Assembly (NCBI RefSeq): GCF_000503895.1
Contig: NC_022997.1
Coordinates: 2,190,501-2,254,500, forward strand
Origin: Hyphomicrobium nitrativorans NL23
GTDB lineage: Bacteria; Pseudomonadota; Alphaproteobacteria; Rhizobiales; Hyphomicrobiaceae
Direction: 5' to 3'
Length of the DNA stretch: 64,000 nucleotides
A program made the position numbers and the translations under genes. Under the pieces are notes generated by a model. It worked only from the letters and a program-made list of their open reading frames with translations. It did no database searches and was not told the DNA's origin. How positions within the stretch are numbered: position 1 is the first letter of the stretch; every line of letters begins with the position of its first letter. This document shows positions 1-64,000 of the stretch, in pieces.

Positions 1-880
1 CACCGGCGAGCGTCAGCAGAAGCACGATAGCGAGCGACAGCGCGATAGCCGGTGCCGCGGCCCGGATCACCGCATTCCCCGGTTTCGTAAACTCCCATGC
101 GAGGTGCGTGACGACGTTTCCGTCCGCGTCCCGAACCGCCTGCGTATATGCGCCGGTATCCCGCGAATGCGTCTCGGCGACGTGTTTGATGTCGCCGATG
201 TCGGCCAGCGCCTCGACTTTGTCGAGCGTCGCCTCGGTGAGATGCTGGATTCCGACCAGGAGCGTGGGCTCGATCGGGGCCTGATGGCCTTCGCTCTCCG
301 GTGCGAACGGTGTCACCGTGACCATGGCGGGGTGCCCGTCGACGATCGCCATATCGGTGACGTAGATGCCGTCGTTCACGCCGTCCAGCACGTGGTCTCC
401 AAAGCCTTCGCCCGCAGCGTGAGCCTTCCGGTAGAGGTCGCGTGCGCGTGTCATCGCGCGAGCCGCAGGGGCGAGCCGACGCGTCGCATCGTCAGCCGCA
501 GGCGCGCCGGACACCCCGGACGCGAAAATCGCCTTGCCGCTCGGATCGACGACGACGAGTTCCTGCGGTCCCTCCGACGAGAGCGCCTGGCTTCCGAAGT
601 TTGCGTGCAGCCAATTCGCTTCTTGCGACAGCACGACGTTGCGGAACGCTTCGTCGCGGAGCGCGTGTCCCAGCAGCTCCGAGGCGTGGATCTCGCCCAG
701 CAGCTTGAGGCCGCGTTCGAGCGCTGCGGCTTCCTGTTTGAGGGCCGCCTTGTTGATGCCCTCGATGACGACGACCGCGTTGCGCCCGAGCAGCAAGACC
801 GCGGCGAGCGCCGGCAGCGCCATGGCCAGCCCGATCCAGCGGACCAGCTTCAATCCCTGTGCGTTTTGTCGTTGAGCCAT
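1..880 (-). CDS. CHASE4-type membrane sensor protein, 5' part only
   Basis: The reading frame begins at the ATG at 880 and runs leftward off the window edge, giving 293 residues of a longer protein. A hydrophobic segment near residues 12-33 and a second near residues 275-293 bracket a periplasmic region of about 240 residues. That region has the pattern ANWLHANFG followed by ELVVVDPSGKAIFASG, which resembles the CHASE4 extracytoplasmic sensor domain. In Hyphomicrobiales such sensors usually precede GGDEF/EAL domains, so a c-di-GMP enzyme is likely, but the output domain lies outside the window and this is inference. A GGAG-like ribosome site precedes the ATG. Divergent from nothing visible; its neighbour at 1049-1525 is in the same orientation. 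Confidence 0.65.
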   Translation of the reverse strand, partial: MAQRQNAQGLKLVRWIGLAMALPALAAVLLLGRNAVVVIEGINKAALKQEAAALERGLKLLGEIHASELLGHALRDEAFRNVVLSQEANWLHANFGSQALSSEGPQELVVVDPSGKAIFASGVSGAPAADDATRRLAPAARAMTRARDLYRKAHAAGEGFGDHVLDGVNDGIYVTDMAIVDGHPAMVTVTPFAPESEGHQAPIEPTLLVGIQHLTEATLDKVEALADIGDIKHVAETHSRDTGAYTQAVRDADGNVVTHLAWEFTKPGNAVIRAAAPAIALSLAIVLLLTLAG

Positions 881-1048
881 TCTCCGGCCCCGCTCCCCCA
901 TGAACTCAAGTCCTGCACAGGTTAATGGAGTTCGCTTGACGAACCGCGCGAAGCACGGCTCGAATGCGAGCAATCGCGTCAACGATCTGTTTATTTTCGA
1001 GGCGGGCCGGATGCGGAGAGAGCCGCCGCCGAAGCGCCCGCGCCGGGA

Positions 1049-1525
1049 TCAGCCGCCCTTCCGATACGTGCCGAGCAACACCGCTTCCGCGAGCACGTGG
1101 CCAGCCATCGCGGCCTCCACATCGGCCTTGGCCGGGTTCGAAAGGCCATCGAGACGCGTATCGAGCGCGTAGAGCTTGTGGAAGTAGCGGTGCCGGCCGA
1201 TTGGCGGGCAGGGGCCGCCGTAGCCGGTGTGCTCCCAGTCGTTGAGGCCGTCTTCCGTTCCCGACGGTCGCGCGTCGGCCGCGACAGCCGCGGGAAGTCC
1301 GGTCGAATCCGGCGGCAGATTATAGAGCACCCAATGCACCCAGGTCCGCTGCGGCGCGGCCGGGTCCGGCGCGTCTGGATCGTCGACGATGAGCACCAGG
1401 CTCTCGGTCCCGGCCGGTGCGTTGCTCCACGCGAGCGGCGGAGAGATGTCGTCCCCCTCGCATGTATAGAGACGCGGGATCTCGCCGCCGTCCGCGAAAG
1501 CCGTCGAGGTGAGGGTGAATGTCAT
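1049..1525 (-). CDS. YbhB/YbcL family (PEBP-like) protein
   Basis: A 158-residue protein of the phosphatidylethanolamine-binding / Raf-kinase-inhibitor-like family. The family hallmarks are visible: the DDPDAPDP ligand-pocket segment, WVHWVLYNLP, and GYGGPCPPIGRHRYFHKLYAL-like anion-binding stretch near residues 110-130. The open frame extends upstream to 1678, but the ATG at 1525 has a GGAG 8 nt before it and gives the normal family length, so I chose it. Bacterial members are cytoplasmic or periplasmic with no firmly established substrate. No signal peptide is evident. Confidence 0.88.
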   Translation of the reverse strand: MTFTLTSTAFADGGEIPRLYTCEGDDISPPLAWSNAPAGTESLVLIVDDPDAPDPAAPQRTWVHWVLYNLPPDSTGLPAAVAADARPSGTEDGLNDWEHTGYGGPCPPIGRHRYFHKLYALDTRLDGLSNPAKADVEAAMAGHVLAEAVLLGTYRKGG

Positions 1526-1710
1526 CGCGTTGCTCCGGTTTCGAACCCGTTCCACGCTATCAAATGGGGGTATTTCGTAAACCGTTCCGGTGCATGGAAA
1601 CATCTCCGGGCGTCGCCGGTATCGGGAACCGCCATCCGCGAGCCGCGGACGGGTTGCGCCCGGTCCGATCTCCTGCATGATGCCGCCAGACGATCAGAGG
1701 ACATGCCCCG

Positions 1711-1947
1711 ATGCCGCGTACCGCTCTTCTCCTTCTCGCCGCCTTCGCGCTTTTGCCGCCTGTGACGTCTGCCGCCGAGGCGGGCCGCAGAGATGACGGC
1801 AAACGCCTCGCGTCTCAGACGAAGCCGCTGAAGGATTGCACGCGTCTCAACGCCCGCTACGGATATTACGCAAACCCGTGGTGCACCGCCGCCGAGCAGG
1901 ACCGCTGGGATCGCTGGGAAGCGCGCCGCCTCAGCGGGCGGCGCTGA
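1711..1947 (+). CDS. Small exported hypothetical protein
   Basis: A 78-residue protein with a clear N-terminal signal peptide (MPRTALLLLAAFALLPPVTSAA) and a short basic, tryptophan- and tyrosine-containing mature part holding two cysteines (DCTRLNARYGYYANPWC). An AGAGG ribosome site sits 10 nt before the ATG. The two cysteines could form a disulfide in the periplasm. I do not recognise a family; it lies alone between two leftward genes. Confidence 0.6.
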   Translation: MPRTALLLLAAFALLPPVTSAAEAGRRDDGKRLASQTKPLKDCTRLNARYGYYANPWCTAAEQDRWDRWEARRLSGRR

Positions 1948-2016
1948 CGATCGCACGGGCGCGCGTATCGCGCGCCAGGAGATCTATCCGGGGCTTCTGC
2001 GCATCGTGGCGGGACT

Positions 2017-2388
2017 TCACTCGTCGCCGCGTTTCGTCTCGACGTGGAAGCGATGCAGCACGCGATGCGCGATCGGCGCCAGCACGAACCCTGCGCCGAT
2101 CACGATAATGAGCCCGGAGAGAATGGCGTAGAAGCCCGCGAAGAGTTTGCCTGCCGTCGTATGCACCTGATCCACGGGGCCCATGCCCGACAGGATCATC
2201 GCCGCGTTCACGAACGAATCCGCAAGTCCCATGCCCTCGGTCACGGAATAGCCGGTCATGCCGATGACGAGGCCGCCGAACGTGAGCATCGCCCACAGCA
2301 GAAGCGCCCGCCCCATCCGCTGCGCGAACTGCGGGCGAGGGATCACCTTCTCCGACTTGTGCTCGAACGGGATGAGGGGAGCGGGCAT
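2017..2388 (-). CDS. Two-helix membrane protein resembling a pore-loop (ion channel-like) protein
   Basis: A 123-residue inner-membrane protein with two strong hydrophobic helices (about residues 28-48 and 82-105) separated by a re-entrant-looking segment MILSGMGPVDQVHTTAGKLF. The helix-loop-helix layout is like the two-TM potassium channel module, and homologues in Hyphomicrobiales are often labelled as ion channel-like, but a TVGYG selectivity filter is absent (GMGP stands in its place), so channel activity is not established. The gene begins 2 nt from a 343 bp transposable element; its present Shine-Dalgarno candidate (GAGGA, 10 nt upstream) is supplied by the element's terminal repeat. 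It was probably once directly downstream of the gene at 2734-3501. Confidence 0.7.
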   Translation of the reverse strand: MPAPLIPFEHKSEKVIPRPQFAQRMGRALLLWAMLTFGGLVIGMTGYSVTEGMGLADSFVNAAMILSGMGPVDQVHTTAGKLFAGFYAILSGLIIVIGAGFVLAPIAHRVLHRFHVETKRGDE

Positions 2389-2391
2389 TTA

Positions 2392-2734
2392 GGGTCTGTC
2401 CTCAATATTCGATGGGCATTGACGCGAGGACTTTCGTGTCATGCTGGAAGCATGTCTCCGACATGACCCGGCAGGAGCGGAAACGCAGCAAACCTCCATG
2501 GTTTGCAAGTTTTCGCGTCGTGCTGGAAGCACGCCTCCGGCATGACCCGGCAGTGCGAAAGGACCGCGCCCCTCCGGGGTGAGCCAAGACAAGCCAATGG
2601 CGGCGTCAAATCGCTTGCCCGATGCGCAAGCATCGCGCGTCGTGCTGGAAGCACGCCTCCGGCGTGACGCGCTTTTCCTGGCCCTTGGCTTGTCTTAGCT
2701 CATCAATGTCCCATCGAATATTGAGGACAGACCC
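2392..2734. mobile_element. MITE-like non-autonomous element with TA duplication
   Basis: A 343 bp segment with near-perfect terminal inverted repeats: 2392-2421 (GGGTCTGTCCTCAATATTCG then ATGGGCATTG) matches the reverse complement of 2704-2734 except for one inserted base. It is flanked by TA at 2390-2391 and TA at 2735-2736, a target duplication typical of the IS427-type IS5 group or IS630/Tc1-like elements. No transposase frame is present, so it must be mobilised in trans. Deleting the element and one TA restores the junction GAT TAA ATG between the flanking genes, strong internal evidence that this is an insertion. Confidence 0.85.
2435..2673. repeat. Three imperfect direct copies of a palindromic ~38 bp unit inside the MITE
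   Basis: Copies at 2435-2474, 2514-2553 and 2636-2673 share the core GTCGTGCTGGAAGCACGCCT followed by CCGGCATGACCCGGCAG or a variant. Each copy contains its own small palindrome (CATGCTGGAAGCATG or GTGCTGGAAGCAC). A further inverted pair, GAGCCAAGACAAGCCAA at 2581-2597 and its near complement at 2685-2701, is nested within the element. These look like REP-type units carried by or accumulated in the element. Confidence 0.75.
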
Positions 2735-3501
2735 TAATCCCTCCTCAGCACGACGGCCAGACCGTCATGATCTCCGGTCGTGACCTCGGGGTTGTTTGCA
2801 ATCGCATTGCCGAGCGGCACCGTGCCAGTCTGCCGATATCGGGAATGCTCGGCAAGAGCACGCGCGAAGCCGTCGCGCGCCTGGTTGAACGAAGCGTAGC
2901 GATGCGGCGGGTCGCGCAGGAAGTTCACCGCCTCCCGGCTGAACGCGCCGATGAAGACAAAGCCATGTTCGCTCGCATGAGGACCGAAGATGCGGCCGTG
3001 GTTGTTCGTTTCCTCGAAGACGCGATTTGAAAAGGCGTCGTCGCGGCCTTGCGGAAGCTGGTGATACAGCGCGCCGCCCACGTATCCGCGATAGCCTGTG
3101 GAATGTCCGAAGCGAACCGGATAGCCCGCAGCCGTGGCTGCCGCGACGAGCGCCTTGCGCGCTTCGTCCGCGCTCGAAGACGACGCATCGATCAGAACGA
3201 CGTTGATCGGCTCATGCAACTTCTTGCCGTCGACACGCTCGCCCAGCCAATGCGCGATCGACCCATCCTTAGCGATCATCCATTTTCCGATGGCCGGAAG
3301 CCCCGCCGGGCTCGCGATCTCGCTTTGAGGGATGGACGGTGCGTCAAGGACAGGCTTATCGGCGGCAGTCGCGGTGGCGGCGGTGACCAACGCCAGAAGC
3401 GTGCATGACACCAACATCCGTCTCGCGAGCGCTCGGCACCCGATTTTTCTGCATCGATGCTTGAACGCCAAGAGAGACCGCACGGTGTAAAGCCGCATCA
3501 T
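2734..3501 (-). CDS. Exported hypothetical protein (LssY_C-like pattern not proven)
   Basis: A 255-residue protein with an N-terminal export signal (hydrophobic core MLVSCTLLALVTAATATAA around residues 29-47). The mature part has no motif I can assign with confidence; it contains a central LYHQLPQGRDDAFSNRVFEE stretch and is soluble-looking. The start at 3501 is supported by GGAG 12 nt upstream, but the internal ATG at 3417 would give a shorter, more conventional signal peptide. The stop codon TAG at 2734-2736 is formed by the TA target duplication of the adjacent MITE plus the first base of the element; without the insertion it would be TAA at the same codon, so the protein is unchanged. AGGAGG inside its last codons was probably the ribosome site of the downstream gene. 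Confidence 0.6.
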   Translation of the reverse strand: MMRLYTVRSLLAFKHRCRKIGCRALARRMLVSCTLLALVTAATATAADKPVLDAPSIPQSEIASPAGLPAIGKWMIAKDGSIAHWLGERVDGKKLHEPINVVLIDASSSSADEARKALVAAATAAGYPVRFGHSTGYRGYVGGALYHQLPQGRDDAFSNRVFEETNNHGRIFGPHASEHGFVFIGAFSREAVNFLRDPPHRYASFNQARDGFARALAEHSRYRQTGTVPLGNAIANNPEVTTGDHDGLAVVLRRD

Positions 3502-3751
3502 CCATCCAACTCCGTCGCGCCTTGGAAGGCAGGCCTCTCAGACACGTCGCGCCCTATTGCGCATTGTTTCGGACGCGCGGCGTTAAACGCGCCACACATC
3601 GCCGGGCGCCCATGCCGTCACGCGTGAAGTATGTTGCAATATTACGCTGGAATTTGAAGCGTTTGTAGAAATTTGGTCTCCGGCGTGCCGTTGCGACGCC
3701 GTTCTCAGCGCCTACATACGTGGATAGGTCAACAATCGCGGAGGACGATCC

Positions 3752-3946
3752 ATGTATATGACGAGTGGGCTTCAGAGCCAGGCTGCAGAGGTTCGCGACG
3801 AGACTTACGAGAGCATCATCGAGCACGCAAAATCTCACGCTCGCCGGTATGCGGCGCTCGACACGCAGGAAGGGCGCACGGCCGCCGTGGCCGTGTTGCG
3901 CTTCGCGCGCAGTCTGCGAACGCGCCGTAAACGCTTGCACGCATAG
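3752..3946 (+). CDS. Small hypothetical protein, 64 residues
   Basis: A 64-residue, helix-prone cytoplasmic protein with a basic C-terminus (RSLRTRRKRLHA). It is preceded by a strong ribosome site, GGAGGA, 7 nt before the ATG, and followed directly by a symmetric intrinsic terminator shared with rpoD. The good start signal and terminator make it a credible gene despite no recognisable family. No domain, membrane segment or export signal is visible. Confidence 0.65.
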   Translation: MYMTSGLQSQAAEVRDETYESIIEHAKSHARRYAALDTQEGRTAAVAVLRFARSLRTRRKRLHA

Positions 3947-3954
3947 CCGCCAAC

Positions 3955-3985
3955 AAAAAACCCCCGAGCATCACTCGGGGGTTTT
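3955..3985. terminator. Bidirectional rho-independent terminator between a small gene and rpoD
   Basis: A perfect 8 bp stem CCCCCGAG (3961-3968) / CTCGGGGG (3974-3981) with loop CATCA is flanked by A6 on the left (3955-3960) and T4 on the right (3982-3985). It can therefore stop transcription of the rightward small gene and of leftward rpoD, whose stop codon is at 3992. Confidence 0.92.
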
Positions 3986-3991
3986 CTTTGA

Positions 3992-5962
3992 TCAGTTGTC
4001 GAGGAAGCTTCTGAGTTTCCGGCTCCGGCTCGGATGCTTGAGTTTCCGAAGCGCCTTGGCTTCGATCTGGCGAATACGCTCGCGCGTGACCGAGAACTGC
4101 TGTCCCACCTCTTCGAGCGTGTGGTCCGTGTTCATGCCGATGCCGAAGCGCATGCGGAGCACGCGCTCCTCACGCGGCGTGAGGGACGCCAGCACCCGCG
4201 TCGTCGTCTCGCGAAGGTTCGCCGCAATCGCCGCCTGATCCGGCAGCACCGCGTTGCGGTCCTCGATGAAGTCGCCGAGGTGGCTGTCCTCCTCGTCGCC
4301 GATGGGCGTTTCGAGCGAGATCGGCTCCTTCGCGATCTTGAGAACCTTGCGCACCTTTTCGAGCGGCATCGCGAGCTTCTCGGCCAGCTCTTCCGGCGTC
4401 GGCTCGCGGCCGATCTCGTGCAGCATCTGGCGGCTCGTGCGCACGATCTTGTTGATCGTCTCGATCATGTGCACGGGGATGCGGATCGTGCGCGCCTGGT
4501 CGGCGATGGAGCGCGTGATGGCCTGACGGATCCACCACGTCGCGTACGTCGAGAACTTATAGCCGCGCCGGTACTCGAACTTGTCGACAGCCTTCATCAG
4601 GCCGATGTTGCCTTCCTGGATGAGATCCAGGAACTGCAAGCCGCGGTTCGTGTACTTCTTGGCAATCGAGATCACGAGGCGGAGGTTGGCTTCCACCATC
4701 TCCTTTTTCGCCTGGCGCGCTTCGCGCTCGCCCTTCTGCACGGCCTTGACGATGCGGCGGTACTCGGTGATTTCGAGGCCCGTTTCCGTCGCGAGTTCGT
4801 GGATCTCCTTGCGGATCTGCTCGATCGTCGGACGCTCGTTCTTGACGAGCTGGCCCCACTTCTTGCCGTTCTCGGCCATGCGGTCGAGCCAGGTCTGGTC
4901 GAGCTCGTTGCCGAAGTATTCGTCGATGAACACGAGACGCGCGACGCCATAGCTGTCGGCGAGCCGCATCAGCCGGCCTTCGAGGCCGACGAGGCGCCGG
5001 TTGATCGAATAGAGCTGCTCGACGAGGCTTTCGATACGCGCGTTGTTAAGCGAAAGGCTCTTCACGTCCGCGATGATCTCTTCGCGCAGCTTGTCGTAAG
5101 CCTTCTGCTGCTGGCGCGAGCCGCTTTCGCCGGCTACCTGCTGCTCAAGCTTCTTGTCCTGCTGCTTCCTGAGCTTCTTGTACGTGTTCGCGATGTTGTC
5201 GAAGGTTTCGAGAACCTTCGGCTTGAGCTCGGCTTCCATCGCGGCGAGCGAAAGCGCGTTCTCGTACTCGTCGTCGTCGTCGTTGGATTCGGACGCCTCT
5301 GCGCCTTCACCCTCTGCGCCGTCTTCGCTGTCCCCGGCGACCGCGGGCGGGGCTTTCGCCTCGGGCCCTTCGTAGGTGGCTTCGAGATCGATGATGTCGC
5401 GCAGCAGAATCTTGCCGTCGTTGAGCTCGTCGCGCCAGATGATGATGGCCTGGAAGGTGAGGGGGCTTTCGCAGAGACCTGCGATCATCGCTTCGCGGCC
5501 GGCCTCGATGCGCTTCGCGATGGCGATTTCGCCTTCACGCGACAGCAGCTCCACCGAGCCCATCTCGCGCAGATACATGCGCACCGGATCGTCGGTGCGC
5601 TCGGCCGGCTCCGCACGCGTCTCCGAGCGCGCGGGCAGGCCAGCCTGAACGACTGAGCGGCCGCCCTCTTCCTCGTCGGACTCGCCCTCCGCCGCGTCCG
5701 CGCCTTCTTCGCCTTCGTCGGTCTCGACGACGTTGATGCCCATGTCGGACAACATCGCCATCGTATCTTCGATCTGGTCGGGCGAGACCTCTTCGGAGGG
5801 GAGCACGGAGTTAAGCTCGTCGAGCGTCACGTATCCGCGCGCCTTGGCCGTCTTGAGCAGCCGCTTGACCGCCTGATCGGAGAGGTCGAGCAGGGGGCTG
5901 TCGCGCTCCTGGGATTCAGCCGTCGCCGTATCCTGCTCGTCTTTCTTTGCAGCGTTTGCCAT
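3992..5962 (-). CDS. rpoD: RNA polymerase primary sigma factor RpoD (sigma-70)
   Basis: A 656-residue housekeeping sigma factor. Region 1.1 lies at the N-terminus ([20 protein letters not shown]), then [20 protein letters not shown] (region 1.2), a long acidic non-conserved insertion, region 2 with [20 protein letters not shown] and the -10 recognition helix ([20 protein letters not shown]), region 3, and region 4.2 with the -35-binding helix ([20 protein letters not shown]). The frame is open to 6097, but the ATG at 5962 ([10 protein letters not shown]) with GAGAG upstream matches family starts. It follows dnaG by 236 nt in the same direction, the common alphaproteobacterial macromolecular-synthesis arrangement. 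Confidence 0.97.
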
Positions 5963-6198
5963 GTCTCTCAATCGTCCGCCAAAAATGAGGGAGGCTGGCC
6001 TCCGGTCAGCATGTGCGCGTTCGGGCCGTCGGGTTCGAACCGCACGTCGAGGGGCGCCGTCTCGCGGCTTTCCCAAGGGCCTATGCCAAGCACACATGCC
6101 ATATGGCGCACCTGGCCCCCGCGAAGGCCGAAGTCCGCCTGTGATTTATCGATCCGGCCGGGTTTCCGTGACGTCGCGTATCCTCCCCCCGCTAACCG

Positions 6199-8169
6199 TC
6201 AAGGTGTGTGACCGGGCCCGGCCCCTGGGCCGAGCGAATCCGGATTGCTCATCAGCTCAAGCTGCCGCTTGAGATCGCAGATGCGGGCAAAAGACGCCTC
6301 ACTGCGATCTTCGTGCCAAGCCTGCTCGGCCGCTTCGAGCGATCGTTGCAGTCCCACATGCCGTTCGTGCAACGCGAGGGCGTGGCGCCAGCCATCTTCC
6401 ACCTCGGTGCGCCCGGCCCCGGGCTCAGCAAACCGATCACACTTGTGCGAAACCGCGCGTTCGACGAGGGTCAAGACCCCGCCAACACCGGATTTGTTCA
6501 AGTGGGTTCGAAGCCTCTCTGTGTCAAGTAAATTGTCGATTGCGTGGGCGGAAAGGATGGCGTCCCGTAGCCGCGAGAGCGCACTCGACGTGAAGTAAAG
6601 GTCGGCCAGCGTTTCCGCTTCCTCTTCGATTAGCCACGGATGGTTAAGGACCACTTTAAGCAGCAGCGCCTCCCGCCGGGGCGGAGCGAGCCCGCCGTCC
6701 GGCGCGACGAGGGCACTTTTTCTGAGGCTGCTGCTGGCGTTAAGGTGTTCCGTGCCATCCCCCAGGCCCGGCGGAAAGGTGCCTCGGCCGAACGCCCGCC
6801 GGCCGGGCTTTCCACCCATTGTGCGTGCCGTGCGCCCGCCCTGGACCCAGCCGCCTGCGTTCGGGCGGCCGTATCCTCCGCCCGAAGCCGCACCCCCTGC
6901 CGTGCCCCATGCGGCCGCCAGCCGTTCGCCAAGCGCTTGGCGATAGTGCGTGCGGACGCTGTCGTCAGCGATTTTTCCGATCAGGCCTTTGAGCGTCTTT
7001 TCGAGCCCGGCGCGCCGCTCGGGCGTGGACCAGTCGCGGTCGGCCCATTCCCGCTCGAACAGCACATCGACCAGAGGCCGGGCGCGTCCGAGCACGGTTT
7101 CCAGCGCCGAGGGCCCCTGCTGGCGCACCAGATCGTCGGGATCGAGCCCGTCCGGCAGGAATGCGAACGAGAGGCTCGCGCCCGGCTGCAGGTGGGGGAG
7201 GGCCGTGTCGACGGCCCGGAACGCCGCACGCTTGCCCGCGCTGTCGCCGTCGAAGCAAAGGATCGGCTCGGGCGCCATGCGCCAGAGGAGCTTGAGCTGG
7301 TCTTCCGTCAGCGCAGTTCCGAGCGGCGCCACGGTTTCGACGAACCCCGCTTCCGACAGCGAGATCGCATCCATGTAGCCTTCGACCGCGATCACGCGAT
7401 CCTTGTCGTGCGCGGCCGCGCGGGCCCGATGCGCATTGAACAGCAAATGCCCCTTGTGGAAGAGCGGAGTTTCCGGAGAATTCAGATACTTGGCGTTTTG
7501 ATCGGGGTCGAGTGCGCGGCCGCCGAACGCCACGATACGCCCGCGTGCGTCTGCGATGGGAAACATCACGCGGTGCCGGAAGCGGTCGTAGGCGACGGGG
7601 ATGTCGTCGCCCGAGATCAGCATGCCGGAGACGACCATTTCTTCGAGCGAGAACCCCGCGCCCGCCAGATGGTCCTTCAGGGCCGAGCGTGAGCCCGGCG
7701 CATATCCGATGCGGAACGTCGCGAGCGTCTCGCGCTTGAGGCCGCGGCGCTCGATGTAGCGGCGCGCGTCCGCCCCCTGCGGACCCACCAGCGCGTCCTC
7801 GAAAAACTTGGCGGACGCCTCCATCAGTGCCACCAGCCGCGTGCGCTGGTCCTCGCGCTCTTGATCGTGTGCTTCAGGCTTCGGCAGCGTGACGCCTGCT
7901 TCCTGCGCCAACCGCTCGACGGCTTCGGGGAAGCTCAACCCTTCGGTCGCCATGACGAACTTGAAGATGTCGCCGTGCTCGCCGGAGGCGAAGCAGTGAT
8001 AGAAACCCTTCTGATCGTTCACGAAGAACGACGGCGTTTTCTCCATCTTGAACGGCGAGAGCCCGGCGTATTCGCGCCCCTTGCGCTTGAGCGACACCTT
8101 GCGGCCCACGACCTGGCTCACCGGGAGCCGGGCGCGGATCTCGTCCAGGAGGTGAGGCGAAAAACGCAT
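6199..8169 (-). CDS. dnaG: DNA primase DnaG
   Basis: A 656-residue primase that makes RNA primers for chromosome replication. The N-terminal CHC2-type domain has GLSPFKMEKTPSFFVNDQKG then FYHCFASGEHGD, in which three of the four classical zinc ligands (C, H, C, C) are replaced (S, K, C kept, S). The TOPRIM catalytic core shows VEGYMD and CFDGDSAGKRA. The C-terminal helicase-interaction region follows. The frame extends to 8415 but MRFSPHLLDEIRARLPVSQV at 8169 is the family start. It sits between a YqeY-like gene and rpoD, all leftward. Confidence 0.96.
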   Translation of the reverse strand: MRFSPHLLDEIRARLPVSQVVGRKVSLKRKGREYAGLSPFKMEKTPSFFVNDQKGFYHCFASGEHGDIFKFVMATEGLSFPEAVERLAQEAGVTLPKPEAHDQEREDQRTRLVALMEASAKFFEDALVGPQGADARRYIERRGLKRETLATFRIGYAPGSRSALKDHLAGAGFSLEEMVVSGMLISGDDIPVAYDRFRHRVMFPIADARGRIVAFGGRALDPDQNAKYLNSPETPLFHKGHLLFNAHRARAAAHDKDRVIAVEGYMDAISLSEAGFVETVAPLGTALTEDQLKLLWRMAPEPILCFDGDSAGKRAAFRAVDTALPHLQPGASLSFAFLPDGLDPDDLVRQQGPSALETVLGRARPLVDVLFEREWADRDWSTPERRAGLEKTLKGLIGKIADDSVRTHYRQALGERLAAAWGTAGGAASGGGYGRPNAGGWVQGGRTARTMGGKPGRRAFGRGTFPPGLGDGTEHLNASSSLRKSALVAPDGGLAPPRREALLLKVVLNHPWLIEEEAETLADLYFTSSALSRLRDAILSAHAIDNLLDTERLRTHLNKSGVGGVLTLVERAVSHKCDRFAEPGAGRTEVEDGWRHALALHERHVGLQRSLEAAEQAWHEDRSEASFARICDLKRQLELMSNPDSLGPGAGPGHTP

Positions 8170-8343
8170 GGGTTTCAGTGGGCCTAGTTTCGTCGATGTG
8201 GAAATTACGTAACTCGAAGTTACGCGATTCCTTCGTGTCCTAATTGGCGGCAAGAGCGCCCAAACGCACTTGTCAGCCCAATCCACAGGCCGGTCGCGAA
8301 AATCAGCCGGTCGCTTCGCGAGCGGGCTGCCGCCCGCACCCGC

Positions 8344-8446
8344 CCGGGGGGGACGTGTCCCCCGGACCCCCTCCTTTTTTGGTTTGGAAGAGCGTTTGAC
8401 TGGCTCTCCAGCCAATCAAAAATGGGTCCAGGGGTTAAGCCCCTGG
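8344..8446. repeat. Pair of GC-rich hairpins upstream of dnaG
   Basis: The 299 bp gap between dnaG and the YqeY-like gene holds two strong hairpins and no gene. The first is GGGGGAC (8348-8354) / GTCCCCC (8357-8363); the second is CCAGGGG (8428-8434) / CCCCTGG (8440-8446) with loop TTAAG. An A/T-rich run (8372-8388) lies between them. They may be REP-like intergenic palindromes or attenuate readthrough from the YqeY-like gene into dnaG; the sequence alone does not decide. Confidence 0.55.
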
Positions 8447-8468
8447 CACGTCACTTGAAGCGGTCTGA

Positions 8469-8918
8469 TTAGCTCAGCAACTCCTTGACGAGCCCGCTCG
8501 CCTTTCCGAAGTCCATCTGCCCGGCAAACCGCTCCTTGAGCGCCCCCATGACGCGGCCCATGTCCTTGGGGCCCGCCGCGCCCAGCTCCGCAATCAGCGC
8601 ACCGATGGCGGCCTTCGTTGCGGCTTCGTCCATCTGCTGCGGCAGATACTCATCGAGAATCGCGACTTCCGCCTTCTCCTGGTCGGCGAGATCCTGTCGT
8701 CCGGCCTTTTCGTAGGTCGCGATACTCTCGCGGCGCTGCTTCACCATCTTCTGCAGGATGGTGACGACGTCCGCATCGCCCACCTCCGCCGGGGCCGCGC
8801 CGCCGACGCCGATTTCGCGATCCTTGATCGCCGCCGAGATCAGCCGGAGCGTCGAGAGGCGCGCCTTGTTGCCCGACTTCATCGCGTCCTTGATGTCCTG
8901 CGTGATGCGCGCGCGCAT
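8469..8918 (-). CDS. GatB/YqeY domain-containing protein
   Basis: A 149-residue protein of the YqeY family, which shares the C-terminal tRNA-binding fold of GatB (Asp-tRNA/Glu-tRNA amidotransferase subunit B). Visible hallmarks are MKSGNKARLSTLRLISAAIK, KMVKQRRESIATYEKAGRQD, LAILDEYLP-like segment and the C-terminal GKASGLVKELL. AGAGGG lies 7 nt before the ATG at 8918. The open frame reads much further upstream through carA antisense, but that extension is spurious. Its cellular role is not established; it is classically found between carA (divergent) and dnaG/rpoD. Confidence 0.93.
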   Translation of the reverse strand: MRARITQDIKDAMKSGNKARLSTLRLISAAIKDREIGVGGAAPAEVGDADVVTILQKMVKQRRESIATYEKAGRQDLADQEKAEVAILDEYLPQQMDEAATKAAIGALIAELGAAGPKDMGRVMGALKERFAGQMDFGKASGLVKELLS

Positions 8919-9176
8919 GATGGAACCCTCTCTCTGTCCGAATGTTTGGCCGCTATATAGGACAAGAGCCCTCCGAACGCGAGCAACGGCGGCGTTCGGC
9001 TCGGGCGCGGGGAGCGACAGCGTGTGCCAACGCATGCGGTTGCCAATTTCTTGACGCGGCAAACACCCTCGCATAGGGTCCGCCGCGATCCATGGACCAG
9101 GCTTCGAGCGGACTGTCCCTTGCATGTGACCTGAGCGTGCGAGACCGTCCCCTGCGAGCCCAAAATCGAGCTCACG

Positions 9177-10379
9177 ATGACCGCCACGCCCGCACCTTGG
9201 ACCGAGACCGCGCTCACGGCCCGCCTTGTGCTCGATGACGGCACCGTCATCGCCGGCATGGGCCTCGGCGCCACCGGCAGCGCGGCCGGTGAGGTCTGCT
9301 TCAACACCGCCATGACGGGCTATCAGGAAATCCTGACAGATCCATCCTACGCCGGGCAGATCATCACCTTTACGTTCCCCCACGTCGGCAACATCGGCAC
9401 CAACGACGAGGACACCGAGACGTCGAATCTCGCCTCGCGCTCGGGGGTTCGCGGTGCGGTGCTCCGCGCCGACATCACCGACCCGTCGAATTATCGCGCG
9501 ACCGCCCACTTCGATCGGTGGCTCAAGGCGCGCGGGATCATCGCCATCGCCGGCATCGATACGCGCGCGCTCACCGCGCGCATCCGCGAGAAGGGGATGC
9601 CGAACGCGGTCATCGCGCACGATCCGTCGGGCGTGTTCGACATCGAGAAGCTCAAGGGAGACGCGAAGGCATGGCCGGGCCTGCTCGGGCTCGATCTCGT
9701 GCCCGACGTGACGAGCGGGCAGAGCTATTCGTGGGACGAGACGCGCTGGGTCTGGGGCGAGGGCTACGGCCGCAACGAGAGCCCCGATTTTCACGTCGTC
9801 GCCATCGACTACGGCCTGAAGCGCAACATCTTGCGCTGTCTCGCGTCCGCCGGCTGCAAGGTGACGGTCGTGCCGGCCACGACCTCGGCCGAGGATGTGC
9901 TCGCGCGCAAGCCCGACGGCGTCTTTCTGTCGAACGGTCCGGGGGATCCGGCGGCCACCGGCACTTACGCGGTGCCGGAGATCCAGAAGCTGGTCGAGTC
10001 CGGCCTGCCGATGTTCGGGATTTGTCTCGGCCACCAGATGCTGGGCCTCGCGCTCGGCGCCAAGACGCAGAAGATGCATCAGGGCCATCACGGCGCGAAC
10101 CATCCGGTGAAGGATTCCACGACCGGCAAGGTCGAAATTACGTCGATGAACCACGGCTTTGCCGTCGATCGGGAAACACTTCCCGCGGGCGTCGTGGAGA
10201 CCCACGTCTCGCTGTTCGACGGCTCGAATTGCGGGATTCGGCTCGAAGGGCGGCCGATCTTCTCGGTCCAGTACCACCCCGAAGCCTCGCCCGGTCCTCA
10301 GGACAGCCACTACCTGTTTACCCGCTTCGTGAACGCCATGCGCGCGCAGAAGGGCGTCACTGCCGAGCCCGAACGGTGA
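9177..10379 (+). CDS. carA: Carbamoyl-phosphate synthase small subunit
   Basis: A 400-residue glutaminase subunit that delivers ammonia to CarB for carbamoyl phosphate used in pyrimidine and arginine synthesis. The N-terminal CPSase small-chain domain ([40 protein letters not shown]) is followed by a class I glutamine amidotransferase domain with the nucleophile elbow [16 protein letters not shown] and the catalytic His-Glu pair in [14 protein letters not shown]. It is separated from carB by two exported paralogues in the same orientation, instead of being adjacent. Confidence 0.98.
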
Positions 10380-10496
10380 TGTCGCCGGCCGCGCTTTAGC
10401 AAAGTTCCCATATCATGATCGACTTTTTCCTGCTGAGGCGTATAGAGTGCGCGCCCGTCGGTAGATGAAACCTTGCGTCGTGAAATGAGTGGCCCC

Positions 10497-11117
10497 ATGC
10501 GCTTGAAACTACTTGTTCTTCCGCTTTTTGCCTTGTGCGCCGGCGCGCCCGCGGCGCAGGCCTGCGATGGCCGTGCCGAGGTCGAGGCCTCTTTTGTGAA
10601 GCAACAGGAGCAGCCGTGGCGCACGCGCATCGTGTCGGAAAGCGACGCGGGCATCGCGCAGGAGCAGATTTTCGATTATCAGCCGCCGAACCGCATGCAC
10701 CGCACGGTCAAGGTAGGCGATCAGACGGTTGAAACGATCGGGGTGAACCGTTGGGCCTGGAGCGCGGACAACGGCGCCTGGAGCGAGATGGAAGCCCCGC
10801 ACGCCCGGGTTGTCGCGATCCACATCCTGAACACGTTCCAGCCGCCCAAGGCGAGCATCGATTTCAAATGTCTCGGCGAGGTGAGCTACGAGGGTAAAAC
10901 CTACCTCGGTTATCAGAGCCCGGCGGAGACAGGCGAGAACGGGGCAGTTCTGGCGCGCACGATCTACGTCGACCCGGACACGCGCCTCCCAGCGTTCAAC
11001 GTCGTCGGTGCGCCGGACGGCAGCGGCGTGCCGGTTCACCGCGAAGAGTTTACCTATCCGACGGACATCAACATCATTCCGCCGATGGGCAACAGGGATC
11101 TCGACGCCCAGCCGTGA
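10497..11117 (+). CDS. Exported protein, paralogue 1 of a tandem pair (LolA-like pattern)
   Basis: A 206-residue exported protein: signal peptide MRLKLLVLPLFALCAGAPAA then cleavage near AQA-C. Upstream in-frame starts exist (TTG 10473, ATG 10485), but 10497 begins directly with a standard signal peptide. It shares ordered motifs with the next gene: a YQPPNRM segment, an F-K/E-CLG segment with a conserved cysteine, I/VYVDPDTRLP and a terminal FTYPTDINIIPP. The layout suggests the all-beta, lipid-binding LolA/LppX-like fold, but this is inferred from pattern only. Probably a periplasmic protein; the position between carA and carB says nothing clear about function. Confidence 0.7.
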   Translation: MRLKLLVLPLFALCAGAPAAQACDGRAEVEASFVKQQEQPWRTRIVSESDAGIAQEQIFDYQPPNRMHRTVKVGDQTVETIGVNRWAWSADNGAWSEMEAPHARVVAIHILNTFQPPKASIDFKCLGEVSYEGKTYLGYQSPAETGENGAVLARTIYVDPDTRLPAFNVVGAPDGSGVPVHREEFTYPTDINIIPPMGNRDLDAQP

Positions 11118-11218
11118 CGACCACTTGCGGCAAACGGAAAACGACTTAATTCACACACGAAGCTTCGGACCCCTGAAAAAAGGGGCTAAGAAGCCGCCAA
11201 AGGGAAGGAACCGACACG

Positions 11219-11902
11219 ATGATACGTCATGCGACGTTCGCCGCCCTCGCAGTTGCCGCGAGCCTGATGACCACGCCCGCCGCGGCCGATTGCTCCCAGG
11301 AGGTCGCACTCGCGGTGATGTCGCAGGGCAAGCAGCCGTTCCTGCGCAAAGAGACGAACATGATTACCGAATCGGGCCCGGTGAAAATGACCGTCGAGTA
11401 TCAGACGCCCAACCGGATGCGCCAGATCGTGGAGCCCATCGGCGGCACGGGCCCGCGGGTGGAAAGCGTCGTCGTGGACGAGAAGGCCTGGACCAACAGC
11501 GGCCAGGGCTGGACCCTGCTGCCGGCGGCCGAGACCGATATGCTCCTTCAGTACATGATCAAGAGCATTGCCCAGGTTTATCAGGAGGTCGGCAAGTTCG
11601 AGTGCCTCGGCGCCGAGACGCTTGAGGGCGAGAAGGTTCGGGCTTATCGCGGGCTCGATCCGGATCCGCCGACGGATATGCCTGAGGAAATGAGGCAGAT
11701 GCCGAGCACCGCGCAGAAAAACGAGGCCGTCCGCATGGTGTACCTCAACCCCGAAACGGGTCTGCCGGTGCGCAGCATCCTGGCCCGGCAGGGGCACCTG
11801 GATAAGCCGCTCTTCAAGGAAGTCTACACCTACCCCGACAAAATCGAGATCGAGCCCCCTAAGGATGTGATCGAGCCGCCGAAAACGGATGGTGGCCAGT
11901 AA
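11219..11902 (+). CDS. Exported protein, paralogue 2 of a tandem pair (LolA-like pattern)
   Basis: A 227-residue exported protein with signal peptide MIRHATFAALAVAASLMTTP ending near AAA-D. GGGAAGGA precedes the ATG at 11219. It aligns by eye with the preceding gene: YQTPNRMRQI, FECLGAETLEGEKV, VYLNPETGLPVRSI and YTYPDKIEIEPP correspond to its neighbour's motifs, so the two arose by tandem duplication. Its C-terminus carries an extra proline/glutamate-rich tail (PPKDVIEPPKTDGGQ). Likely periplasmic; function unknown. The gap to carB is 173 nt. Confidence 0.75.
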   Translation: MIRHATFAALAVAASLMTTPAAADCSQEVALAVMSQGKQPFLRKETNMITESGPVKMTVEYQTPNRMRQIVEPIGGTGPRVESVVVDEKAWTNSGQGWTLLPAAETDMLLQYMIKSIAQVYQEVGKFECLGAETLEGEKVRAYRGLDPDPPTDMPEEMRQMPSTAQKNEAVRMVYLNPETGLPVRSILARQGHLDKPLFKEVYTYPDKIEIEPPKDVIEPPKTDGGQ

Positions 11903-12075
11903 CATCGCCGGAAAAGGGGTTGAAAGAATCTGCGAGGGTGCCGAAAGGTGCCCTCGCTTGTTGTCGGAAGCCGTTCACTGCCCGCCGCCGTCCAACGGGT
12001 CGCAGGTCGACCGCTGGAACGAGTGCGTCTGGGCTATAGCCAAACCCGAAACCGTCGAATAGAACCGCCCTCGCC

Positions 12076-15429
<3,354 letters not shown>

Positions 15430-15544
15430 GGCGTTTTGGCTCTGTCGGGCGTTAGCCTGCGTAAAGTCGCACTACCGAGTACCGAAATCGTTGGGATCAT
15501 GTGGGTTCTGGTCAAGCGGCCAGACCGAATGGGAGAATTTAGCG

Positions 15545-16024
15545 ATGTCGATGGAACGGGTTCCGATGACGATCGAGGGCTTCAAGTCGCTCGAAACGGA
15601 GCTTCATCGTCTGAAAGCCGAGGAGCGCCCGCGGATCATCCAGGCCATCGCTGAGGCTCGCGCACACGGCGATCTCTCGGAGAACGCCGAGTATCACGCC
15701 GCGAAGGAAGCCCAGGGCTTTAACGAAGCGCGCGTGGCCGAACTCGAAGACAAGATCAATCGCGCCGAGGTCGTCGACACGTCGAAGCTCTCGGGCACGT
15801 CCATCAAGTTCGGCGCGACCGTCCATCTTGAGGACGAGGACACCGGCGAGAAGGTGAAGTACAAGATCGTGGGCGATCTCGAAGCCGACGTGAAGGCCGG
15901 CAAGATCTCGATTTCGAGCCCCATTGCGCGCGCGCTGATCGGCAAGGGCCAGGGCGATACCGCCGAAGTCACGACGCCCAAAGGCGCGCGCTCCTACGAA
16001 GTCCTCAAGATCGAGTGGAAGTGA
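15545..16024 (+). CDS. greA: Transcription elongation factor GreA
   Basis: A 159-residue factor that rescues backtracked RNA polymerase by stimulating transcript cleavage. The N-terminal coiled coil ([40 protein letters not shown] with the acidic tip residues D and E) and the C-terminal FKBP-like domain ([20 protein letters not shown]) are intact. The frame is open from 15491; I chose the ATG at 15545 because GGGAGAA lies just upstream and MSMERVPMT is the family start. A CTGG/CCAG hairpin lies in the leader. Confidence 0.96.
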
Positions 16025-16032
16025 GGGCGGCC

Positions 16033-16926
16033 GTGCCCCGCGACACTGACGCTGGGGTGCGCTCTTCGCTCGCGGGGAAATCACCGAGTTCGCATCTCGA
16101 CCGGCGGCGCCTGCTCACGGCGCTCGCCGCTCTCCCTGTCGGCGGGTTTCTCGCGTCGGTGGGATCCGCGGCTTTTGCAGCGACGAAACCCGTATCGCTC
16201 GTGCCAAGCCTGTCGCGTCCGATTGCGGCAGCAGGGCAGACCGGCGTTCTCGTCTTCGAACTCGAAAACGGCGACATCGGCGTTTCCGACCGGGCGCGTG
16301 CCGAGCGGGGTTTTCTGCCCGCTTCGACATTCAAGATCCCGAACACGCTGATCGCGCTCGAAACCGGCGTTGCCGACAGCCTCGATGCGCCGGTGTTTCG
16401 GTGGGACGGCAAGGAGCGTGGTTTTTCGGGTCAGCCCGTTGCGGCCTGGAACCGCGACCAGCCTTTGCGCGATGCTTTCCGCAACTCTGCCGTTTGGGTC
16501 TATCAGGACGTCGCGCGGCGTATCGGCCGGGAGCGCATGCAGCAGTTTGTCGATAAAATGGGGTACGGAAACTGCGATCTCTCCGGCGCGGCGATCGACG
16601 CCTTCTGGCTCACCGGCAAGCTTCGGATCAGCGCGCTTGAGCAGATCCGTTTTCTCGATGAGCTGCGTGCAAAACGCCTGGCCGTTTCCGAGCGCGCACA
16701 AACGCTCGTCCATGAGGTCATGGAGGTCGAGCGAACGTCGGACTATGTCCTTCGCGGGAAGACGGGATGGGCCGACGAGATCGCGCTCGGCTGGTTCGTT
16801 GGCTGGATCGAGAGCGGCAAGGGATCGCGTTTGTTTGTATTGAACATCGACATGGCGAATGCCGCATCGGCGCAATCGCGCGTCGAGATCGTGAAGTCCG
16901 CAGCACGAGACCTGCACCTTATTTGA
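16033..16926 (+). CDS. Class D (OXA-type) beta-lactamase-like serine hydrolase
   Basis: An exported serine beta-lactamase of class D. All diagnostic motifs are present in order: STFK (catalytic Ser and carboxylatable Lys) in FLPASTFKIPNTLIALETG, S-x-V in FRNSAVWVYQ, YGN in MGYGNCD, FWLTGKLRISALEQIRFL, and KTG in LRGKTGWAD. The N-terminal signal has DRRRLLTALAALPVGGFLAS, a possible Tat signal. The start is uncertain: GTG at 16015, 16021 or 16033; I prefer 16033 because GAGGG precedes it. It lies within 10 nt of greA and just before an MFS gene. Nothing mobile flanks it, so it looks chromosomal and ancestral. Substrate range cannot be read from the sequence. Confidence 0.88.
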   Translation: MPRDTDAGVRSSLAGKSPSSHLDRRRLLTALAALPVGGFLASVGSAAFAATKPVSLVPSLSRPIAAAGQTGVLVFELENGDIGVSDRARAERGFLPASTFKIPNTLIALETGVADSLDAPVFRWDGKERGFSGQPVAAWNRDQPLRDAFRNSAVWVYQDVARRIGRERMQQFVDKMGYGNCDLSGAAIDAFWLTGKLRISALEQIRFLDELRAKRLAVSERAQTLVHEVMEVERTSDYVLRGKTGWADEIALGWFVGWIESGKGSRLFVLNIDMANAASAQSRVEIVKSAARDLHLI

Positions 16927-16967
16927 AAGGGCATGCAATGCCCCGGCGTTTGAGTGCGAGCTGAGCG

Positions 16968-18224
16968 ATGAGTGAGAAAAAAAGCCTCGGCGCGGCGGCC
17001 ACTGCCCCGAAATCCGCCTTCGCCTACCGGGCGTTCGTGCTCTACTGGCTGGCGCGCTTCTGCAACAGCTTTGCCATCCAGATCGTGTCCGTCGCCGTCG
17101 GCTGGCAGATCTACGACGAGACGCGCAACGCCTTTCTGCTCGGCATGGTTGGCCTCGTGCAGTTCGCGCCCGCGTTGCTGTTCGTGCTCGCGACGGGCGC
17201 CGTTGCGGATCGCTACGACCGCCGCGCCGTCATGGGCCTTTGCATCGCGCTCGAAGCGATCTGTGCGGCCTCTCTCGGCGTGTTCTGGGTCTTGCACACG
17301 GCGGAGGTGGACTCGGGCCACCCCATCTGGCCGGTGTTCGCCGTCCTGACGCTGTTCGGCCTCGCGCGCGCGTTCCTGACGCCGTCGTTGCAGTCGCTCG
17401 CCGCCAATCTCGTGCCGCGCGAAGTCTTCGCCAATGCGGTGGCGTGGAATTCCTCGGCCATGCAGGCTTCTTTCACGATCGGCCCCGCCATCGGCGGCCT
17501 GCTCTATGGACTCTCCTTTCAGGTGCCTTACATCGTCGCCTTTTCGATGTTTTGCGTGGCGATTGTCTTGACGGCCCTCATTCCGAGAACGACGCAGCGC
17601 GCGAGCGGAGAGAAACGCTCCGTCGAAACCATGCTGGCGGGCGTGCGCTACATCCGCTCCAATCCCGTCGTGCTCGGCGCGATCACGCTCGACCTTTTCG
17701 CGGTGCTGCTTGGCGGGGTCATGGCGCTGCTGCCGATCTTCGCGCGCGACATCCTCGATGCGGGACCGATGGGTCTCGGTTTCCTGCGTTCGGCGGCGGG
17801 CGTCGGTGCGCTCGTCACCGCCATCTATCTCGTGCGCAACCCGATCCGCAATCACGCAGGCCGCATCATGTTCGCGGGCGTTGCGGTCTATGGCCTCTCG
17901 ATCGTGATTTTCGGGTTGTCGACGACGCTCTGGCTCTCGGTCCCGATGCTGTTCATGATGGGCGCGGCCGACATGCTGAGCGTCAACGTCCGTGCGACGC
18001 TGATCCAACTCGCGACGCCCGACGACGTGCGTGGGCGTGTCAGTGCCGTCAACAGCGTGTTCATCGGCGCATCGAACGAGGTGGGAGAGTTCCGTGCCGG
18101 CACGATGGCCGCGCTCATCGGTGCGGTACCTGCCGTCGTGATCGGCGGCGCGGGCGCGATCGGCATCGCAGCCTTGTGGGCGCGCCTGTTCCCCGATCTT
18201 TACAACAAGCAGAAGGTGACGTGA
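16968..18224 (+). CDS. MFS transporter, EntS/DHA3-like
   Basis: A 418-residue inner-membrane protein with about 12 hydrophobic helices. The opening motif YRAFVLYWLARFCNSFAIQI, the loop motif GAVADRYDRRAVM and AFLTPSLQSLAANLVP followed by GPAIGGLLYGL match the DHA3/EntS-type major facilitator exporters. The ATG at 16968 comes 41 nt after the beta-lactamase stop, so the two may be cotranscribed, but a functional link (for example drug export) is only a guess. Converges with the GGDEF gene, 22 nt apart. Confidence 0.9.
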   Translation: MSEKKSLGAAATAPKSAFAYRAFVLYWLARFCNSFAIQIVSVAVGWQIYDETRNAFLLGMVGLVQFAPALLFVLATGAVADRYDRRAVMGLCIALEAICAASLGVFWVLHTAEVDSGHPIWPVFAVLTLFGLARAFLTPSLQSLAANLVPREVFANAVAWNSSAMQASFTIGPAIGGLLYGLSFQVPYIVAFSMFCVAIVLTALIPRTTQRASGEKRSVETMLAGVRYIRSNPVVLGAITLDLFAVLLGGVMALLPIFARDILDAGPMGLGFLRSAAGVGALVTAIYLVRNPIRNHAGRIMFAGVAVYGLSIVIFGLSTTLWLSVPMLFMMGAADMLSVNVRATLIQLATPDDVRGRVSAVNSVFIGASNEVGEFRAGTMAALIGAVPAVVIGGAGAIGIAALWARLFPDLYNKQKVT

Positions 18225-18246
18225 TCGCCGCAGCCGTTGTGCACCA

Positions 18247-19191
18247 TCACGCCACGGCCGGAACGCGAAACCATCCCCAGCTTCCCTTGCGCGCCGCCTT
18301 GAGGCGATAGAGCGCCTGGTCCGCGCAATTCAGCAGCTCCTTCAAGTCCCGCCCATCCTGAGGGAACAGGCTGACGCCGACCGTGCATCCCACTGTCGCG
18401 CGCTCGTTTCCGATCTGGATGGGACGTGAAACGGCCGATTTGATGCGTTGGCACACATGTGGAACGCGGGCCATGTCCGCGAGCGTTGGCAGGTAGACGA
18501 CGAACTCGTCGCCCCCGAGACGGCACGTCAAGTCGTCATGGCGCACACTTGCGCGGAGGCGCCGGCCGACCTCGACGAGAACTTCGTCCCCGGCCTCGTG
18601 TCCGAGGCCATCGTTGACCGCCTTGAAGCCGTCCAGATCGATCAGCAACAACGCGGCCATCGCAGTGCCGGCCTCTCGTGTGGGGAGATCCTGCGCCCAG
18701 CGAAGCTCCAGCGCGCGCCTGTTGGGCAGGCCGGTCAAGGAATCGAGAAATGCAATCGAGCGCAACGCGTGCTCTGCGGTTTTGTGATGTGAAACGTCCT
18801 CGAACGTCGCGATGGCGATTCCGAGGTCATGCAGCAGAACGCCGCGATGCTGCACCGTCTTGACGCTTCCGTCGCCGCACAGGATCTGAAGCTCGACGGT
18901 GTCGACATCGTCGATCGCGCCCTGGCCACCCATCCAGAGCCGCTCCCAGAGCGCACGCGATTTGATACGGTCTTCCGCGCGGAGGTAGACTTGATCGATC
19001 CACTGGAAGACGGTGTCGAAGGCGTCGTCGGTGTAGCCGAACGTTCTCTTGAAGCTTCGGTTGACGAAGCGGATCTTTTCGTCGGCGATACTGGCCCACG
19101 ACAGGGGCGTGGGGATCGCATCGAGAAAGACGCGCAGATCCTCGTCCGAGAACGTTGCCTGCCCCGCCTGGTTCGTAAACCGTGTGACCAT
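18247..19191 (-). CDS. PAS-GGDEF diguanylate cyclase
   Basis: A 314-residue soluble c-di-GMP synthase. The N-terminal PAS domain (residues about 15-125: IPTPLSWASIADEKIRFVNR, FGYTDDAF) is followed by a GGDEF domain starting at DSLTGLPNRRALE. The catalytic signature is intact, CRLGGDEFVVYLP, and the inhibitory I-site RHDD sits five residues before it, so feedback control by c-di-GMP is expected. No membrane segment is present. The frame is open to 19308; the ATG at 19191 (MVTRFTNQAG) is the likely start. Confidence 0.93.
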   Translation of the reverse strand: MVTRFTNQAGQATFSDEDLRVFLDAIPTPLSWASIADEKIRFVNRSFKRTFGYTDDAFDTVFQWIDQVYLRAEDRIKSRALWERLWMGGQGAIDDVDTVELQILCGDGSVKTVQHRGVLLHDLGIAIATFEDVSHHKTAEHALRSIAFLDSLTGLPNRRALELRWAQDLPTREAGTAMAALLLIDLDGFKAVNDGLGHEAGDEVLVEVGRRLRASVRHDDLTCRLGGDEFVVYLPTLADMARVPHVCQRIKSAVSRPIQIGNERATVGCTVGVSLFPQDGRDLKELLNCADQALYRLKAARKGSWGWFRVPAVA

Positions 19192-19369
19192 TGAGAAACG
19201 ACTCCGCACGCAAACCTGCGAGCGAAGAAACCGCTTCGAACGCCGGGCGTACCGACCGCGGATGGCAGGGGAGGAAAGGAGGCGATCTGCTCGCAGGATC
19301 GCGTCCAAGCGCGAGAGCCTCGGCGAAAAACGTTAGAAATTCCTTAGCGTTCACCACAAATAGCGGGCG

Positions 19370-19855
19370 TTAGCCCGCATCGTCCGGCACGGTGAGCGGC
19401 ACGCCGGGCGCGAGCTTCGCGCGGCGGATGGCGAGGTTCGTCTTGACGCTGGCCACGTTCGGGGCCGCTGTCAGCTCCTTCAGGACGAAGTCCTGGAAGG
19501 TCGAGAGATCGGGCGTCACGCACTTCAGGATGTAGTCGCTTTCGCCCGACAGCATGTGAGCCTCCCGTACGACGGGCCAGGACAGCACCAGGTCTTCGAA
19601 GGCGCGCAGGTCCGGCTCGGCCTGGTTGTGCAACCCGACGAGGGCGAACGCCGTCAGCTCGAAGCCGAGCACCCGTTCGTCCACCAGCGCCGTATAGCCC
19701 TGGATGACGCCCGCGGCTTCGAGCGCACGCACCCGCCGGAGGCATGGCGGCGCGGACAGCCCCACCTTCTTGGCCAATGCGACGTTGGTAAGCGCGCCAT
19801 CGGCCATCAGCTCGCGCAGAATGCGGCGGTCGGTTGCGTCCAGGCGGAAGGCCAT
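19370..19855 (-). CDS. Lrp/AsnC family transcriptional regulator
   Basis: A 161-residue regulator: N-terminal winged helix (LDATDRRILRELMADGALTN, VGLSAPPCLRRVRALEAAGV) and a C-terminal RAM/ActR ligand-binding domain (ALVGLHNQ, SGESDYILKCVTPDLSTF). Lrp-type proteins form dimers or octamers and often respond to amino acids. It is transcribed divergently from the ELM1-like gene with 185 nt between them, so that gap probably contains its operator, but I could not single out a site. Confidence 0.94.
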   Translation of the reverse strand: MAFRLDATDRRILRELMADGALTNVALAKKVGLSAPPCLRRVRALEAAGVIQGYTALVDERVLGFELTAFALVGLHNQAEPDLRAFEDLVLSWPVVREAHMLSGESDYILKCVTPDLSTFQDFVLKELTAAPNVASVKTNLAIRRAKLAPGVPLTVPDDAG

Positions 19856-20040
19856 AACATGTCCTCGATGGCGTCGGTGTCTCCCGGCGTAGGGCAGGAC
19901 GGCAACAAATGCAAAGATTTCCTGTGCATAAAGAGCGGTCTATTGCTCGAAATACCGCTGCCGGAAGCAGTAGACAGCTCCCTCGCCGCGAGACAATGTG
20001 AGCCCCATGCAGAACGCGATACGGCCGACGGAGCGCGCAC

Positions 20041-21021
20041 ATGGAACCTGAGCGCGCCATGGCGGGTGCGAAAGCGTGGATCATTAGTGACGGGAAGGCG
20101 GGGCATGAAGCCCTGTGCCTCGGGGTCGCGGAAGCCCTCGGGCTCGACGTCGAGATGAAGCGCATCCGGCCGTCCGGCATTTGGACGGCGATGGCGCCAT
20201 GGGGGCCGGTCTCGCCTGCCGAACGGTTCGGCCGTGCAGGCTCGCTGTTTGCGCCGCCGTGGCCGCCGATCGCGTTCGCGGCGGGCCGCACGACCACGCC
20301 CTATATCCGCGCCTTGAAGCGGCGAGCGGGCCTCAAGACGTACACGGTCGTGATGCTCGATCCTAAGACAAGCCCCGCGACGGCCGATCTCTTCTGGGTG
20401 CCGCAGCATGACAAACGGCGCGGGGCGAATGTCGTCACGACCTTGACGGCCCCGCACAGGTTTTCCGCGCGCCGCCTTGCGGACATCCGTGCCGAGCCCG
20501 ACGCCGCCATCGGCGCACTTCGCTCCCCCCGCGTTGCCGTCCTCGTCGGCGGGCCGAACGAGCGCTACCTCTACCCGGAGCCGGTGATTGGGAGGTTTCA
20601 GGATGTTGTCCGGTCGCTTGCGATGCTTGGCGCCGGTCTGATGATCACCACGTCGCGGCGCACGCCGAATGCGCTTGTGACCGCGCTCGAAGCGCTGCAA
20701 CGCGAGACCGGCGCGCTGCTGTGGACGGGGGAGGGGCCAAATCCCTATCCCGCGTTTCTAGCGGGCGCCGACGCATTCCTCGTCACGGCCGACAGCGTCA
20801 ACATGGCGGGCGAGGCGGCGGCGACCGGCCGTCCTATCTATGTCTTCGAGCCCGAAGGCGGCGCCGAGAAATTCAAGGTGTTCCACGCCGCCCTGCACGA
20901 TCTCGGGGTGACGCGGCCCGCGCCGGAGCGCTTCGAAACGCTTGAGACGTGGAGCTATCCCGCGCTCGACGCGGCACAATCCATTGCCGCCGAAATCGAG
21001 CACCGCTGGCAGCGCCGCTAA
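20041..21021 (+). CDS. Mitochondrial fission ELM1-like protein (DUF1022)
   Basis: A 326-residue protein of the ELM1/COG3660 family: WIISDGKAGHEALCLGVAEA at the start, a central VVMLDPKTSPATADLFWVPQHD, GGPNERYLYPE, and the C-terminal nucleotide-sugar-transferase-like segment FLVTADSVNMAGEAAATGRP IYVFEPEG. Bacterial members are thought to resemble GT-B glycosyltransferases; no reaction is established. GGAG 7 nt upstream supports the ATG at 20041 over the one at 20059. Divergent from the Lrp-type gene. Confidence 0.88.
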   Translation: MEPERAMAGAKAWIISDGKAGHEALCLGVAEALGLDVEMKRIRPSGIWTAMAPWGPVSPAERFGRAGSLFAPPWPPIAFAAGRTTTPYIRALKRRAGLKTYTVVMLDPKTSPATADLFWVPQHDKRRGANVVTTLTAPHRFSARRLADIRAEPDAAIGALRSPRVAVLVGGPNERYLYPEPVIGRFQDVVRSLAMLGAGLMITTSRRTPNALVTALEALQRETGALLWTGEGPNPYPAFLAGADAFLVTADSVNMAGEAAATGRPIYVFEPEGGAEKFKVFHAALHDLGVTRPAPERFETLETWSYPALDAAQSIAAEIEHRWQRR

Positions 21022-21091
21022 GGTCCGTCGACCAGCTTGACGTAGCTGCGACGGGCGGGAAACTCTCGGAGACGAGAACTATCGGCAGCGG

Positions 21092-21865
21092 ATGCCGAGG
21101 CAAGGGGATGTGTTGGGGGACGCCGTGGCGGACGTGATCAAGGCGGGCGGCACGGTGGCCTCGCCCGAGCGGCTCTCGCCTTTTGGATGGACTTGGCGGC
21201 TTGCCGAGATGGCGTTGCTGTTCGGGCTCGCGCCGCTCGTGATGATGTGGCTCGTCCACGGCGAGCGCATTCCGCTGCTGTCGGACTACATTCCGGCGGG
21301 CACCAAGATCCCGATCTTCGTCGCGCTTCTCCCTGTGCTGTTCATCGCCGCGTTCCTGCTTCTAATCGATCCGACGTTCCGCCTGCGCGACGAGTTGCGG
21401 CGCGGCATCCGGTGGCGCAACGCGCTCTCGATTGTGCTGATCTTTCTCGTCATGGGCGGGGCGGCGACATGGTGGGTGAAAAGCTATCACCCGGCGTGGT
21501 TCCTCGAATTTCCGGCCAATCGCCCCGACACGTACATGCGCATCATGATCGGCTATCCCGTCTTCTCGGTGGCGGCACAGGAGCTGCTTTACCGCTCGTT
21601 CTTCTTCCACCGCTACGGGCCGATGTTCGGCTCGCAGGTCTGGCTCATCGTGATCGTGAACGGGCTTCTGTTCGGATACGCGCACATCGTCATGGGCTCT
21701 CCGTTCGCCATTGCCGCGACGGCGCTCGGCGGCTTGATCCTGGCCGCGCGTTATGCGGTCACGCGCTCGTTCTGGGCCGTCTTCATCGAGCACACGCTGT
21801 GGGGTTGGCTGATCTTCACCATCGGCCTCGGCCGCTACTTTTTTACAGGTGTGTCCAACTTGTGA
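21092..21865 (+). CDS. CPBP family intramembrane metalloprotease
   Basis: A 257-residue polytopic membrane protein (about seven hydrophobic helices) with the CPBP/Abi motifs in the C-terminal half: QELLYRSFFFHRYG (the EExxxR motif, with the first Glu replaced by Gln), LLFGYAHIVMG (FxxxH) and FIEHTLWGW. These proteases cleave within or near the membrane; substrates are unknown. The start is uncertain: ATG 21092, or GTG 21110 with a purine-rich GAGGCAAGGGGA before it. Follows the ELM1-like gene by 70 nt and may be cotranscribed. Confidence 0.85.
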   Translation: MPRQGDVLGDAVADVIKAGGTVASPERLSPFGWTWRLAEMALLFGLAPLVMMWLVHGERIPLLSDYIPAGTKIPIFVALLPVLFIAAFLLLIDPTFRLRDELRRGIRWRNALSIVLIFLVMGGAATWWVKSYHPAWFLEFPANRPDTYMRIMIGYPVFSVAAQELLYRSFFFHRYGPMFGSQVWLIVIVNGLLFGYAHIVMGSPFAIAATALGGLILAARYAVTRSFWAVFIEHTLWGWLIFTIGLGRYFFTGVSNL

Positions 21866-21940
21866 CCATTGGATCGATCGATTTCGTTATCAGGAAGTTC
21901 GCCATACTGACGAATCGCATTTAACTATCGGGCAATTCCG

Positions 21941-23824
21941 TTGAAATTAGCCGTCGGACGATCTGCCGCTTGTGCGATGTTTCTGCTCGGCTCGGCGTCT
22001 CCGGTCGCTGCCCAGGAGAAATGGGCGCCATGGCTGGAGCTTGGCGGTTTCTACGGTTCGAGCGACACAAGCCGAGGCGAAGCGGTGCTCTGGGTGCCGT
22101 TGGCGCAGGGGGCCACCTCGCTGCTGTTCGGCGAAATGCGCGGCAAGCTGTTCGAGGACGACATGCGCGAAGGAAACTTCGCGCTCGGCTATCGGCAAAT
22201 GAGTTCCGGCGGCTGGAACCTCGGTTTCTGGGGCGGCTACGACATCCGCGAAAGCCAGTTCGGCAACACCTTCCGACAGCTCACGGGCGGCATCGAGGCC
22301 CTCTCCGACCGCTGGGATTTCCGCGCCAACGCCTATCTGCCGCTGAACGACAGCGAGAACCTGTTCCGCGCGTCGTCTTTCGTCACGACGGCCCCGGTAT
22401 TGGAATTCACCGGGTCGACCATCGGACTTGTCACAAACACAACCACCACGACGATCAGCCAGGACGAGCTTGCGCTGTGGGGCATCGATGCCGAGATCGG
22501 CGCCAAGCTGTACGCGACGCCACTCGATCTTCCGGGACCGCGCCACGAGTTGCGGGTCTATGCCGGCGCCTACCACTTCGACCATCCGGACTTGCCCGAT
22601 TCGCTTACCGGGCCGCGACTGCGCGCGGAATGGCGTGTGGACGAGATCCTCGGCGAGTGGGACGGCTCCCGCCTGACGTTTGAAGGAGAATACTCTCACG
22701 ACGACCTGCGCGACGATCGCTTCGAGATTGGCGCGAGGCTTCGCCTGCCGTTCGGAGCGGAAGGCCGCTCCGCGTACGCCTCGCGCGCGCTCACAGCTCA
22801 GGAACGCCGCATGTCGGAAGGCCTGGAGCGCGATACCGACATCGTCACCGATACCCGGACGACGAGCACGACGACGGACTCGACAGCCACGGAAGCCGTC
22901 GAAGACGCCGAGACCGGCGTTCGCTTCGACCGCGTCGCAACTGTCGACGCGACGGGAGACCTGACCACGACATCGTCAACAGCCGGCGCGAACTCGCTTA
23001 TCATTGCCAACGGCGACGCGGGCGCGCTCGTCGGTGAACACACCATAGAGGGGGCGCAAACCCTGATGGGCGCAGGCTCGACCATCGAGGTGCGCGGCAC
23101 GACGTCAGGCACGGTGATGGCATTCACCGCAGAAGGCTCCCGCCCGACCTTCCAACCGTCCGCCGGTGCGGGAGGCGATCAGGTGGTGCTCAATACGGCC
23201 AGCGACACGCATGTTACCGGGATCAATATCGCCGGCGCCACCTCGTCGGCTTACCCAATGATTTATGGAATTGTGCTGGCTGACGGCAGCGACAACGTCC
23301 TCATCGACGATGTCGATATTCGCACTCTGACCGCCTCCGGCATTTTTATCGGAGAGGATTCGTCAGATGTTACTGTGAGAAACTCTTCATTCTTTGACCT
23401 TGGCCGGATTGTGGGGAACACGTATGGCGGCATACTGATCAGAGACCGTGCCCGAGATATAACTCTCACCAATCTTGAAATGAGCGGCGTCTTCACCGGA
23501 ATATTTTTCGGCCGCAACAGCGAGGCGACGCTCTCCGACTCGACCATACATGGCGCCAATGGCTCGGGCTTGGCGCTAGTCATCCGCGGCGACGCAACGG
23601 TGTCGTTTACGGGACTAACCGTAAGCGGGGCGTTCGATCAGACGATATCTTTTTTCGGCGGCAATATCCTTGTCATCGATGCAGGGACGGGCGGGACAAC
23701 CGTCGCGGGCACGGGCAACACCATCGCACCCGGCACCACCCACACGAATGCGTTTTGTGACAGTGGAAGCTGGAACGGCTCATTCGAGTTTGATGGCACG
23801 ACCTACACCGACGCGGATTGCTGA
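21941..23824 (+). CDS. Inverse-autotransporter-type outer membrane protein with beta-helix passenger
   Basis: A 627-residue exported protein. A signal peptide (MKLAVGRSAACAMFLLGSAS PVAA) starts at TTG 21941. Residues about 24-275 form a beta-barrel-like region of alternating aromatic strands (LFGEMRGKLFEDDMREGNFA, WNLGFWGGYDIRESQFGNTF, FEGEYSHDD) that resembles the intimin/invasin inverse autotransporter barrel. A threonine-rich linker (about 295-315) leads into a right-handed beta-helix region (about 340-600: DNVLIDDVDIRTLTASGIFI, DVTVRNSSFF, DITLTNLEMSG). The last 25 residues hold two cysteines. With barrel first and passenger last, secretion would be type Ve. LysM and Ig modules are absent. 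Codons AGA and ATA appear in 23360-23510, unlike the neighbours. Confidence 0.75.
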   Translation: MKLAVGRSAACAMFLLGSASPVAAQEKWAPWLELGGFYGSSDTSRGEAVLWVPLAQGATSLLFGEMRGKLFEDDMREGNFALGYRQMSSGGWNLGFWGGYDIRESQFGNTFRQLTGGIEALSDRWDFRANAYLPLNDSENLFRASSFVTTAPVLEFTGSTIGLVTNTTTTTISQDELALWGIDAEIGAKLYATPLDLPGPRHELRVYAGAYHFDHPDLPDSLTGPRLRAEWRVDEILGEWDGSRLTFEGEYSHDDLRDDRFEIGARLRLPFGAEGRSAYASRALTAQERRMSEGLERDTDIVTDTRTTSTTTDSTATEAVEDAETGVRFDRVATVDATGDLTTTSSTAGANSLIIANGDAGALVGEHTIEGAQTLMGAGSTIEVRGTTSGTVMAFTAEGSRPTFQPSAGAGGDQVVLNTASDTHVTGINIAGATSSAYPMIYGIVLADGSDNVLIDDVDIRTLTASGIFIGEDSSDVTVRNSSFFDLGRIVGNTYGGILIRDRARDITLTNLEMSGVFTGIFFGRNSEATLSDSTIHGANGSGLALVIRGDATVSFTGLTVSGAFDQTISFFGGNILVIDAGTGGTTVAGTGNTIAPGTTHTNAFCDSGSWNGSFEFDGTTYTDADC

Positions 23825-24036
23825 GGCAGCGGGGCGAACGGGCCGCATACGGTTTGGACCCGTCACGAGTGACTCCGAGCCCGAGAATTGAACGGTTGCG
23901 TGGGCCGCCACGCGGCACCCGCCGATAAGGCTCCCAAGGCGCGGTGACCCCGCCGCCAGCGCGCGATTGAGATTGCCCGCCCGATGGGCTAAAACCCGCT
24001 CCAATTCCCAAACCCGTTCGCAGAAGAGGCGCCCAA

Positions 24037-25678
<1,642 letters not shown>

Positions 25679-25698
<20 letters not shown>

Positions 25699-27115
25699 GG
25701 TTGCGGGCGAGCGCCGCGGCTGCCGCGAGATCTTCGACGAAGGCGGCGTAGGCCTCGCGCTTCGCCGCCTCGTCGGGTACCCGGAGCAGATAGGACGGGT
25801 GCACGGTGACGAAACCGGCTCGACCGTTGAAGTCGAACGGACCGCGCGTCTTGATGATCGGCAGCGCCTTGCCGGTAAGCGCCTGCACGGCCGTTGCGCC
25901 GAGGGCGACGATAAGTTTCGGCGCGACGAGGTCGAGCTCCTTGTCGAGCCACCAGCGGTAGTGGCGGACCTCTCCCGCGGTCGGTGATTTGTGCAATCGG
26001 CGCTTCCCGCGCGGCTCGAACTTAAAGTGCTTGACCGCATTGGTGAGGTAGCAGGCGTCGCGGTCGATGCCCGCCTCCGCCATTGCGCGCGCCAAAATCT
26101 GTCCCGCCGGGCCGACGAACGGACGCCCCTGGACATCCTCCTGGTCTCCCGGCTGTTCGCCGACGAATGCCAGCGACGGCTTCAGCGGCCCCTCGCCAAG
26201 CACTGCGCGCGTGCCGCCTGTGACGAACGGCTCCGCAGCCGCAATCACGGCGTTGAGATCCGCGAGCGTCCGCACGTGGTCCTCGCGCATCCGCGCCACG
26301 GCTTTGGCCGGATCTTTCTTGCGGGAGGGGGCAGGGGCATTGCTCATGAGTGTCTCAACGCGCGAGCCGGCGGCGCGAAGCAGATCCGGGATCAAATTCG
26401 TCTCGGGCATGTTGGCCCAGTACTTTTTCGGCATCTCGCGCAGCATGGCCGAAGGGTTCGCCCGCGCCGGATTGAACGTGCTCGCGTAATAGGTGCTCCA
26501 CCCGGCTTCGACCGCGCCCGTCGCGGGCAGCGCGCTCTTCTCCCCGGGCGGCCCGACGGTCAGCGTTTCGCGGTCCCAATGCAGCGAGCCGGTCGGAGTC
26601 AGGATCGACCAGGTCATGCGGCGAAAGCGATCGACGAAAAAATCCGCGGTTTCCTCCAGGATGTCATGCTCGGGCTCGAACCACGCGACGTAGCGTTCGT
26701 CCTCGTCATCGGTCACGCGGCGGAAGCGCAGGAACGCGTGCATCTTGTGAAGATCGCGGCGCACCGATTTTTCCATGAGCGCGAGGCGCGCGACCAGGGG
26801 ATCGCTCGCAATGTCGAGCAGCGCGCCCTCGCCATGGAGAAGGCGCCAAACGCAAGCGTAGAGCAGCGCATACCGCTCCGGATCGCGATGACAAACGACG
26901 AGGCGGATGAGATCTGCGGCTGCGCGCGGCAGCGAGATCGGCGGCGCGTCGGCGCCAGCTTCGCCCCGATTGCCGTCGAACAGCGATGGCGTGCCATCCG
27001 TTTGCCAGACGACCGCGTCGGGCGGCCTCGCCTCCGCGATGAGACGGCGCACGGCCCGGCGGAATCCGTCCAAATCGGCGCCCTCTCCGAGCGTGACAGG
27101 CGTAACTCCCATCAC
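25679..27115 (-). CDS. DUF4130-UdgX fusion: uracil-DNA glycosylase-type DNA repair protein
   Basis: A 478-residue two-domain protein. Residues 1 to about 255 are DUF4130 (LIRLVVCHRDPERYALLYAC, KMHAFLRFRRV, ETADFFVDRFRRMTWSILTP, MPKKYWANMPE), a domain tied to the radical SAM partner. Residues about 290-470 are a family 4/UdgX-like uracil-DNA glycosylase: FVGEQPGDQEDVQGRPFVGP, YLTNAVKHFKFEPRGKRRLH then KSP, and VTVHPSYLLR. The KRRLHKSP loop carries the histidine that in UdgX attacks the deoxyribose and leaves a covalent DNA adduct. The ATG overlaps the stop of the radical SAM gene by 4 nt, so the two are translationally coupled. The 3' end overlaps ettA by 20 nt. Confidence 0.93.
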
Positions 27116-28314
27116 AAGAGGCTTAGTTGCTTTGGCGGCGCAACGCGTGCACGGAGATCCGCGCGGTCGGTCAACGCACCGGGACGATGGTCGAGCGTGA
27201 TCAGAAACGGTGCTGCCCGGCGAAACGAAACCGTCAAGCGCGCGACATCGGCCGCGCGAAGCGTCGTATGCCGCCGCGCGGCGACGATCTTGTCCACCGC
27301 CCGCGCGCCGAGCCCGGGCACGCGCAGCAGCATCTCCTTGGGTGCGGTATTCACATCGATTGGAAACGCGCCGCGGTTCTTCAGCGCCCAGGCGAGCTTG
27401 GGATCGATATCGAGATCGAGCATGTTGTCCGCACTCGTGGACGCGATCTCATCGACGGAAAATGCGTAGTGCCGGAGCAGCCAGTCCGCTTGATAGAGCC
27501 GATGCTCGCGCGCGAGCGGCGGCGGCTTCGGCGGCAGGAGCCCGCTTGCATGATCGATGGGGCTGAACGCAGAGTAGTAGACACGGTTTAGCTTGAAGCG
27601 CCGGTACAGGCCGTCGCTCGCCGTCAGAATGTCGGTGTCCGTTGCCGCATCTGCGCCGACGATGACCTGCGTGCTCTGGCCTGCCGGGGAGAAGCGCCGC
27701 CGTTCCGCGCGCGCTTCGGTGATGCGCGCGTGCATGTGCCCCATCGCCTCGCGGATCGTCGTGTCGCTCTTTTCCGGCGCGAGGCGGGAGAGGCCCGCCG
27801 CGGTCGGAAGTTCGAGATTGATGGACAGCCGGTCCGCCCACAGCCCCGCCTGCTCGATCAGCCAGGGGCTCGCTTCGGGGATGGTCTTGAGGTGGATGTA
27901 GCCGGCGAAGCCATGCTCGCGCCGCAGCGTCTTCGCCACGCGCATGAGCTGTTCCATCGTGTGGTCCGCCGAGCGGACGATGCCGGAGGAGAGGAACAGG
28001 CCTTCGATCATGTTGCGCTTGTAGAACCCGAGCGTGAGCGCCACGACCTCGTCCACCGTGAAGCGGGCGCGGGGCACGTTCGATGAGCGCCGGTTGATGC
28101 AATAGGCGCAGTCGAACAGGCAGTAGTTCGTGAGCAGGATCTTGAGCAGCGAGACGCAACGCCCGTCCGGCGTATAGGCGTGGCAGATCCCGGCGCCGGT
28201 GGTCGAGCCGAGCCCGTCCGCCGCGGCCTTGCGCTTCGGCGCCCCGGAGGAGGCGCAGGAAGCGTCGTACTTTGCGGCGTCGGCGAGAACGGCAAGCTTA
28301 TCGAGAATCTCCAT
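27112..28314 (-). CDS. Putative DNA modification/repair radical SAM protein (SplB-like)
   Basis: A 400-residue radical SAM enzyme. The [4Fe-4S] cluster motif CLFDCAYC (CxxxCxxC) sits near residue 65 after LLKILLTNY; SAM-domain strands follow (IEGLFLSSGIVRSADHTMEQ, GYIHLKTIPEAS, LSINLELPT). The C-terminus has a helix-hairpin-helix DNA-binding motif, DVNTAPKEMLLRVPGLGARA. The family always travels with DUF4130 and is predicted to act on DNA lesions; its reaction is unknown. I chose the second ATG, at 28314, because GGAGGT ends 4 nt before it; the ATG at 28326 lacks this. A LexA-like box overlaps the promoter, so SOS induction is expected. Confidence 0.93.
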   Translation of the reverse strand: MEILDKLAVLADAAKYDASCASSGAPKRKAAADGLGSTTGAGICHAYTPDGRCVSLLKILLTNYCLFDCAYCINRRSSNVPRARFTVDEVVALTLGFYKRNMIEGLFLSSGIVRSADHTMEQLMRVAKTLRREHGFAGYIHLKTIPEASPWLIEQAGLWADRLSINLELPTAAGLSRLAPEKSDTTIREAMGHMHARITEARAERRRFSPAGQSTQVIVGADAATDTDILTASDGLYRRFKLNRVYYSAFSPIDHASGLLPPKPPPLAREHRLYQADWLLRHYAFSVDEIASTSADNMLDLDIDPKLAWALKNRGAFPIDVNTAPKEMLLRVPGLGARAVDKIVAARRHTTLRAADVARLTVSFRRAAPFLITLDHRPGALTDRADLRARVAPPKQLSLL

Positions 28315-28329
28315 GGATACCTCCATGAT

Positions 28330-28361
28330 GTTCGCTATATGTTCTTACGTAAAAACGTCAA
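28330..28361 (-). promoter_or_regulatory. Sigma-70 promoter overlapped by a LexA (SOS) box
   Basis: GTTC at 28330-28333, seven bases, then GTTC at 28341-28344 (GAAC-N7-GAAC on the gene strand) is the alphaproteobacterial LexA operator pattern. On the leftward strand a -35 TTGACG (28361-28356) and a -10 TATAGC (28339-28334) are 16 nt apart, and the operator covers the -10. The radical SAM start is 16 nt past the operator. A repressor here would block this promoter. The upstream EamA gene ends at 28372, so the operon has its own promoter. Confidence 0.85.
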
Positions 28362-28371
28362 GGGCAGAGCG

Positions 28372-29280
28372 TCAGAGCGGGCGTGCACGGAGCCAGGCGG
28401 CGACCCGCGGCCAGAGCAGGTTGAGCGCCAGCCCCAGCATCACGAGCGCCGCCGCGATGAGCTTCCACGCCTGCAGCGGCTCGCCGAGCCAGATGGCAGA
28501 CGCGCCCATGCCGAACACCGGCACCATCAGCGCCATCGGCGCGACGTTGGCGACGGGATGGCGCGCCAGCAGCCAGCTCCACGCCGCATATCCGAACAAT
28601 GTGTTGCCGACCGCCTGCCACGCAACGGCGGCCCACGTGACGGCATCCGCGCCGGCGAGGCCGTTGCGGATCGCGGGCCATCCTTCAAACGCGAAGGAGA
28701 GGGCGAACAGCGGCGGCACCGCGAACAGGCTCGCCCACACGACGTAGGCCAGCATGTCGGCAGAGGGTGTCGCGCGAACGACGATGTTGCTCGCAGCCCA
28801 AGAGGCCGCAGCCGCAAGAACGAGCGCGAGGCCGAGCGGCGTCGTTGTGCGGTCCGTGTGCATGAGGATCACACCGACGCCCACGAGCGTGACGAGAAGC
28901 GCGAGCACCTGCCGCCGATGCAATCGCTCGCCGTTGAAGACCGCTGCCATGGCGATGGTGAAAAACACCTGCGTCTGCACCACGAGCGAGGCGAGCCCCG
29001 GCGTGATGTGCCCGTTCATGGCGATGTAGAGGAGGCCGAATTGCCCGGCGCCGACGAGAACGCCGTAGGCCGCCAAGTTCCGCCACGGCACACCTTTAGG
29101 CCACTTCAGCAGCAGGGCGGCCGGGAGCAGCGCGCCGAGAAACCTGAGTGCAGCGAAGAGCAGCGGCGGCAGGTGGTCGAGCCCGATGTGGATGACGACG
29201 AAGTTCGTCCCCCACACCGCCGTGACTGCGAGCGCCAGGAAGGCGTGGGAGAGCGGCAAAGCGGAGGAGGAAGGGCTCAA
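28372..29280 (-). CDS. EamA family DMT-type transporter
   Basis: A 302-residue inner-membrane protein with ten hydrophobic helices in two EamA repeats (first: ALAVTAVWGTNFVVIHIGLD ... second: LALVLAAAASWAASNIVVRA, MALMVPVFGMGASAIWLGEP). Such proteins export amino acids or related metabolites; the substrate is not readable. The start appears to be TTG at 29280 (MSPSSSALPL). It lies upstream of the radical SAM operon in the same direction but that operon has its own promoter. Confidence 0.92.
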   Translation of the reverse strand: MSPSSSALPLSHAFLALAVTAVWGTNFVVIHIGLDHLPPLLFAALRFLGALLPAALLLKWPKGVPWRNLAAYGVLVGAGQFGLLYIAMNGHITPGLASLVVQTQVFFTIAMAAVFNGERLHRRQVLALLVTLVGVGVILMHTDRTTTPLGLALVLAAAASWAASNIVVRATPSADMLAYVVWASLFAVPPLFALSFAFEGWPAIRNGLAGADAVTWAAVAWQAVGNTLFGYAAWSWLLARHPVANVAPMALMVPVFGMGASAIWLGEPLQAWKLIAAALVMLGLALNLLWPRVAAWLRARPL

Positions 29281-29354
29281 GGCCGTGACGCTTTTCTAGA
29301 AAGGCAACGCGAAACGCGCCCGGATTAATAACGCTCGACGGTCAGGCCGCCTTG

Positions 29355-29765
29355 TCAGCCAGCGGCGTCGGCCGGTCTCGGAGGCCGGCTCCCGCCGAAC
29401 CCGTGCATCCGAAATGCCCACTGAAGCGCGACGATGAACCCCTTCACCGGCTGCAGCAAGGCAAGAGAGAGGATCACGGTCAACGGCAGCCACAATGCGA
29501 GGTGCAGCGACGTCGGCCATCCGCCGAGGCGGAACTCGACCCAGAACACGAGCGCGATGACGATGTGTCCGACGATGGACATCACGATATAGGCCGGCAT
29601 GTCGTCGGCGCGATGGTGATGGAGCGCTTCGCCGCAGGCCGGGCACGTCTCCGTGACCTTCAGAAAGCGGCGGAAGAGTTTCCCTTCGCCGCAGCTCGGA
29701 CAGGTGCAGCGCACGCCGTTAAAGAGCGCTTTGGAGACGGTGGGCTCGTCCTCGACATTGGTCAT
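29355..29765 (-). CDS. DUF983 membrane protein
   Basis: A 136-residue protein with an N-terminal pair of CxxC knuckles (CTCPSCGEGKLF and ETCPACGE, a zinc-ribbon-like arrangement) followed by two hydrophobic helices (IVMSIVGHIVIALVFWVEF and LALWLPLTVILSLALLQPVK). This is the DUF983 pattern; family members lie near cytochrome oxidase or cell-division genes elsewhere but the function is unknown. The ATG at 29765 is divergent from the MocR-type gene, 93 nt away. Confidence 0.9.
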   Translation of the reverse strand: MTNVEDEPTVSKALFNGVRCTCPSCGEGKLFRRFLKVTETCPACGEALHHHRADDMPAYIVMSIVGHIVIALVFWVEFRLGGWPTSLHLALWLPLTVILSLALLQPVKGFIVALQWAFRMHGFGGSRPPRPADAAG

Positions 29766-29820
29766 TGCGATGCTCCTGCGATGGGCTTTTTGCACGCCGG
29801 CACGGAAAGGCATAAAACGC

Positions 29821-29878
29821 ATTGTATGGATGATCAATGCGCTATATGACCCATTTGTATGGATTGGACGCATACAAT
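29821..29878. promoter_or_regulatory. Direct and inverted repeats at the MocR gene start (candidate operator)
   Basis: TTGTATGGA occurs at 29822-29830 and again at 29855-29863, 33 bp apart (about three helical turns), and ATTGTATG (29821-29828) recurs inverted as CATACAAT (29871-29878). MocR-type regulators commonly bind direct repeats near their own promoter, and this region lies between the divergent DUF983 and MocR genes. The second repeat includes the regulator's ATG, consistent with autoregulation. Confidence 0.5.
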
Positions 29879-31243
29879 TTCCGGCCGACAGGGGCCGATG
29901 TTTCAGCGCATCGTCAACGCACTGGCGGAAGCCATCGAGGACGGGCGTCTGCGGGCAGGGCAGACGTTGCCGACGCACCGCGCGCTCGCAAGTGCGCTGG
30001 GTATCGATCTTACGACCGTGACGCGCGCCTATGCCGAAGCGCGGCGCCAAGGCCTGACGGACGCAACCGTCGGGCGGGGACGTTCGTCAAGGGACAGCCG
30101 GCAGGCGGCCTCAGGGCGAGCGCCATGCCGGGCATCGATCTCTCGATGAACCTGCCGCCGCAGCCGGCGGATGCCGATCTCGACGGACGCCTGGCGCGGG
30201 CGCTTGCGGAGGTGCGCGCCGAGAGCGGCCTTGCGCCCTATCTCACGTATCAGCAGCCGGGCGGCACCGGTGCGGAGCGGAAGGCCGCAGCCGAATGGCT
30301 CGGCGGCATGGTGGCGGATCTCGCAGGGGGACTGACAGCGGATCGTCTGATCCTCGCGCCGGGCACGCAGCCCGCTCTGTTCGCGCTCCTTCTCGCGCAT
30401 GCCGCGCCGGGAGACGCGATCCTCACGGAAAAGCTGACCTATCCGGGGTTCAAGGCGGCGGCGGCGGCGCTGGGCGTGGCGCTGATTGGCGTCGAGATGG
30501 ACGGGGAGGGGATGATCCCGGGGGCGCTCGACCGCGCGGCCCGCGGCGGGACCGCAAAGATCGTCTATCTGACGCCGACGATGCAAAATCCCACGACGGC
30601 AACGATGAGTGCCGACCGGCGCAAACGCATCGCAGCCGTCGTGCGCAAGCGTGGCCTCGTGCTGATCGAGGACGATCCCTACACTTTCCTCGCGCCTGGC
30701 CTTCCGCCGATTTCATCTTTCGTACCGGAGCGAAGCTATTTCGCGGCAAGCCTGTCGAAGGCGATTGCACCGGGCCTGCGCACGTCGATCGTCGTGGCGC
30801 CAGATGCGGCGGCCGCTGCGCGCTGCGCGGCGCTTCTGCGCGCGGTGGTGCAAATGTCGTCGCCCTTGATGGCCGCAATCGCAACCCAATGGATGCGCGA
30901 CGGCACGGCCGCCGATCTCATCAAGGCGACGCGCAAGGAAACGGCGGCCCGTCAGACGCTCGCGCGCGACGCGCTTCAAGGACAAGACGCGATTGCGCAT
31001 CCGGCCGGATTGCATGTCTGGCTCGGCTTGCCGAACCGCTGGCCCGCGCCGCGCTTCGTCGCGCATTTGGGCGGGCGCGGCCTTGCCGTCGTCACTGCGG
31101 ATGCCTTCGCGACCGATGCCGCGCCACCCAACGCCATTCGCCTCGCGCTGGGCGCGGCGCGCAATCAGGCGCAGTTGGCGCGCGCGCTCGCGATCCTGGC
31201 CGAAGCGCTCGGCGAAGGTGCGACCGGCGACGTTATCGTTTGA
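29859..31243 (+). pseudogene. MocR/PdxR-type regulator (GntR HTH + aminotransferase-like) broken by a frameshift
   Basis: The winged-helix GntR domain is in one frame (MDWTHTISGRQGPMFQRIVN, THRALASALGIDLTTVTRAY) and the class I aminotransferase-like domain is in another (GTFVKGQPAG, APYLTYQQPGGTGAERKAAA, EDDPYTFL, YFAASLSKAIAPGLR with the PLP lysine). The two frames meet at the G4 run 30076-30079; adding one base there restores ...ATVGRGTFVKGQ and a 461-residue protein of normal family length. The aminotransferase part is otherwise undamaged, so this is a recent mutation or a sequencing error. Overlaps the convergent EamA gene by 11 nt. Confidence 0.85.
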
Positions 31244-32159
31244 GTTCGGCACGCGTGCGGGCTGCCGCAGCTATCACCGCTCCCACCGTGTAGATCGCAA
31301 GGCCAAGCGCGGTCGCCGCCGAAAAACCGACGCGGCCTTCCAGAGTTTGCAAAAACAGTGCGGCCACTGGGATCAGCGCGGTCGCCGCGCCGAGCGTCAA
31401 CGATGACCTGAGCGAGACCGCCTTCTGAACCGCATAAATCGGAAACGCGAGGACCGCGAGACCGAGCGCAACGGCAGCAGCGAAATCTGCTGCAGGAACG
31501 GCGCCCTTGTCGTCGAACCCCAGCAGATAGCCGCACGTTGCGAAGAGGAGATAGAGTGGAAAGCGCAACGCGAACACAGCCGCCGGACTAAGCCCGCGGT
31601 CGCTCAGTCGATAGCTTGCAAGAACCATCCCGGCCATCGCGACACCGGAAAAAAGCGAAAGCAGCACGCCGCACACGGCGACGAAAAATCCTCCTCGCAC
31701 AAATCCTGAGAGCCCCCCGATTGTGGATGCTGCGAGTGCGACGAGGCCAATCGCCAAAATGAAGAGCCCGCAGCGTTCCCACGCCGACAGAGGCAAACGT
31801 GGGCCGTCGCCGTCCGCTCTACGGGCAACGACGATCGAGAGCGGAATGATCCCGGAGAACAGCGTGAACGCCACCGCGGGCTCGATGAGCTGAACGGCGC
31901 CGAGATAGAAAAGCCATCCAACGGCCGACGAGACGTTGAGTGCCGCTAAGAGCGCCGGGTTGACACAAGCGATCTGCAACTCGTGGCGCGCGCGAACCAC
32001 AACGATGACGAGGCAGAGAAGCGCCGACGTCCCGAAGACGTAAATTCCGACCAGCAGAGAGTCCATCCGCTGGAGGACTGTACCAAACACCACCGCCTGG
32101 GCCGCGTCGAGCACCACGAACACAGCGCACCAGATGAGGCCGAGACTGCGGTTGGACAT
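31233..32159 (-). CDS. EamA/DMT-type transporter
   Basis: A 308-residue membrane protein with ten predicted helices (for example LGLIWCAVFVVLDAAQAVVF, AVGWLFYLGAVQLIEPAVAF TLFSGIIPLSI, LGLAVLAFPIYAVQKAVSL). It is a drug/metabolite transporter of the EamA clan but more divergent than the copy at 28372-29280; the two are not close paralogues. It faces the MocR-type regulator, which in other genomes often controls a transporter, so a link is possible but unproven. Confidence 0.8.
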   Translation of the reverse strand: MSNRSLGLIWCAVFVVLDAAQAVVFGTVLQRMDSLLVGIYVFGTSALLCLVIVVVRARHELQIACVNPALLAALNVSSAVGWLFYLGAVQLIEPAVAFTLFSGIIPLSIVVARRADGDGPRLPLSAWERCGLFILAIGLVALAASTIGGLSGFVRGGFFVAVCGVLLSLFSGVAMAGMVLASYRLSDRGLSPAAVFALRFPLYLLFATCGYLLGFDDKGAVPAADFAAAVALGLAVLAFPIYAVQKAVSLRSSLTLGAATALIPVAALFLQTLEGRVGFSAATALGLAIYTVGAVIAAAARTRAELKR

Positions 32160-32259
32160 GGCGAGATCGCCTGGAATGAAAAAGCCGACGGCATGGCTAA
32201 CCGACCATCGCCGCCGACGTATTTACGGCCTTCCGAGACGACCGGATTGCGAAGACCGA

Positions 32260-34200
32260 TCAGGCCGCCGAAATCCCAAGCGACGCATAAGCCGCTTCGG
32301 CGCTGTCGTACACGCGCGTTTCGAGACCGCGGCGGCGCAGCGCGTCCTGCAGTTTCGTGCGCGTGATGGCGCTCGTGGCGTAGCGCGCCATGCGCTCGTA
32401 GTGGTGCTTGTTCACGTAGGCGACCATGTCGGCGTACTGGTCGTAGAGGTCTTCCGCGATGCGGCAGCCGTCCTGGTTGACCACGGCGTTGACCTTGCGC
32501 CCGGCTGCCGTGCAGGCTTCCGAGATCGCGCGCTGGAGATCCGCAACATCGGCCTTCTTGCGCGCAGCCCACGCCGAGAGGTTGATCGAGAGCAGGTTCC
32601 GGCTCGCGTCGTAGCTGATGCGGTCTTTAAGGCCCTCGTTCAGGAGGTCGGCAAGCAAGCCCATCGGACCTTCCGCGAACAGCGCCGGGTTCATGGCGAT
32701 GGGGCTGTGGATGTGCGGCTTGAAGGCCATGTGCGCGAGAATGTCCCGCTCGATGTCGATGCCGGGCGCCACCTCGATCAGTTCGAGGCCGTGATCGGTG
32801 AGCTGGAACACGCAGCGCTCGGTGACGTAGATTACGGGCTGGCTCTTGTCGGCGGCGTACTGTCCCGAGAACGTAACCTGCTCGACCTGTTTGACGAACT
32901 TCCGCGCGCGGCCTTCCTGCACGATCTTGAGGTTGCCGTCCTCGATGGCGATCTTGAGACCGCCTGCCGTGAACGTTCCGGCAAACACGACCGCGCGCGC
33001 GTTCTGCGAGATGTCGATGAAGCCGCCGCAGCCGTTGAGACGGCCGCCGAACTTCGATGTGTTGACGTTGCCGAGGCTGTCGCACTCCGCCATGCCGAGG
33101 CAGGTGAGGTCGAGGCCGCCGCCGTGGTAGAAGTCGAACATCTGGTTCTGGTCGATGATCGAATGCGCGTTGGCCGATGAGCCGAAGCTCGACCCGCCCG
33201 CCAGCACGCCGCCGATGGCGCCCGCTTCCGTCGTCATGACGAGGTAGGGCGTCACCTTCTCTTCGTTGGCGACGTTCGCCACGCCGTCCGGCGCGCCGAC
33301 GCCGAGATTGATCACGCCGTTGAGCGGCAGCTCGAACGAGGCGCGGCGCGCGATGATCTTGCGCTCGTCGAGCGCCATCGTCGGCAGGTTATCGACCGTC
33401 ACGCGCACTTCGCCCGCAAGCGCCGGATCGTAGACGACGCCGTAGTTCATTCGATGCATCTCGGGTGGATCGGCTACGACGACGCAATCGACGAGAATGC
33501 CCGGAACCTTCACGTCCTTCGGCTTGATCGAGCCGTCGGCGACGAGACGCTCCACCTGCGCGATGACGACGCCGCCGTTGTTGTGCGCGGCCATCGCCTG
33601 CGCCAGCACGTCGAGCGTCAGGCACTCTTTCTCCATGCTGAGGTTGCCGAGCGGATCGGCGCTGGTGGCGCGGATGAGCGCGACGTTGATCGGCGTCGCC
33701 TTGTAGAACAGCCACTCCTGGCCTTCGACTTCGAGCAGCTTGACGAGGTCTTCGCGCGTGACCGTGTTCACCTTGCCGCCGCCGAAGCGCGGATCGACGT
33801 AGGTGTGCAGCCCCACCTTCGTGAACAGGCCCGGACTGCCGGAGGCGCAACTGCGGTAGAGCTTCGAGATCACGCCCTGGGGCAGGTTGTAGCCCTGGAT
33901 CTTGTTGTTCTGCGCGGCCTCGGCAACCTTCGGCATGCGGCCGAAGTTGGCGGCGATGACGCGCTTCAAAAGGCCTTCGTGATGCAGGCGGCCCGTGCCG
34001 AGCCCTTTGCTGTCGCCCGCGCCCGCGCACATGATGAGGGTCAGATCACGCGGGGCCCTGGTCTCGACGAAACGCTTCTCCAGCGCGGCGTGCAACATCT
34101 CCGGGATGCAGCTCTGGACGAAGCCCGTCGTCGCGATGACGTCGTCGTCCTTGATCCGCGCGATGGCCTCGTCGGCCGTCATGACCTTGCTGTTCTGCAT
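32260..34200 (-). CDS. Acyl-CoA:acetate/3-ketoacid CoA-transferase, alpha-beta fused, with C-terminal extension
   Basis: A 646-residue single-chain family I CoA-transferase (YdiF/propionate CoA-transferase type). The alpha half (ADEAIARIKDDDVIATTGFV, NFGRMPKVAEAAQNNKI) and beta half (INLGVGAPDGVANVANEE) are joined; the catalytic glutamate is in MTTEAGAIGGVLAGG, followed by NQMFDFYHGGGLDLTCLGMA. About 130 extra C-terminal residues follow the usual end (ISYDASRNLLSINLSAWAAR onwards). I chose ATG 34200 (MQNSKVMTADEA) because GGGGAAG precedes it; the frame is open to 34278. Likely moves CoA between short-chain acyl groups. Confidence 0.9.
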   Translation of the reverse strand: MQNSKVMTADEAIARIKDDDVIATTGFVQSCIPEMLHAALEKRFVETRAPRDLTLIMCAGAGDSKGLGTGRLHHEGLLKRVIAANFGRMPKVAEAAQNNKIQGYNLPQGVISKLYRSCASGSPGLFTKVGLHTYVDPRFGGGKVNTVTREDLVKLLEVEGQEWLFYKATPINVALIRATSADPLGNLSMEKECLTLDVLAQAMAAHNNGGVVIAQVERLVADGSIKPKDVKVPGILVDCVVVADPPEMHRMNYGVVYDPALAGEVRVTVDNLPTMALDERKIIARRASFELPLNGVINLGVGAPDGVANVANEEKVTPYLVMTTEAGAIGGVLAGGSSFGSSANAHSIIDQNQMFDFYHGGGLDLTCLGMAECDSLGNVNTSKFGGRLNGCGGFIDISQNARAVVFAGTFTAGGLKIAIEDGNLKIVQEGRARKFVKQVEQVTFSGQYAADKSQPVIYVTERCVFQLTDHGLELIEVAPGIDIERDILAHMAFKPHIHSPIAMNPALFAEGPMGLLADLLNEGLKDRISYDASRNLLSINLSAWAARKKADVADLQRAISEACTAAGRKVNAVVNQDGCRIAEDLYDQYADMVAYVNKHHYERMARYATSAITRTKLQDALRRRGLETRVYDSAEAAYASLGISAA

Positions 34201-34493
34201 GAGCGTTTCTTCCCCGGGAGCGGCCGCCTTGCTTACGTCTTCCGCCGGATCGCCGATCGGAGGACGTGCCGAGGCCATGCGTGTTTATAGGGCGCCGGTA
34301 TACGAGAGCGCCTAGCCTCTCCGCAATGCCACGAACCCGCCGCGGATCGTCCTACTCCAAGGGGTTGGATCGACCTACCCACCCGTCTTTAACCACGGGA
34401 GAACCGCTCGGACATCGGCAGAGCCACACCTTCGCCGGATTTGAGCGGACATTTGCGTCCGCGCGGGAGCTAAGGGGAGTTGGGGAGCGTATA

Positions 34494-35186
34494 ATGAAAA
34501 TCTTCAAGCCGCGTGGCACCACGCACGACGCCACTGAAATCGCGACCGACACGGCCCGCCATGTCTCGAACGGTGGTCTCGGAGCGACGATCTTGTCGGG
34601 CGTCGCGGTGCTGTTCTCCGGGTACAGCTTATGGGAAAGCTCGCTCAAGACGGCCGACGTGCAGGTTTTTGTGCCCCGCGTCATTTCCTATGCTGCACCG
34701 TATCAAAATACGAACTTCGAGATGATCTCGATCCCCGTGACGCTGTCGAACGAGGGCGCGCGGACGGGCACGGTGCTGGATCTCGACCTCGCGGTCACCG
34801 ACCCGCGGACGAAGCAGACGAAGCATTTCTATGCGGCCGAACTCGGCGTCTGGTCGATGGAGCGCACGCGGACACGGAGCTATGACAGCTTCGCGCCGCT
34901 GCCGCTCGTGGGCCGCACGAGCCGCACCGAACAGGTGCTGTTCTACACGCGCGGCGACGGCGAAAAGCCCGAGCAGATCATCCGCGAGACTGGCCCCTAC
35001 ACCTTTACGCTCACCGTGAGGCAGGCGGAGGACCGCGGCGTGCTCGGCATCGAGGACGCGAAGGATGCGGTCTCGGTGACGTTCGAGCGTACGCTGCCCT
35101 TCTACGATGCACGCGCCTTCAATGAAGGCACCATCTCCATGCACGCCGCGGACTGGACGACATCGACAAACGTCAAAAGCGACTGA
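34494..35186 (+). CDS. Membrane-anchored hypothetical protein
   Basis: A 230-residue protein with one N-terminal membrane helix (LGATILSGVAVLFSGYSLWE, about residues 29-48) and a soluble extracytoplasmic part rich in beta strands (VQVFVPRVISYAAPYQNTNF, ISIPVTLSNEGARTGTVLDL, YTFTLTVRQAEDRG). No family recognised. GGGGAG lies about 9 nt before the ATG at 34494. The 293 nt upstream, to the divergent CoA-transferase, contain no other gene. Confidence 0.7.
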   Translation: MKIFKPRGTTHDATEIATDTARHVSNGGLGATILSGVAVLFSGYSLWESSLKTADVQVFVPRVISYAAPYQNTNFEMISIPVTLSNEGARTGTVLDLDLAVTDPRTKQTKHFYAAELGVWSMERTRTRSYDSFAPLPLVGRTSRTEQVLFYTRGDGEKPEQIIRETGPYTFTLTVRQAEDRGVLGIEDAKDAVSVTFERTLPFYDARAFNEGTISMHAADWTTSTNVKSD

Positions 35187-35333
35187 CGCGCTTCTGGCTG
35201 TCCGCGAGATCGTGCATCTTGTTTGTTCCGCGTTGCCAGCGCCCGTTAGGGCTCGCCCGCAATTGACTTGGGTGTTGAGCCGACTTTAGTTAACGTCGTC
35301 TATCCTAGCGGCGAACGAGGTCGATCGGCCCCC

Positions 35334-36536
35334 ATGAAACGTCTGACGAGACGGTTGCTGACGATCGGTATGCTTGTGCTTGCGGCGGTGCCGCCGCTTG
35401 CCGCGAGCGCCATGGCCCAGCAGGGCGGGTTCTCCACCAAGGCCCGCAACGCGATCCTGATGGATTACGATTCGGGCTCGATCATCTACCAGAAGGCCGC
35501 CGACCAGCTTGTCCCGCCTGCGAGCATGAGCAAGCTGATGACGCTCGCCGTGCTGTTCCGGGAGCTCAAGGAGGGCGATGTCACGCTCGAAACCGAGTTC
35601 ACCACCAGCGAGCATGCCTGGCGGACGGGCGGCGCGCCGTCGCGCACGGCCGCGATGTTCATTCCCATCAACACCAAGACGCCGGTCAGAGAGCTGATCC
35701 AGGGCATCGCCGTTCAGTCCGGCAACGATGCCGCGATCACGGTCGCGGAAGGGATTGGCGGCTCCGTCGAAGGCTTCCTCAAGCTGATGGCGGAGGAAGC
35801 GTCCCGCATCGGGCTCAAGAAATCGACCTTCCGCAACCCGACCGGCCTCACCGATCCCGAGCACCTGATGACCGCGCGCGAACTGGCGATGCTCGCGCGC
35901 CACCTGATCCGCGAGTATCCCGAGCACTACAAGGCCTTCAGTCAGCGCCAGTTCGATTATCGCCGCCACAAATTTTACAACCGCAACCCGCTGCTGTCCG
36001 AGGAAGGGCTCGGCGTCGACGGTCTCAAGACCGGCCACACCAGCGCCGCGGGCTATGGCTTGGTCGTGTCGTCGGTGACGGAAGGACGCCGCCTGATCGG
36101 CGTCATCATGGGTCTCGAAAGCGAGCGCGACCGGCGCAGCGAAGCGCGCCGCATGTTGGAGTGGGGTGCCAAAAGCGTCTCGCGCGCCAAGCTGTTCGAG
36201 GCGGGCGAGGCCGTGGGCTATGCGCGCGTCTGGGGCGGCGAGAATTTCTATGTGCCGCTCACAGGGCAGGGGAACCTCGAAGTCATTCTGCCGAAGTTTC
36301 CGCTCGATCAGCGCATCCGCGGCGAGATCGTCTACGAGGGGCCGTTGAAGCCGCCGATCCGCAAGGGCGAGCAGGTCGCGATGTTCCGCGTCACCAGCAC
36401 GGTGCCGGGCAATCCCGAGCCCGTCGCTGTCAGCGAGACGCCGCTCTATGCCGAGAGCGATGTCGACGAGGGCGGCTTCATGTGGCGCGGGGTCGATGCC
36501 ATCCTGCACCTCGCGCTGCGCCTCGTTCCGCTTTAG
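35334..36536 (+). CDS. D-alanyl-D-alanine carboxypeptidase (PBP5/DacF-like)
   Basis: A 400-residue periplasmic penicillin-binding protein that trims the terminal D-Ala of peptidoglycan stem peptides. Signal peptide MKRLTRRLLTIGMLVLAAVP up to SAMAQ. The three active-site motifs are intact: SxxK in PPASMSKLMT, SGN in VQSGNDAAITVAEG and KTG in DGLKTGHTSAAGYG. A C-terminal PBP5-type beta domain and amphipathic anchor (MWRGVDAILHLALRLVPL) follow. The frame is open to 35268; the ATG at 35334 begins the signal peptide. Confidence 0.95.
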   Translation: MKRLTRRLLTIGMLVLAAVPPLAASAMAQQGGFSTKARNAILMDYDSGSIIYQKAADQLVPPASMSKLMTLAVLFRELKEGDVTLETEFTTSEHAWRTGGAPSRTAAMFIPINTKTPVRELIQGIAVQSGNDAAITVAEGIGGSVEGFLKLMAEEASRIGLKKSTFRNPTGLTDPEHLMTARELAMLARHLIREYPEHYKAFSQRQFDYRRHKFYNRNPLLSEEGLGVDGLKTGHTSAAGYGLVVSSVTEGRRLIGVIMGLESERDRRSEARRMLEWGAKSVSRAKLFEAGEAVGYARVWGGENFYVPLTGQGNLEVILPKFPLDQRIRGEIVYEGPLKPPIRKGEQVAMFRVTSTVPGNPEPVAVSETPLYAESDVDEGGFMWRGVDAILHLALRLVPL

Positions 36537-36550
36537 CCGCAAGGTGCCGC

Positions 36551-38182
36551 CTAAGCGCCGGAAACCGCCACGACGCCGGCGATGACGAGGATCACGACGA
36601 ACACGATGAGCATTGTCGAGACGCCCGCCAGATAGGGATAGGCCTTGAGCCGCCCCGCTGTCGTGTTGAGTTCGCTCAAGATGACGTGGCCGCCCATGCC
36701 GCGGCGGAACCAGCCCACGACCTCGCCCTTCTGCCCGATGTGGCGCGCAACGCGGCGCCATCCGGCCCACATATCGCCGAGCGGCCCGAGCAAGGATCGA
36801 AAATCCACCGTCATGCGTCCCGTCGGGTCGGCGAAAATCGTATCCTCGCCGACGATCGAACCGGCGTCCGCGCGACCGATCACCTCCCCGTCGAGATGCA
36901 CCGGCCTGCCGACGATGGGGGAAGCGGCCACATCTCCCATGAGCGAGACCACGTCGGTGTGCTGCGCTGCGTGAAACGGGTAGACGACAGGGATCATGGC
37001 GGCCCAGGCGAGCGCAGCGGCAGGAAACGCAAGCACCGCGAACAACGGCGATGAACTCGCGAGCCCGGCGAGCCCCACGCCGATGAAAACGAGCGTCGGC
37101 AGCGAGACGATCCCAAGCTCCCGCAGGAATTTGCTCCAGAGTGCCGCCGGGTTCACGTTCGCGCGTTTCGCGGCCGCGGCGACGTCGATGTCCGCAAACG
37201 CCTGCCGCTTCTCCTTCGCGATCACGGAGAGCGCCTTGATGCGCTTGCCCGTCAGCGGATGCGTGGACGAAAGCTCAACGATCCGCGCCCAGGGATTGTA
37301 GATGTCGAACAGCATGGCCTCCGCCGTCGCCTCCGGCCGCGCTCGGGACGCCTCGACGACGAGCCCGAGATGGCGCGCGCCTTTGAAGTCGACCGAGCCC
37401 ATGTGGCGCGTGGAGGCGAGAAGCTCCCGGCCTTGCTCGGTGTCGTCAGCCGTCGCGATGCCGTAGGCGATCTTGACCAGCGCATTCGCGAGATGACGGG
37501 CTTCCACGCGCTCGGCGGCGAAGCTGTCGGCGAGATATTCCCGCGTGCGCGAGAGGTAGAGCAGGATGTAGGTGCCGAGCACGTACATTACGTAGGCGGC
37601 GATCGCGACGATGAAGAGCTTGTCGCGGCCCTTGCTGTCGCCGCCGCCCGACCGCGCCCGCCGGAAGCTCGCGTAGAGCACGTAGAGCATCTGCACGAGC
37701 ATCCCCGCCGCCGTCATCACGAGGAAGTCGCGGTTGACGATGTGGCCCAGTTCGTGCGCCACGACCGCCCGCGTTTCCTCCTCGTTCAGGAACTCGAAAA
37801 TGCCGTCTGTCAGCACGATCCGCGCATTGGATCGGAACAGGCCGTAGGTGAAGGCCGTCGGGTTGCGGTCCGGAATGATGCCGATGGAGGGCGCCGAGAA
37901 GCGGTAATCCCGCGCCACGTCGTGCACGATGGCGTGGACGTGCGGATAGCGGGCCTTGAGCGTGGCATCGTCGATGAACTGGACCTTGTTGACCCAGCGC
38001 AGCATCAGGTCCGTGAGCCACGGGCTGATGAGGAAGGTCACGCCGTTGATGAGCACGACGAGCACGAGCGCGGGGCCCACATTCATCGCACCTGTCGCGA
38101 CGAGCGCTGCGATGACGACGCCCGCCACCATGGCGACGAGCAGCGAGAGGGTGAGGAGGGACGCGAAATAGAGCTTGGCCAT
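36551..38182 (-). CDS. M48 family metalloprotease (HtpX-like)
   Basis: A 543-residue inner-membrane zinc protease. Two N-terminal helices (LYFASLLTLSLLVAMVAGVV, ALVLVVLINGVTFLISPWLT) precede the catalytic site VVAHELGHIVNRDF (HExxH) and the third ligand in SRTREYLADSFAAE. Longer than HtpX (about 290 residues): roughly 250 extra C-terminal residues include two more hydrophobic stretches and a terminal helix (AGVSTMLIVFVVILVIAGVV). Likely quality control of membrane proteins. The frame is open to 38242; ATG 38182 (MAKLYF) is chosen. Convergent with the carboxypeptidase, 14 nt apart. Confidence 0.88.
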   Translation of the reverse strand: MAKLYFASLLTLSLLVAMVAGVVIAALVATGAMNVGPALVLVVLINGVTFLISPWLTDLMLRWVNKVQFIDDATLKARYPHVHAIVHDVARDYRFSAPSIGIIPDRNPTAFTYGLFRSNARIVLTDGIFEFLNEEETRAVVAHELGHIVNRDFLVMTAAGMLVQMLYVLYASFRRARSGGGDSKGRDKLFIVAIAAYVMYVLGTYILLYLSRTREYLADSFAAERVEARHLANALVKIAYGIATADDTEQGRELLASTRHMGSVDFKGARHLGLVVEASRARPEATAEAMLFDIYNPWARIVELSSTHPLTGKRIKALSVIAKEKRQAFADIDVAAAAKRANVNPAALWSKFLRELGIVSLPTLVFIGVGLAGLASSSPLFAVLAFPAAALAWAAMIPVVYPFHAAQHTDVVSLMGDVAASPIVGRPVHLDGEVIGRADAGSIVGEDTIFADPTGRMTVDFRSLLGPLGDMWAGWRRVARHIGQKGEVVGWFRRGMGGHVILSELNTTAGRLKAYPYLAGVSTMLIVFVVILVIAGVVAVSGA

Positions 38183-38259
38183 GCCGCGACGATAGTCGAG
38201 GCCCGTCGCGGGAGCCAGCGCAACGGCGGAGCGGAAGCGCATCCGCCCTAACGATCCCC

Positions 38260-38296
38260 AAAAAGAAAATCGCCGCCGGACAATCAGCCGGCGGCG
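38260..38296 (-). terminator. Rho-independent terminator of rpsU
   Basis: On the leftward strand, CGCCGCCGG (38296-38288) pairs with CCGGCGGCG (38279-38271) across an 8 nt loop and is followed by ATTTTCTTTTT (38270-38260). It lies 47 nt past the rpsU stop and before the M48 gene. Confidence 0.9.
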
Positions 38297-38342
38297 ACAT
38301 CGAATTCAAGGTGTTGTGCGGATCCCCGGAGGACCCAAGCGT

Positions 38343-38699
38343 TTAGCGGTTGCTGGAGTAGCCACCGCTGCCACCGGCAGCGCTCGCACCTGCGCCAGCG
38401 CTGTTGCCGCCAAAGCCGCTACCGGCCGGACGCGCACCACCCGGGCCGCCACGGCCCGGACCCTTGGCGCCGCGTGCGGCGGCGGGCTTGCCGGGCAGCA
38501 GGCCTTCGCGCTGCAGCTTCTTGCGGGCGAGCTTGCGGGCGCGGCGAACGGCCTCGGCCTTCTCGCGCGCCTTCTTCTCGGACGGCTTCTCGAAGTAGTT
38601 CCGGAGCTTCATCTCACGGAAAATACCCTCGCGCTGCATCTTCTTCTTGAGCGCCTTGAGGGCCTGGTCGACGTTGTTGTCGCGAACGAGTACCTGCAA
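38343..38699 (-). CDS. rpsU: 30S ribosomal protein S21 with long Gly/Ala/Pro-rich tail
   Basis: A 118-residue S21. The conserved core is residues 1-62: [60 protein letters not shown]. The start is TTG at 38699, supported by AGAGGT 6 nt upstream and by homology; the frame is open further but the extension is not conserved. After [10 protein letters not shown] comes a tail of about 45 residues made mainly of Gly, Ala, Pro, Ser ([20 protein letters not shown] and onward), unlike the roughly 70-residue S21 of enterobacteria. Needed for initiation on the 30S subunit. Confidence 0.93.
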
Positions 38700-38905
38700 G
38701 CGGTGACCTCTAAAGTTCTGAATTGGCTGAAAATAACACCGCTCAAAGCCCCGGCGAACCAACCCGCCGGCGCGTCGAGCGCTTAAGATTTGGCTGGCTT
38801 CTATCAAACGTTACCGCGCTTGTCCACGGGGACGGCGCCATTTTGGGGCCCAAAATGCGGCTTTAGGCCCCAAACCCAATCGGGATGGAGTCCCAACGCG
38901 AGGGC

Positions 38906-39988
38906 TTATGCGCTCCGCGGCCTGATGCGGTTCACGTGACCCATTTTGCGGCCTGGGCGGGCTTCCGGCTTGCCGTAGAGGTGGAGCGCGGTGCCGGGCT
39001 CGGCTGCGAGAGCCGCCCAGCGGTCGACGTCCGCCCCGATCAGGTTGGTCATCGTCACGTCCGAATGCCGCTCCGTCGCGCCGAGCGGCCAGCCCGCCAC
39101 GGCGCGGATATGATTCTCGAACTGGCTGACGAGGCAGGCGTCCTGCGTCCAGTGCCCGGAGTTGTGCACGCGCGGCGCGATCTCGTTGATGACGAGCGGC
39201 TCGGGTGCGTCCGCTCCGAGATAGAACATCTCGACGCCCAGCACGCCGACGTAGCCGAGCGCGTCCGCAATTGCGGCGGCAAGCTCGGTTGCGCGCTTGG
39301 CGTGGGCGGGCGGGATCGGCGAGGGCACCGTAGAGGTGTCGAGGATGCCCTCCTTATGAGTGTTGAGCGGCACGTCGTAGAACCGCGTCTCGCCGTTGAC
39401 GCCGCGCACGACCAGCACCGACACCTCGAACGCGAACGGCACCAGCCCTTCGAGGATCGACGGCACGCCTTTCAGCGCTTCGAATGCGCCCGGCAACTCG
39501 GCGGCGCTTGCGATGCGCATCTGCCCCTTGCCGTCGTAGCCGAGCCGGCGCGTCTTGAGGATGCCGGCCCCGCCGATCCCGGCGGCGGCCGCGTCGAACG
39601 AGGCCGCGTTGTCGACGGCGGCGAACGGGGCCACGGGAATGCCGAGATCGCGAATGAAGGTCTTTTCCGCCAGCCGGTCCTGCGCAACTTCGAGCGCCTT
39701 GGGTCCCGGACGAACGGGTGCGACGGCTTCGGCCGCGGCGGCGGCTTCAAGCGGCACGTTCTCGAACTCGTAGGTGACGACGTCCACGGCTTCGGCAAAG
39801 GCGCGGATCTTCGCCGTATCCTCATAAGGGGCGATGGTGGAGGCGGCCGCGAAGTCGCACGCCGGGCCCCGGACGTCGGAATAGATGTGGCACTTGAGGC
39901 CCAGGCGGCCCGCCGCGAGCGACATCATGCGGCCGAGCTGTCCGCCGCCGAGAATGCCGATGGTGGAGCCGGGAGGAAGTGCGCTCAT
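38906..39988 (-). CDS. purK: N5-carboxyaminoimidazole ribonucleotide synthase
   Basis: A 360-residue ATP-grasp enzyme that carboxylates AIR with ATP and bicarbonate in purine synthesis. Hallmarks are [57 protein letters not shown] and the C-terminal [20 protein letters not shown]. The ATG at 39988 overlaps the purE stop by 4 nt (ATGA), so the pair is translationally coupled. Confidence 0.97.
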
Positions 39989-40479
39989 TCGGACTTCGGA
40001 ACCTCGGCCACGGATGCGGTTTGATCGGCGCGCCAGTCCGCGACGCGGGCCGCGAGCGCCGCGTCCGAAAGCGCCAGGATTTGGGCGGCGAGCAGGCCCG
40101 CGTTCGTTGCGCCCGCTTCGCCGATCGCGAGCGTGCCGACGGGAACGCCGCCCGGCATCTGCACGATGGAATAGAGGCTGTCGATGCCGGACAGCGTGCT
40201 GGTCTTGATCGGCACGCCGAGGACGGGAAGGGCGGTCATGGAGGCCGTCATGCCGGGGAGATGCGCCGCGCCACCCGCGCCCGCGATGATCACCTTGATG
40301 CCCCGTTCCGCCGCGGACCGTGCGTAGTCCACCAGCCGGTCGGGCGTGCGATGCGCCGAGACGATCTTGGTTTCGTAGGGGACGGCAAGCGCATCCAGGA
40401 TGGCCGCAGCCGCCTTCATGGTGGGCCAGTCCGACTGGCTGCCCATGATGATCCCCACGTCCGCGCGGCGTTCGGTCAT
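39985..40479 (-). CDS. purE: N5-carboxyaminoimidazole ribonucleotide mutase
   Basis: A 164-residue class I PurE, which moves the carboxyl group to give CAIR. Visible: [37 protein letters not shown] with the catalytic histidine, and [20 protein letters not shown]. The frame is open to 40539, but MTERRADVG at 40479 is the family start. First gene of a purE-purK operon. Confidence 0.97.
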
Positions 40480-40786
40480 GCCTTTGGTTCCGGTGCCTGG
40501 GCAGCCTCGCGAGGCGGGCCCAACGGGAAAACGGGGCATTTAGAGGAAGAGGGCCACCTCTGGCAAGGCAGATCCGGCACCGTTGCAAACGGGACCCACT
40601 GTTCATTTTCCTTAAGGGAAGGGGGGATGCCGCCCCGTTCCCGGCCCAAAGTCGCGCGAGAAAAGTGGGAGCAGTGCGCGGCGTCTTTCTTCGGCGCACG
40701 CCGAATCACCTAGTGTTTCCGCGCCTTAGCGCTCCGAAACGGGCCGGGGGCGACGCAGATATGCGAGCTGACATGGGAGACGCGTG

Positions 40787-42790
40787 ATGGGCCGCCTCGC
40801 TCTTACGGCGCTGGCTTTGATGCTGGGTCTCGGCTTGGCCGATGCGCCGACGGCCGAGCCGCGCCGGTCCGCCGGGAGCCTGGAGACGGGAGCGATCGAG
40901 CCCGGCGCGCCGGTCTCGTCCGTGATCCCCGAGGTGACGACGGTTCCGGCGGGATACGTCACGTATGAGGTCCAGTCCGAGCGCGCGGCCGAAGAGACCG
41001 CCGGTCGGCCTGAGGAGATTGAGCCGGTAAGAGAGAAAGCGGCCCTGACGCCCGACGCCGAACCGGAACCGTCAACCGAGGCGAACGTCGAGATCGAGGC
41101 CGGGGCGGCAGACGCTGATCCTGCGACCGTCAAAGCCGATCACGGGACCGAACGCGACGAGACCGCCGCGAACGAGGAAACCGAACCCGCCGAAGAGACG
41201 ACCGCCGCCGATGCGCCCGCAACGCCTGTGGCGGAAACGGACGCGACCGAAGCGGTGATCGCTGACGAATCCGGCGCGCACGTCCCTGCCGAGCAGGTCA
41301 CCGAGAAAACGGAAAAGCCTCCCATCGATCCGGCAACGCCCGTCGCGGAGGCCATCCGTGCGCGTCTCGCCGAACTGCCGGAAGAGGGAGAAGAGCAGGA
41401 GGTCAAGGAGCGCGAGGCGCTTCTCGATTTTTATGCGACGCGCGGCTACGCACCGCTGTGGGTGAGCGCCGATGGGCTTAACGCCGACGCGACGTCCGTC
41501 ATCGACGCGTTCGGCACGGCCAACGAATGGGGCCTCAATCCGGAGGACTTCCCGCGTCCTGCATTGTCGGATGCGCAAAGCCGGGATTTCTCTCCTGCCG
41601 ACCAGGCCGCGGCCGAGGTCGATCTCATGCAGATCGTGCTCAAGTACGCGCGCCACGCGCGCGGCGGGCGCATCATGCAGCCGTCCGAGCAGCTCAATTC
41701 GAACCTCGACCGGCGCGCCCAGCTCATCGAGCCGGCCGACGTGCTGGCGAGCGTCGCAGATGCTTCCGATAAGGGCGCGGCGTTGCTCGACACGCATCCC
41801 AAGCATCCACAGTTCCATCTGCTGCGCGAGAAGTACGTCGCAGCCCTCGGCAAGAATAAGCACGCCACGCCCAATGCCGCCGCCAAGCGGCTCCGCGCCA
41901 ACATGGAGATGTGGCGGTGGAAGTGGCCGGACATCGGCGAGTTCCACATCATCGCCAACGTCCCCTCCTACACGATCGACGTCGTCAAGGACGGCAAGAC
42001 GATCCACACCGAGCGCATCGTCGTGGGCGAACTCGGCAAGCAGACCTCGATCTTCTCGCGCCGCCTGCAGGACGTGACGTTCCGGCCCATGTGGCGCGTG
42101 CCCGAAAGCATCAAGGTGCGCGAGCTGTGGCCGAGCCTGCTGCGCGGGGGCGGCATGATGCGCCAGTACGGTCTTGAAGTCGAAACCAAGAGCGGTCGCC
42201 GCCTCGACTGGCGCACCATGGACTGGGCCAACACCGACATCCGCGATTACGAGGTCGTGCAGCCGCCGGGCGCGAAAAGCGCCATGGGCTACGTGAAGTT
42301 CTCCTTCCCGAGCCAGCACACGATTTTCATGCACGACACGCCGGACAAATGGATGTTCGGCCAGCGCCAGCGCACGTTGTCTGCGGGCTGCCTGAGGTTG
42401 CGCAATCCGCTGCGCATGGCGGAACTCGTGCTGGAACACGACAAGGGCTGGGGCGCGGCGAAGGTGGATGAGCTGGCGAAGCGCGGGCCCCTCAACAACG
42501 AGGTGCTGATCGACGGGCGCATCCCGATGCACATCGTCTACCAGACGGCATGGGTGGACGAGGACGGCACGCTCAAGACCTACAGCGACATCTACGGCCA
42601 CGAAAAGCGCGTGACGCTCGCTCTCGACGGCAAGTGGGACGAGATCAACAAGGGGCGCAATCATCTGGCTCCGCATGTGCCCGACCGGCGGCAGATCTCG
42701 CGCGCGCAAAGCGGCGCGCAACAGCGGGCGACGCCGCGCTCCGGCACGGCCAACAGCACGTTCATGAGCCAGTTCGGGATCGGGTTTTAG
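40787..42790 (+). CDS. L,D-transpeptidase, YkuD/YcbB-type, with acidic N-terminal region
   Basis: A 667-residue exported cell-wall enzyme that forms 3-3 crosslinks or attaches proteins to peptidoglycan. After a signal peptide (MGRLALTALALMLGLGLADA) comes a disordered, Glu/Ala/Thr-rich region of about 180 residues. The scaffold region holds LLDFYATRGYAPLWVSADGL and GLNPEDFPRPAL. The catalytic domain has IIANVPSYTIDVVKDGKTIH, HTIFMHDTPD and RTLSAGCLRLRNPLRM with the nucleophile cysteine near residue 535. The last 29 nt overlap the convergent ligase gene. Confidence 0.92.
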   Translation: MGRLALTALALMLGLGLADAPTAEPRRSAGSLETGAIEPGAPVSSVIPEVTTVPAGYVTYEVQSERAAEETAGRPEEIEPVREKAALTPDAEPEPSTEANVEIEAGAADADPATVKADHGTERDETAANEETEPAEETTAADAPATPVAETDATEAVIADESGAHVPAEQVTEKTEKPPIDPATPVAEAIRARLAELPEEGEEQEVKEREALLDFYATRGYAPLWVSADGLNADATSVIDAFGTANEWGLNPEDFPRPALSDAQSRDFSPADQAAAEVDLMQIVLKYARHARGGRIMQPSEQLNSNLDRRAQLIEPADVLASVADASDKGAALLDTHPKHPQFHLLREKYVAALGKNKHATPNAAAKRLRANMEMWRWKWPDIGEFHIIANVPSYTIDVVKDGKTIHTERIVVGELGKQTSIFSRRLQDVTFRPMWRVPESIKVRELWPSLLRGGGMMRQYGLEVETKSGRRLDWRTMDWANTDIRDYEVVQPPGAKSAMGYVKFSFPSQHTIFMHDTPDKWMFGQRQRTLSAGCLRLRNPLRMAELVLEHDKGWGAAKVDELAKRGPLNNEVLIDGRIPMHIVYQTAWVDEDGTLKTYSDIYGHEKRVTLALDGKWDEINKGRNHLAPHVPDRRQISRAQSGAQQRATPRSGTANSTFMSQFGIGF

Positions 42791-44441
42791 ACCGGGCGCG
42801 CGGCATCTCCACCTCGCTCTCCGCTTTCGTCACCAACTGCCGCGCAGCATCGAGCGTGTCGGCTTCTGCCGCAGGCTTGTCCCAGCGGATGCGGTGAATA
42901 CGCGGGAAACGCATGGCGAGGCCCGACTTGTGCCGCGCGGAGGGAAAGATCGCGTCGAACGCGATTTCGAGCACGAGCTTCGGCTCCACCGCCCGCACGG
43001 GGCCGAACTGCTCCACGGTGTGATTGCGCACGAAGCGGTCGATTTCGATCAGTTCCGCGTCCGTCATGCCTGAGTAGGCTTTGCCGACCGGCACCAGCTC
43101 ATGGCCGGGCAGAATGTCACCGCGCGCCCCGCCGGACGGAGCGTCCGCGATCTCGCGCCAGACGCCGAACGTGTAGTCGGAATAATAGGACGAGCGCTTT
43201 CCCGAGCCGCGCTGGGCATACATCAAGACGCAGTCGAGCGTCAGCGCCGCGCGCTTCCATTTGAACCAATGTCCGCGCGGCCGCCCCGACAGATAGGGGC
43301 TGTCCCAACGCTTGAGCATCAGCCCTTCGATGCCGCTGCTGCGCGTTTCGGCCCAGAGCGCGCCCAGCTCTTCGCGGGTGTCGAAAGAAACGAGTTCGCT
43401 GACGTCGCTGAGGGGTGGGCGATACCTGGACACCCAGCCTTCGAGCCGAGCCCGGCGCTCGCGGAAAGATAGCGCGCGCATGTCTTCGCCGTTCTCGATC
43501 AGGAGGTCGTAGAGACGGATGTGGGCCGGATGCTCGCGCATGAGCCGGCCGGTTACGGCCTTACGGTTGAGGCGTTGCTGCAAGTCGTTGAACGGCGCGA
43601 CGATCCCGTTGCGTACGACGAGAAGCTCGCCGTCCGCCAGCACGTCGAGCCCTTCGTAGGCGGCCACGATCTCTGGGAATGCGCGCGAGATGTCATCGCC
43701 CGCGCGCGAGAACATGCGCACGCTTGCGCCATGGGCGGCGATCTGCACGCGGATGCCGTCCCATTTCCACTCCGCGGCGAAATCTTCGGCGGAAAAGCCC
43801 GACCAATCGGTCTCTTCGATGGCGTGGGACAGCATGAGCGGGCGGAAGATGGGTTTGCCTGCTGCATCGGGGCGTGGACCTTCGCCTGAAAGCCATCGAA
43901 AAAGATCGGTGTAGGGTGGGGCAAGCGCGTGCCAGACTTCCTCGATCTCCGCGAGAGGCTCATCGCCCATCTCGGCGAGCGCCGCTTTCGCGAGGCGCGC
44001 GGACACGCCGACACGCGGTGCCCCGCCGATCAATTTCAAAAGCGCCCATCGTCCGCGTGCATCGAGACGGTCGAGCAGGTGGCCGAGCGTGCCGGCAATA
44101 TCGGCGGGCGCGGCAGATGCCAAAAGCTCAACCGTCTCCGCAAGCCCCGGCGTGACGGGCGGGGCGTCGGGATCGGGCCACATGAGCGCGACCGTCTCGG
44201 CCGTATCGCCCACATAGTCGCGTGAGAGCGCGTAAAGCACGGGGTCGATGCGCCCGTCCATCAGGAGAGCGAGGCTGCGCCGGAGCGGGAGGCGTGGAAA
44301 CAGCCCGTCGGTCAAAGCCGCAAGCGCAAACCCGCGATCCGGGTCCGGGGCTGTGCGAAAATATTCGGTGAGAAGCGCCAGCTTCGCGTTGCGCGAGGGC
44401 GTGGTCGAGAGCGTGTCGAGGAGAAGCGCGAACGCTTGCAT
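42762..44441 (-). CDS. ATP-dependent DNA ligase (cisplatin damage response ligase type)
   Basis: A 559-residue ATP-dependent ligase. The N-terminal DNA-binding domain (LLDTLSTTPSRNAKLALLTE, RWALLKLIGGAPRVGVSARL) precedes the adenylation domain with the lysine motif EWKWDGIRVQIAA (KWDG), DGELLV, and SSGIEGLMLKRWDSPY; an OB-fold with FKWKRAALTLDCVLMYAQRG follows. GGGAGAA before the ATG at 44441 supports the start, 4 nt after the stop of the exonuclease gene, so the two form one operon. In related genomes this ligase is accompanied by an exonuclease and a DEXH helicase; the helicase is not in this window. Confidence 0.93.
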   Translation of the reverse strand: MQAFALLLDTLSTTPSRNAKLALLTEYFRTAPDPDRGFALAALTDGLFPRLPLRRSLALLMDGRIDPVLYALSRDYVGDTAETVALMWPDPDAPPVTPGLAETVELLASAAPADIAGTLGHLLDRLDARGRWALLKLIGGAPRVGVSARLAKAALAEMGDEPLAEIEEVWHALAPPYTDLFRWLSGEGPRPDAAGKPIFRPLMLSHAIEETDWSGFSAEDFAAEWKWDGIRVQIAAHGASVRMFSRAGDDISRAFPEIVAAYEGLDVLADGELLVVRNGIVAPFNDLQQRLNRKAVTGRLMREHPAHIRLYDLLIENGEDMRALSFRERRARLEGWVSRYRPPLSDVSELVSFDTREELGALWAETRSSGIEGLMLKRWDSPYLSGRPRGHWFKWKRAALTLDCVLMYAQRGSGKRSSYYSDYTFGVWREIADAPSGGARGDILPGHELVPVGKAYSGMTDAELIEIDRFVRNHTVEQFGPVRAVEPKLVLEIAFDAIFPSARHKSGLAMRFPRIHRIRWDKPAAEADTLDAARQLVTKAESEVEMPRARSKTRSRTGS

Positions 44442-44445
44442 GACG

Positions 44446-45463
44446 CTATTCTCCCTCGTCCTCGAAGCCGACGAGCGAAAGCGCACGCGCCTTGCGTCCG
44501 CGGCGTGCGAGTTCGTAGACGAGTGCGTCGTCGCGCCCGTGCGTGACCCAGACGTCGTCCGCGCCGGTCTTCGTCACGGTCGCGATCAGCTCGGGCCAGT
44601 CCGCGTGATCCGAGATGACGAGCGGCAGTTCGACGCCTGCCTGCCGGATGCGCCCCCGGATCCGCATCCACCCGGAGGCGAACGCGGTGACCGGATCCGC
44701 AAAGCGGCGCGACCAGCGGTCGCCGAGCGCGGACGGGGGACAGAGCACGAGCGCGCCGGTGAATTCGGGGGGTTTTCGCATCGAGCGGCACGGGGCGGAC
44801 GTCGCCGAGAGCGACGCCGAGCCGCTCGTAGAGCGCCGTCATCTCGACGAGCGCGCCATGAAGATAGATCGGGGCATCGTACCCGGCATCGCGCGCGAGG
44901 CGCATGACGCGCTGCGCCTTTCCGAGCCCGTATGCGCCAACGAGATGCGTGCGCTCGGGATTGCGCGCGAGCGAGGCGAGGAGGCGGCCGATCTCGCGCT
45001 CCGCGGGCTCGTGTCGGAACACAGGCAGCGCAAACGTCGCTTCCGTCACGAACACGTCGCAGGAAACGCGTTCGAACGGGGGGCACGTGGGATCGGACGC
45101 GCGTTTGTAATCGCCGGAGACGACGGCCCGCTGTCCTTGCCATTCGAGCACAACCTGCGCGGAGCCGAGCACGTGCCCGGCGGGGACCAGACGAACAGTG
45201 ACGCCGCCGAGGTTGCGCGCCTCGCCGTATGCCGCCGCTTCGAAGCGCCCCGCGCCGTCCATGCCGAGCCTGAGCTTCATTACCTCGACGGTTTCGGGCG
45301 TCGCCAGCACGGCGTCATGCCCGGCGCGCGCATGATCGCTGTGTCCGTGCGTGATGATGGCGCGGGGAACGGGGCGGGCTGGATCGACGTAGACGTCGGC
45401 GGGTGCGCAATAGAGCCCGCGGTCCGTTGGGTAGAGCCACTGATCGACGCCGGAAGAACGCAT
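44446..45463 (-). pseudogene. Ligase-associated metallo-beta-lactamase exonuclease, broken by a frameshift
   Basis: The N-terminal three quarters are in one frame (MRSSGVDQWLYPTDRGLYCA, AIITHGHSDHARAG with the HxHxDH metal site, AGHVLGSAQVVLEWQG, VSGDYKR) and the C-terminal quarter in another (KPPEFTGALVLCPPSALGDR, LPLVISDHADWPELIATV). They meet at the G6T4 run 44767-44776 (A4C6 on the gene strand); removing one base gives VPLDAKPPEFTG and a 338-residue protein of normal length. Catalytic motifs are otherwise intact. Start ATG 45463 fits family members better than GTG 45475. Operon with the ligase. Confidence 0.87.
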
Positions 45464-45514
45464 GAACGAAAACACCCGCTGATCTACCCGGCCTGACGCC
45501 GGCTGCCAACAAAC

Positions 45515-45542
45515 GCAGGGCAGCCGCCGGCGGTTGCCCTGC
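45515..45542. repeat. 14 bp-arm hairpin
   Basis: GCAGGGCAGCCGCC (45515-45528) is followed directly by GGCGGTTGCCCTGC (45529-45542), an inverted repeat with a single mismatch. It lies upstream of the exonuclease start, next to the repeat at 45545-45692. Confidence 0.8.
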
Positions 45543-45544
45543 CC

Positions 45545-45692
45545 TTGTCATCCCGGAAAGGCGGAACACAAGCGAAGCCTTGTCCGGAACCCAGCGCAAG
45601 GCTCGTCGAAGAGGCGATATTTTGCGATAGGAGCTTTTGCTGGCTCCCGGCGCGGCGCTCGGGCTTCCGCCCTCGCTTGGCCGGGATGACAA
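45545..45692. repeat. 148 bp element bounded by perfect 12 bp inverted repeats
   Basis: TTGTCATCCCGG (45545-45556) and CCGGGATGACAA (45681-45692) are exact inverted copies bounding a non-coding segment. Sequences of this kind (GTCATCCCGG...CCGGGATGAC) occur as dispersed intergenic repeats in many alphaproteobacteria. The surrounding 45464-45755 gap holds no gene. Confidence 0.75.
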
Positions 45693-45755
45693 AGGGGGCG
45701 GAAGCCCACCGGCGCTTAGGCGCGTGCCCCTGGATCGTTACGCGGGGAACCGGGA

Positions 45756-45962
45756 TCAGGCGATGATATCCGGCAGAAGCTGATCCTCGATCTTGGTGAT
45801 CTGGTCCTTGAGGGCGAGCTTCTTTTTCTTCAACCGGCGAATCGTGAGTTGATCGATGGCGCCATCGGCTTCGAGCGTCGAAATCTCGTCGTCGAGAGCC
45901 CGGTGCTCACTCCGGAGCTGCACGAGTTCGTCTCGAAGCTCCCTGTCGTTTTGCCGCTGCAT
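45756..45962 (-). CDS. DUF465 (YdcH-like) small coiled-coil protein
   Basis: A 68-residue helical protein: LRDELVQLRSEHRALDDEIS, then TIRRLKKKKLALKDQITKIE, the DUF465 signature. Family members are short, charged coiled coils of unknown function. The frame is open to 46211, but only the part from about 45962 is conserved-looking; GTG at 45971 is an alternative start. Divergent from a second DUF465 gene. Confidence 0.85.
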   Translation of the reverse strand: MQRQNDRELRDELVQLRSEHRALDDEISTLEADGAIDQLTIRRLKKKKLALKDQITKIEDQLLPDIIA

Positions 45963-46230
45963 GTCGCTCACTGCTCGAAGGTCAGCCGGCAGCGTTGCCG
46001 GGGACCCCGCGTACCCTGCTCGACAAAAGGCAATATCGGGCCAAACGTTATGTTCCGCAAGCAAGTCGGGCGTTGAGCGCGCGAATGGCTTTGCATAAAG
46101 CGGCGCGAGCACACTCTTGGCGGTAAAGAATTCGTTCAACGTGTTCCTTTCGGACGCACCCCTTCCAATGGACAATCCGTGGCATATCTGTAACAATGCT
46201 ACGGTCTTCAACTCTGAAAAGGAGGTCAGG

Positions 46231-46401
46231 ATGGCGCTTTCGGCTCATCTTCAGGAACTCTCAGAGAAGCACCGGCTCCTTGAGCGCCGGATCGAAGAGG
46301 AGACGGCACGACCCGGTTCGGACGACGTGACGATCCGCCGGCTTAAGCAAGAAAAACTGAAGCTGAAGGACGAGATCGTCCGGCTCGAAACACGCCACTG
46401 A
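46231..46401 (+). CDS. DUF465 (YdcH-like) small coiled-coil protein
   Basis: A 56-residue coiled-coil protein (LQELSEKHRLLERRIEEETA, then VTIRRLKQEKLKLKDEIVRL), the same family as the divergent gene at 45756-45962. The ATG at 46231 has a near-perfect AAGGAGGT 5 nt upstream, so the longer frame from 46117 is rejected. Shares the core H-R-L-L/D-R-x-I and TIRRLK-K-K-LKD with its partner. Confidence 0.88.
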   Translation: MALSAHLQELSEKHRLLERRIEEETARPGSDDVTIRRLKQEKLKLKDEIVRLETRH

Positions 46402-46747
46402 CGTAGACTGCGGGGTTTCCCCCACCACCCTTCCTTTTCGCATCGATCCGAAATCGGAAGCCGAGCCGGCAAACTTCGAGCCGGTCAGTCTTCCGGCCGG
46501 ATCCGACGAGGGAGGGTGCATGCGGGGATTTTTGCGTCGCGCGTTGTCGGCGAAGATCTGTCCGTGCCGTTAGCGAAGCAGCCCCGCGTCCCCGTTTTTG
46601 AGATGCCGACATTCAGCGGGTGCGAGGGCATGCGTATGCACTCGACGCTGTGCTGATTCGTGATCTGACGCTAAAAAGTTGAGAGCGGCGGCGTTGCGCG
46701 GGCGCGTAGATGCGCTCGCTCGCCGCGCTCTCTGCCATGCGTCGTTG
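46402..46747. other. 346 bp gap without a recognisable gene
   Basis: Between the DUF465 gene and the acyl-CoA synthetase stop. Frames here are short and lack ribosome sites or family motifs. I see only weak palindromes (GGGGTTTCCCC near 46411 and CCGGCCGG near 46492) and no convincing terminator, tRNA or promoter. Confidence 0.5.
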
Positions 46748-48376
46748 TTAGGCGTCTTTCGCCAGTTCGCGCAGCTTGAACTTCTGCACTTTGCCGGTGG
46801 ACGTCTTGGGCACCTCGGTGAACACGATGTGGCGCGGCGCCTTGTAGTGCGCGAGCCGCTCGCGGCACCACGCGATCATTTCGTCCGCCGTCGCGGTTGC
46901 TCCCGGCTTGAGCTCGACGAATGCGCACGGCGTCTCGCCCCACTTGTCGTCGGGCTTGGCCACCACTGCGCAGAGCGCCACGGCCGGGTGCTTGTAGAGA
47001 ACGTCCTCGACCTCGATCGACGAGATGTTCTCGCCGCCGGAGATGATGACATCCTTCGAGCGGTCCTTGAGCTGGATATAGCCGTCCGGATGCAGCACGC
47101 CGAGGTCACCGGAATGGAACCATCCGCCCGCGAAAGCCTCCGCCGTCGCCTCCGGGTTTTTCAAGTAGCCCTTCATGACGATGTTGCCGCGGAGCATGAC
47201 CTCGCCCAGCGTTTCGCCGTCGGCTGGCACCTCTGTCATCGTCGTAGGGTCCATGACGGTGAGCCCTTCGAGCGCCGGATAGCGAACGCCCTGCCGGGCC
47301 CGCCGCGCGTCTTTCTCGGCCTTCGGCAGATCGTCCCACGCGCTATGCCATTCGTTGAGCGTGGCGGGCCCGTAGGTTTCCGTCAGCCCGTAGAGATGCG
47401 TCAGCGCGAAGCCTGCTTCGTTCATGCGCGCCATCACTGATTCTGGCGGCGGGGCGGCCGCGTGGTTGAATGCCACGCGATGCTTGATCTCGCGCTTCTC
47501 ATCGTCGCTGGCGTTGAGCAGCGTCGCCATCACGATCGGCGCGCCGGAAAGGTTGGTGACTTTGTGATCCACGATGGCGTCGTACATCGCCTTGGCGCGC
47601 ACCCAGCGCAGGCACACGTGCGTGCCAGCCACCAGCGACAGCGTCCACGGGAAGCACCAGCCGTTGCAGTGGAACATCGGCAGGGTCCAGAGGTACACCG
47701 GATGGCGGACCATGCCTGTCGCGATGGTGTTCGCGTAGCACATCAACGCCGCGCCGCGATGATGATAGACGACGCCCTTCGGATTCCCCGTCGTGCCGGA
47801 CGTGTAGTTGAGGCTGATCGCCTCCCACTCGTCGTCGGGCTTGCGCCAATCGAACTCGGGATCGCCCCCGGCGACGAACGCCTCATAGTCGAGACCGGAG
47901 AGCGCTTCGCCAGCCTGAGGAAATTCGAGGTCGTTGTAATCGATCACAAGCGGCTTGACGGACGCGAGCGCAAGCGCCTCCTTGATCGACGCCGAAAACT
48001 CGCGGTCGGTGATCAGGACCTTGCTTTCCGCGTGGTCGAGCTGGAAGGCGAGAATGGGCGGGTCGAGCCGCGTGTTGAGGCAATGCAGCACGGCGCCCGT
48101 CATCGGCACGCCATAGTGCGCTTCGAGCATGGCGGGTGTGTTCGAGAGCATCACCGAGACCGTGTCGCCCGGAGAGATACCCCGCTTCGCGAGCGCCGAC
48201 GCAAGCCTCCGGCTCCGAGCGTAGAACGTCGCGTAGTTTGTCCGCTGGCTCCCGTGAACGATCGCGGTGTGCTGCGGGTAGACGGTCGCCGCCCGTTCCA
48301 GGAGGCCGATTGGGGAGAGGGGCTGATAGTTCGCCGGATTTTTGTCGAGGCCGGTCGCGTAGGGATTGTCGCTCAT
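46748..48376 (-). CDS. Acyl-CoA synthetase (AMP-binding; DmdB-like)
   Basis: A 542-residue adenylate-forming ligase that activates a carboxylic acid with ATP and CoA. Motifs: SLNYTSGTTGNPKGVVYHHR (P-loop), LYGLTETYGPATLNEWHSAW, GWFHSGDLGVLHPDGYIQLK DRSKD, GGENISSIEVEDVLY and the catalytic lysine in PKTSTGKVQKFKLREL. The opening (NPYATGLDKNPANYQPLSPI) is typical of the medium-chain / methylmercaptopropionate-CoA ligase subgroup, but the substrate cannot be fixed. The frame is open to 48679; ATG 48376 (MSDNPYATG) is chosen. Confidence 0.93.
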   Translation of the reverse strand: MSDNPYATGLDKNPANYQPLSPIGLLERAATVYPQHTAIVHGSQRTNYATFYARSRRLASALAKRGISPGDTVSVMLSNTPAMLEAHYGVPMTGAVLHCLNTRLDPPILAFQLDHAESKVLITDREFSASIKEALALASVKPLVIDYNDLEFPQAGEALSGLDYEAFVAGGDPEFDWRKPDDEWEAISLNYTSGTTGNPKGVVYHHRGAALMCYANTIATGMVRHPVYLWTLPMFHCNGWCFPWTLSLVAGTHVCLRWVRAKAMYDAIVDHKVTNLSGAPIVMATLLNASDDEKREIKHRVAFNHAAAPPPESVMARMNEAGFALTHLYGLTETYGPATLNEWHSAWDDLPKAEKDARRARQGVRYPALEGLTVMDPTTMTEVPADGETLGEVMLRGNIVMKGYLKNPEATAEAFAGGWFHSGDLGVLHPDGYIQLKDRSKDVIISGGENISSIEVEDVLYKHPAVALCAVVAKPDDKWGETPCAFVELKPGATATADEMIAWCRERLAHYKAPRHIVFTEVPKTSTGKVQKFKLRELAKDA

Positions 48377-48855
48377 CAGGGCCGTTCGGTTCTCTGCCGT
48401 GGAAGAAGGGTTCGGCCCAACGCTACCGAACGCAGCCACGGGCGGCAACGCCGATCCGTCGGCAGCCTGCCTCGTGGGGCCGCACCGCTTTGCCCCTCGC
48501 TTGAGCAGACGCGCGACGAAAAAAGCAGCTCCGGCCCCGCCGGGTGGGCACTCAAGGCCCCCAAAAAAAGAACTTCGGCGCGGAATGGGTCCCCCCGTGT
48601 TCCGCGCCGGTCTGACGTTCGTTCTTGCCCTGATGACTTCTGAGAGGCCGTCTTCGCGACCCTTCTGCGACAATGCCACATGATGTTGGATATCTTGTTA
48701 AAGAATCTCGTTAACAGCCCGTATCTTCATGCTCCTTTTGCAAACGGAAATGCCGTTGATGGCCCGCCGCGAGCCTTGAACCTCCGCGAGGGATCGGGCA
48801 GGAAGAGACAGGCTGCGTCGGGCGGCCATGCTTTGGACGAAAGAGGATTGTGCGC
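48377..48855. other. 479 bp divergent intergenic region
   Basis: Separates the leftward acyl-CoA synthetase and the rightward DUF4170 gene. Frames here have no ribosome sites or family motifs. It holds the hairpin at 48576-48609 and an inverted repeat TGTTAA (48696-48701) / TTAACA (48711-48716) with a 9 nt spacer, a possible regulator site for either gene. Confidence 0.5.
48563..48609 (-). terminator. Terminator-like hairpin with T7 tract, no gene upstream on this strand
   Basis: On the leftward strand a perfect 10 bp stem TTCCGCGCCG/CGGCGCGGAA (plus-strand arms 48576-48585 and 48600-48609, 14 nt loop) is followed after 6 nt by T7 (48569-48563). The spacing to the T tract is long for a classic terminator. 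No leftward coding gene lies between here and 51043, so if functional it would end an untranslated transcript starting in 48610-48855. Confidence 0.45.
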
Positions 48856-49134
48856 ATGAGCGGTGAGCGGGAAGAAGCTCCCAAGCAGCTGTTGCATCTG
48901 GTATTCGGCGGCGAACTCGAAAATCTCGATGGCTTCGAGTTCCGCGACCTCGATGCGCTGGATATCGTGGGAATTTTCCCCAATTACGCGGAAGCCTACA
49001 CAGCCTGGAAGGCTGCGGCTCAGAAGACAGTGGATAATGCCGCGATGCGCTATTTTATCGTCCATATGCATCGTTTGTTGGAGCCTCAGCAAAACGGTGC
49101 CGAATCCCATTCGGGAGGCAAAGCCGTGGCTTAA
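48856..49134 (+). CDS. DUF4170 protein
   Basis: A 92-residue protein with the DUF4170 pattern HLVFGGELENLDGFEFRDLD, VGIFPNYAEAYTAWKAAAQK, MRYFIVHMHRLLEP. AGAGGA lies about 8 nt before the ATG at 48856; GTG 48850 is an alternative. In Hyphomicrobiales this small gene recurs beside Kdo/lipid A genes, as here (31 nt before the MsbA-like gene), so a role in envelope lipid metabolism is suspected but unproven. Confidence 0.85.
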   Translation: MSGEREEAPKQLLHLVFGGELENLDGFEFRDLDALDIVGIFPNYAEAYTAWKAAAQKTVDNAAMRYFIVHMHRLLEPQQNGAESHSGGKAVA

Positions 49135-49164
49135 GCCCGGCTTGGATCTGGAGCCCCACAACGT

Positions 49165-51015
49165 ATGTCGAAGACGAAAGAAGCCTCCCCCGAGACGCCG
49201 TCCGGGCCTCGGAAGAACGCGCGCTTCGCTTTCGACGCGCATTCGCGTCTGTTGCTGTCCCGCTTCATCAACGACTGGCTCCGCCCGCGCTGGCGCGAGC
49301 TTTTCGTCATCCTCCTGCTGACGACCGCGCTTTCGCTGGCGACCGGCGCCTACCCCGTCGTCATCAAGTTTTCGTTCGACAATCTCCTGGAGGGCGACGT
49401 CACCTGGCTTCCGTGGGTGCTGGGCGCGATCATCGTCGTCACCGCGGCCCGGGGCATCTTCCTCTACACGCAGACGGTGGCGACCAATCGCGTCATGCTT
49501 GAGGTCGGCGTGGATATGCAGAACGTGACGTTCCGCCATATGATCAACGCCGACTATGCCCGCCTGACCCGCGACACGCCGGGGCGGCTGATGTCGAAGC
49601 TGACGAACGACATCCAGTTCATTCAGCAGGCCGCCCACGCCTCGATCAACTCCGTGCTGAGGGACATGATGTCGGTCGTCGTGCTCGTGGGCGCGATGTT
49701 TTATCTCGACTGGATGATCTCGCTCGTCGTGCTCGGCGTGTATCCCTTCGCGGCGGTGCCGATCTCGACCATCGCGCGCCGGGTCCGCCGCAATGCGAGC
49801 CGCACCCAGGCCGAGCTTGGAGGCATGACCTCGCTGCTCGCCGAGACACTCGGCGCGACGCGTCTGATCAAGACCTTTCGTCTGGAAGACTACGCGGCCG
49901 AGCGCGTGGGCCGCAGCTTCGAGGAAGTCTATCGCCTGAAGCTTAAGGTCGTCTCCGCCAAGGCGCGCCTCGAATCCATTCTCGAAGGGCTGGCCGGCGT
50001 CGCGGTCGCCGGCGTGATCTGGGTCGCCTATTGGCGGATTTCGAGCGGTGCCGCCACGGTCGGCGATTTCATGGGCCTCACTGCGGCGCTGCTGATGGCC
50101 GCCCAGCCTTTAAAGGCAGTTGGCGGCCTCATGACGCGCGTGCAGGAAGGGCTCGCCGCGCTCGACAGCATTTACGGCGTGCTCGACGAGCAGCCGAAGA
50201 CGAAGGACTTGCCGGGCGCAAAGCCGCTCGTGCTCGACAAGGGCGCCGTCGCCTTCGACCGCATCTCGTTCCACTACGGCCAGGAGGAACTCCAGGCCGT
50301 CACGGACTTCGATCTCCAGGTGAAGGGCGGCCAGACCGTCGCGCTCGTCGGCCGCTCGGGAGCGGGCAAATCGACCATCGTCAATCTCGTGCCGCGCCTG
50401 TTCGACGTGACGGCGGGCGCCATTCGCATCGACGGCCAGGACATTCGCGAAGTGACGCTCGCGTCGTTGCGCGGCGCTATCGCGCTCGTGAGCCAGGACG
50501 TGACCCTGTTCGACGACACGATCCGCGCCAACATCGCGCTCGGCAGGCTCGACGCGTCGGACGAGGACATTGTGGCCGCCGCCAAGGCCGCGGCCGCGCA
50601 CGAGTTCATTCTGAGCCAGCCGCAGGGCTACGACACGGTGATCGGCGACCGGGGCGTTCGGCTGTCCGGCGGTCAGCGGCAGCGCCTCGCGCTTGCGTCC
50701 GCCATCCTCAAGAACGCGCCGATCCTGCTTCTCGACGAGGCGACGAGCGCGCTCGATACCCAGTCCGAACGCCTCGTGCAGGAGGCGCTGGCCGCATTCA
50801 CGCGGGAGCGGACGACGATCGTCATCGCGCATCGCCTTTCGACGGTGCAGAATGCGGATCTGATCTGCGTGATGGATGCGGGCACGATTGTCGAGATGGG
50901 CACGCACGCGGATCTGATCGCCAAGGGGGGCGCGTATGCCCGGCTCGTGCGTGCGCAGCTCCTGACCGATGAGGCCGATCCTGAAAGCTCGCCGGCCGGA
51001 TTGCCGCTCAACTGA
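49165..51015 (+). CDS. ABC transporter, MsbA-like lipid exporter
   Basis: A 616-residue half-transporter: six-helix ABC membrane domain (residues about 45-330: ELFVILLLTTALSLATGAYP, MSVVVLVGAMFYLDWMISLV) plus ATPase domain with Walker A ALVGRSGAGKSTIVNLVPRL, signature LSGGQRQRLALASAIL, Walker B ILLLDEATSALD and the H-loop IVIAHRLSTV. It acts as a homodimer in the inner membrane, flipping lipid A core. Neighbours waaA and lpxK support MsbA identity over a drug exporter. Confidence 0.9.
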   Translation: MSKTKEASPETPSGPRKNARFAFDAHSRLLLSRFINDWLRPRWRELFVILLLTTALSLATGAYPVVIKFSFDNLLEGDVTWLPWVLGAIIVVTAARGIFLYTQTVATNRVMLEVGVDMQNVTFRHMINADYARLTRDTPGRLMSKLTNDIQFIQQAAHASINSVLRDMMSVVVLVGAMFYLDWMISLVVLGVYPFAAVPISTIARRVRRNASRTQAELGGMTSLLAETLGATRLIKTFRLEDYAAERVGRSFEEVYRLKLKVVSAKARLESILEGLAGVAVAGVIWVAYWRISSGAATVGDFMGLTAALLMAAQPLKAVGGLMTRVQEGLAALDSIYGVLDEQPKTKDLPGAKPLVLDKGAVAFDRISFHYGQEELQAVTDFDLQVKGGQTVALVGRSGAGKSTIVNLVPRLFDVTAGAIRIDGQDIREVTLASLRGAIALVSQDVTLFDDTIRANIALGRLDASDEDIVAAAKAAAAHEFILSQPQGYDTVIGDRGVRLSGGQRQRLALASAILKNAPILLLDEATSALDTQSERLVQEALAAFTRERTTIVIAHRLSTVQNADLICVMDAGTIVEMGTHADLIAKGGAYARLVRAQLLTDEADPESSPAGLPLN

Positions 51016-51042
51016 TTGGGGACATCCGTGTCGCTGGCGCAG

Positions 51043-51792
51043 CTATTCGCGCCGGAACACCGTGTCGACAAGCCGGTTCGCCCAACGCTTGGAGTGATGC
51101 TCCGCCGTCAGTTGCTCGGGATCGTAGACCGTCTCGACCCAAGTGTAGAAATCGACGGGCGTCTTCTCAGCATACGCGACATAGGCATCGAAGAAATCGT
51201 CAAGAACGCCCGTGTCGGCCTGGCGGATGTGCCCGTACTTCAAAGATAGTTGGTGACGCGCTTCCGCAATCGGCACGCCCTGGCGCGTGTGCATGTAGAG
51301 CGCGCTCATGAGCCCCGCGCGGTCGGCGCCCGATTTGCAATGGATAAGGATCGGATATTCGAGAGCCGCAAAGAGATCGCGGGCGCCGAGCACTTCCTCC
51401 CGGCTTGGCGCCGCGCGCGAGCGAATGCGGTAATCGACGAGTTTCAGGCCGGCCTTTCGGCACGCGGCGGCTTCGTAGAGGTAGCTCGACGACTGCGGCT
51501 GCGCCCGGAGATTGACGACGGTCTTCACGCCGCGGCGCGCAAAATCGCGCACCTGATGCGGCAGCGGTTGCGCCGCACGCCAGGCTTCGTCCGAAAGGCG
51601 ATGACGGTTCGGAAAAGCGAGCCGGACCACGAGATGATCCAGCACCAGCATGTCGAGATAGCGCGCATAGGGTTCGGCTCGCTCGCGCCACGAGACCGGA
51701 AACACGGACACCAGCGCATCGAACCCCGCCCACGCCTTGCGCCGCAGCGCGCGCTTTATCCGTCTCGTGTATTCTGGCATTCCGTCATGCAT
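51043..51792 (-). CDS. Protein tyrosine / dual-specificity phosphatase-like protein
   Basis: A 249-residue cysteine phosphatase. The P-loop ILIHCKSGADRAGLMSALYM matches HCxxGxxR, and the general-acid region SRAAPSREEVLGARDLF precedes it. VRLAFPNRHRLSDEAWRAAQ and GVKTVVNLRAQPQSSSYLYE match the family in which a substrate-binding domain precedes the P-loop. It may be a lipid or protein phosphatase; its place inside a lipid A module suggests a lipid-phosphate substrate, which is inference. It is antisense to the flanking msbA-like and waaA genes. Confidence 0.85.
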   Translation of the reverse strand: MHDGMPEYTRRIKRALRRKAWAGFDALVSVFPVSWRERAEPYARYLDMLVLDHLVVRLAFPNRHRLSDEAWRAAQPLPHQVRDFARRGVKTVVNLRAQPQSSSYLYEAAACRKAGLKLVDYRIRSRAAPSREEVLGARDLFAALEYPILIHCKSGADRAGLMSALYMHTRQGVPIAEARHQLSLKYGHIRQADTGVLDDFFDAYVAYAEKTPVDFYTWVETVYDPEQLTAEHHSKRWANRLVDTVFRRE

Positions 51793-52131
51793 ATCCCGAT
51801 ATGCGGCCGTTGTCGGCCGCCGCAGCCGTGGGGCGGCCGTCTGACCAGCGGCTGGGTATCACCAGAGAGCCCGGCCTGTCGAATATCTTGTCGATCCGCA
51901 AATTTCACGTTCCGGAAGGATACATCCGCTTACGGCCCCGGCACGATTTTGCACAGGGTTCGTTCGAGCGTCCAATCCATGTGCATGTCGCCCCGCCGCA
52001 GGTGTGCAATCGGGCCGAAGCGGTTGCGTTTAGGAGACAATCCCTATAGGAAATTGGCCGGCAGCACGTCGTCGGAAGCGCTTGCGGCCACGGTGTGCAC
52101 GAGAGCAGGGGGAGGCGAGGAAAGCCGATCG

Positions 52132-54162
52132 ATGGCACAATCGCCACACCAAGAGCCGTTGTTCGGCAGGCTCCTCGGCACGCTCGCGGCACGCTACACG
52201 CGCCTCGTATTGGCCACGTCCACGGTCACTTACGATCCCCCCGACGCCCGCGTGCGCGCGGAGGCTTTGCATCCCTACATTCTCGCCATGTGGCACGGGC
52301 AGTTTTTTCTCATGCCCACGCTGCACATCGGCGCCTTTCCGGTCTCGGCCATGGTCGCTCGGCACAAGGATGCCTCGGCCGTGCGCGTCCTGCTTCGCTC
52401 CTTCGATATCAATGTGGTGAGAGGCGCAGGTGCCGGTCATCGCCGCCGCGACAGGGGCGGTGCCTCTGCGCTCCGCACCTCGATGCGCCTTCTCGAAGAA
52501 GGCAGCACGCTCGCAATGACGGCTGACGTGCCGCCCGGCCCCGCGCGCCGCGCAGGCGCGGGCATCGTCACGCTCGCGAAATTTTCCGGGCGCCCCATCG
52601 TGCCGTTCGCAGTGGCGACGTCGCGTTTTTTCGCGCTCGATACCTGGAGCCGGATGACGATCAATCTGCCGTTCTCCAAGATGGTCTATGTCATCGGGGA
52701 ACCGATCTGGGTGCCGGCGGACGCCACCGACGAACAGTTGGAAGAACGCCGGCGCACGGTCGAGGACGCGATGAACGACGTGACTGCGCGCGCCTATCGG
52801 ACGGTTGGCGGAAACATCGCGCGCGCGACACCGCGAGGCCCCGCACCACGCCCGACGGAGCCCGCGGCCGTGGGGCTTCTGCTCAAGATGTATCAGGGTG
52901 GAACGAGCCTCGTAAGGTTCGCGGCACCCCTTCTTCTTTCGATCCGGAGCCGCCAGGGCAAGGAAGATCCCACGCGCCGCGGCGAGCGCTATGGGGGAGC
53001 GAGCCTGCCGCGCCCGGCGGGCCCGCTCGTCTGGTTCCATGCTGCGAGCGTCGGCGAGACCAACGCGGTGCTCCCCGTGATCGAGCGACTGCTGACGGAG
53101 CGGCCGGACCTCAACGTCCTTCTCACCACCGGCACGCTGACGTCGGCCGCCCTTGCCAAACGGCGCCTTCCGCCCCGCGCCTGTCATCAGTTCGTGGTGC
53201 TCGACGTTCCCAAGTACGTGCGGGCGTTTCTCGATCACTGGAAACCCGATCTCGCCGTGTTCGCGGAAAGCGAAATCTGGCCGAACCTCATCGTCGAGGC
53301 ATCGCGGGCCGGTGTGCCCCTCGCGCTCGTGAACGCGCGCATGTCGGCGCGCAGCGCCAAGCGTTGGGCGCGCTTCGGCAGCGTCGCGCGGCCGCTGTTC
53401 TCGCGCTTCGACATGATCCTGGCGCAGAGCGAGCCGGTGGGCCGTCTCATCACCACCCTCGGTGCGCGTCACGTCGAGGTGCTCGGTAATCTCAAGATCG
53501 ACGCGCCGCCACCCCTGGTCGATGCGGCGGCGTTGGAAAACCTCACGCGGGCGCTCGGCGGCCGTCCCGTGTTCGTGGCCGCAAGCACCCACGATCCCGA
53601 AGAGGGGAGTGTGGCCAAGGCGCACGAGATCGTCGCCAAGCGCATTCCGAACGTCTGCACGATCATCGCCCCCCGCCATCCGGACCGCGGCAAGGTGATC
53701 GCGGATATGCTCGCCGCGCGCGGCCTCAAGGTCAGGCGCCGCTCGCTGGGAGAGCTTCCGGACGCTGTGACGGATATCTACGTAGCCGACACCATCGGCG
53801 AACTCGGCACGCTCTATGCGCTGACCAAGGTTGCCTTCGTCGGAGGTTCGCTGATTGCCCGAGGCGGGCAGAACCCGATCGAAGCCATCGGGCACGGCGC
53901 TGCCGTTCTGACCGGCCCGCACTGGACGAACTTCCGCGAGTTCTACACCGCGCTGATCCGCCACAAGGGTGTGCGCGAGGTGGCCTCGCCCGAAGAGCTT
54001 GCGCAAGCGGTGGACGTGCTTCTCACGGACGACCGTGCCCTCGACGACATGAGGAAGGGCGCGTCGTCCGCCATCGCGTCGCTCGCGGGCGCGCTCGACC
54101 GGACGGTCGCGGCGCTTCTCGGCCTTTTGCCCGCCGAGACGGGCGTGCGCCGTGCGTCTTGA
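52132..54162 (+). CDS. waaA: DUF374 acyltransferase fused to Kdo transferase WaaA
   Basis: A 676-residue in-frame fusion. Residues 1 to about 230 are a DUF374 lysophospholipid-acyltransferase-like domain (HPYILAMWHGQFFLMPTLHI, STLAMTADVPPGPARRAGAG, GRPIVPFAVATSRFFALDTW). Residues about 247-670 are WaaA/KdtA, which adds Kdo to lipid IVA: GPLVWFHAASVGETNAVLPV, AVFAESEIWPNLIVEASRAG, FVAASTHDPEEGSVAKAHEI, IAPRHPDRGKVI, FVGGSLIARGGQNPIEAIGH. No stop separates them. GTG at 52870 (with GGAG 9 nt upstream) might allow internal initiation of WaaA alone. The longer frame upstream of ATG 52132 is antisense to the phosphatase and rejected. Overlaps lpxK. Confidence 0.9.
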   Translation: MAQSPHQEPLFGRLLGTLAARYTRLVLATSTVTYDPPDARVRAEALHPYILAMWHGQFFLMPTLHIGAFPVSAMVARHKDASAVRVLLRSFDINVVRGAGAGHRRRDRGGASALRTSMRLLEEGSTLAMTADVPPGPARRAGAGIVTLAKFSGRPIVPFAVATSRFFALDTWSRMTINLPFSKMVYVIGEPIWVPADATDEQLEERRRTVEDAMNDVTARAYRTVGGNIARATPRGPAPRPTEPAAVGLLLKMYQGGTSLVRFAAPLLLSIRSRQGKEDPTRRGERYGGASLPRPAGPLVWFHAASVGETNAVLPVIERLLTERPDLNVLLTTGTLTSAALAKRRLPPRACHQFVVLDVPKYVRAFLDHWKPDLAVFAESEIWPNLIVEASRAGVPLALVNARMSARSAKRWARFGSVARPLFSRFDMILAQSEPVGRLITTLGARHVEVLGNLKIDAPPPLVDAAALENLTRALGGRPVFVAASTHDPEEGSVAKAHEIVAKRIPNVCTIIAPRHPDRGKVIADMLAARGLKVRRRSLGELPDAVTDIYVADTIGELGTLYALTKVAFVGGSLIARGGQNPIEAIGHGAAVLTGPHWTNFREFYTALIRHKGVREVASPEELAQAVDVLLTDDRALDDMRKGASSAIASLAGALDRTVAALLGLLPAETGVRRAS

Positions 54163-55195
54163 CGAGCCTTCGTGGTGGTACGCCACCGAGGGCTCGCAGG
54201 TTGCGTCGCGCCTGTTGTCTCCGTTGGGCAGTCTGTACGGCTGGGCGGTCGAGCGGCGGTTTCGCACCGCCGCGCCATATCGCGCGAAGCTTCCCGTGAT
54301 CTGCATTGGCAACTTTACGGTCGGCGGGACGGGCAAGACGCCCCTCTCGCGTTTTGTCCTTGAAACGTTTGCGGCTCGCGGGGTGGTATCCGCCTGCCTG
54401 ACGCGCGGTTACGGCGGATCGCTCTCAGGCCCCGTCTGGGTGGATCGCGCGCGCCACGCGGCACGCGAGGCGGGGGACGAACCGCTTCTCATCGCCAAGG
54501 ATGCACGCGTGATGATCTCGCGCGACCGCGCCGCGGGGCTTGCCGCCATCGAGCGCGATGGCGGCGTCGATGCCGTCGTGATGGACGACGGGCTGCAAAA
54601 CCCGTCCGTGGAGAAGGATCTCACCATTGCGCTCGTCGATGCGCGGCGCGGCTTTGGCAACGGCCATGTGTTTCCGGCCGGCCCACTTCGGGCGCGGCTC
54701 GAATTCCAGCTCGGGCGCGTCGATTGCATCGTCGTGATCGGCGAGGATCCGCCGGAGGGGCCGTCCCCCGTCTTCGAGCATCTGAAGAAGCGGTTTCCCG
54801 GACCCGTGCTGCGTGGTGCGGTGATGCCGCGCGGCGAGACGGAGTGGATTGCCGGTGCACGTATCCTTGCCTATGCGGGCATCGCGAACCCGGGTCGGTT
54901 CTTTCGTCTCTTGGAGAGCTTTGGTCCTGTCGCCTTGCAATCCCGCGCCTTCCCCGATCACCACGCGTTCACGGAGAAGGATGCGGCAAGCCTGCTCGCG
55001 GAAGCCGAGGCAACGGGCGCGCAGCTTGCGACGACGGAAAAGGATCTCGCGCGGCTGGCCGGCACGACGCGCACCCTGGACAAACTCAGAGAGCGCTCGC
55101 GGACACTGCCTATCGAGGTGACGTTCGATGAGCGCGATCTGGTGCGCCTGCATTCGCTGATCGATGGCGCCCTGAAGGTAGGCGCGCGCGGCTAA
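54152..55195 (+). CDS. lpxK: Tetraacyldisaccharide 4'-kinase
   Basis: A 347-residue membrane-associated kinase that phosphorylates the lipid A precursor. P-loop ICIGNFTVGGTGKTPLSRFV, RGYGGSLSGPVWVD, DEPLLIAKDARVMISRDRAA and MDDGLQNPSVEKDLTIALVD match LpxK. The start is GTG at 54152, overlapping the end of waaA by 11 nt, so translation is coupled. Completes a late lipid A module with the MsbA-like exporter. Confidence 0.96.
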   Translation: MRLDEPSWWYATEGSQVASRLLSPLGSLYGWAVERRFRTAAPYRAKLPVICIGNFTVGGTGKTPLSRFVLETFAARGVVSACLTRGYGGSLSGPVWVDRARHAAREAGDEPLLIAKDARVMISRDRAAGLAAIERDGGVDAVVMDDGLQNPSVEKDLTIALVDARRGFGNGHVFPAGPLRARLEFQLGRVDCIVVIGEDPPEGPSPVFEHLKKRFPGPVLRGAVMPRGETEWIAGARILAYAGIANPGRFFRLLESFGPVALQSRAFPDHHAFTEKDAASLLAEAEATGAQLATTEKDLARLAGTTRTLDKLRERSRTLPIEVTFDERDLVRLHSLIDGALKVGARG

Positions 55196-55211
55196 CGTTC
55201 TGGATGGGGCG

Positions 55212-55460
55212 TCAGCCCTCACTCGCGGCGGCCGGACGCGACTTTCCGATAGACTGAAGATAGCGGTCGAAGGAGATGTCGGCCGACGCATAGGCCTCCT
55301 GCAACTCGACGTTCCAGTAACGCAGATCGGTGAGGTCGATTTGCTGGCCGGTCACGGCACAGCGGACGAACTCGCCCGGCGAAATCACCTGGAATTCGCC
55401 GTCGAGATAGCGCACCTGCGCTTCGCCGCGCATGCCGAACAGCTTGTCGAAGCGGTTCAT
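55212..55460 (-). CDS. DUF2093 protein
   Basis: An 82-residue protein of the DUF2093 family: MNRFDKLFGMRGEAQVRYLD, GEFQVISPGEFVRCAVTGQQ, LRYWNVELQEAYASADIS. The family is restricted to alphaproteobacteria and typically sits beside lpxK and xseA, as here; the function is unknown. ATG 55460 has GGAG upstream; the longer frame reads through xseA antisense and is rejected. Confidence 0.88.
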   Translation of the reverse strand: MNRFDKLFGMRGEAQVRYLDGEFQVISPGEFVRCAVTGQQIDLTDLRYWNVELQEAYASADISFDRYLQSIGKSRPAAASEG

Positions 55461-55593
55461 CAAAGCTCTGCTCCGGAACGCCCGAGAGGGCGGGGCTGGA
55501 AAAAACGACCCGGATTTCGGGAAAAGCGGATCGAGGATCCCGTTGAAATCGCCAATCGGAGGCGCGGCGTCAAGGCATGGATTGGCGATATCG

Positions 55594-57216
55594 TTAGAAC
55601 AGGGAGCCTTGTCCGCCGCGTGGAGCCTTGTTCGGCGGGGTTGCTGCCGCGGCCGAAGTCGTTGAAGGGGCCTCGGATTGGCCCGTCTGGCCGCTTCCGC
55701 CACCGCTACCGCCTTCACGTGCGTCCGCGTTGATTCGTCCGTCCGCGAACTCGATTTCGAGCGCCTGGCCGGGGCTGACGGCCCGCGCCGCGCGGACCAT
55801 CGCTCCGTCCGCGTCGCGCACCAGCGCGAACCCACGTGCGAGCACGCTCTGATAGCCGAGCGAGCCAAGCAGCTTGGTCTGCCCTTCGAGCGCGTTGCGG
55901 TGTTGCGCGAGGCGGCCGTCGAGGGCGCGGCGGGCGCGCTGCGTCAAGGCCTCCAGCCGCTCCTGGCACCGCTCCACACGGTGGCGGATCGGAGCCGGCT
56001 GCAAGCGTCCCGACGCGCGTTCCAGCCGCGCGCGCCGCACCGAGGCTGTCCGCCCGAGGCATTCGCGCGCACGCCGGCCGAGGCTGTCCAGGCGGTCGGC
56101 GGCGCGATGCAGCCGGTTGGAGAGCAGGCCCGGGTTAAGGCGCGCGGCAATGCGCACGTGCCGCGTATGATGGGCCTGCGTGTTGGCGGAAAGCGCGCGT
56201 CCCAGCCGCGCGCCCGTCGTGTCGAGGCGCTGGCGCGGCAGCGCGGCAAGATCCTCGACACGCGGCAATCCGCGCGCAGCCGACCTTAGGTCCCGCCGCA
56301 GCGTATCCAGCACGCGCCGCACGGCGACCGTGAGCCGAAGCCCGAGCTTGCCGGATTGTTCGAGGAGATCGGCGTACTTCGGGACCGCCCACTCGGCCGC
56401 CTTCGTGGGCGTCGGCGCGCGCGCGTCGGCGGCGAGATCGATCAGCGTCCAGTCGGTCTCGTGTCCTACCGCCGATATGACGGGAATGGCGCTCGCCGCC
56501 ACCGCACGCACGACCGCTTCGTCGTTGAAGCTCCACAGGTCTTCGAGGCTGCCGCCGCCGCGCGCCACGATCAGCACGTCGGGGCGCGGCACGGGGCCGT
56601 CGGGGCGAAGCGCGTTGAACCCCGCGACGGCGCGCGCAACTTCCGCAGCACTGCCTTCGCCCTGCACGCGCACCGGCCACACGATCACGCGTGTCGGAAA
56701 GCGCTCGGTGAAGCCGTGCAGCATGTCGCGGATCACGGCGCCCGTCGGGCTCGTGACGATGCCGACCACGCGCGGCAGGAAGGGGAGGGGGCGCTTGCGC
56801 TCGTCTGCAAACAAACCTTCGTCCGTGAGGCGGCGCTTGCGCTCTTCGAGCTGCGCCATCAGCGCGCCGAGCCCGGCGGGCTCGATCTGCTCGATCACGA
56901 TCTGATACTTGGACGAGCCCGGGAAGGAGGAGATCTTGCCCGTGGCGATCACCTCCATGCCCTCCTCGGGCTTGAAGCGCAGCCGCCCCCAGACGCCACG
57001 CCACACGACGGCGTCGATGCGCGCCTTCTCGTCCTTGAGCGCGAAGTAGCAGTGCCCTGAGGCGTGTGGGCCCCGATAGCCCGAGATCTCGCCCCGAAGC
57101 CGCACGTGGCCGAACCCGTCCTCTAGCGCGCGCTTGATCGCGTTCGATAACTCCGAGACCGAGAATTCCGCCACGTTGCCGGATTGTGCGGGGGGAGGGG
57201 AGGGGGCACGCGCCAC
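55594..57216 (-). CDS. xseA: Exodeoxyribonuclease VII large subunit
   Basis: A 540-residue nuclease subunit that degrades single-stranded DNA. N-terminal OB-fold ([45 protein letters not shown]) and the catalytic domain with [48 protein letters not shown] and [21 protein letters not shown] long coiled-coil, Arg-rich C-terminal half ends in a disordered Gly/Ser/Pro tail. The start is GTG at 57216. Divergent from purD. Confidence 0.96.
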
Positions 57217-57300
57217 GAATCGGTCCTTGCTTGTCTGCCGAACGATCCATGGTACACGATGGGAGACATCCCATCCAAGACGGCCAGGGCCCTCATAAAC

Positions 57301-58587
57301 ATGAACGTTCTACTGATCGGAGGCGGCGGGCGGGAGCACGCGCTCGCCTGGGCGCTCTCAGCCAGTCCGCTGCTGACGAAGCTCTACGCCGCGCCCGGCA
57401 ATGCGGGCATCGCCGAGGTCGCCGAATGCGTCACGCTCGATGTCGCCGATCATGCGGCCGTGCTGCGTTTTATCGAAGACCATGACATTTGGTTCGTGGT
57501 CGTCGGTCCGGAGGCTCCTCTCGTTGCGGGGCTGGGCGACACCTTGCGGCAAGCGGGTATCAAGCATTTCGCTCCCTCCAAGGCGGCCGCCCAACTTGAA
57601 GGATCGAAGGGCTTCACGAAGGATCTCTGCCGCGAAGCGGGCATTCCCACCGGCGCGTACGGCCGCTTTAGTGACGCCGCCTCCGCGAAAGCCTATCTCG
57701 CGACGCAGCCGGTGCCGATTGTCGTCAAGGCCGATGGCCTCGCAGCGGGCAAAGGCGTCGTCGTCGCGACGACCCGGGAAGAAGCGGAAGCGGCCATCGA
57801 CGCTTGCTTCGAAGGCGCGTTCGGCGCGGCAGGCGCGGAAGTCGTCATCGAGGAATTTCTCGATGGCGAAGAGGCGAGCTTCTTCGCGCTCTGCGACGGT
57901 ACGACCGCGCTCGCGCTCGCAACCGCCCAGGACCACAAGCGCGTGGGCGACGGCGACACCGGCCCCAACACGGGCGGCATGGGTGCCTATTCGCCTGCGC
58001 CGATCATGACGCCCGATATGGTCGCACGTACCATGGACGAAATCGTCCGCCCGACGGTCGCAGCCATGGCTGCGCGCGGTACGCCCTTCAAAGGCGTGCT
58101 TTTCGCGGGCCTGATGATCACCGCCGATGGCCCGCAACTGATCGAGTACAACGTGCGCTTTGGCGATCCCGAAACGCAGGTATTGATGCTGCGCCTCAAG
58201 TCGGACCTGCTGGCGGGCATGCTGGCCACTGCCGACGGTGTGCTCGACGCGTTCGACCTGCGCTGGCGCGACGACGCCGCGCTGACGGTCGTGCTCGCAG
58301 CGAACGGCTATCCCGGGCCGCCCCAGAAGGGCACGGAGATCAAGGGGCTCGACGCCGCGCGCGCGGTGGAAGGTGTCGAGATCTTTCATGCCGGGACCAA
58401 GCGCGACGGCGAGCGCATCCTCGCCGACGGGGGCCGCGTGCTCAACGTGACGGCGCTCGGCGCGACAGTCGCGGAAGCCCAGGCCCGCGCGTATGAGGCG
58501 ATTGCGAAGATCGATTGGCCGGGCGGCTTCTGCCGCCGCGACATCGGCTGGCGCGCGGTTGCGCGCGAAAAGGAGAGCGAAACGTGA
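57301..58587 (+). CDS. purD: Phosphoribosylamine-glycine ligase
   Basis: A 428-residue ATP-grasp enzyme that makes GAR in purine synthesis. [74 protein letters not shown] and [24 protein letters not shown] are family signatures. The frame is open from 57184 but ATG 57301 is the family start. Its stop overlaps the start of the next gene (TGATG). Confidence 0.97.
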
Positions 58588-58994
58588 TGGGCAAACTCTG
58601 GCTTCTGCTGGCGCCGCTGATGCTGATCGGAGCAGCGCACGCCGAGCCCGCCAAGCTCGTGACGGACGATGTCGTCAAAAAGGAAATGACGACCATCCGG
58701 GATTTGACCGTCAATGCGTACACGCTCGTCACGCACCGCCGGATGCCGCCGGCGGACGCACGCGCCTACCACGGGAAGATCAAAGCCTCCGTCGAGAGGA
58801 TCAAGGCGGACACGCAGATGACCGGCGAAGCGCGCGAGGAGATCGTGAAGCTTGCCGGCTACATCGAGCGCGGAGCGGGCGCCGTCGCCGGATCGGACCC
58901 GATGGAAGCGATGGACGGGATGCTGATCGTGGACGATTCGCTCACGATCTACGCCCAGCGCTTCGAGCATCCCGATTGGAAGCCGCTGCGCTAA
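58587..58994 (+). CDS. Exported hypothetical protein
   Basis: A 135-residue protein with a short signal peptide ([20 protein letters not shown]) and a helical mature part (DVVKKEMTTIRDLTVNAYTL VTHRR, EAREEIVKLAGYIERGAGAV). No family recognised. Its ATG overlaps the purD stop (TGATG), so it is translated with purD; the purD link may be only transcriptional. Its stop overlaps the convergent TetR gene by 4 nt. Confidence 0.72.
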   Translation: MGKLWLLLAPLMLIGAAHAEPAKLVTDDVVKKEMTTIRDLTVNAYTLVTHRRMPPADARAYHGKIKASVERIKADTQMTGEAREEIVKLAGYIERGAGAVAGSDPMEAMDGMLIVDDSLTIYAQRFEHPDWKPLR

Positions 58995-59554
58995 CGCACA
59001 AGCTCGTCGTCCACACGGGCCGCAAGCCGACGAACGGTGCGAACGAACGCGCCGGTATCTCCGGTCGCACGGCTGATGACGAGGCCGCCCTGGATTCCGG
59101 CGACGCACTCTTCCGCCAGATCCTGCGCCCGCGCCCTGTTCACGCCTGCCCGTACGAGGGCCTGCTTTAGGGCCTTGATCCAGCGCTGGAAGTACGTCCG
59201 GATGGCGTCGGAGAACGTGTCGCGCGTCTCGTCCATTGCAAACACGCCCACGAGACAGACGCGGTGTCCGGAATGGAAGTAGTCGAGCACCGCGCGCCAC
59301 ATCCGAGCGATGGCCTCCCGAGAGTTGTCCCGTCCGAGCGAGGCGAAGACGTTCGCTTCGAACCACGCGTCGATATGCGCGAGAACCTCGGCCGCCATCT
59401 GTTCCTTTCCCTCGGGAAAGAAGTGATAGAGGCTCCCTTTCGATAGGCCCGTCCGCTCGGTCATGCGGCTGAACGAAGCCCCCTCATAACCGAGTTCGCG
59501 GAACACCTCGGCAATGAGGGGAATGGTGTCCTGCCTCTCGAAGACAGTGCGCAT
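58991..59554 (-). CDS. TetR family transcriptional regulator
   Basis: A 187-residue repressor: N-terminal helix-turn-helix (IPLIAEVFRELGYEGASFSR, TGLSKGSLYHFFPEGKEQMA) and a TetR C-terminal ligand domain (VCLVGVFAMDETRDTFSDAI, GIQGGLVISRATGDTGAFVR). AGGAAG 8 nt upstream supports ATG 59554. It follows the DUF1348 gene by 10 nt; both probably share the palindromic operator at 60058-60077. Confidence 0.94.
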   Translation of the reverse strand: MRTVFERQDTIPLIAEVFRELGYEGASFSRMTERTGLSKGSLYHFFPEGKEQMAAEVLAHIDAWFEANVFASLGRDNSREAIARMWRAVLDYFHSGHRVCLVGVFAMDETRDTFSDAIRTYFQRWIKALKQALVRAGVNRARAQDLAEECVAGIQGGLVISRATGDTGAFVRTVRRLAARVDDELVR

Positions 59555-59564
59555 CCAACACTTC

Positions 59565-60026
59565 CTAAAGACCGAGCGCCGACAAGCAGGGGTGATCGTC
59601 GGGCCGCCGGCCGAGCGGCCAATGATATTTTCGGTCGCTTTCCTTGATGGGCGTGTCGTTGATCGACGCGAAGCGCCGTTGCATCAGCCCGTCCGGCGCA
59701 AACTCCCAGTTCTCGTTGCCGTAGGAACGAAACCAGTGACCGCTGTCGTCATGCCACTCGTAGGCGTAGCGCACGGCGATCCGGTTGTCGCGGAAGGCCC
59801 ACAGTTCCTTGATCAGCCGGTAATCCAGCTCCTTGGCCCACTTGCGCGTGAGGAATTCGACGATCTGCGCACGGCCGGTGGGAAACTCCGCGCGGTTCCG
59901 CCAGCGGCTGTCCGGCGTGTAAGCGAGGGAAACCCTCTCCGGATCCCGGCTGTTCCAGCCGTCCTCCGCAAGGCGTACTTTCGCAATCGCCGTCTCTTCG
60001 GTGAAAGGTGGAACGAGCACAGACAT
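59565..60026 (-). CDS. Nuclear transport factor 2-like protein (DUF1348)
   Basis: A 153-residue SnoaL/NTF2-fold protein with DUF1348 signatures: [88 protein letters not shown]. Function unknown; NTF2 folds often bind small hydrophobic ligands. AGGAGG lies 7 nt before ATG 60026; ATG 60029 and TTG 60032 are alternatives. First gene of a TetR-regulated pair. Confidence 0.9.
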
Positions 60027-60057
60027 CATCAAGCCTCCTGAGAACTGATTGGATTAG

Positions 60058-60077
60058 TCTAAACCGATCAGTTTAGA
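60058..60077 (-). promoter_or_regulatory. Palindromic TetR-type operator upstream of DUF1348
   Basis: TCTAAAC (60058-60064), 6 nt CGATCA, GTTTAGA (60071-60077) is a perfect 7-6-7 palindrome 32 nt upstream of the DUF1348 start, on the TetR side. A weaker AACTGAT/ATCAGTT pair (60043-60049 and 60066-60072) overlaps it. Self-regulation by the downstream TetR gene is the simplest reading. Confidence 0.75.
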
Positions 60078-60169
60078 TAAGCAAATGCCGTGTCACGCAT
60101 GGGAGCCTGCAACATCGGAGGGCTTTGAGACTGATCGCGCATAAGTGGAAACGGATGGGATTTGGCGAA

Positions 60170-60802
60170 CTAAGCGCGCACCGTTGCCGCCCAGTCGAGC
60201 CACAGCCGCACGCGCGCTTCCGGGTGCGGTGCGGTCATGAAATCGGTAATGACAGCGATGCTGTCGGCCCCTGCGGCCAGAACCGACCCGGCGCGCTCGG
60301 GCGTGATGCCGCCGATGGCCACCAGCGGCAGCGTGCCGACGCGCGCCTTCCATTCGCCGATGCGCGCGAGGCCCTGCGGCGCCCACTTCATCGCCTTGAG
60401 CTTGGTCTCGTAGATCGGACCTAGCGCGACGTAAGCCGGATCGGCGGAAAGAGCGGTTTCGAGCTCGGCTTCGTCGTGCGTGGAGATACCGACCGCGATG
60501 CCCGCCCTGCGCAGCGCCGCGAGATCGGCGGTTGCGAGATCCTCTTGTCCGAGGTGCACATCCGTCGCGCCAAGGTCGATAGCGGCTGCCCAATAATCGT
60601 TGACGATCAGGCGACACCCTGCGGCCTTCGCCATCAAAATCGATGCGGCGATCTCCTGGCGGATTTCGCGCTCCGTCCCGTCTTTCACGCGCAGTTGCAC
60701 CGTCCGTATGCCGAGGGGCACCAGCCGTTCGAGCCAGAGTGTGCTGGGCACGATCGGATAGAAAACGTCGGGGGCGCCGGGAGACATCATGCGCGCCCTC
60801 AC
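60170..60802 (-). CDS. thiE: Thiamine phosphate synthase
   Basis: A 210-residue TIM-barrel enzyme joining the thiazole and pyrimidine halves of thiamine phosphate. [98 protein letters not shown] are family signatures. The start is GTG at 60802, overlapping the thiG stop (GTGA). Confidence 0.93.
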
Positions 60803-61656
60803 AACGGCTTTGATCCCGGTCCGTCAGGGCCGAGATCGAAGAAGGGCGTACCGGCGACAGGTGTCGAGGGCTGCGCGCGGTCGCTCGGTTGAATGAGGCC
60901 GGCTTCGTAGGCCGAGCGCCCTGCATCGATGGCGGCGGCGAACGCTGCCGCCATGCGCACGGGATCCTGCGCGCGCGCGACGGCCGTGTTGAGCAGCACC
61001 GCATCGCAGCCCATTTCGAGTGCCTGCGCCGCGTGCGACGGCGCGCCGATGCCTGCGTCGATCACAATCGGAACGTCGGGGTAGTAGGCGCGCAACGTTT
61101 TGATCGCCTGCGGGTTGGCAAGTCCGCGGCCCGTCCCGATAGGCGACCCCCAGGGCATGAGCACACGGCAGCCAGCCGCGATCAGACGGTCGGCGACGGA
61201 GAGATCCTCGGTCATGTACGGAAACACCTTGAAGCCCCGCTTCACGAGCTCTTCCGCGGCTTCCGCGAGCCCGAACACGTCGGGCTGCAAGGTGTCGTCG
61301 TTGGCGATCACCTCAAGCTTGATCCAGTCGGTATCGAGCAGTTCGCGCGCCATCTCCGCCGTCGTCACCGCCTCGCGCGCCGTGCGGCAGCCGGCCGTGT
61401 TGGGAAGCAGGCGGACGGAAAGCGCGCGAATGAGATCGAGAAAACGCTGGCCCGTGCGTCCGCGGGCCTGTTCGCGCCGGAGCGAGACGGTGACGATGCC
61501 CGCGCCGGAAGCGCGTACGGCTTCGCTCATGATGTGGGGCGAGGGGTAGAGCGCCGTGCCAAGCAGGATGCGCGACGCGATCGTCTCGCCGTAAAAGGTG
61601 AGGGGCTGCGGCGCGGGCGCCTGCGAGGAAGGCCGGAGCGGCTCGGTCTGGTTCAT
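60799..61656 (-). CDS. thiG: Thiazole synthase
   Basis: A 285-residue enzyme that builds the thiazole phosphate moiety using ThiS thiocarboxylate. [48 protein letters not shown], the Schiff-base lysine in [39 protein letters not shown] and [29 protein letters not shown] are visible. Middle gene of thiS-thiG-thiE. Confidence 0.96.
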
Positions 61657-61671
61657 GAGGTGTCGGCCTAA

Positions 61672-61905
61672 CTAACCGCCTTGACGGACGGACAGGATTT
61701 CCACGTTGTCCCCGTCGCGGAGGCGTGCAGCCGCGCGGGCCCGTTCGGCCACAAAATCGCCGTTGACCGCGGTCGCCACACGGCCCTCGGCGAAGCCCTG
61801 CTCGACGACGAGGCCTGCGAGCGTTGCCGCAGTTGTCCGGGTCGCACGGCCGTTGACCGTGATCTCGCGAAGGCGTTCCGTCGCGCTGGTGTGGGTGTCG
61901 GCCAT
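61672..61905 (-). CDS. thiS: Sulfur carrier protein ThiS
   Basis: A 77-residue ubiquitin-like sulfur carrier. It ends in the required Gly-Gly (ILSVRQGG), the site of thiocarboxylation, and shows ITVNGRATRTTAATLAGLVV and AVNGDFVAERARAAARLRDG DNVEIL. ATG 61905 (MADTHTSATE) is the likely start; the long upstream frame is not conserved. Only 15 nt separate it from thiG. No TPP riboswitch is visible upstream. Confidence 0.9.
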   Translation of the reverse strand: MADTHTSATERLREITVNGRATRTTAATLAGLVVEQGFAEGRVATAVNGDFVAERARAAARLRDGDNVEILSVRQGG

Positions 61906-62122
61906 CGGGAATCCAGGATCGTTCATAAAGCTCACGTAGGGGCTATCCCCTGCGAGTGCCAGAAGGCACCTTGCCGCCGGGCCGCCAAACCTGTCAATTG
62001 AGCGCCCAACCGGTGGAACGCATCCGCCACAATGGGCCGTCGTTTGACCATGATGGAGCCCATACTTAAGGCATAGTCCCATCTCTCGGGCCGCCCGGCC
62101 CATCTCTCAGGATCCACTCTCG

Positions 62123-64000
62123 ATGGTCAAAGCCCTGATCACCAGCCGCCGCTTCGCGCCGTTGTTTTGGTGCCAGTTTCTCTCGGCTTTGAACGACAAC
62201 TTTGTCAAGAACGCCCTGGTCATCCTGATTCTTTTCACGGTTGGCTCGGAGGAGGGCGGCCCTCTCGTCGCGCTCGCAGGGGCCGTACTTGTCGCTCCGT
62301 TCTTCATCCTGTCGGGCATCGCAGGCGAACTCGCCGACCGCCACGACAAAGCGGTGGTGGCAGAAAAACTGAAACGCGCCGAAATCCCGGTGGCCGTCGT
62401 CGCGGCCGCTGGCTTCCTGATGCAATCGATTCCCCTCCTGTTCGTCGCACTCGGCCTCTACGGCGTGATCGCGGCGCTGTTCGGGCCCATCAAGTACGGT
62501 ATCCTGCCCGCGCTGCTCCAGCCACGCGAGCTTCCCGCGGGCAACGCGTTCGTCGAAAGCGCGACCTTCACCGCGATCCTGATCGGCACCATCGGTGGCG
62601 GCCTGGCCGCCAGCAATGCGGGGGGCGTCTGGCTGCTTGCCGGGCTCGTCGTCGGCCTGGCGGCGTTGTGCTGGTTCGCGGCGAGCCTCATCCCGAAGAT
62701 GGGCGCGGCCGCACCGGGCCTCGCCATCGACTTCAATCCCGTGACGTCGACCGCCGCGCTCATCCGGCAGCTTCGCGCCGAGCGGCGGCTGTGGGTCGGC
62801 GCGCTCATCGTGTCATGGTTCTGGCTGGTCGGCATGGTGGCGCTCGCGCTGCTGCCGGTGCTGTTAAAGGATACGATGGGCGGCAACGAGAACGTCGTCA
62901 TTCTCGCGCTCGTCGTTTTCACGCTCGGCATCGCGGTGGGCTCGGCGCTCGCTGCGCGCGCCAGCAAGACACGGCCGAACCTTGCGCTTGTCCCCATCGG
63001 CGCATTGCTCATGGGCCTGTTCCTGCTCGATCTTGCGCTCACCACGTCCGGCATCGCGCCGAGGGCCGAAGTCCTGACGGTTGCGGCGTTGCTCAAGACG
63101 GTGAGCGGCTGGCGCGTGCTCGTCGATCTTTTCGGGCTTGCGGTGGCCGGCGGCCTCTTCATCGTGCCATCCTTCGCCGCCGTTCAGCTTTGGGCGCCGC
63201 AGGCCGAAAAAGCGCGTGTGATCGCGGCCTGTAACGTGATCGCGGCCGTCTTCATGACAGCCGGAAGCCTCGGCGCCGCCGTCGCGCAGTGGAACGGCGC
63301 GGGCCTCGTCCTGTTGCTCACGGTGCTGGGCTTCGCGAACTTCCTCGCCATGGCGTTCATTCTGAGAGCCTGGGGCAAGGAGGGTGCGCAGGACGTCGGT
63401 GCGTTCCTGTTCAAGACCTTCATGGGGCTTGAGGTGAAGGGCTACGAGAACCTGCCGCCAGAAGGCACGCGCGCCATTATCGCGCCCAACCACGTGAGTC
63501 TGCTCGACGCGCCGCTCATGCACGCGATCCTGCCCTCGCACGCCGCCTTCGCCATCGACACGGGCTGGTCGGAAAAGGGCTGGCTCAGGCCGCTGCTCAA
63601 GTTCGTCAAGACGCACGCCATCGATCCCGCCCGCCCGCTCGGCACGCGCCACCTGATCCACGCGGTCAAGGACGGCGAGACGATCGTGATCTTCCCCGAA
63701 GGCCGCCTCACCGTGACGGGCGGCCTGATGAAGGTCTACGACGGCACGGCGATGATCGCCGACAAGGCGGATGCCGTGATCGTGCCGGTGCGCATCGACG
63801 GGCCCGAGCGCAGCCACTTCGGCTATTTGAACCGCTTCCAGGCGCGCAAGACGATGTTCCCCAAGACCACCGTCACGATCCTGCCGCCCGTGAGGCTGCC
63901 CGTGCCGGAAGGCCTCAAGGGGAAGGCGCGACGCCAGGCAGCCGGGATGGCGCTGCAGGATCTGATGGTCGATGCCGCGGTCAAGACCGCGAACCTCGAT
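62123..64000 (+). CDS. LplT-Aas-type phospholipid acyltransferase, 3' end outside the window
   Basis: The first 626 residues of a fused protein. Residues 1 to about 415 are an MFS lysophospholipid-flippase domain (PLFWCQFLSALNDNFVKNAL, GIAGELADRHDKA, FGPIKYGILPALL). Residues about 430-626 are a PlsC acyltransferase domain with NHVSLLDAPLM (HxxxxD), IDPARPLGTRHLI and IVIFPEGRLTVTGG. An AMP-binding acyl-ACP synthetase domain typically follows in this family but lies beyond the window. The protein takes up lysophospholipid and re-acylates it. Divergent from thiS. Confidence 0.9.
   Translation, partial: MVKALITSRRFAPLFWCQFLSALNDNFVKNALVILILFTVGSEEGGPLVALAGAVLVAPFFILSGIAGELADRHDKAVVAEKLKRAEIPVAVVAAAGFLMQSIPLLFVALGLYGVIAALFGPIKYGILPALLQPRELPAGNAFVESATFTAILIGTIGGGLAASNAGGVWLLAGLVVGLAALCWFAASLIPKMGAAAPGLAIDFNPVTSTAALIRQLRAERRLWVGALIVSWFWLVGMVALALLPVLLKDTMGGNENVVILALVVFTLGIAVGSALAARASKTRPNLALVPIGALLMGLFLLDLALTTSGIAPRAEVLTVAALLKTVSGWRVLVDLFGLAVAGGLFIVPSFAAVQLWAPQAEKARVIAACNVIAAVFMTAGSLGAAVAQWNGAGLVLLLTVLGFANFLAMAFILRAWGKEGAQDVGAFLFKTFMGLEVKGYENLPPEGTRAIIAPNHVSLLDAPLMHAILPSHAAFAIDTGWSEKGWLRPLLKFVKTHAIDPARPLGTRHLIHAVKDGETIVIFPEGRLTVTGGLMKVYDGTAMIADKADAVIVPVRIDGPERSHFGYLNRFQARKTMFPKTTVTILPPVRLPVPEGLKGKARRQAAGMALQDLMVDAAVKTANLD

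Follow-up and report, generated by a model that had tools for sequence, protein, structure and literature searches.

The closest described relative of the operon analysed here, and in our reading the same two-gene system, is the COG1573-COG4277 operon, for which SOS control has been reported in Verrucomicrobia and Alphaproteobacteria and predicted, for the same uracil-DNA glycosylase (UDG) system, in Bacteroidetes; an excerpt of that work describes it as UDG-based base-excision repair (PMC8565304, with its references 7 and 65). SOS control of the operon is therefore not new. Clamp docking and loss of Fe-S are not mentioned in the excerpt, and the term DUF4130 is absent from the paper's text.

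The present copy lies in a window of 64,000 nucleotides, the whole stretch of Hyphomicrobium nitrativorans NL23 DNA that was analysed, and encodes a radical SAM protein followed by a DUF4130-UdgX fusion protein. We take COG1573 and COG4277 to be the families of this pair. We know of no reaction for the radical SAM-DUF4130-UdgX system, and none was found in the literature searched. Its features are as follows.

28356..28361, minus strand: putative -35, TTGACG (read directly; TTGAC recurs upstream of orthologous operators)
28334..28339, minus strand: putative -10, TATAGC, within the operator (read directly; similar words at the same operator position in orthologues)
28330..28344, minus strand: predicted LexA operator, GAAC-N7-GAAC (GTTC-N7-GTTC on the plus strand), conserved in 153/160 loci
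28320..28324, minus strand: Shine-Dalgarno sequence GGAGG, pointing by its spacing to ATG 28314
27112..28314, minus strand: radical SAM protein, TIGR03916 family, 538.3 bits (listed ORF 27112-28326)
28156..28257, minus strand: segment holding three further cysteines, C24, C48 and C57, invariant in 186/186 homologs
28099..28122, minus strand: radical SAM CX3CX2C motif CLFDCAYC, residues 69-76, its three cysteines kept in 186/186 homologs
27271..27360, minus strand: helix-hairpin-helix, residues 323-352 (Pfam HHH_3, 25.1 bits, slightly under the gathering score of 27)
27115..27129, minus strand: putative beta-clamp-binding motif QLSLL, residues 400-404, abutting the stop (177/186 homologs)
25679..27115, minus strand: DUF4130-UdgX fusion protein, 478 residues, GTG start (ORF and family profile matches)
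26402..26881, minus strand: DUF4130 domain, residues 79-238 (Pfam 128.6 bits; TIGR03915, spanning 14-239, 204.3 bits)
25721..26395, minus strand: UdgX domain, residues 241-465 (TIGR03914, 282 bits; motifs)

The first-pass annotation had placed the operon and its operator correctly. Read directly, positions 28330-28344 spell GTTC-N7-GTTC, which on the gene strand reads GAACATATAGCGAAC; TATAGC lies inside it, and a spacer of 16 nt separates TATAGC from TTGACG; the ORF list likewise bears out the 4-nt overlap of the two genes, at 27112-27115. Among 134 GAAC-oriented operators, TTGAC occurs within 30 nt upstream in 29, at varying distances, against 3.3 expected from shuffles, and 25 carry TATAGT or TATCAT at the operator position of the window's TATAGC. 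Translation of the radical SAM protein probably begins at ATG 28314, residue 5 of the listed ORF, because GGAGG is well spaced for it; a start at 28326 is disfavoured, since the leader would be almost nil.

Loss of the GTTC pair in relatives that keep the operon had been named among the observations that would tell against SOS control, and the pair proved to be retained. Of 160 loci taken as alphaproteobacterial, 153 have GAAC/GTTC-N7 direct repeats ahead of the same radical SAM gene, while control spacings are found in 0-5 of the 160, leaving spacing 7 as the only one conserved, and the repeat never falls inside the gene (0/160). Seven loci have no exact operator: six miss it by a single letter, and in L102 not even such a near match is found. 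Of 29 matches over cut-off from the phylum's other classes, 21 loci were examined, and upstream of the gene the repeat is absent from all 21; CTGT-N8-ACAG stands at a similar place in 15 of these and in none of the 160, its exact form missing from the other six.

By itself the operator motif is little evidence: the window holds one exact match, fewer than the shuffle mean of 1.99, and the genome 106, against 75 for the reversed pattern. The claim rests instead on position and conservation. Scored with a matrix built without it, the window's operator ranks third among the 100 sites listed of the 106 genomic matches. In the same list rank 1 precedes a PA0069-family radical SAM gene, rank 2 an L,D-transpeptidase-like gene, itself not an evident SOS gene, rank 4 an imuA-like gene and rank 8 ssb. 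A repeat of the operator's type also stands some 0.27 kb upstream of the genome's single lexA match, and lexA's own site ranks 34 by the operon-derived matrix. The operon thus carries what marks the alphaproteobacterial LexA regulon, GTTC-N7-GTTC over a promoter and conserved in orthologues. Together with the different LexA-type box in other classes, this strongly supports the SOS control proposed earlier, and the operon is almost certainly controlled by LexA.

The radical SAM protein scores well above the curated cut-off of TIGR03916 (rSAM_link_UDG; 343.5 bits), a family that NCBI names 'putative DNA modification/repair radical SAM protein', and slightly below the gathering score of Pfam Radical_SAM (24.3 bits against 29.5). 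Its AF2 model, built from 26 sequences, has a mean pLDDT of 72.7; the 50 rows that Foldseek listed for it, out of 1189, contain weak, general radical SAM matches, MiaB included. The extra cysteines C24, C48 and C57 could possibly form an auxiliary metal site.

A beta-clamp-motif pattern, which is short and was chosen after the tails had been viewed, occurs in the C-terminal tails of 177 of 186 homologs, against a mean of 6.2 (maximum 15) in shuffled tails. It lies no more than six residues from the end in 174 of the 186: 154/159 alphaproteobacterial proteins, 19/21 from other classes and 1/6 from Verrucomicrobia, where in two of the remaining proteins it sits 17-18 residues from the end and in three it is missing from the last 25 residues. 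All 48 members of the window's clade carry it, the Q400 column is at least 97% conserved, and residues 398-404 of the model have a pLDDT below 50. Published clamp motifs follow the consensus QL[S/D]LF or the broader QxxLF, and the C-terminal motif of PolC is QLSLF (PMC12309361, in excerpt); the window's protein ends in L, not the consensus F, and some homologs likewise end in QLSLL. On pattern and model disorder only, then, the protein has what beta-clamp clients have, a conserved motif of this type in an accessible place, and we think it likely that it docks on the beta sliding clamp. No description of this motif was found in the literature searched, and neither it nor the cysteine loss described below figures in the first-pass annotation. 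The partner protein was also considered as a carrier of clamp motifs and rejected, as such words occur in 3 of 185 DUF4130-UdgX homologs and the window's copy has none.

Both halves of the fusion protein exceed their profile cut-offs (TIGR03915, 112.25 bits; Pfam DUF4130, 27; TIGR03914, 189.95). UdgX enzymes are recognised by motif A, GEQPG, an R-loop KRRIH with the trap histidine, and motif B, HPS(S/A)(L/V)(L/V)R (PMC10359453). The fusion has GEQPG at 319-323, H363, KRRLH with the trap histidine at 371-375 and HPSYLLR at 439-445; the I-to-L change recurs in 37 of 184 aligned homologs, and the tyrosine, where motif B allows S/A, belongs to the commonest form in these proteins (101/184 rows). 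Its UdgX domain has no CxxC and has Y386 at a Cys position of Mycobacterium smegmatis UdgX (MsmUdgX); by sequence, it has none of the three cysteines present in the MsmUdgX chain with which it aligns. Among 154 classifiable homologs these cysteines are intact in 105, stripped in 49 and intermediate in none, and their loss maps to one change on the tree. The UdgX of the window's clade very probably has no Fe-S cluster. The earlier description of a covalently trapping UDG therefore holds for the trap residues, which are kept, but trapping itself should not be assumed, because the Fe-S cysteines are gone.

The radical SAM enzyme had also been cast as altering the lesion and that UDG as sensing it, a division of labour that the comparison does not show. 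UdgX motifs are missing from at least 22 loci in which a complete DUF4130 frame adjoins the radical SAM gene; UdgX is therefore not essential to the core reaction, nor the family's essential sensor, and across the loci compared it is DUF4130 that consistently accompanies the radical SAM protein. Neither this partnership nor the loss of the Fe-S cysteines was found described in the literature searched. In the fold search with the fusion protein, 49 of the best 50 Foldseek rows (of 638 at E up to 10) named UDG-superfamily enzymes and the other a phage polymerase, matched by phmmer in the UDG region; the rows gave no ranges, hence no DUF4130-specific match.

We propose, with a probability of roughly 0.6, that the operon encodes an SOS-induced, clamp-tethered pair that processes DNA lesions. 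LexA would occlude RNA polymerase at the operator over the -10 until damage led to RecA-stimulated LexA cleavage and freed the promoter. The radical SAM protein could then dock through QLSLL on the sliding clamp at stalled or freshly replicated DNA, where the 5'-deoxyadenosyl radical might take hydrogen from a base that is damaged and perhaps a pyrimidine, with DUF4130 required. The UdgX domain may excise or covalently cap a base resembling uracil, or the abasic site that results, and in so doing would hold the complex at the lesion. This base-level chemistry is speculative and may well be otherwise; that the function is DNA repair as opposed to modification we hold with reasonable confidence.

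Conservation of the UdgX pocket motifs could be taken to favour the UDG-based base-excision repair described in the excerpt of PMC8565304. However, the loci that keep the radical SAM gene and a complete DUF4130 frame while lacking UdgX motifs make the UDG the dispensable part, and the radical SAM cysteines are invariant (186/186), so that we regard this account as improbable. Radical SAM proteins are known in nucleic-acid modification, the TIGR03916 name leaves such a role open, and MiaB is among the fold matches listed; the radical SAM-DUF4130 pair might thus modify DNA bases under stress, with UdgX recognising a by-product. Damage handling is nevertheless the better fit both to two kinds of LexA-type box in different classes and to the clamp motif, and PADLOC defence models gave no match, which also led us to reject phage defence; modification seems to us slightly less probable still than the UDG-based account.

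The QLSLL tail might instead dock another protein, for example DUF4130, or be a proteolysis tag, and a low-confidence tail in the model would suit any short linear motif. Against this, the words match published clamp motifs (PMC12309361, in excerpt) and PA0069-family proteins carry the same kind of tail; DUF4130 had no match in 31 stretches of about 4 kb around PA0069 genes, so docking on DUF4130 would not explain theirs. We give such a non-clamp role a small chance. Although about two operator matches are expected per 64 kb, a chance operator is ruled out, to within a negligible probability, by its conservation at a single spacing in the 153 orthologous promoters.

The operon is patchily distributed, being present in 11 of 103 genomes of the family, and its best named relatives, in Azospirillum and Methylobacterium, are 73-77% identical. 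A phage origin was rejected, PHROGs yielding a single weak match to the radical SAM protein. Ten matches in phage collections are all below 60% identity, and one of them (H61) adjoins glyS/glyQ and looks chromosomal; two relatives lie in viral contigs. The loci compared take in 30 fetched from the phylum search and leave out L068, which is the same as the window; L122-L126 (no match) and G459, G401 and G321 (broken or partial) were excluded, and L121 was dropped from the protein counts as short. L041 and L062 look alike and may be duplicate genomes, and L032 and L034 are one strain.

Spore photoproduct lyase is a radical SAM enzyme that acts on DNA lesions. The present protein did not match it in sequence or fold, no chain of it having appeared among the three PDB sequence matches (E up to 1) or the 50 listed Foldseek rows of 1189. 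Another parallel is the PA0069 family (NF033668), presumably COG1533/SplB-like, in which a LexA-type operator upstream and a C-terminal clamp motif are each found in 26 of 29 cases (30 loci fetched of 68 matches over cut-off, 29 located, L249 missing). It differs in being a separate family with no DUF4130 matched in the 31 fetched stretches, though a UDG-like match lies roughly 1 kb from the one copy in the same genome. The clamp tail ties our system to this second LexA-controlled family, and we lean, if only somewhat, toward the view that two SOS-induced radical SAM families are clamp clients bringing radical chemistry to stalled forks, the window's clade doing so with an Fe-S-free UdgX as well. 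Such a tail would tell where the system works, and offers a five-residue mutation separating docking from chemistry.

The best solved matches to the UDG domain are structures of MsmUdgX (PDB 6ail, 6iod and mutants; 43-45% identity), which shares with it GEQPG, the KRR-I/L-H loop and the HPS motif. The window's domain differs in being fused behind DUF4130, in lacking the three cysteines and in having HPSYLLR for HPSSLLR; its clade offers a natural test of the cluster's role in a DNA glycosylase, without mutational removal. Finally, ImuB, the hub of the SOS mutasome, needs its clamp-binding motif QLPLWG (PMC10421592, in excerpt). Like ImuB, the radical SAM protein is predicted to be a DNA-damage-inducible cassette protein with a short clamp-recruiting motif, but where ImuB is a catalytically inactive polymerase, the protein described here would bring a radical SAM enzyme to the clamp.

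The operon comprises a radical SAM gene followed by a gene for a DUF4130-UdgX fusion, whose start overlaps the radical SAM stop by 4 nt. Its proteins match TIGR03916, which we take to be COG4277, together with TIGR03915 and TIGR03914, exceeding the curated cut-off in every case.

Features of the operon
28361 down to 25679, minus strand: promoter, radical SAM gene and DUF4130-UDG fusion gene
28356-28361, minus strand: putative -35, TTGACG
28334-28339, minus strand: putative -10, TATAGC
28330-28344, minus strand: 15-base direct repeat (LexA operator) covering the -10
28320-28324, minus strand: GGAGG, serving the ATG at 28314
28156-28257, minus strand: C24, C48 and C57, ahead of CX3CX2C, invariant in 186/186 homologs
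27115-27129, minus strand: C-terminal ...APPKQLSLL, abutting the stop codon

The positions that the first-pass annotation had assigned to the -35, the -10 and the direct repeat over the -10 hold. The sole correction to its layout is the radical SAM start codon, which is probably ATG 28314, since the GGAGG fits it and TIGR03916 matches the ORF as listed from residue 7 onward.

The operator pattern occurs once in the window against 1.99 expected, and 106 times in the genome, where its reversal occurs 75 times; by itself it is no evidence. TIGR03916 orthologues were therefore gathered for upstream comparison from the family (11/103 genomes), the order (96/397 over the cut-off), the class (25/385), the phylum (84/398), a named collection (26 loci) and further stretches, and about 220 nt 5' of each gene was searched. 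In the window's class plus the named alphaproteobacteria (160 loci, the window counted once), an exact GAAC-N7-GAAC or GTTC-N7-GTTC stands at 153 loci; control spacings of 3-6 and 8-12 gave 0-5, seven control words 0-4, and a search of the same kind inside the radical SAM gene 0. Of the remaining seven loci, six miss the pattern by one letter, and L102 has not even a near match. This operator was not found at the 21 loci examined (of 29 found) from the other classes of the phylum, where CTGT-N8-ACAG, the E. coli-type LexA box, is exact in 15, compared with 0/160 in the alphaproteobacterial-type set, so a LexA-type box is retained by the operon even where its sequence differs. Two of six Verrucomicrobia loci carry GAAC-N7-GAAC, at -86. 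As a separate observation, L080, L086-L089, L091, L092, L094, L097 and L151 share an operator about 100 nt upstream, the GTTC orientation and a QLGFGF tail; most other loci differ.

SOS control of the operon, as first proposed from sequence, is thus supported by conservation of the operator and very likely; loss of the repeat in relatives had been named as grounds for rejecting it, and relatives with the operon keep it at one spacing. The proposal is not new, because SOS control has already been reported for relatives of the operon in Verrucomicrobia and Alphaproteobacteria and predicted for Bacteroidetes (PMC8565304, whose reference on Verrucomicrobia is PMC4951493), and an association of DUF4130 with UDGs and radical SAM proteins resembling SplB has been noted (PMC3765255).

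The radical SAM tail resembles a clamp-binding motif, for which the consensus is QL[S/D]LF, more generally QxxLF, with PolC ending in QLSLF (PMC12309361). Our pattern, Q[LMIG].[LMF][FLWYIM] or Q[LMI].[LMF].[LF], which was composed after the tails were seen and is looser than the consensus, occurs in the last 25 residues of 177/186 homologs (shuffled tails: mean 6.2, maximum 15 in 300 rounds) and elsewhere in the protein in 19/186; the strict QL[SDE]LF is found in 74/186, where shuffling gives 0.05 on average. The motif lies at most 6 residues from the C-terminus in 174 of the 177, exactly at it in 125, and in an alignment made without anchoring on the motif at least 97% of rows keep its glutamine. 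By group, a motif this close to the end is present in 154/159 alphaproteobacterial, 19/21 other-class and 1/6 Verrucomicrobia proteins, two further Verrucomicrobia having the word 17-18 residues inside; the window's clade has the motif in 48/48. Residues 398-404 have pLDDT <50 in the predicted structure. Judged by title or the start of the abstract, no publication was found tying radical SAM proteins to the sliding clamp or a clamp-binding motif, and docking of this protein on the clamp would be new, as far as our searches show, and directly testable.

The prototype of UdgX, MsmUdgX of Mycobacterium smegmatis, contains a 4Fe-4S cluster and is marked by GEQPG, the loop KRRIH and the motif HPS (PMC10359453). 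Among 185 downstream proteins, with cluster-binding residues taken from alignment with MsmUdgX, 105 keep both the CxxC and the later cysteine, 49 (including the window and its duplicate, L068) lack both and none is intermediate; 31 lack the complete set of UdgX motifs. The stripped proteins have tyrosine for the last cysteine (48 rows) and retain GEQPG together with the trap and VKH histidines. Identity to the window's radical SAM protein is 70.5-83.0% among their radical SAM partners and 57.7-65.8% among the partners of intact UdgX, two ranges that do not meet. In a 186-row tree of the radical SAM proteins, built by a quick method without bootstrap, the cysteine state changes once, and the branch concerned has an SH-aLRT of 100. 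The missing cysteines suggest that UdgX in the window's clade has no Fe-S cluster, a loss that would likewise be new within our searches and directly testable.

Since a DUF4130 or fusion match lies downstream on the same strand at 185/188 loci, and 22 loci (leaving out L050, whose reference contains stops) have a complete DUF4130 frame with no UDG motif in the available downstream sequence, DUF4130 is the core partner of the radical SAM protein and UdgX an optional domain. The other three are L053 and L121, with little or no downstream sequence, and L073, with no match in 1800 nt. The best 50 of 638 Foldseek matches of the fusion protein include no DUF4130 fold match. Six cysteines are present in every one of the 186 radical SAM proteins: the three of CX3CX2C plus C24, C48 and C57; the latter three may hold a second (auxiliary) metal site.

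Comparison establishes promoter-operator overlap, gene overlap, an intact radical SAM site, a clamp-type tail and UdgX motifs lacking Fe-S cysteines. LexA would occlude the -10 until RecA-triggered cleavage. The radical SAM protein could dock on the clamp where DNA is damaged, stalled or has just been replicated. The radical it generates, together with DUF4130, might act on a base, and UdgX might cut out or cap a uracil-like product; this base-level chemistry is a guess.

Plasmid records that carry the radical SAM gene number 158, of which 58 belong to Phaeobacter, 15 to Paracoccus and 11 to Azospirillum; 142 of the 158 are typed as non-mobilizable. This occurrence and the gene's patchy presence in the family (11/103 genomes) suggest gain and loss. 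One record titled Acinetobacter phage MD-2021a (L269, CAKLQH020000003.1) carries glyS and glyQ with the operon's gene pair and looks like a bacterial chromosome rather than a phage.

In the genome of NL23, the one lexA match has a repeat of the operator's type about 0.27 kb upstream. When 100 sites listed of the genome's 106 were ranked by a matrix of orthologous operators, the window's own excluded, the operon's operator came third; the first site is 5' of a PA0069-family radical SAM gene, the second 5' of an L,D-transpeptidase-like gene; the fourth precedes an imuA-like gene (49.9 bits, below the NCBIfam cut-off of 150), the eighth is 5' of ssb, and lexA's own ranks only 34. Other LexA-like sites (L227, L229, L237) lie a short way upstream of a DNA cytosine methyltransferase (24 nt) and an adenosylcobalamin-dependent ribonucleotide reductase and, farther off, upstream of a CcrM-like methyltransferase. 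Two LexA-like repeats, one on each strand of a 62-nt stretch (L236 and L006, C1:176470-176531), precede a 120-aa protein for which NCBIfam gives no match at E ≤1e-10.

C1:1351997-1353040, minus strand: PA0069-family radical SAM gene (L224), adjoining the best-scoring LexA-like site among the 100 listed

This protein ends in QMTLL. About 1 kb from its LexA-like site, at C1:1354081-1354640, there is another UDG-like match, split in two and scoring under the TIGR03914 cut-off. A further family member, L249, has a QFRLL tail, which our pattern does not count, and an operator site. Like the operon's radical SAM protein, the PA0069 family, over 29 located loci that do not include L249, carries a C-terminal clamp-type motif in 26/29 tails and the operator at 26/29 loci.
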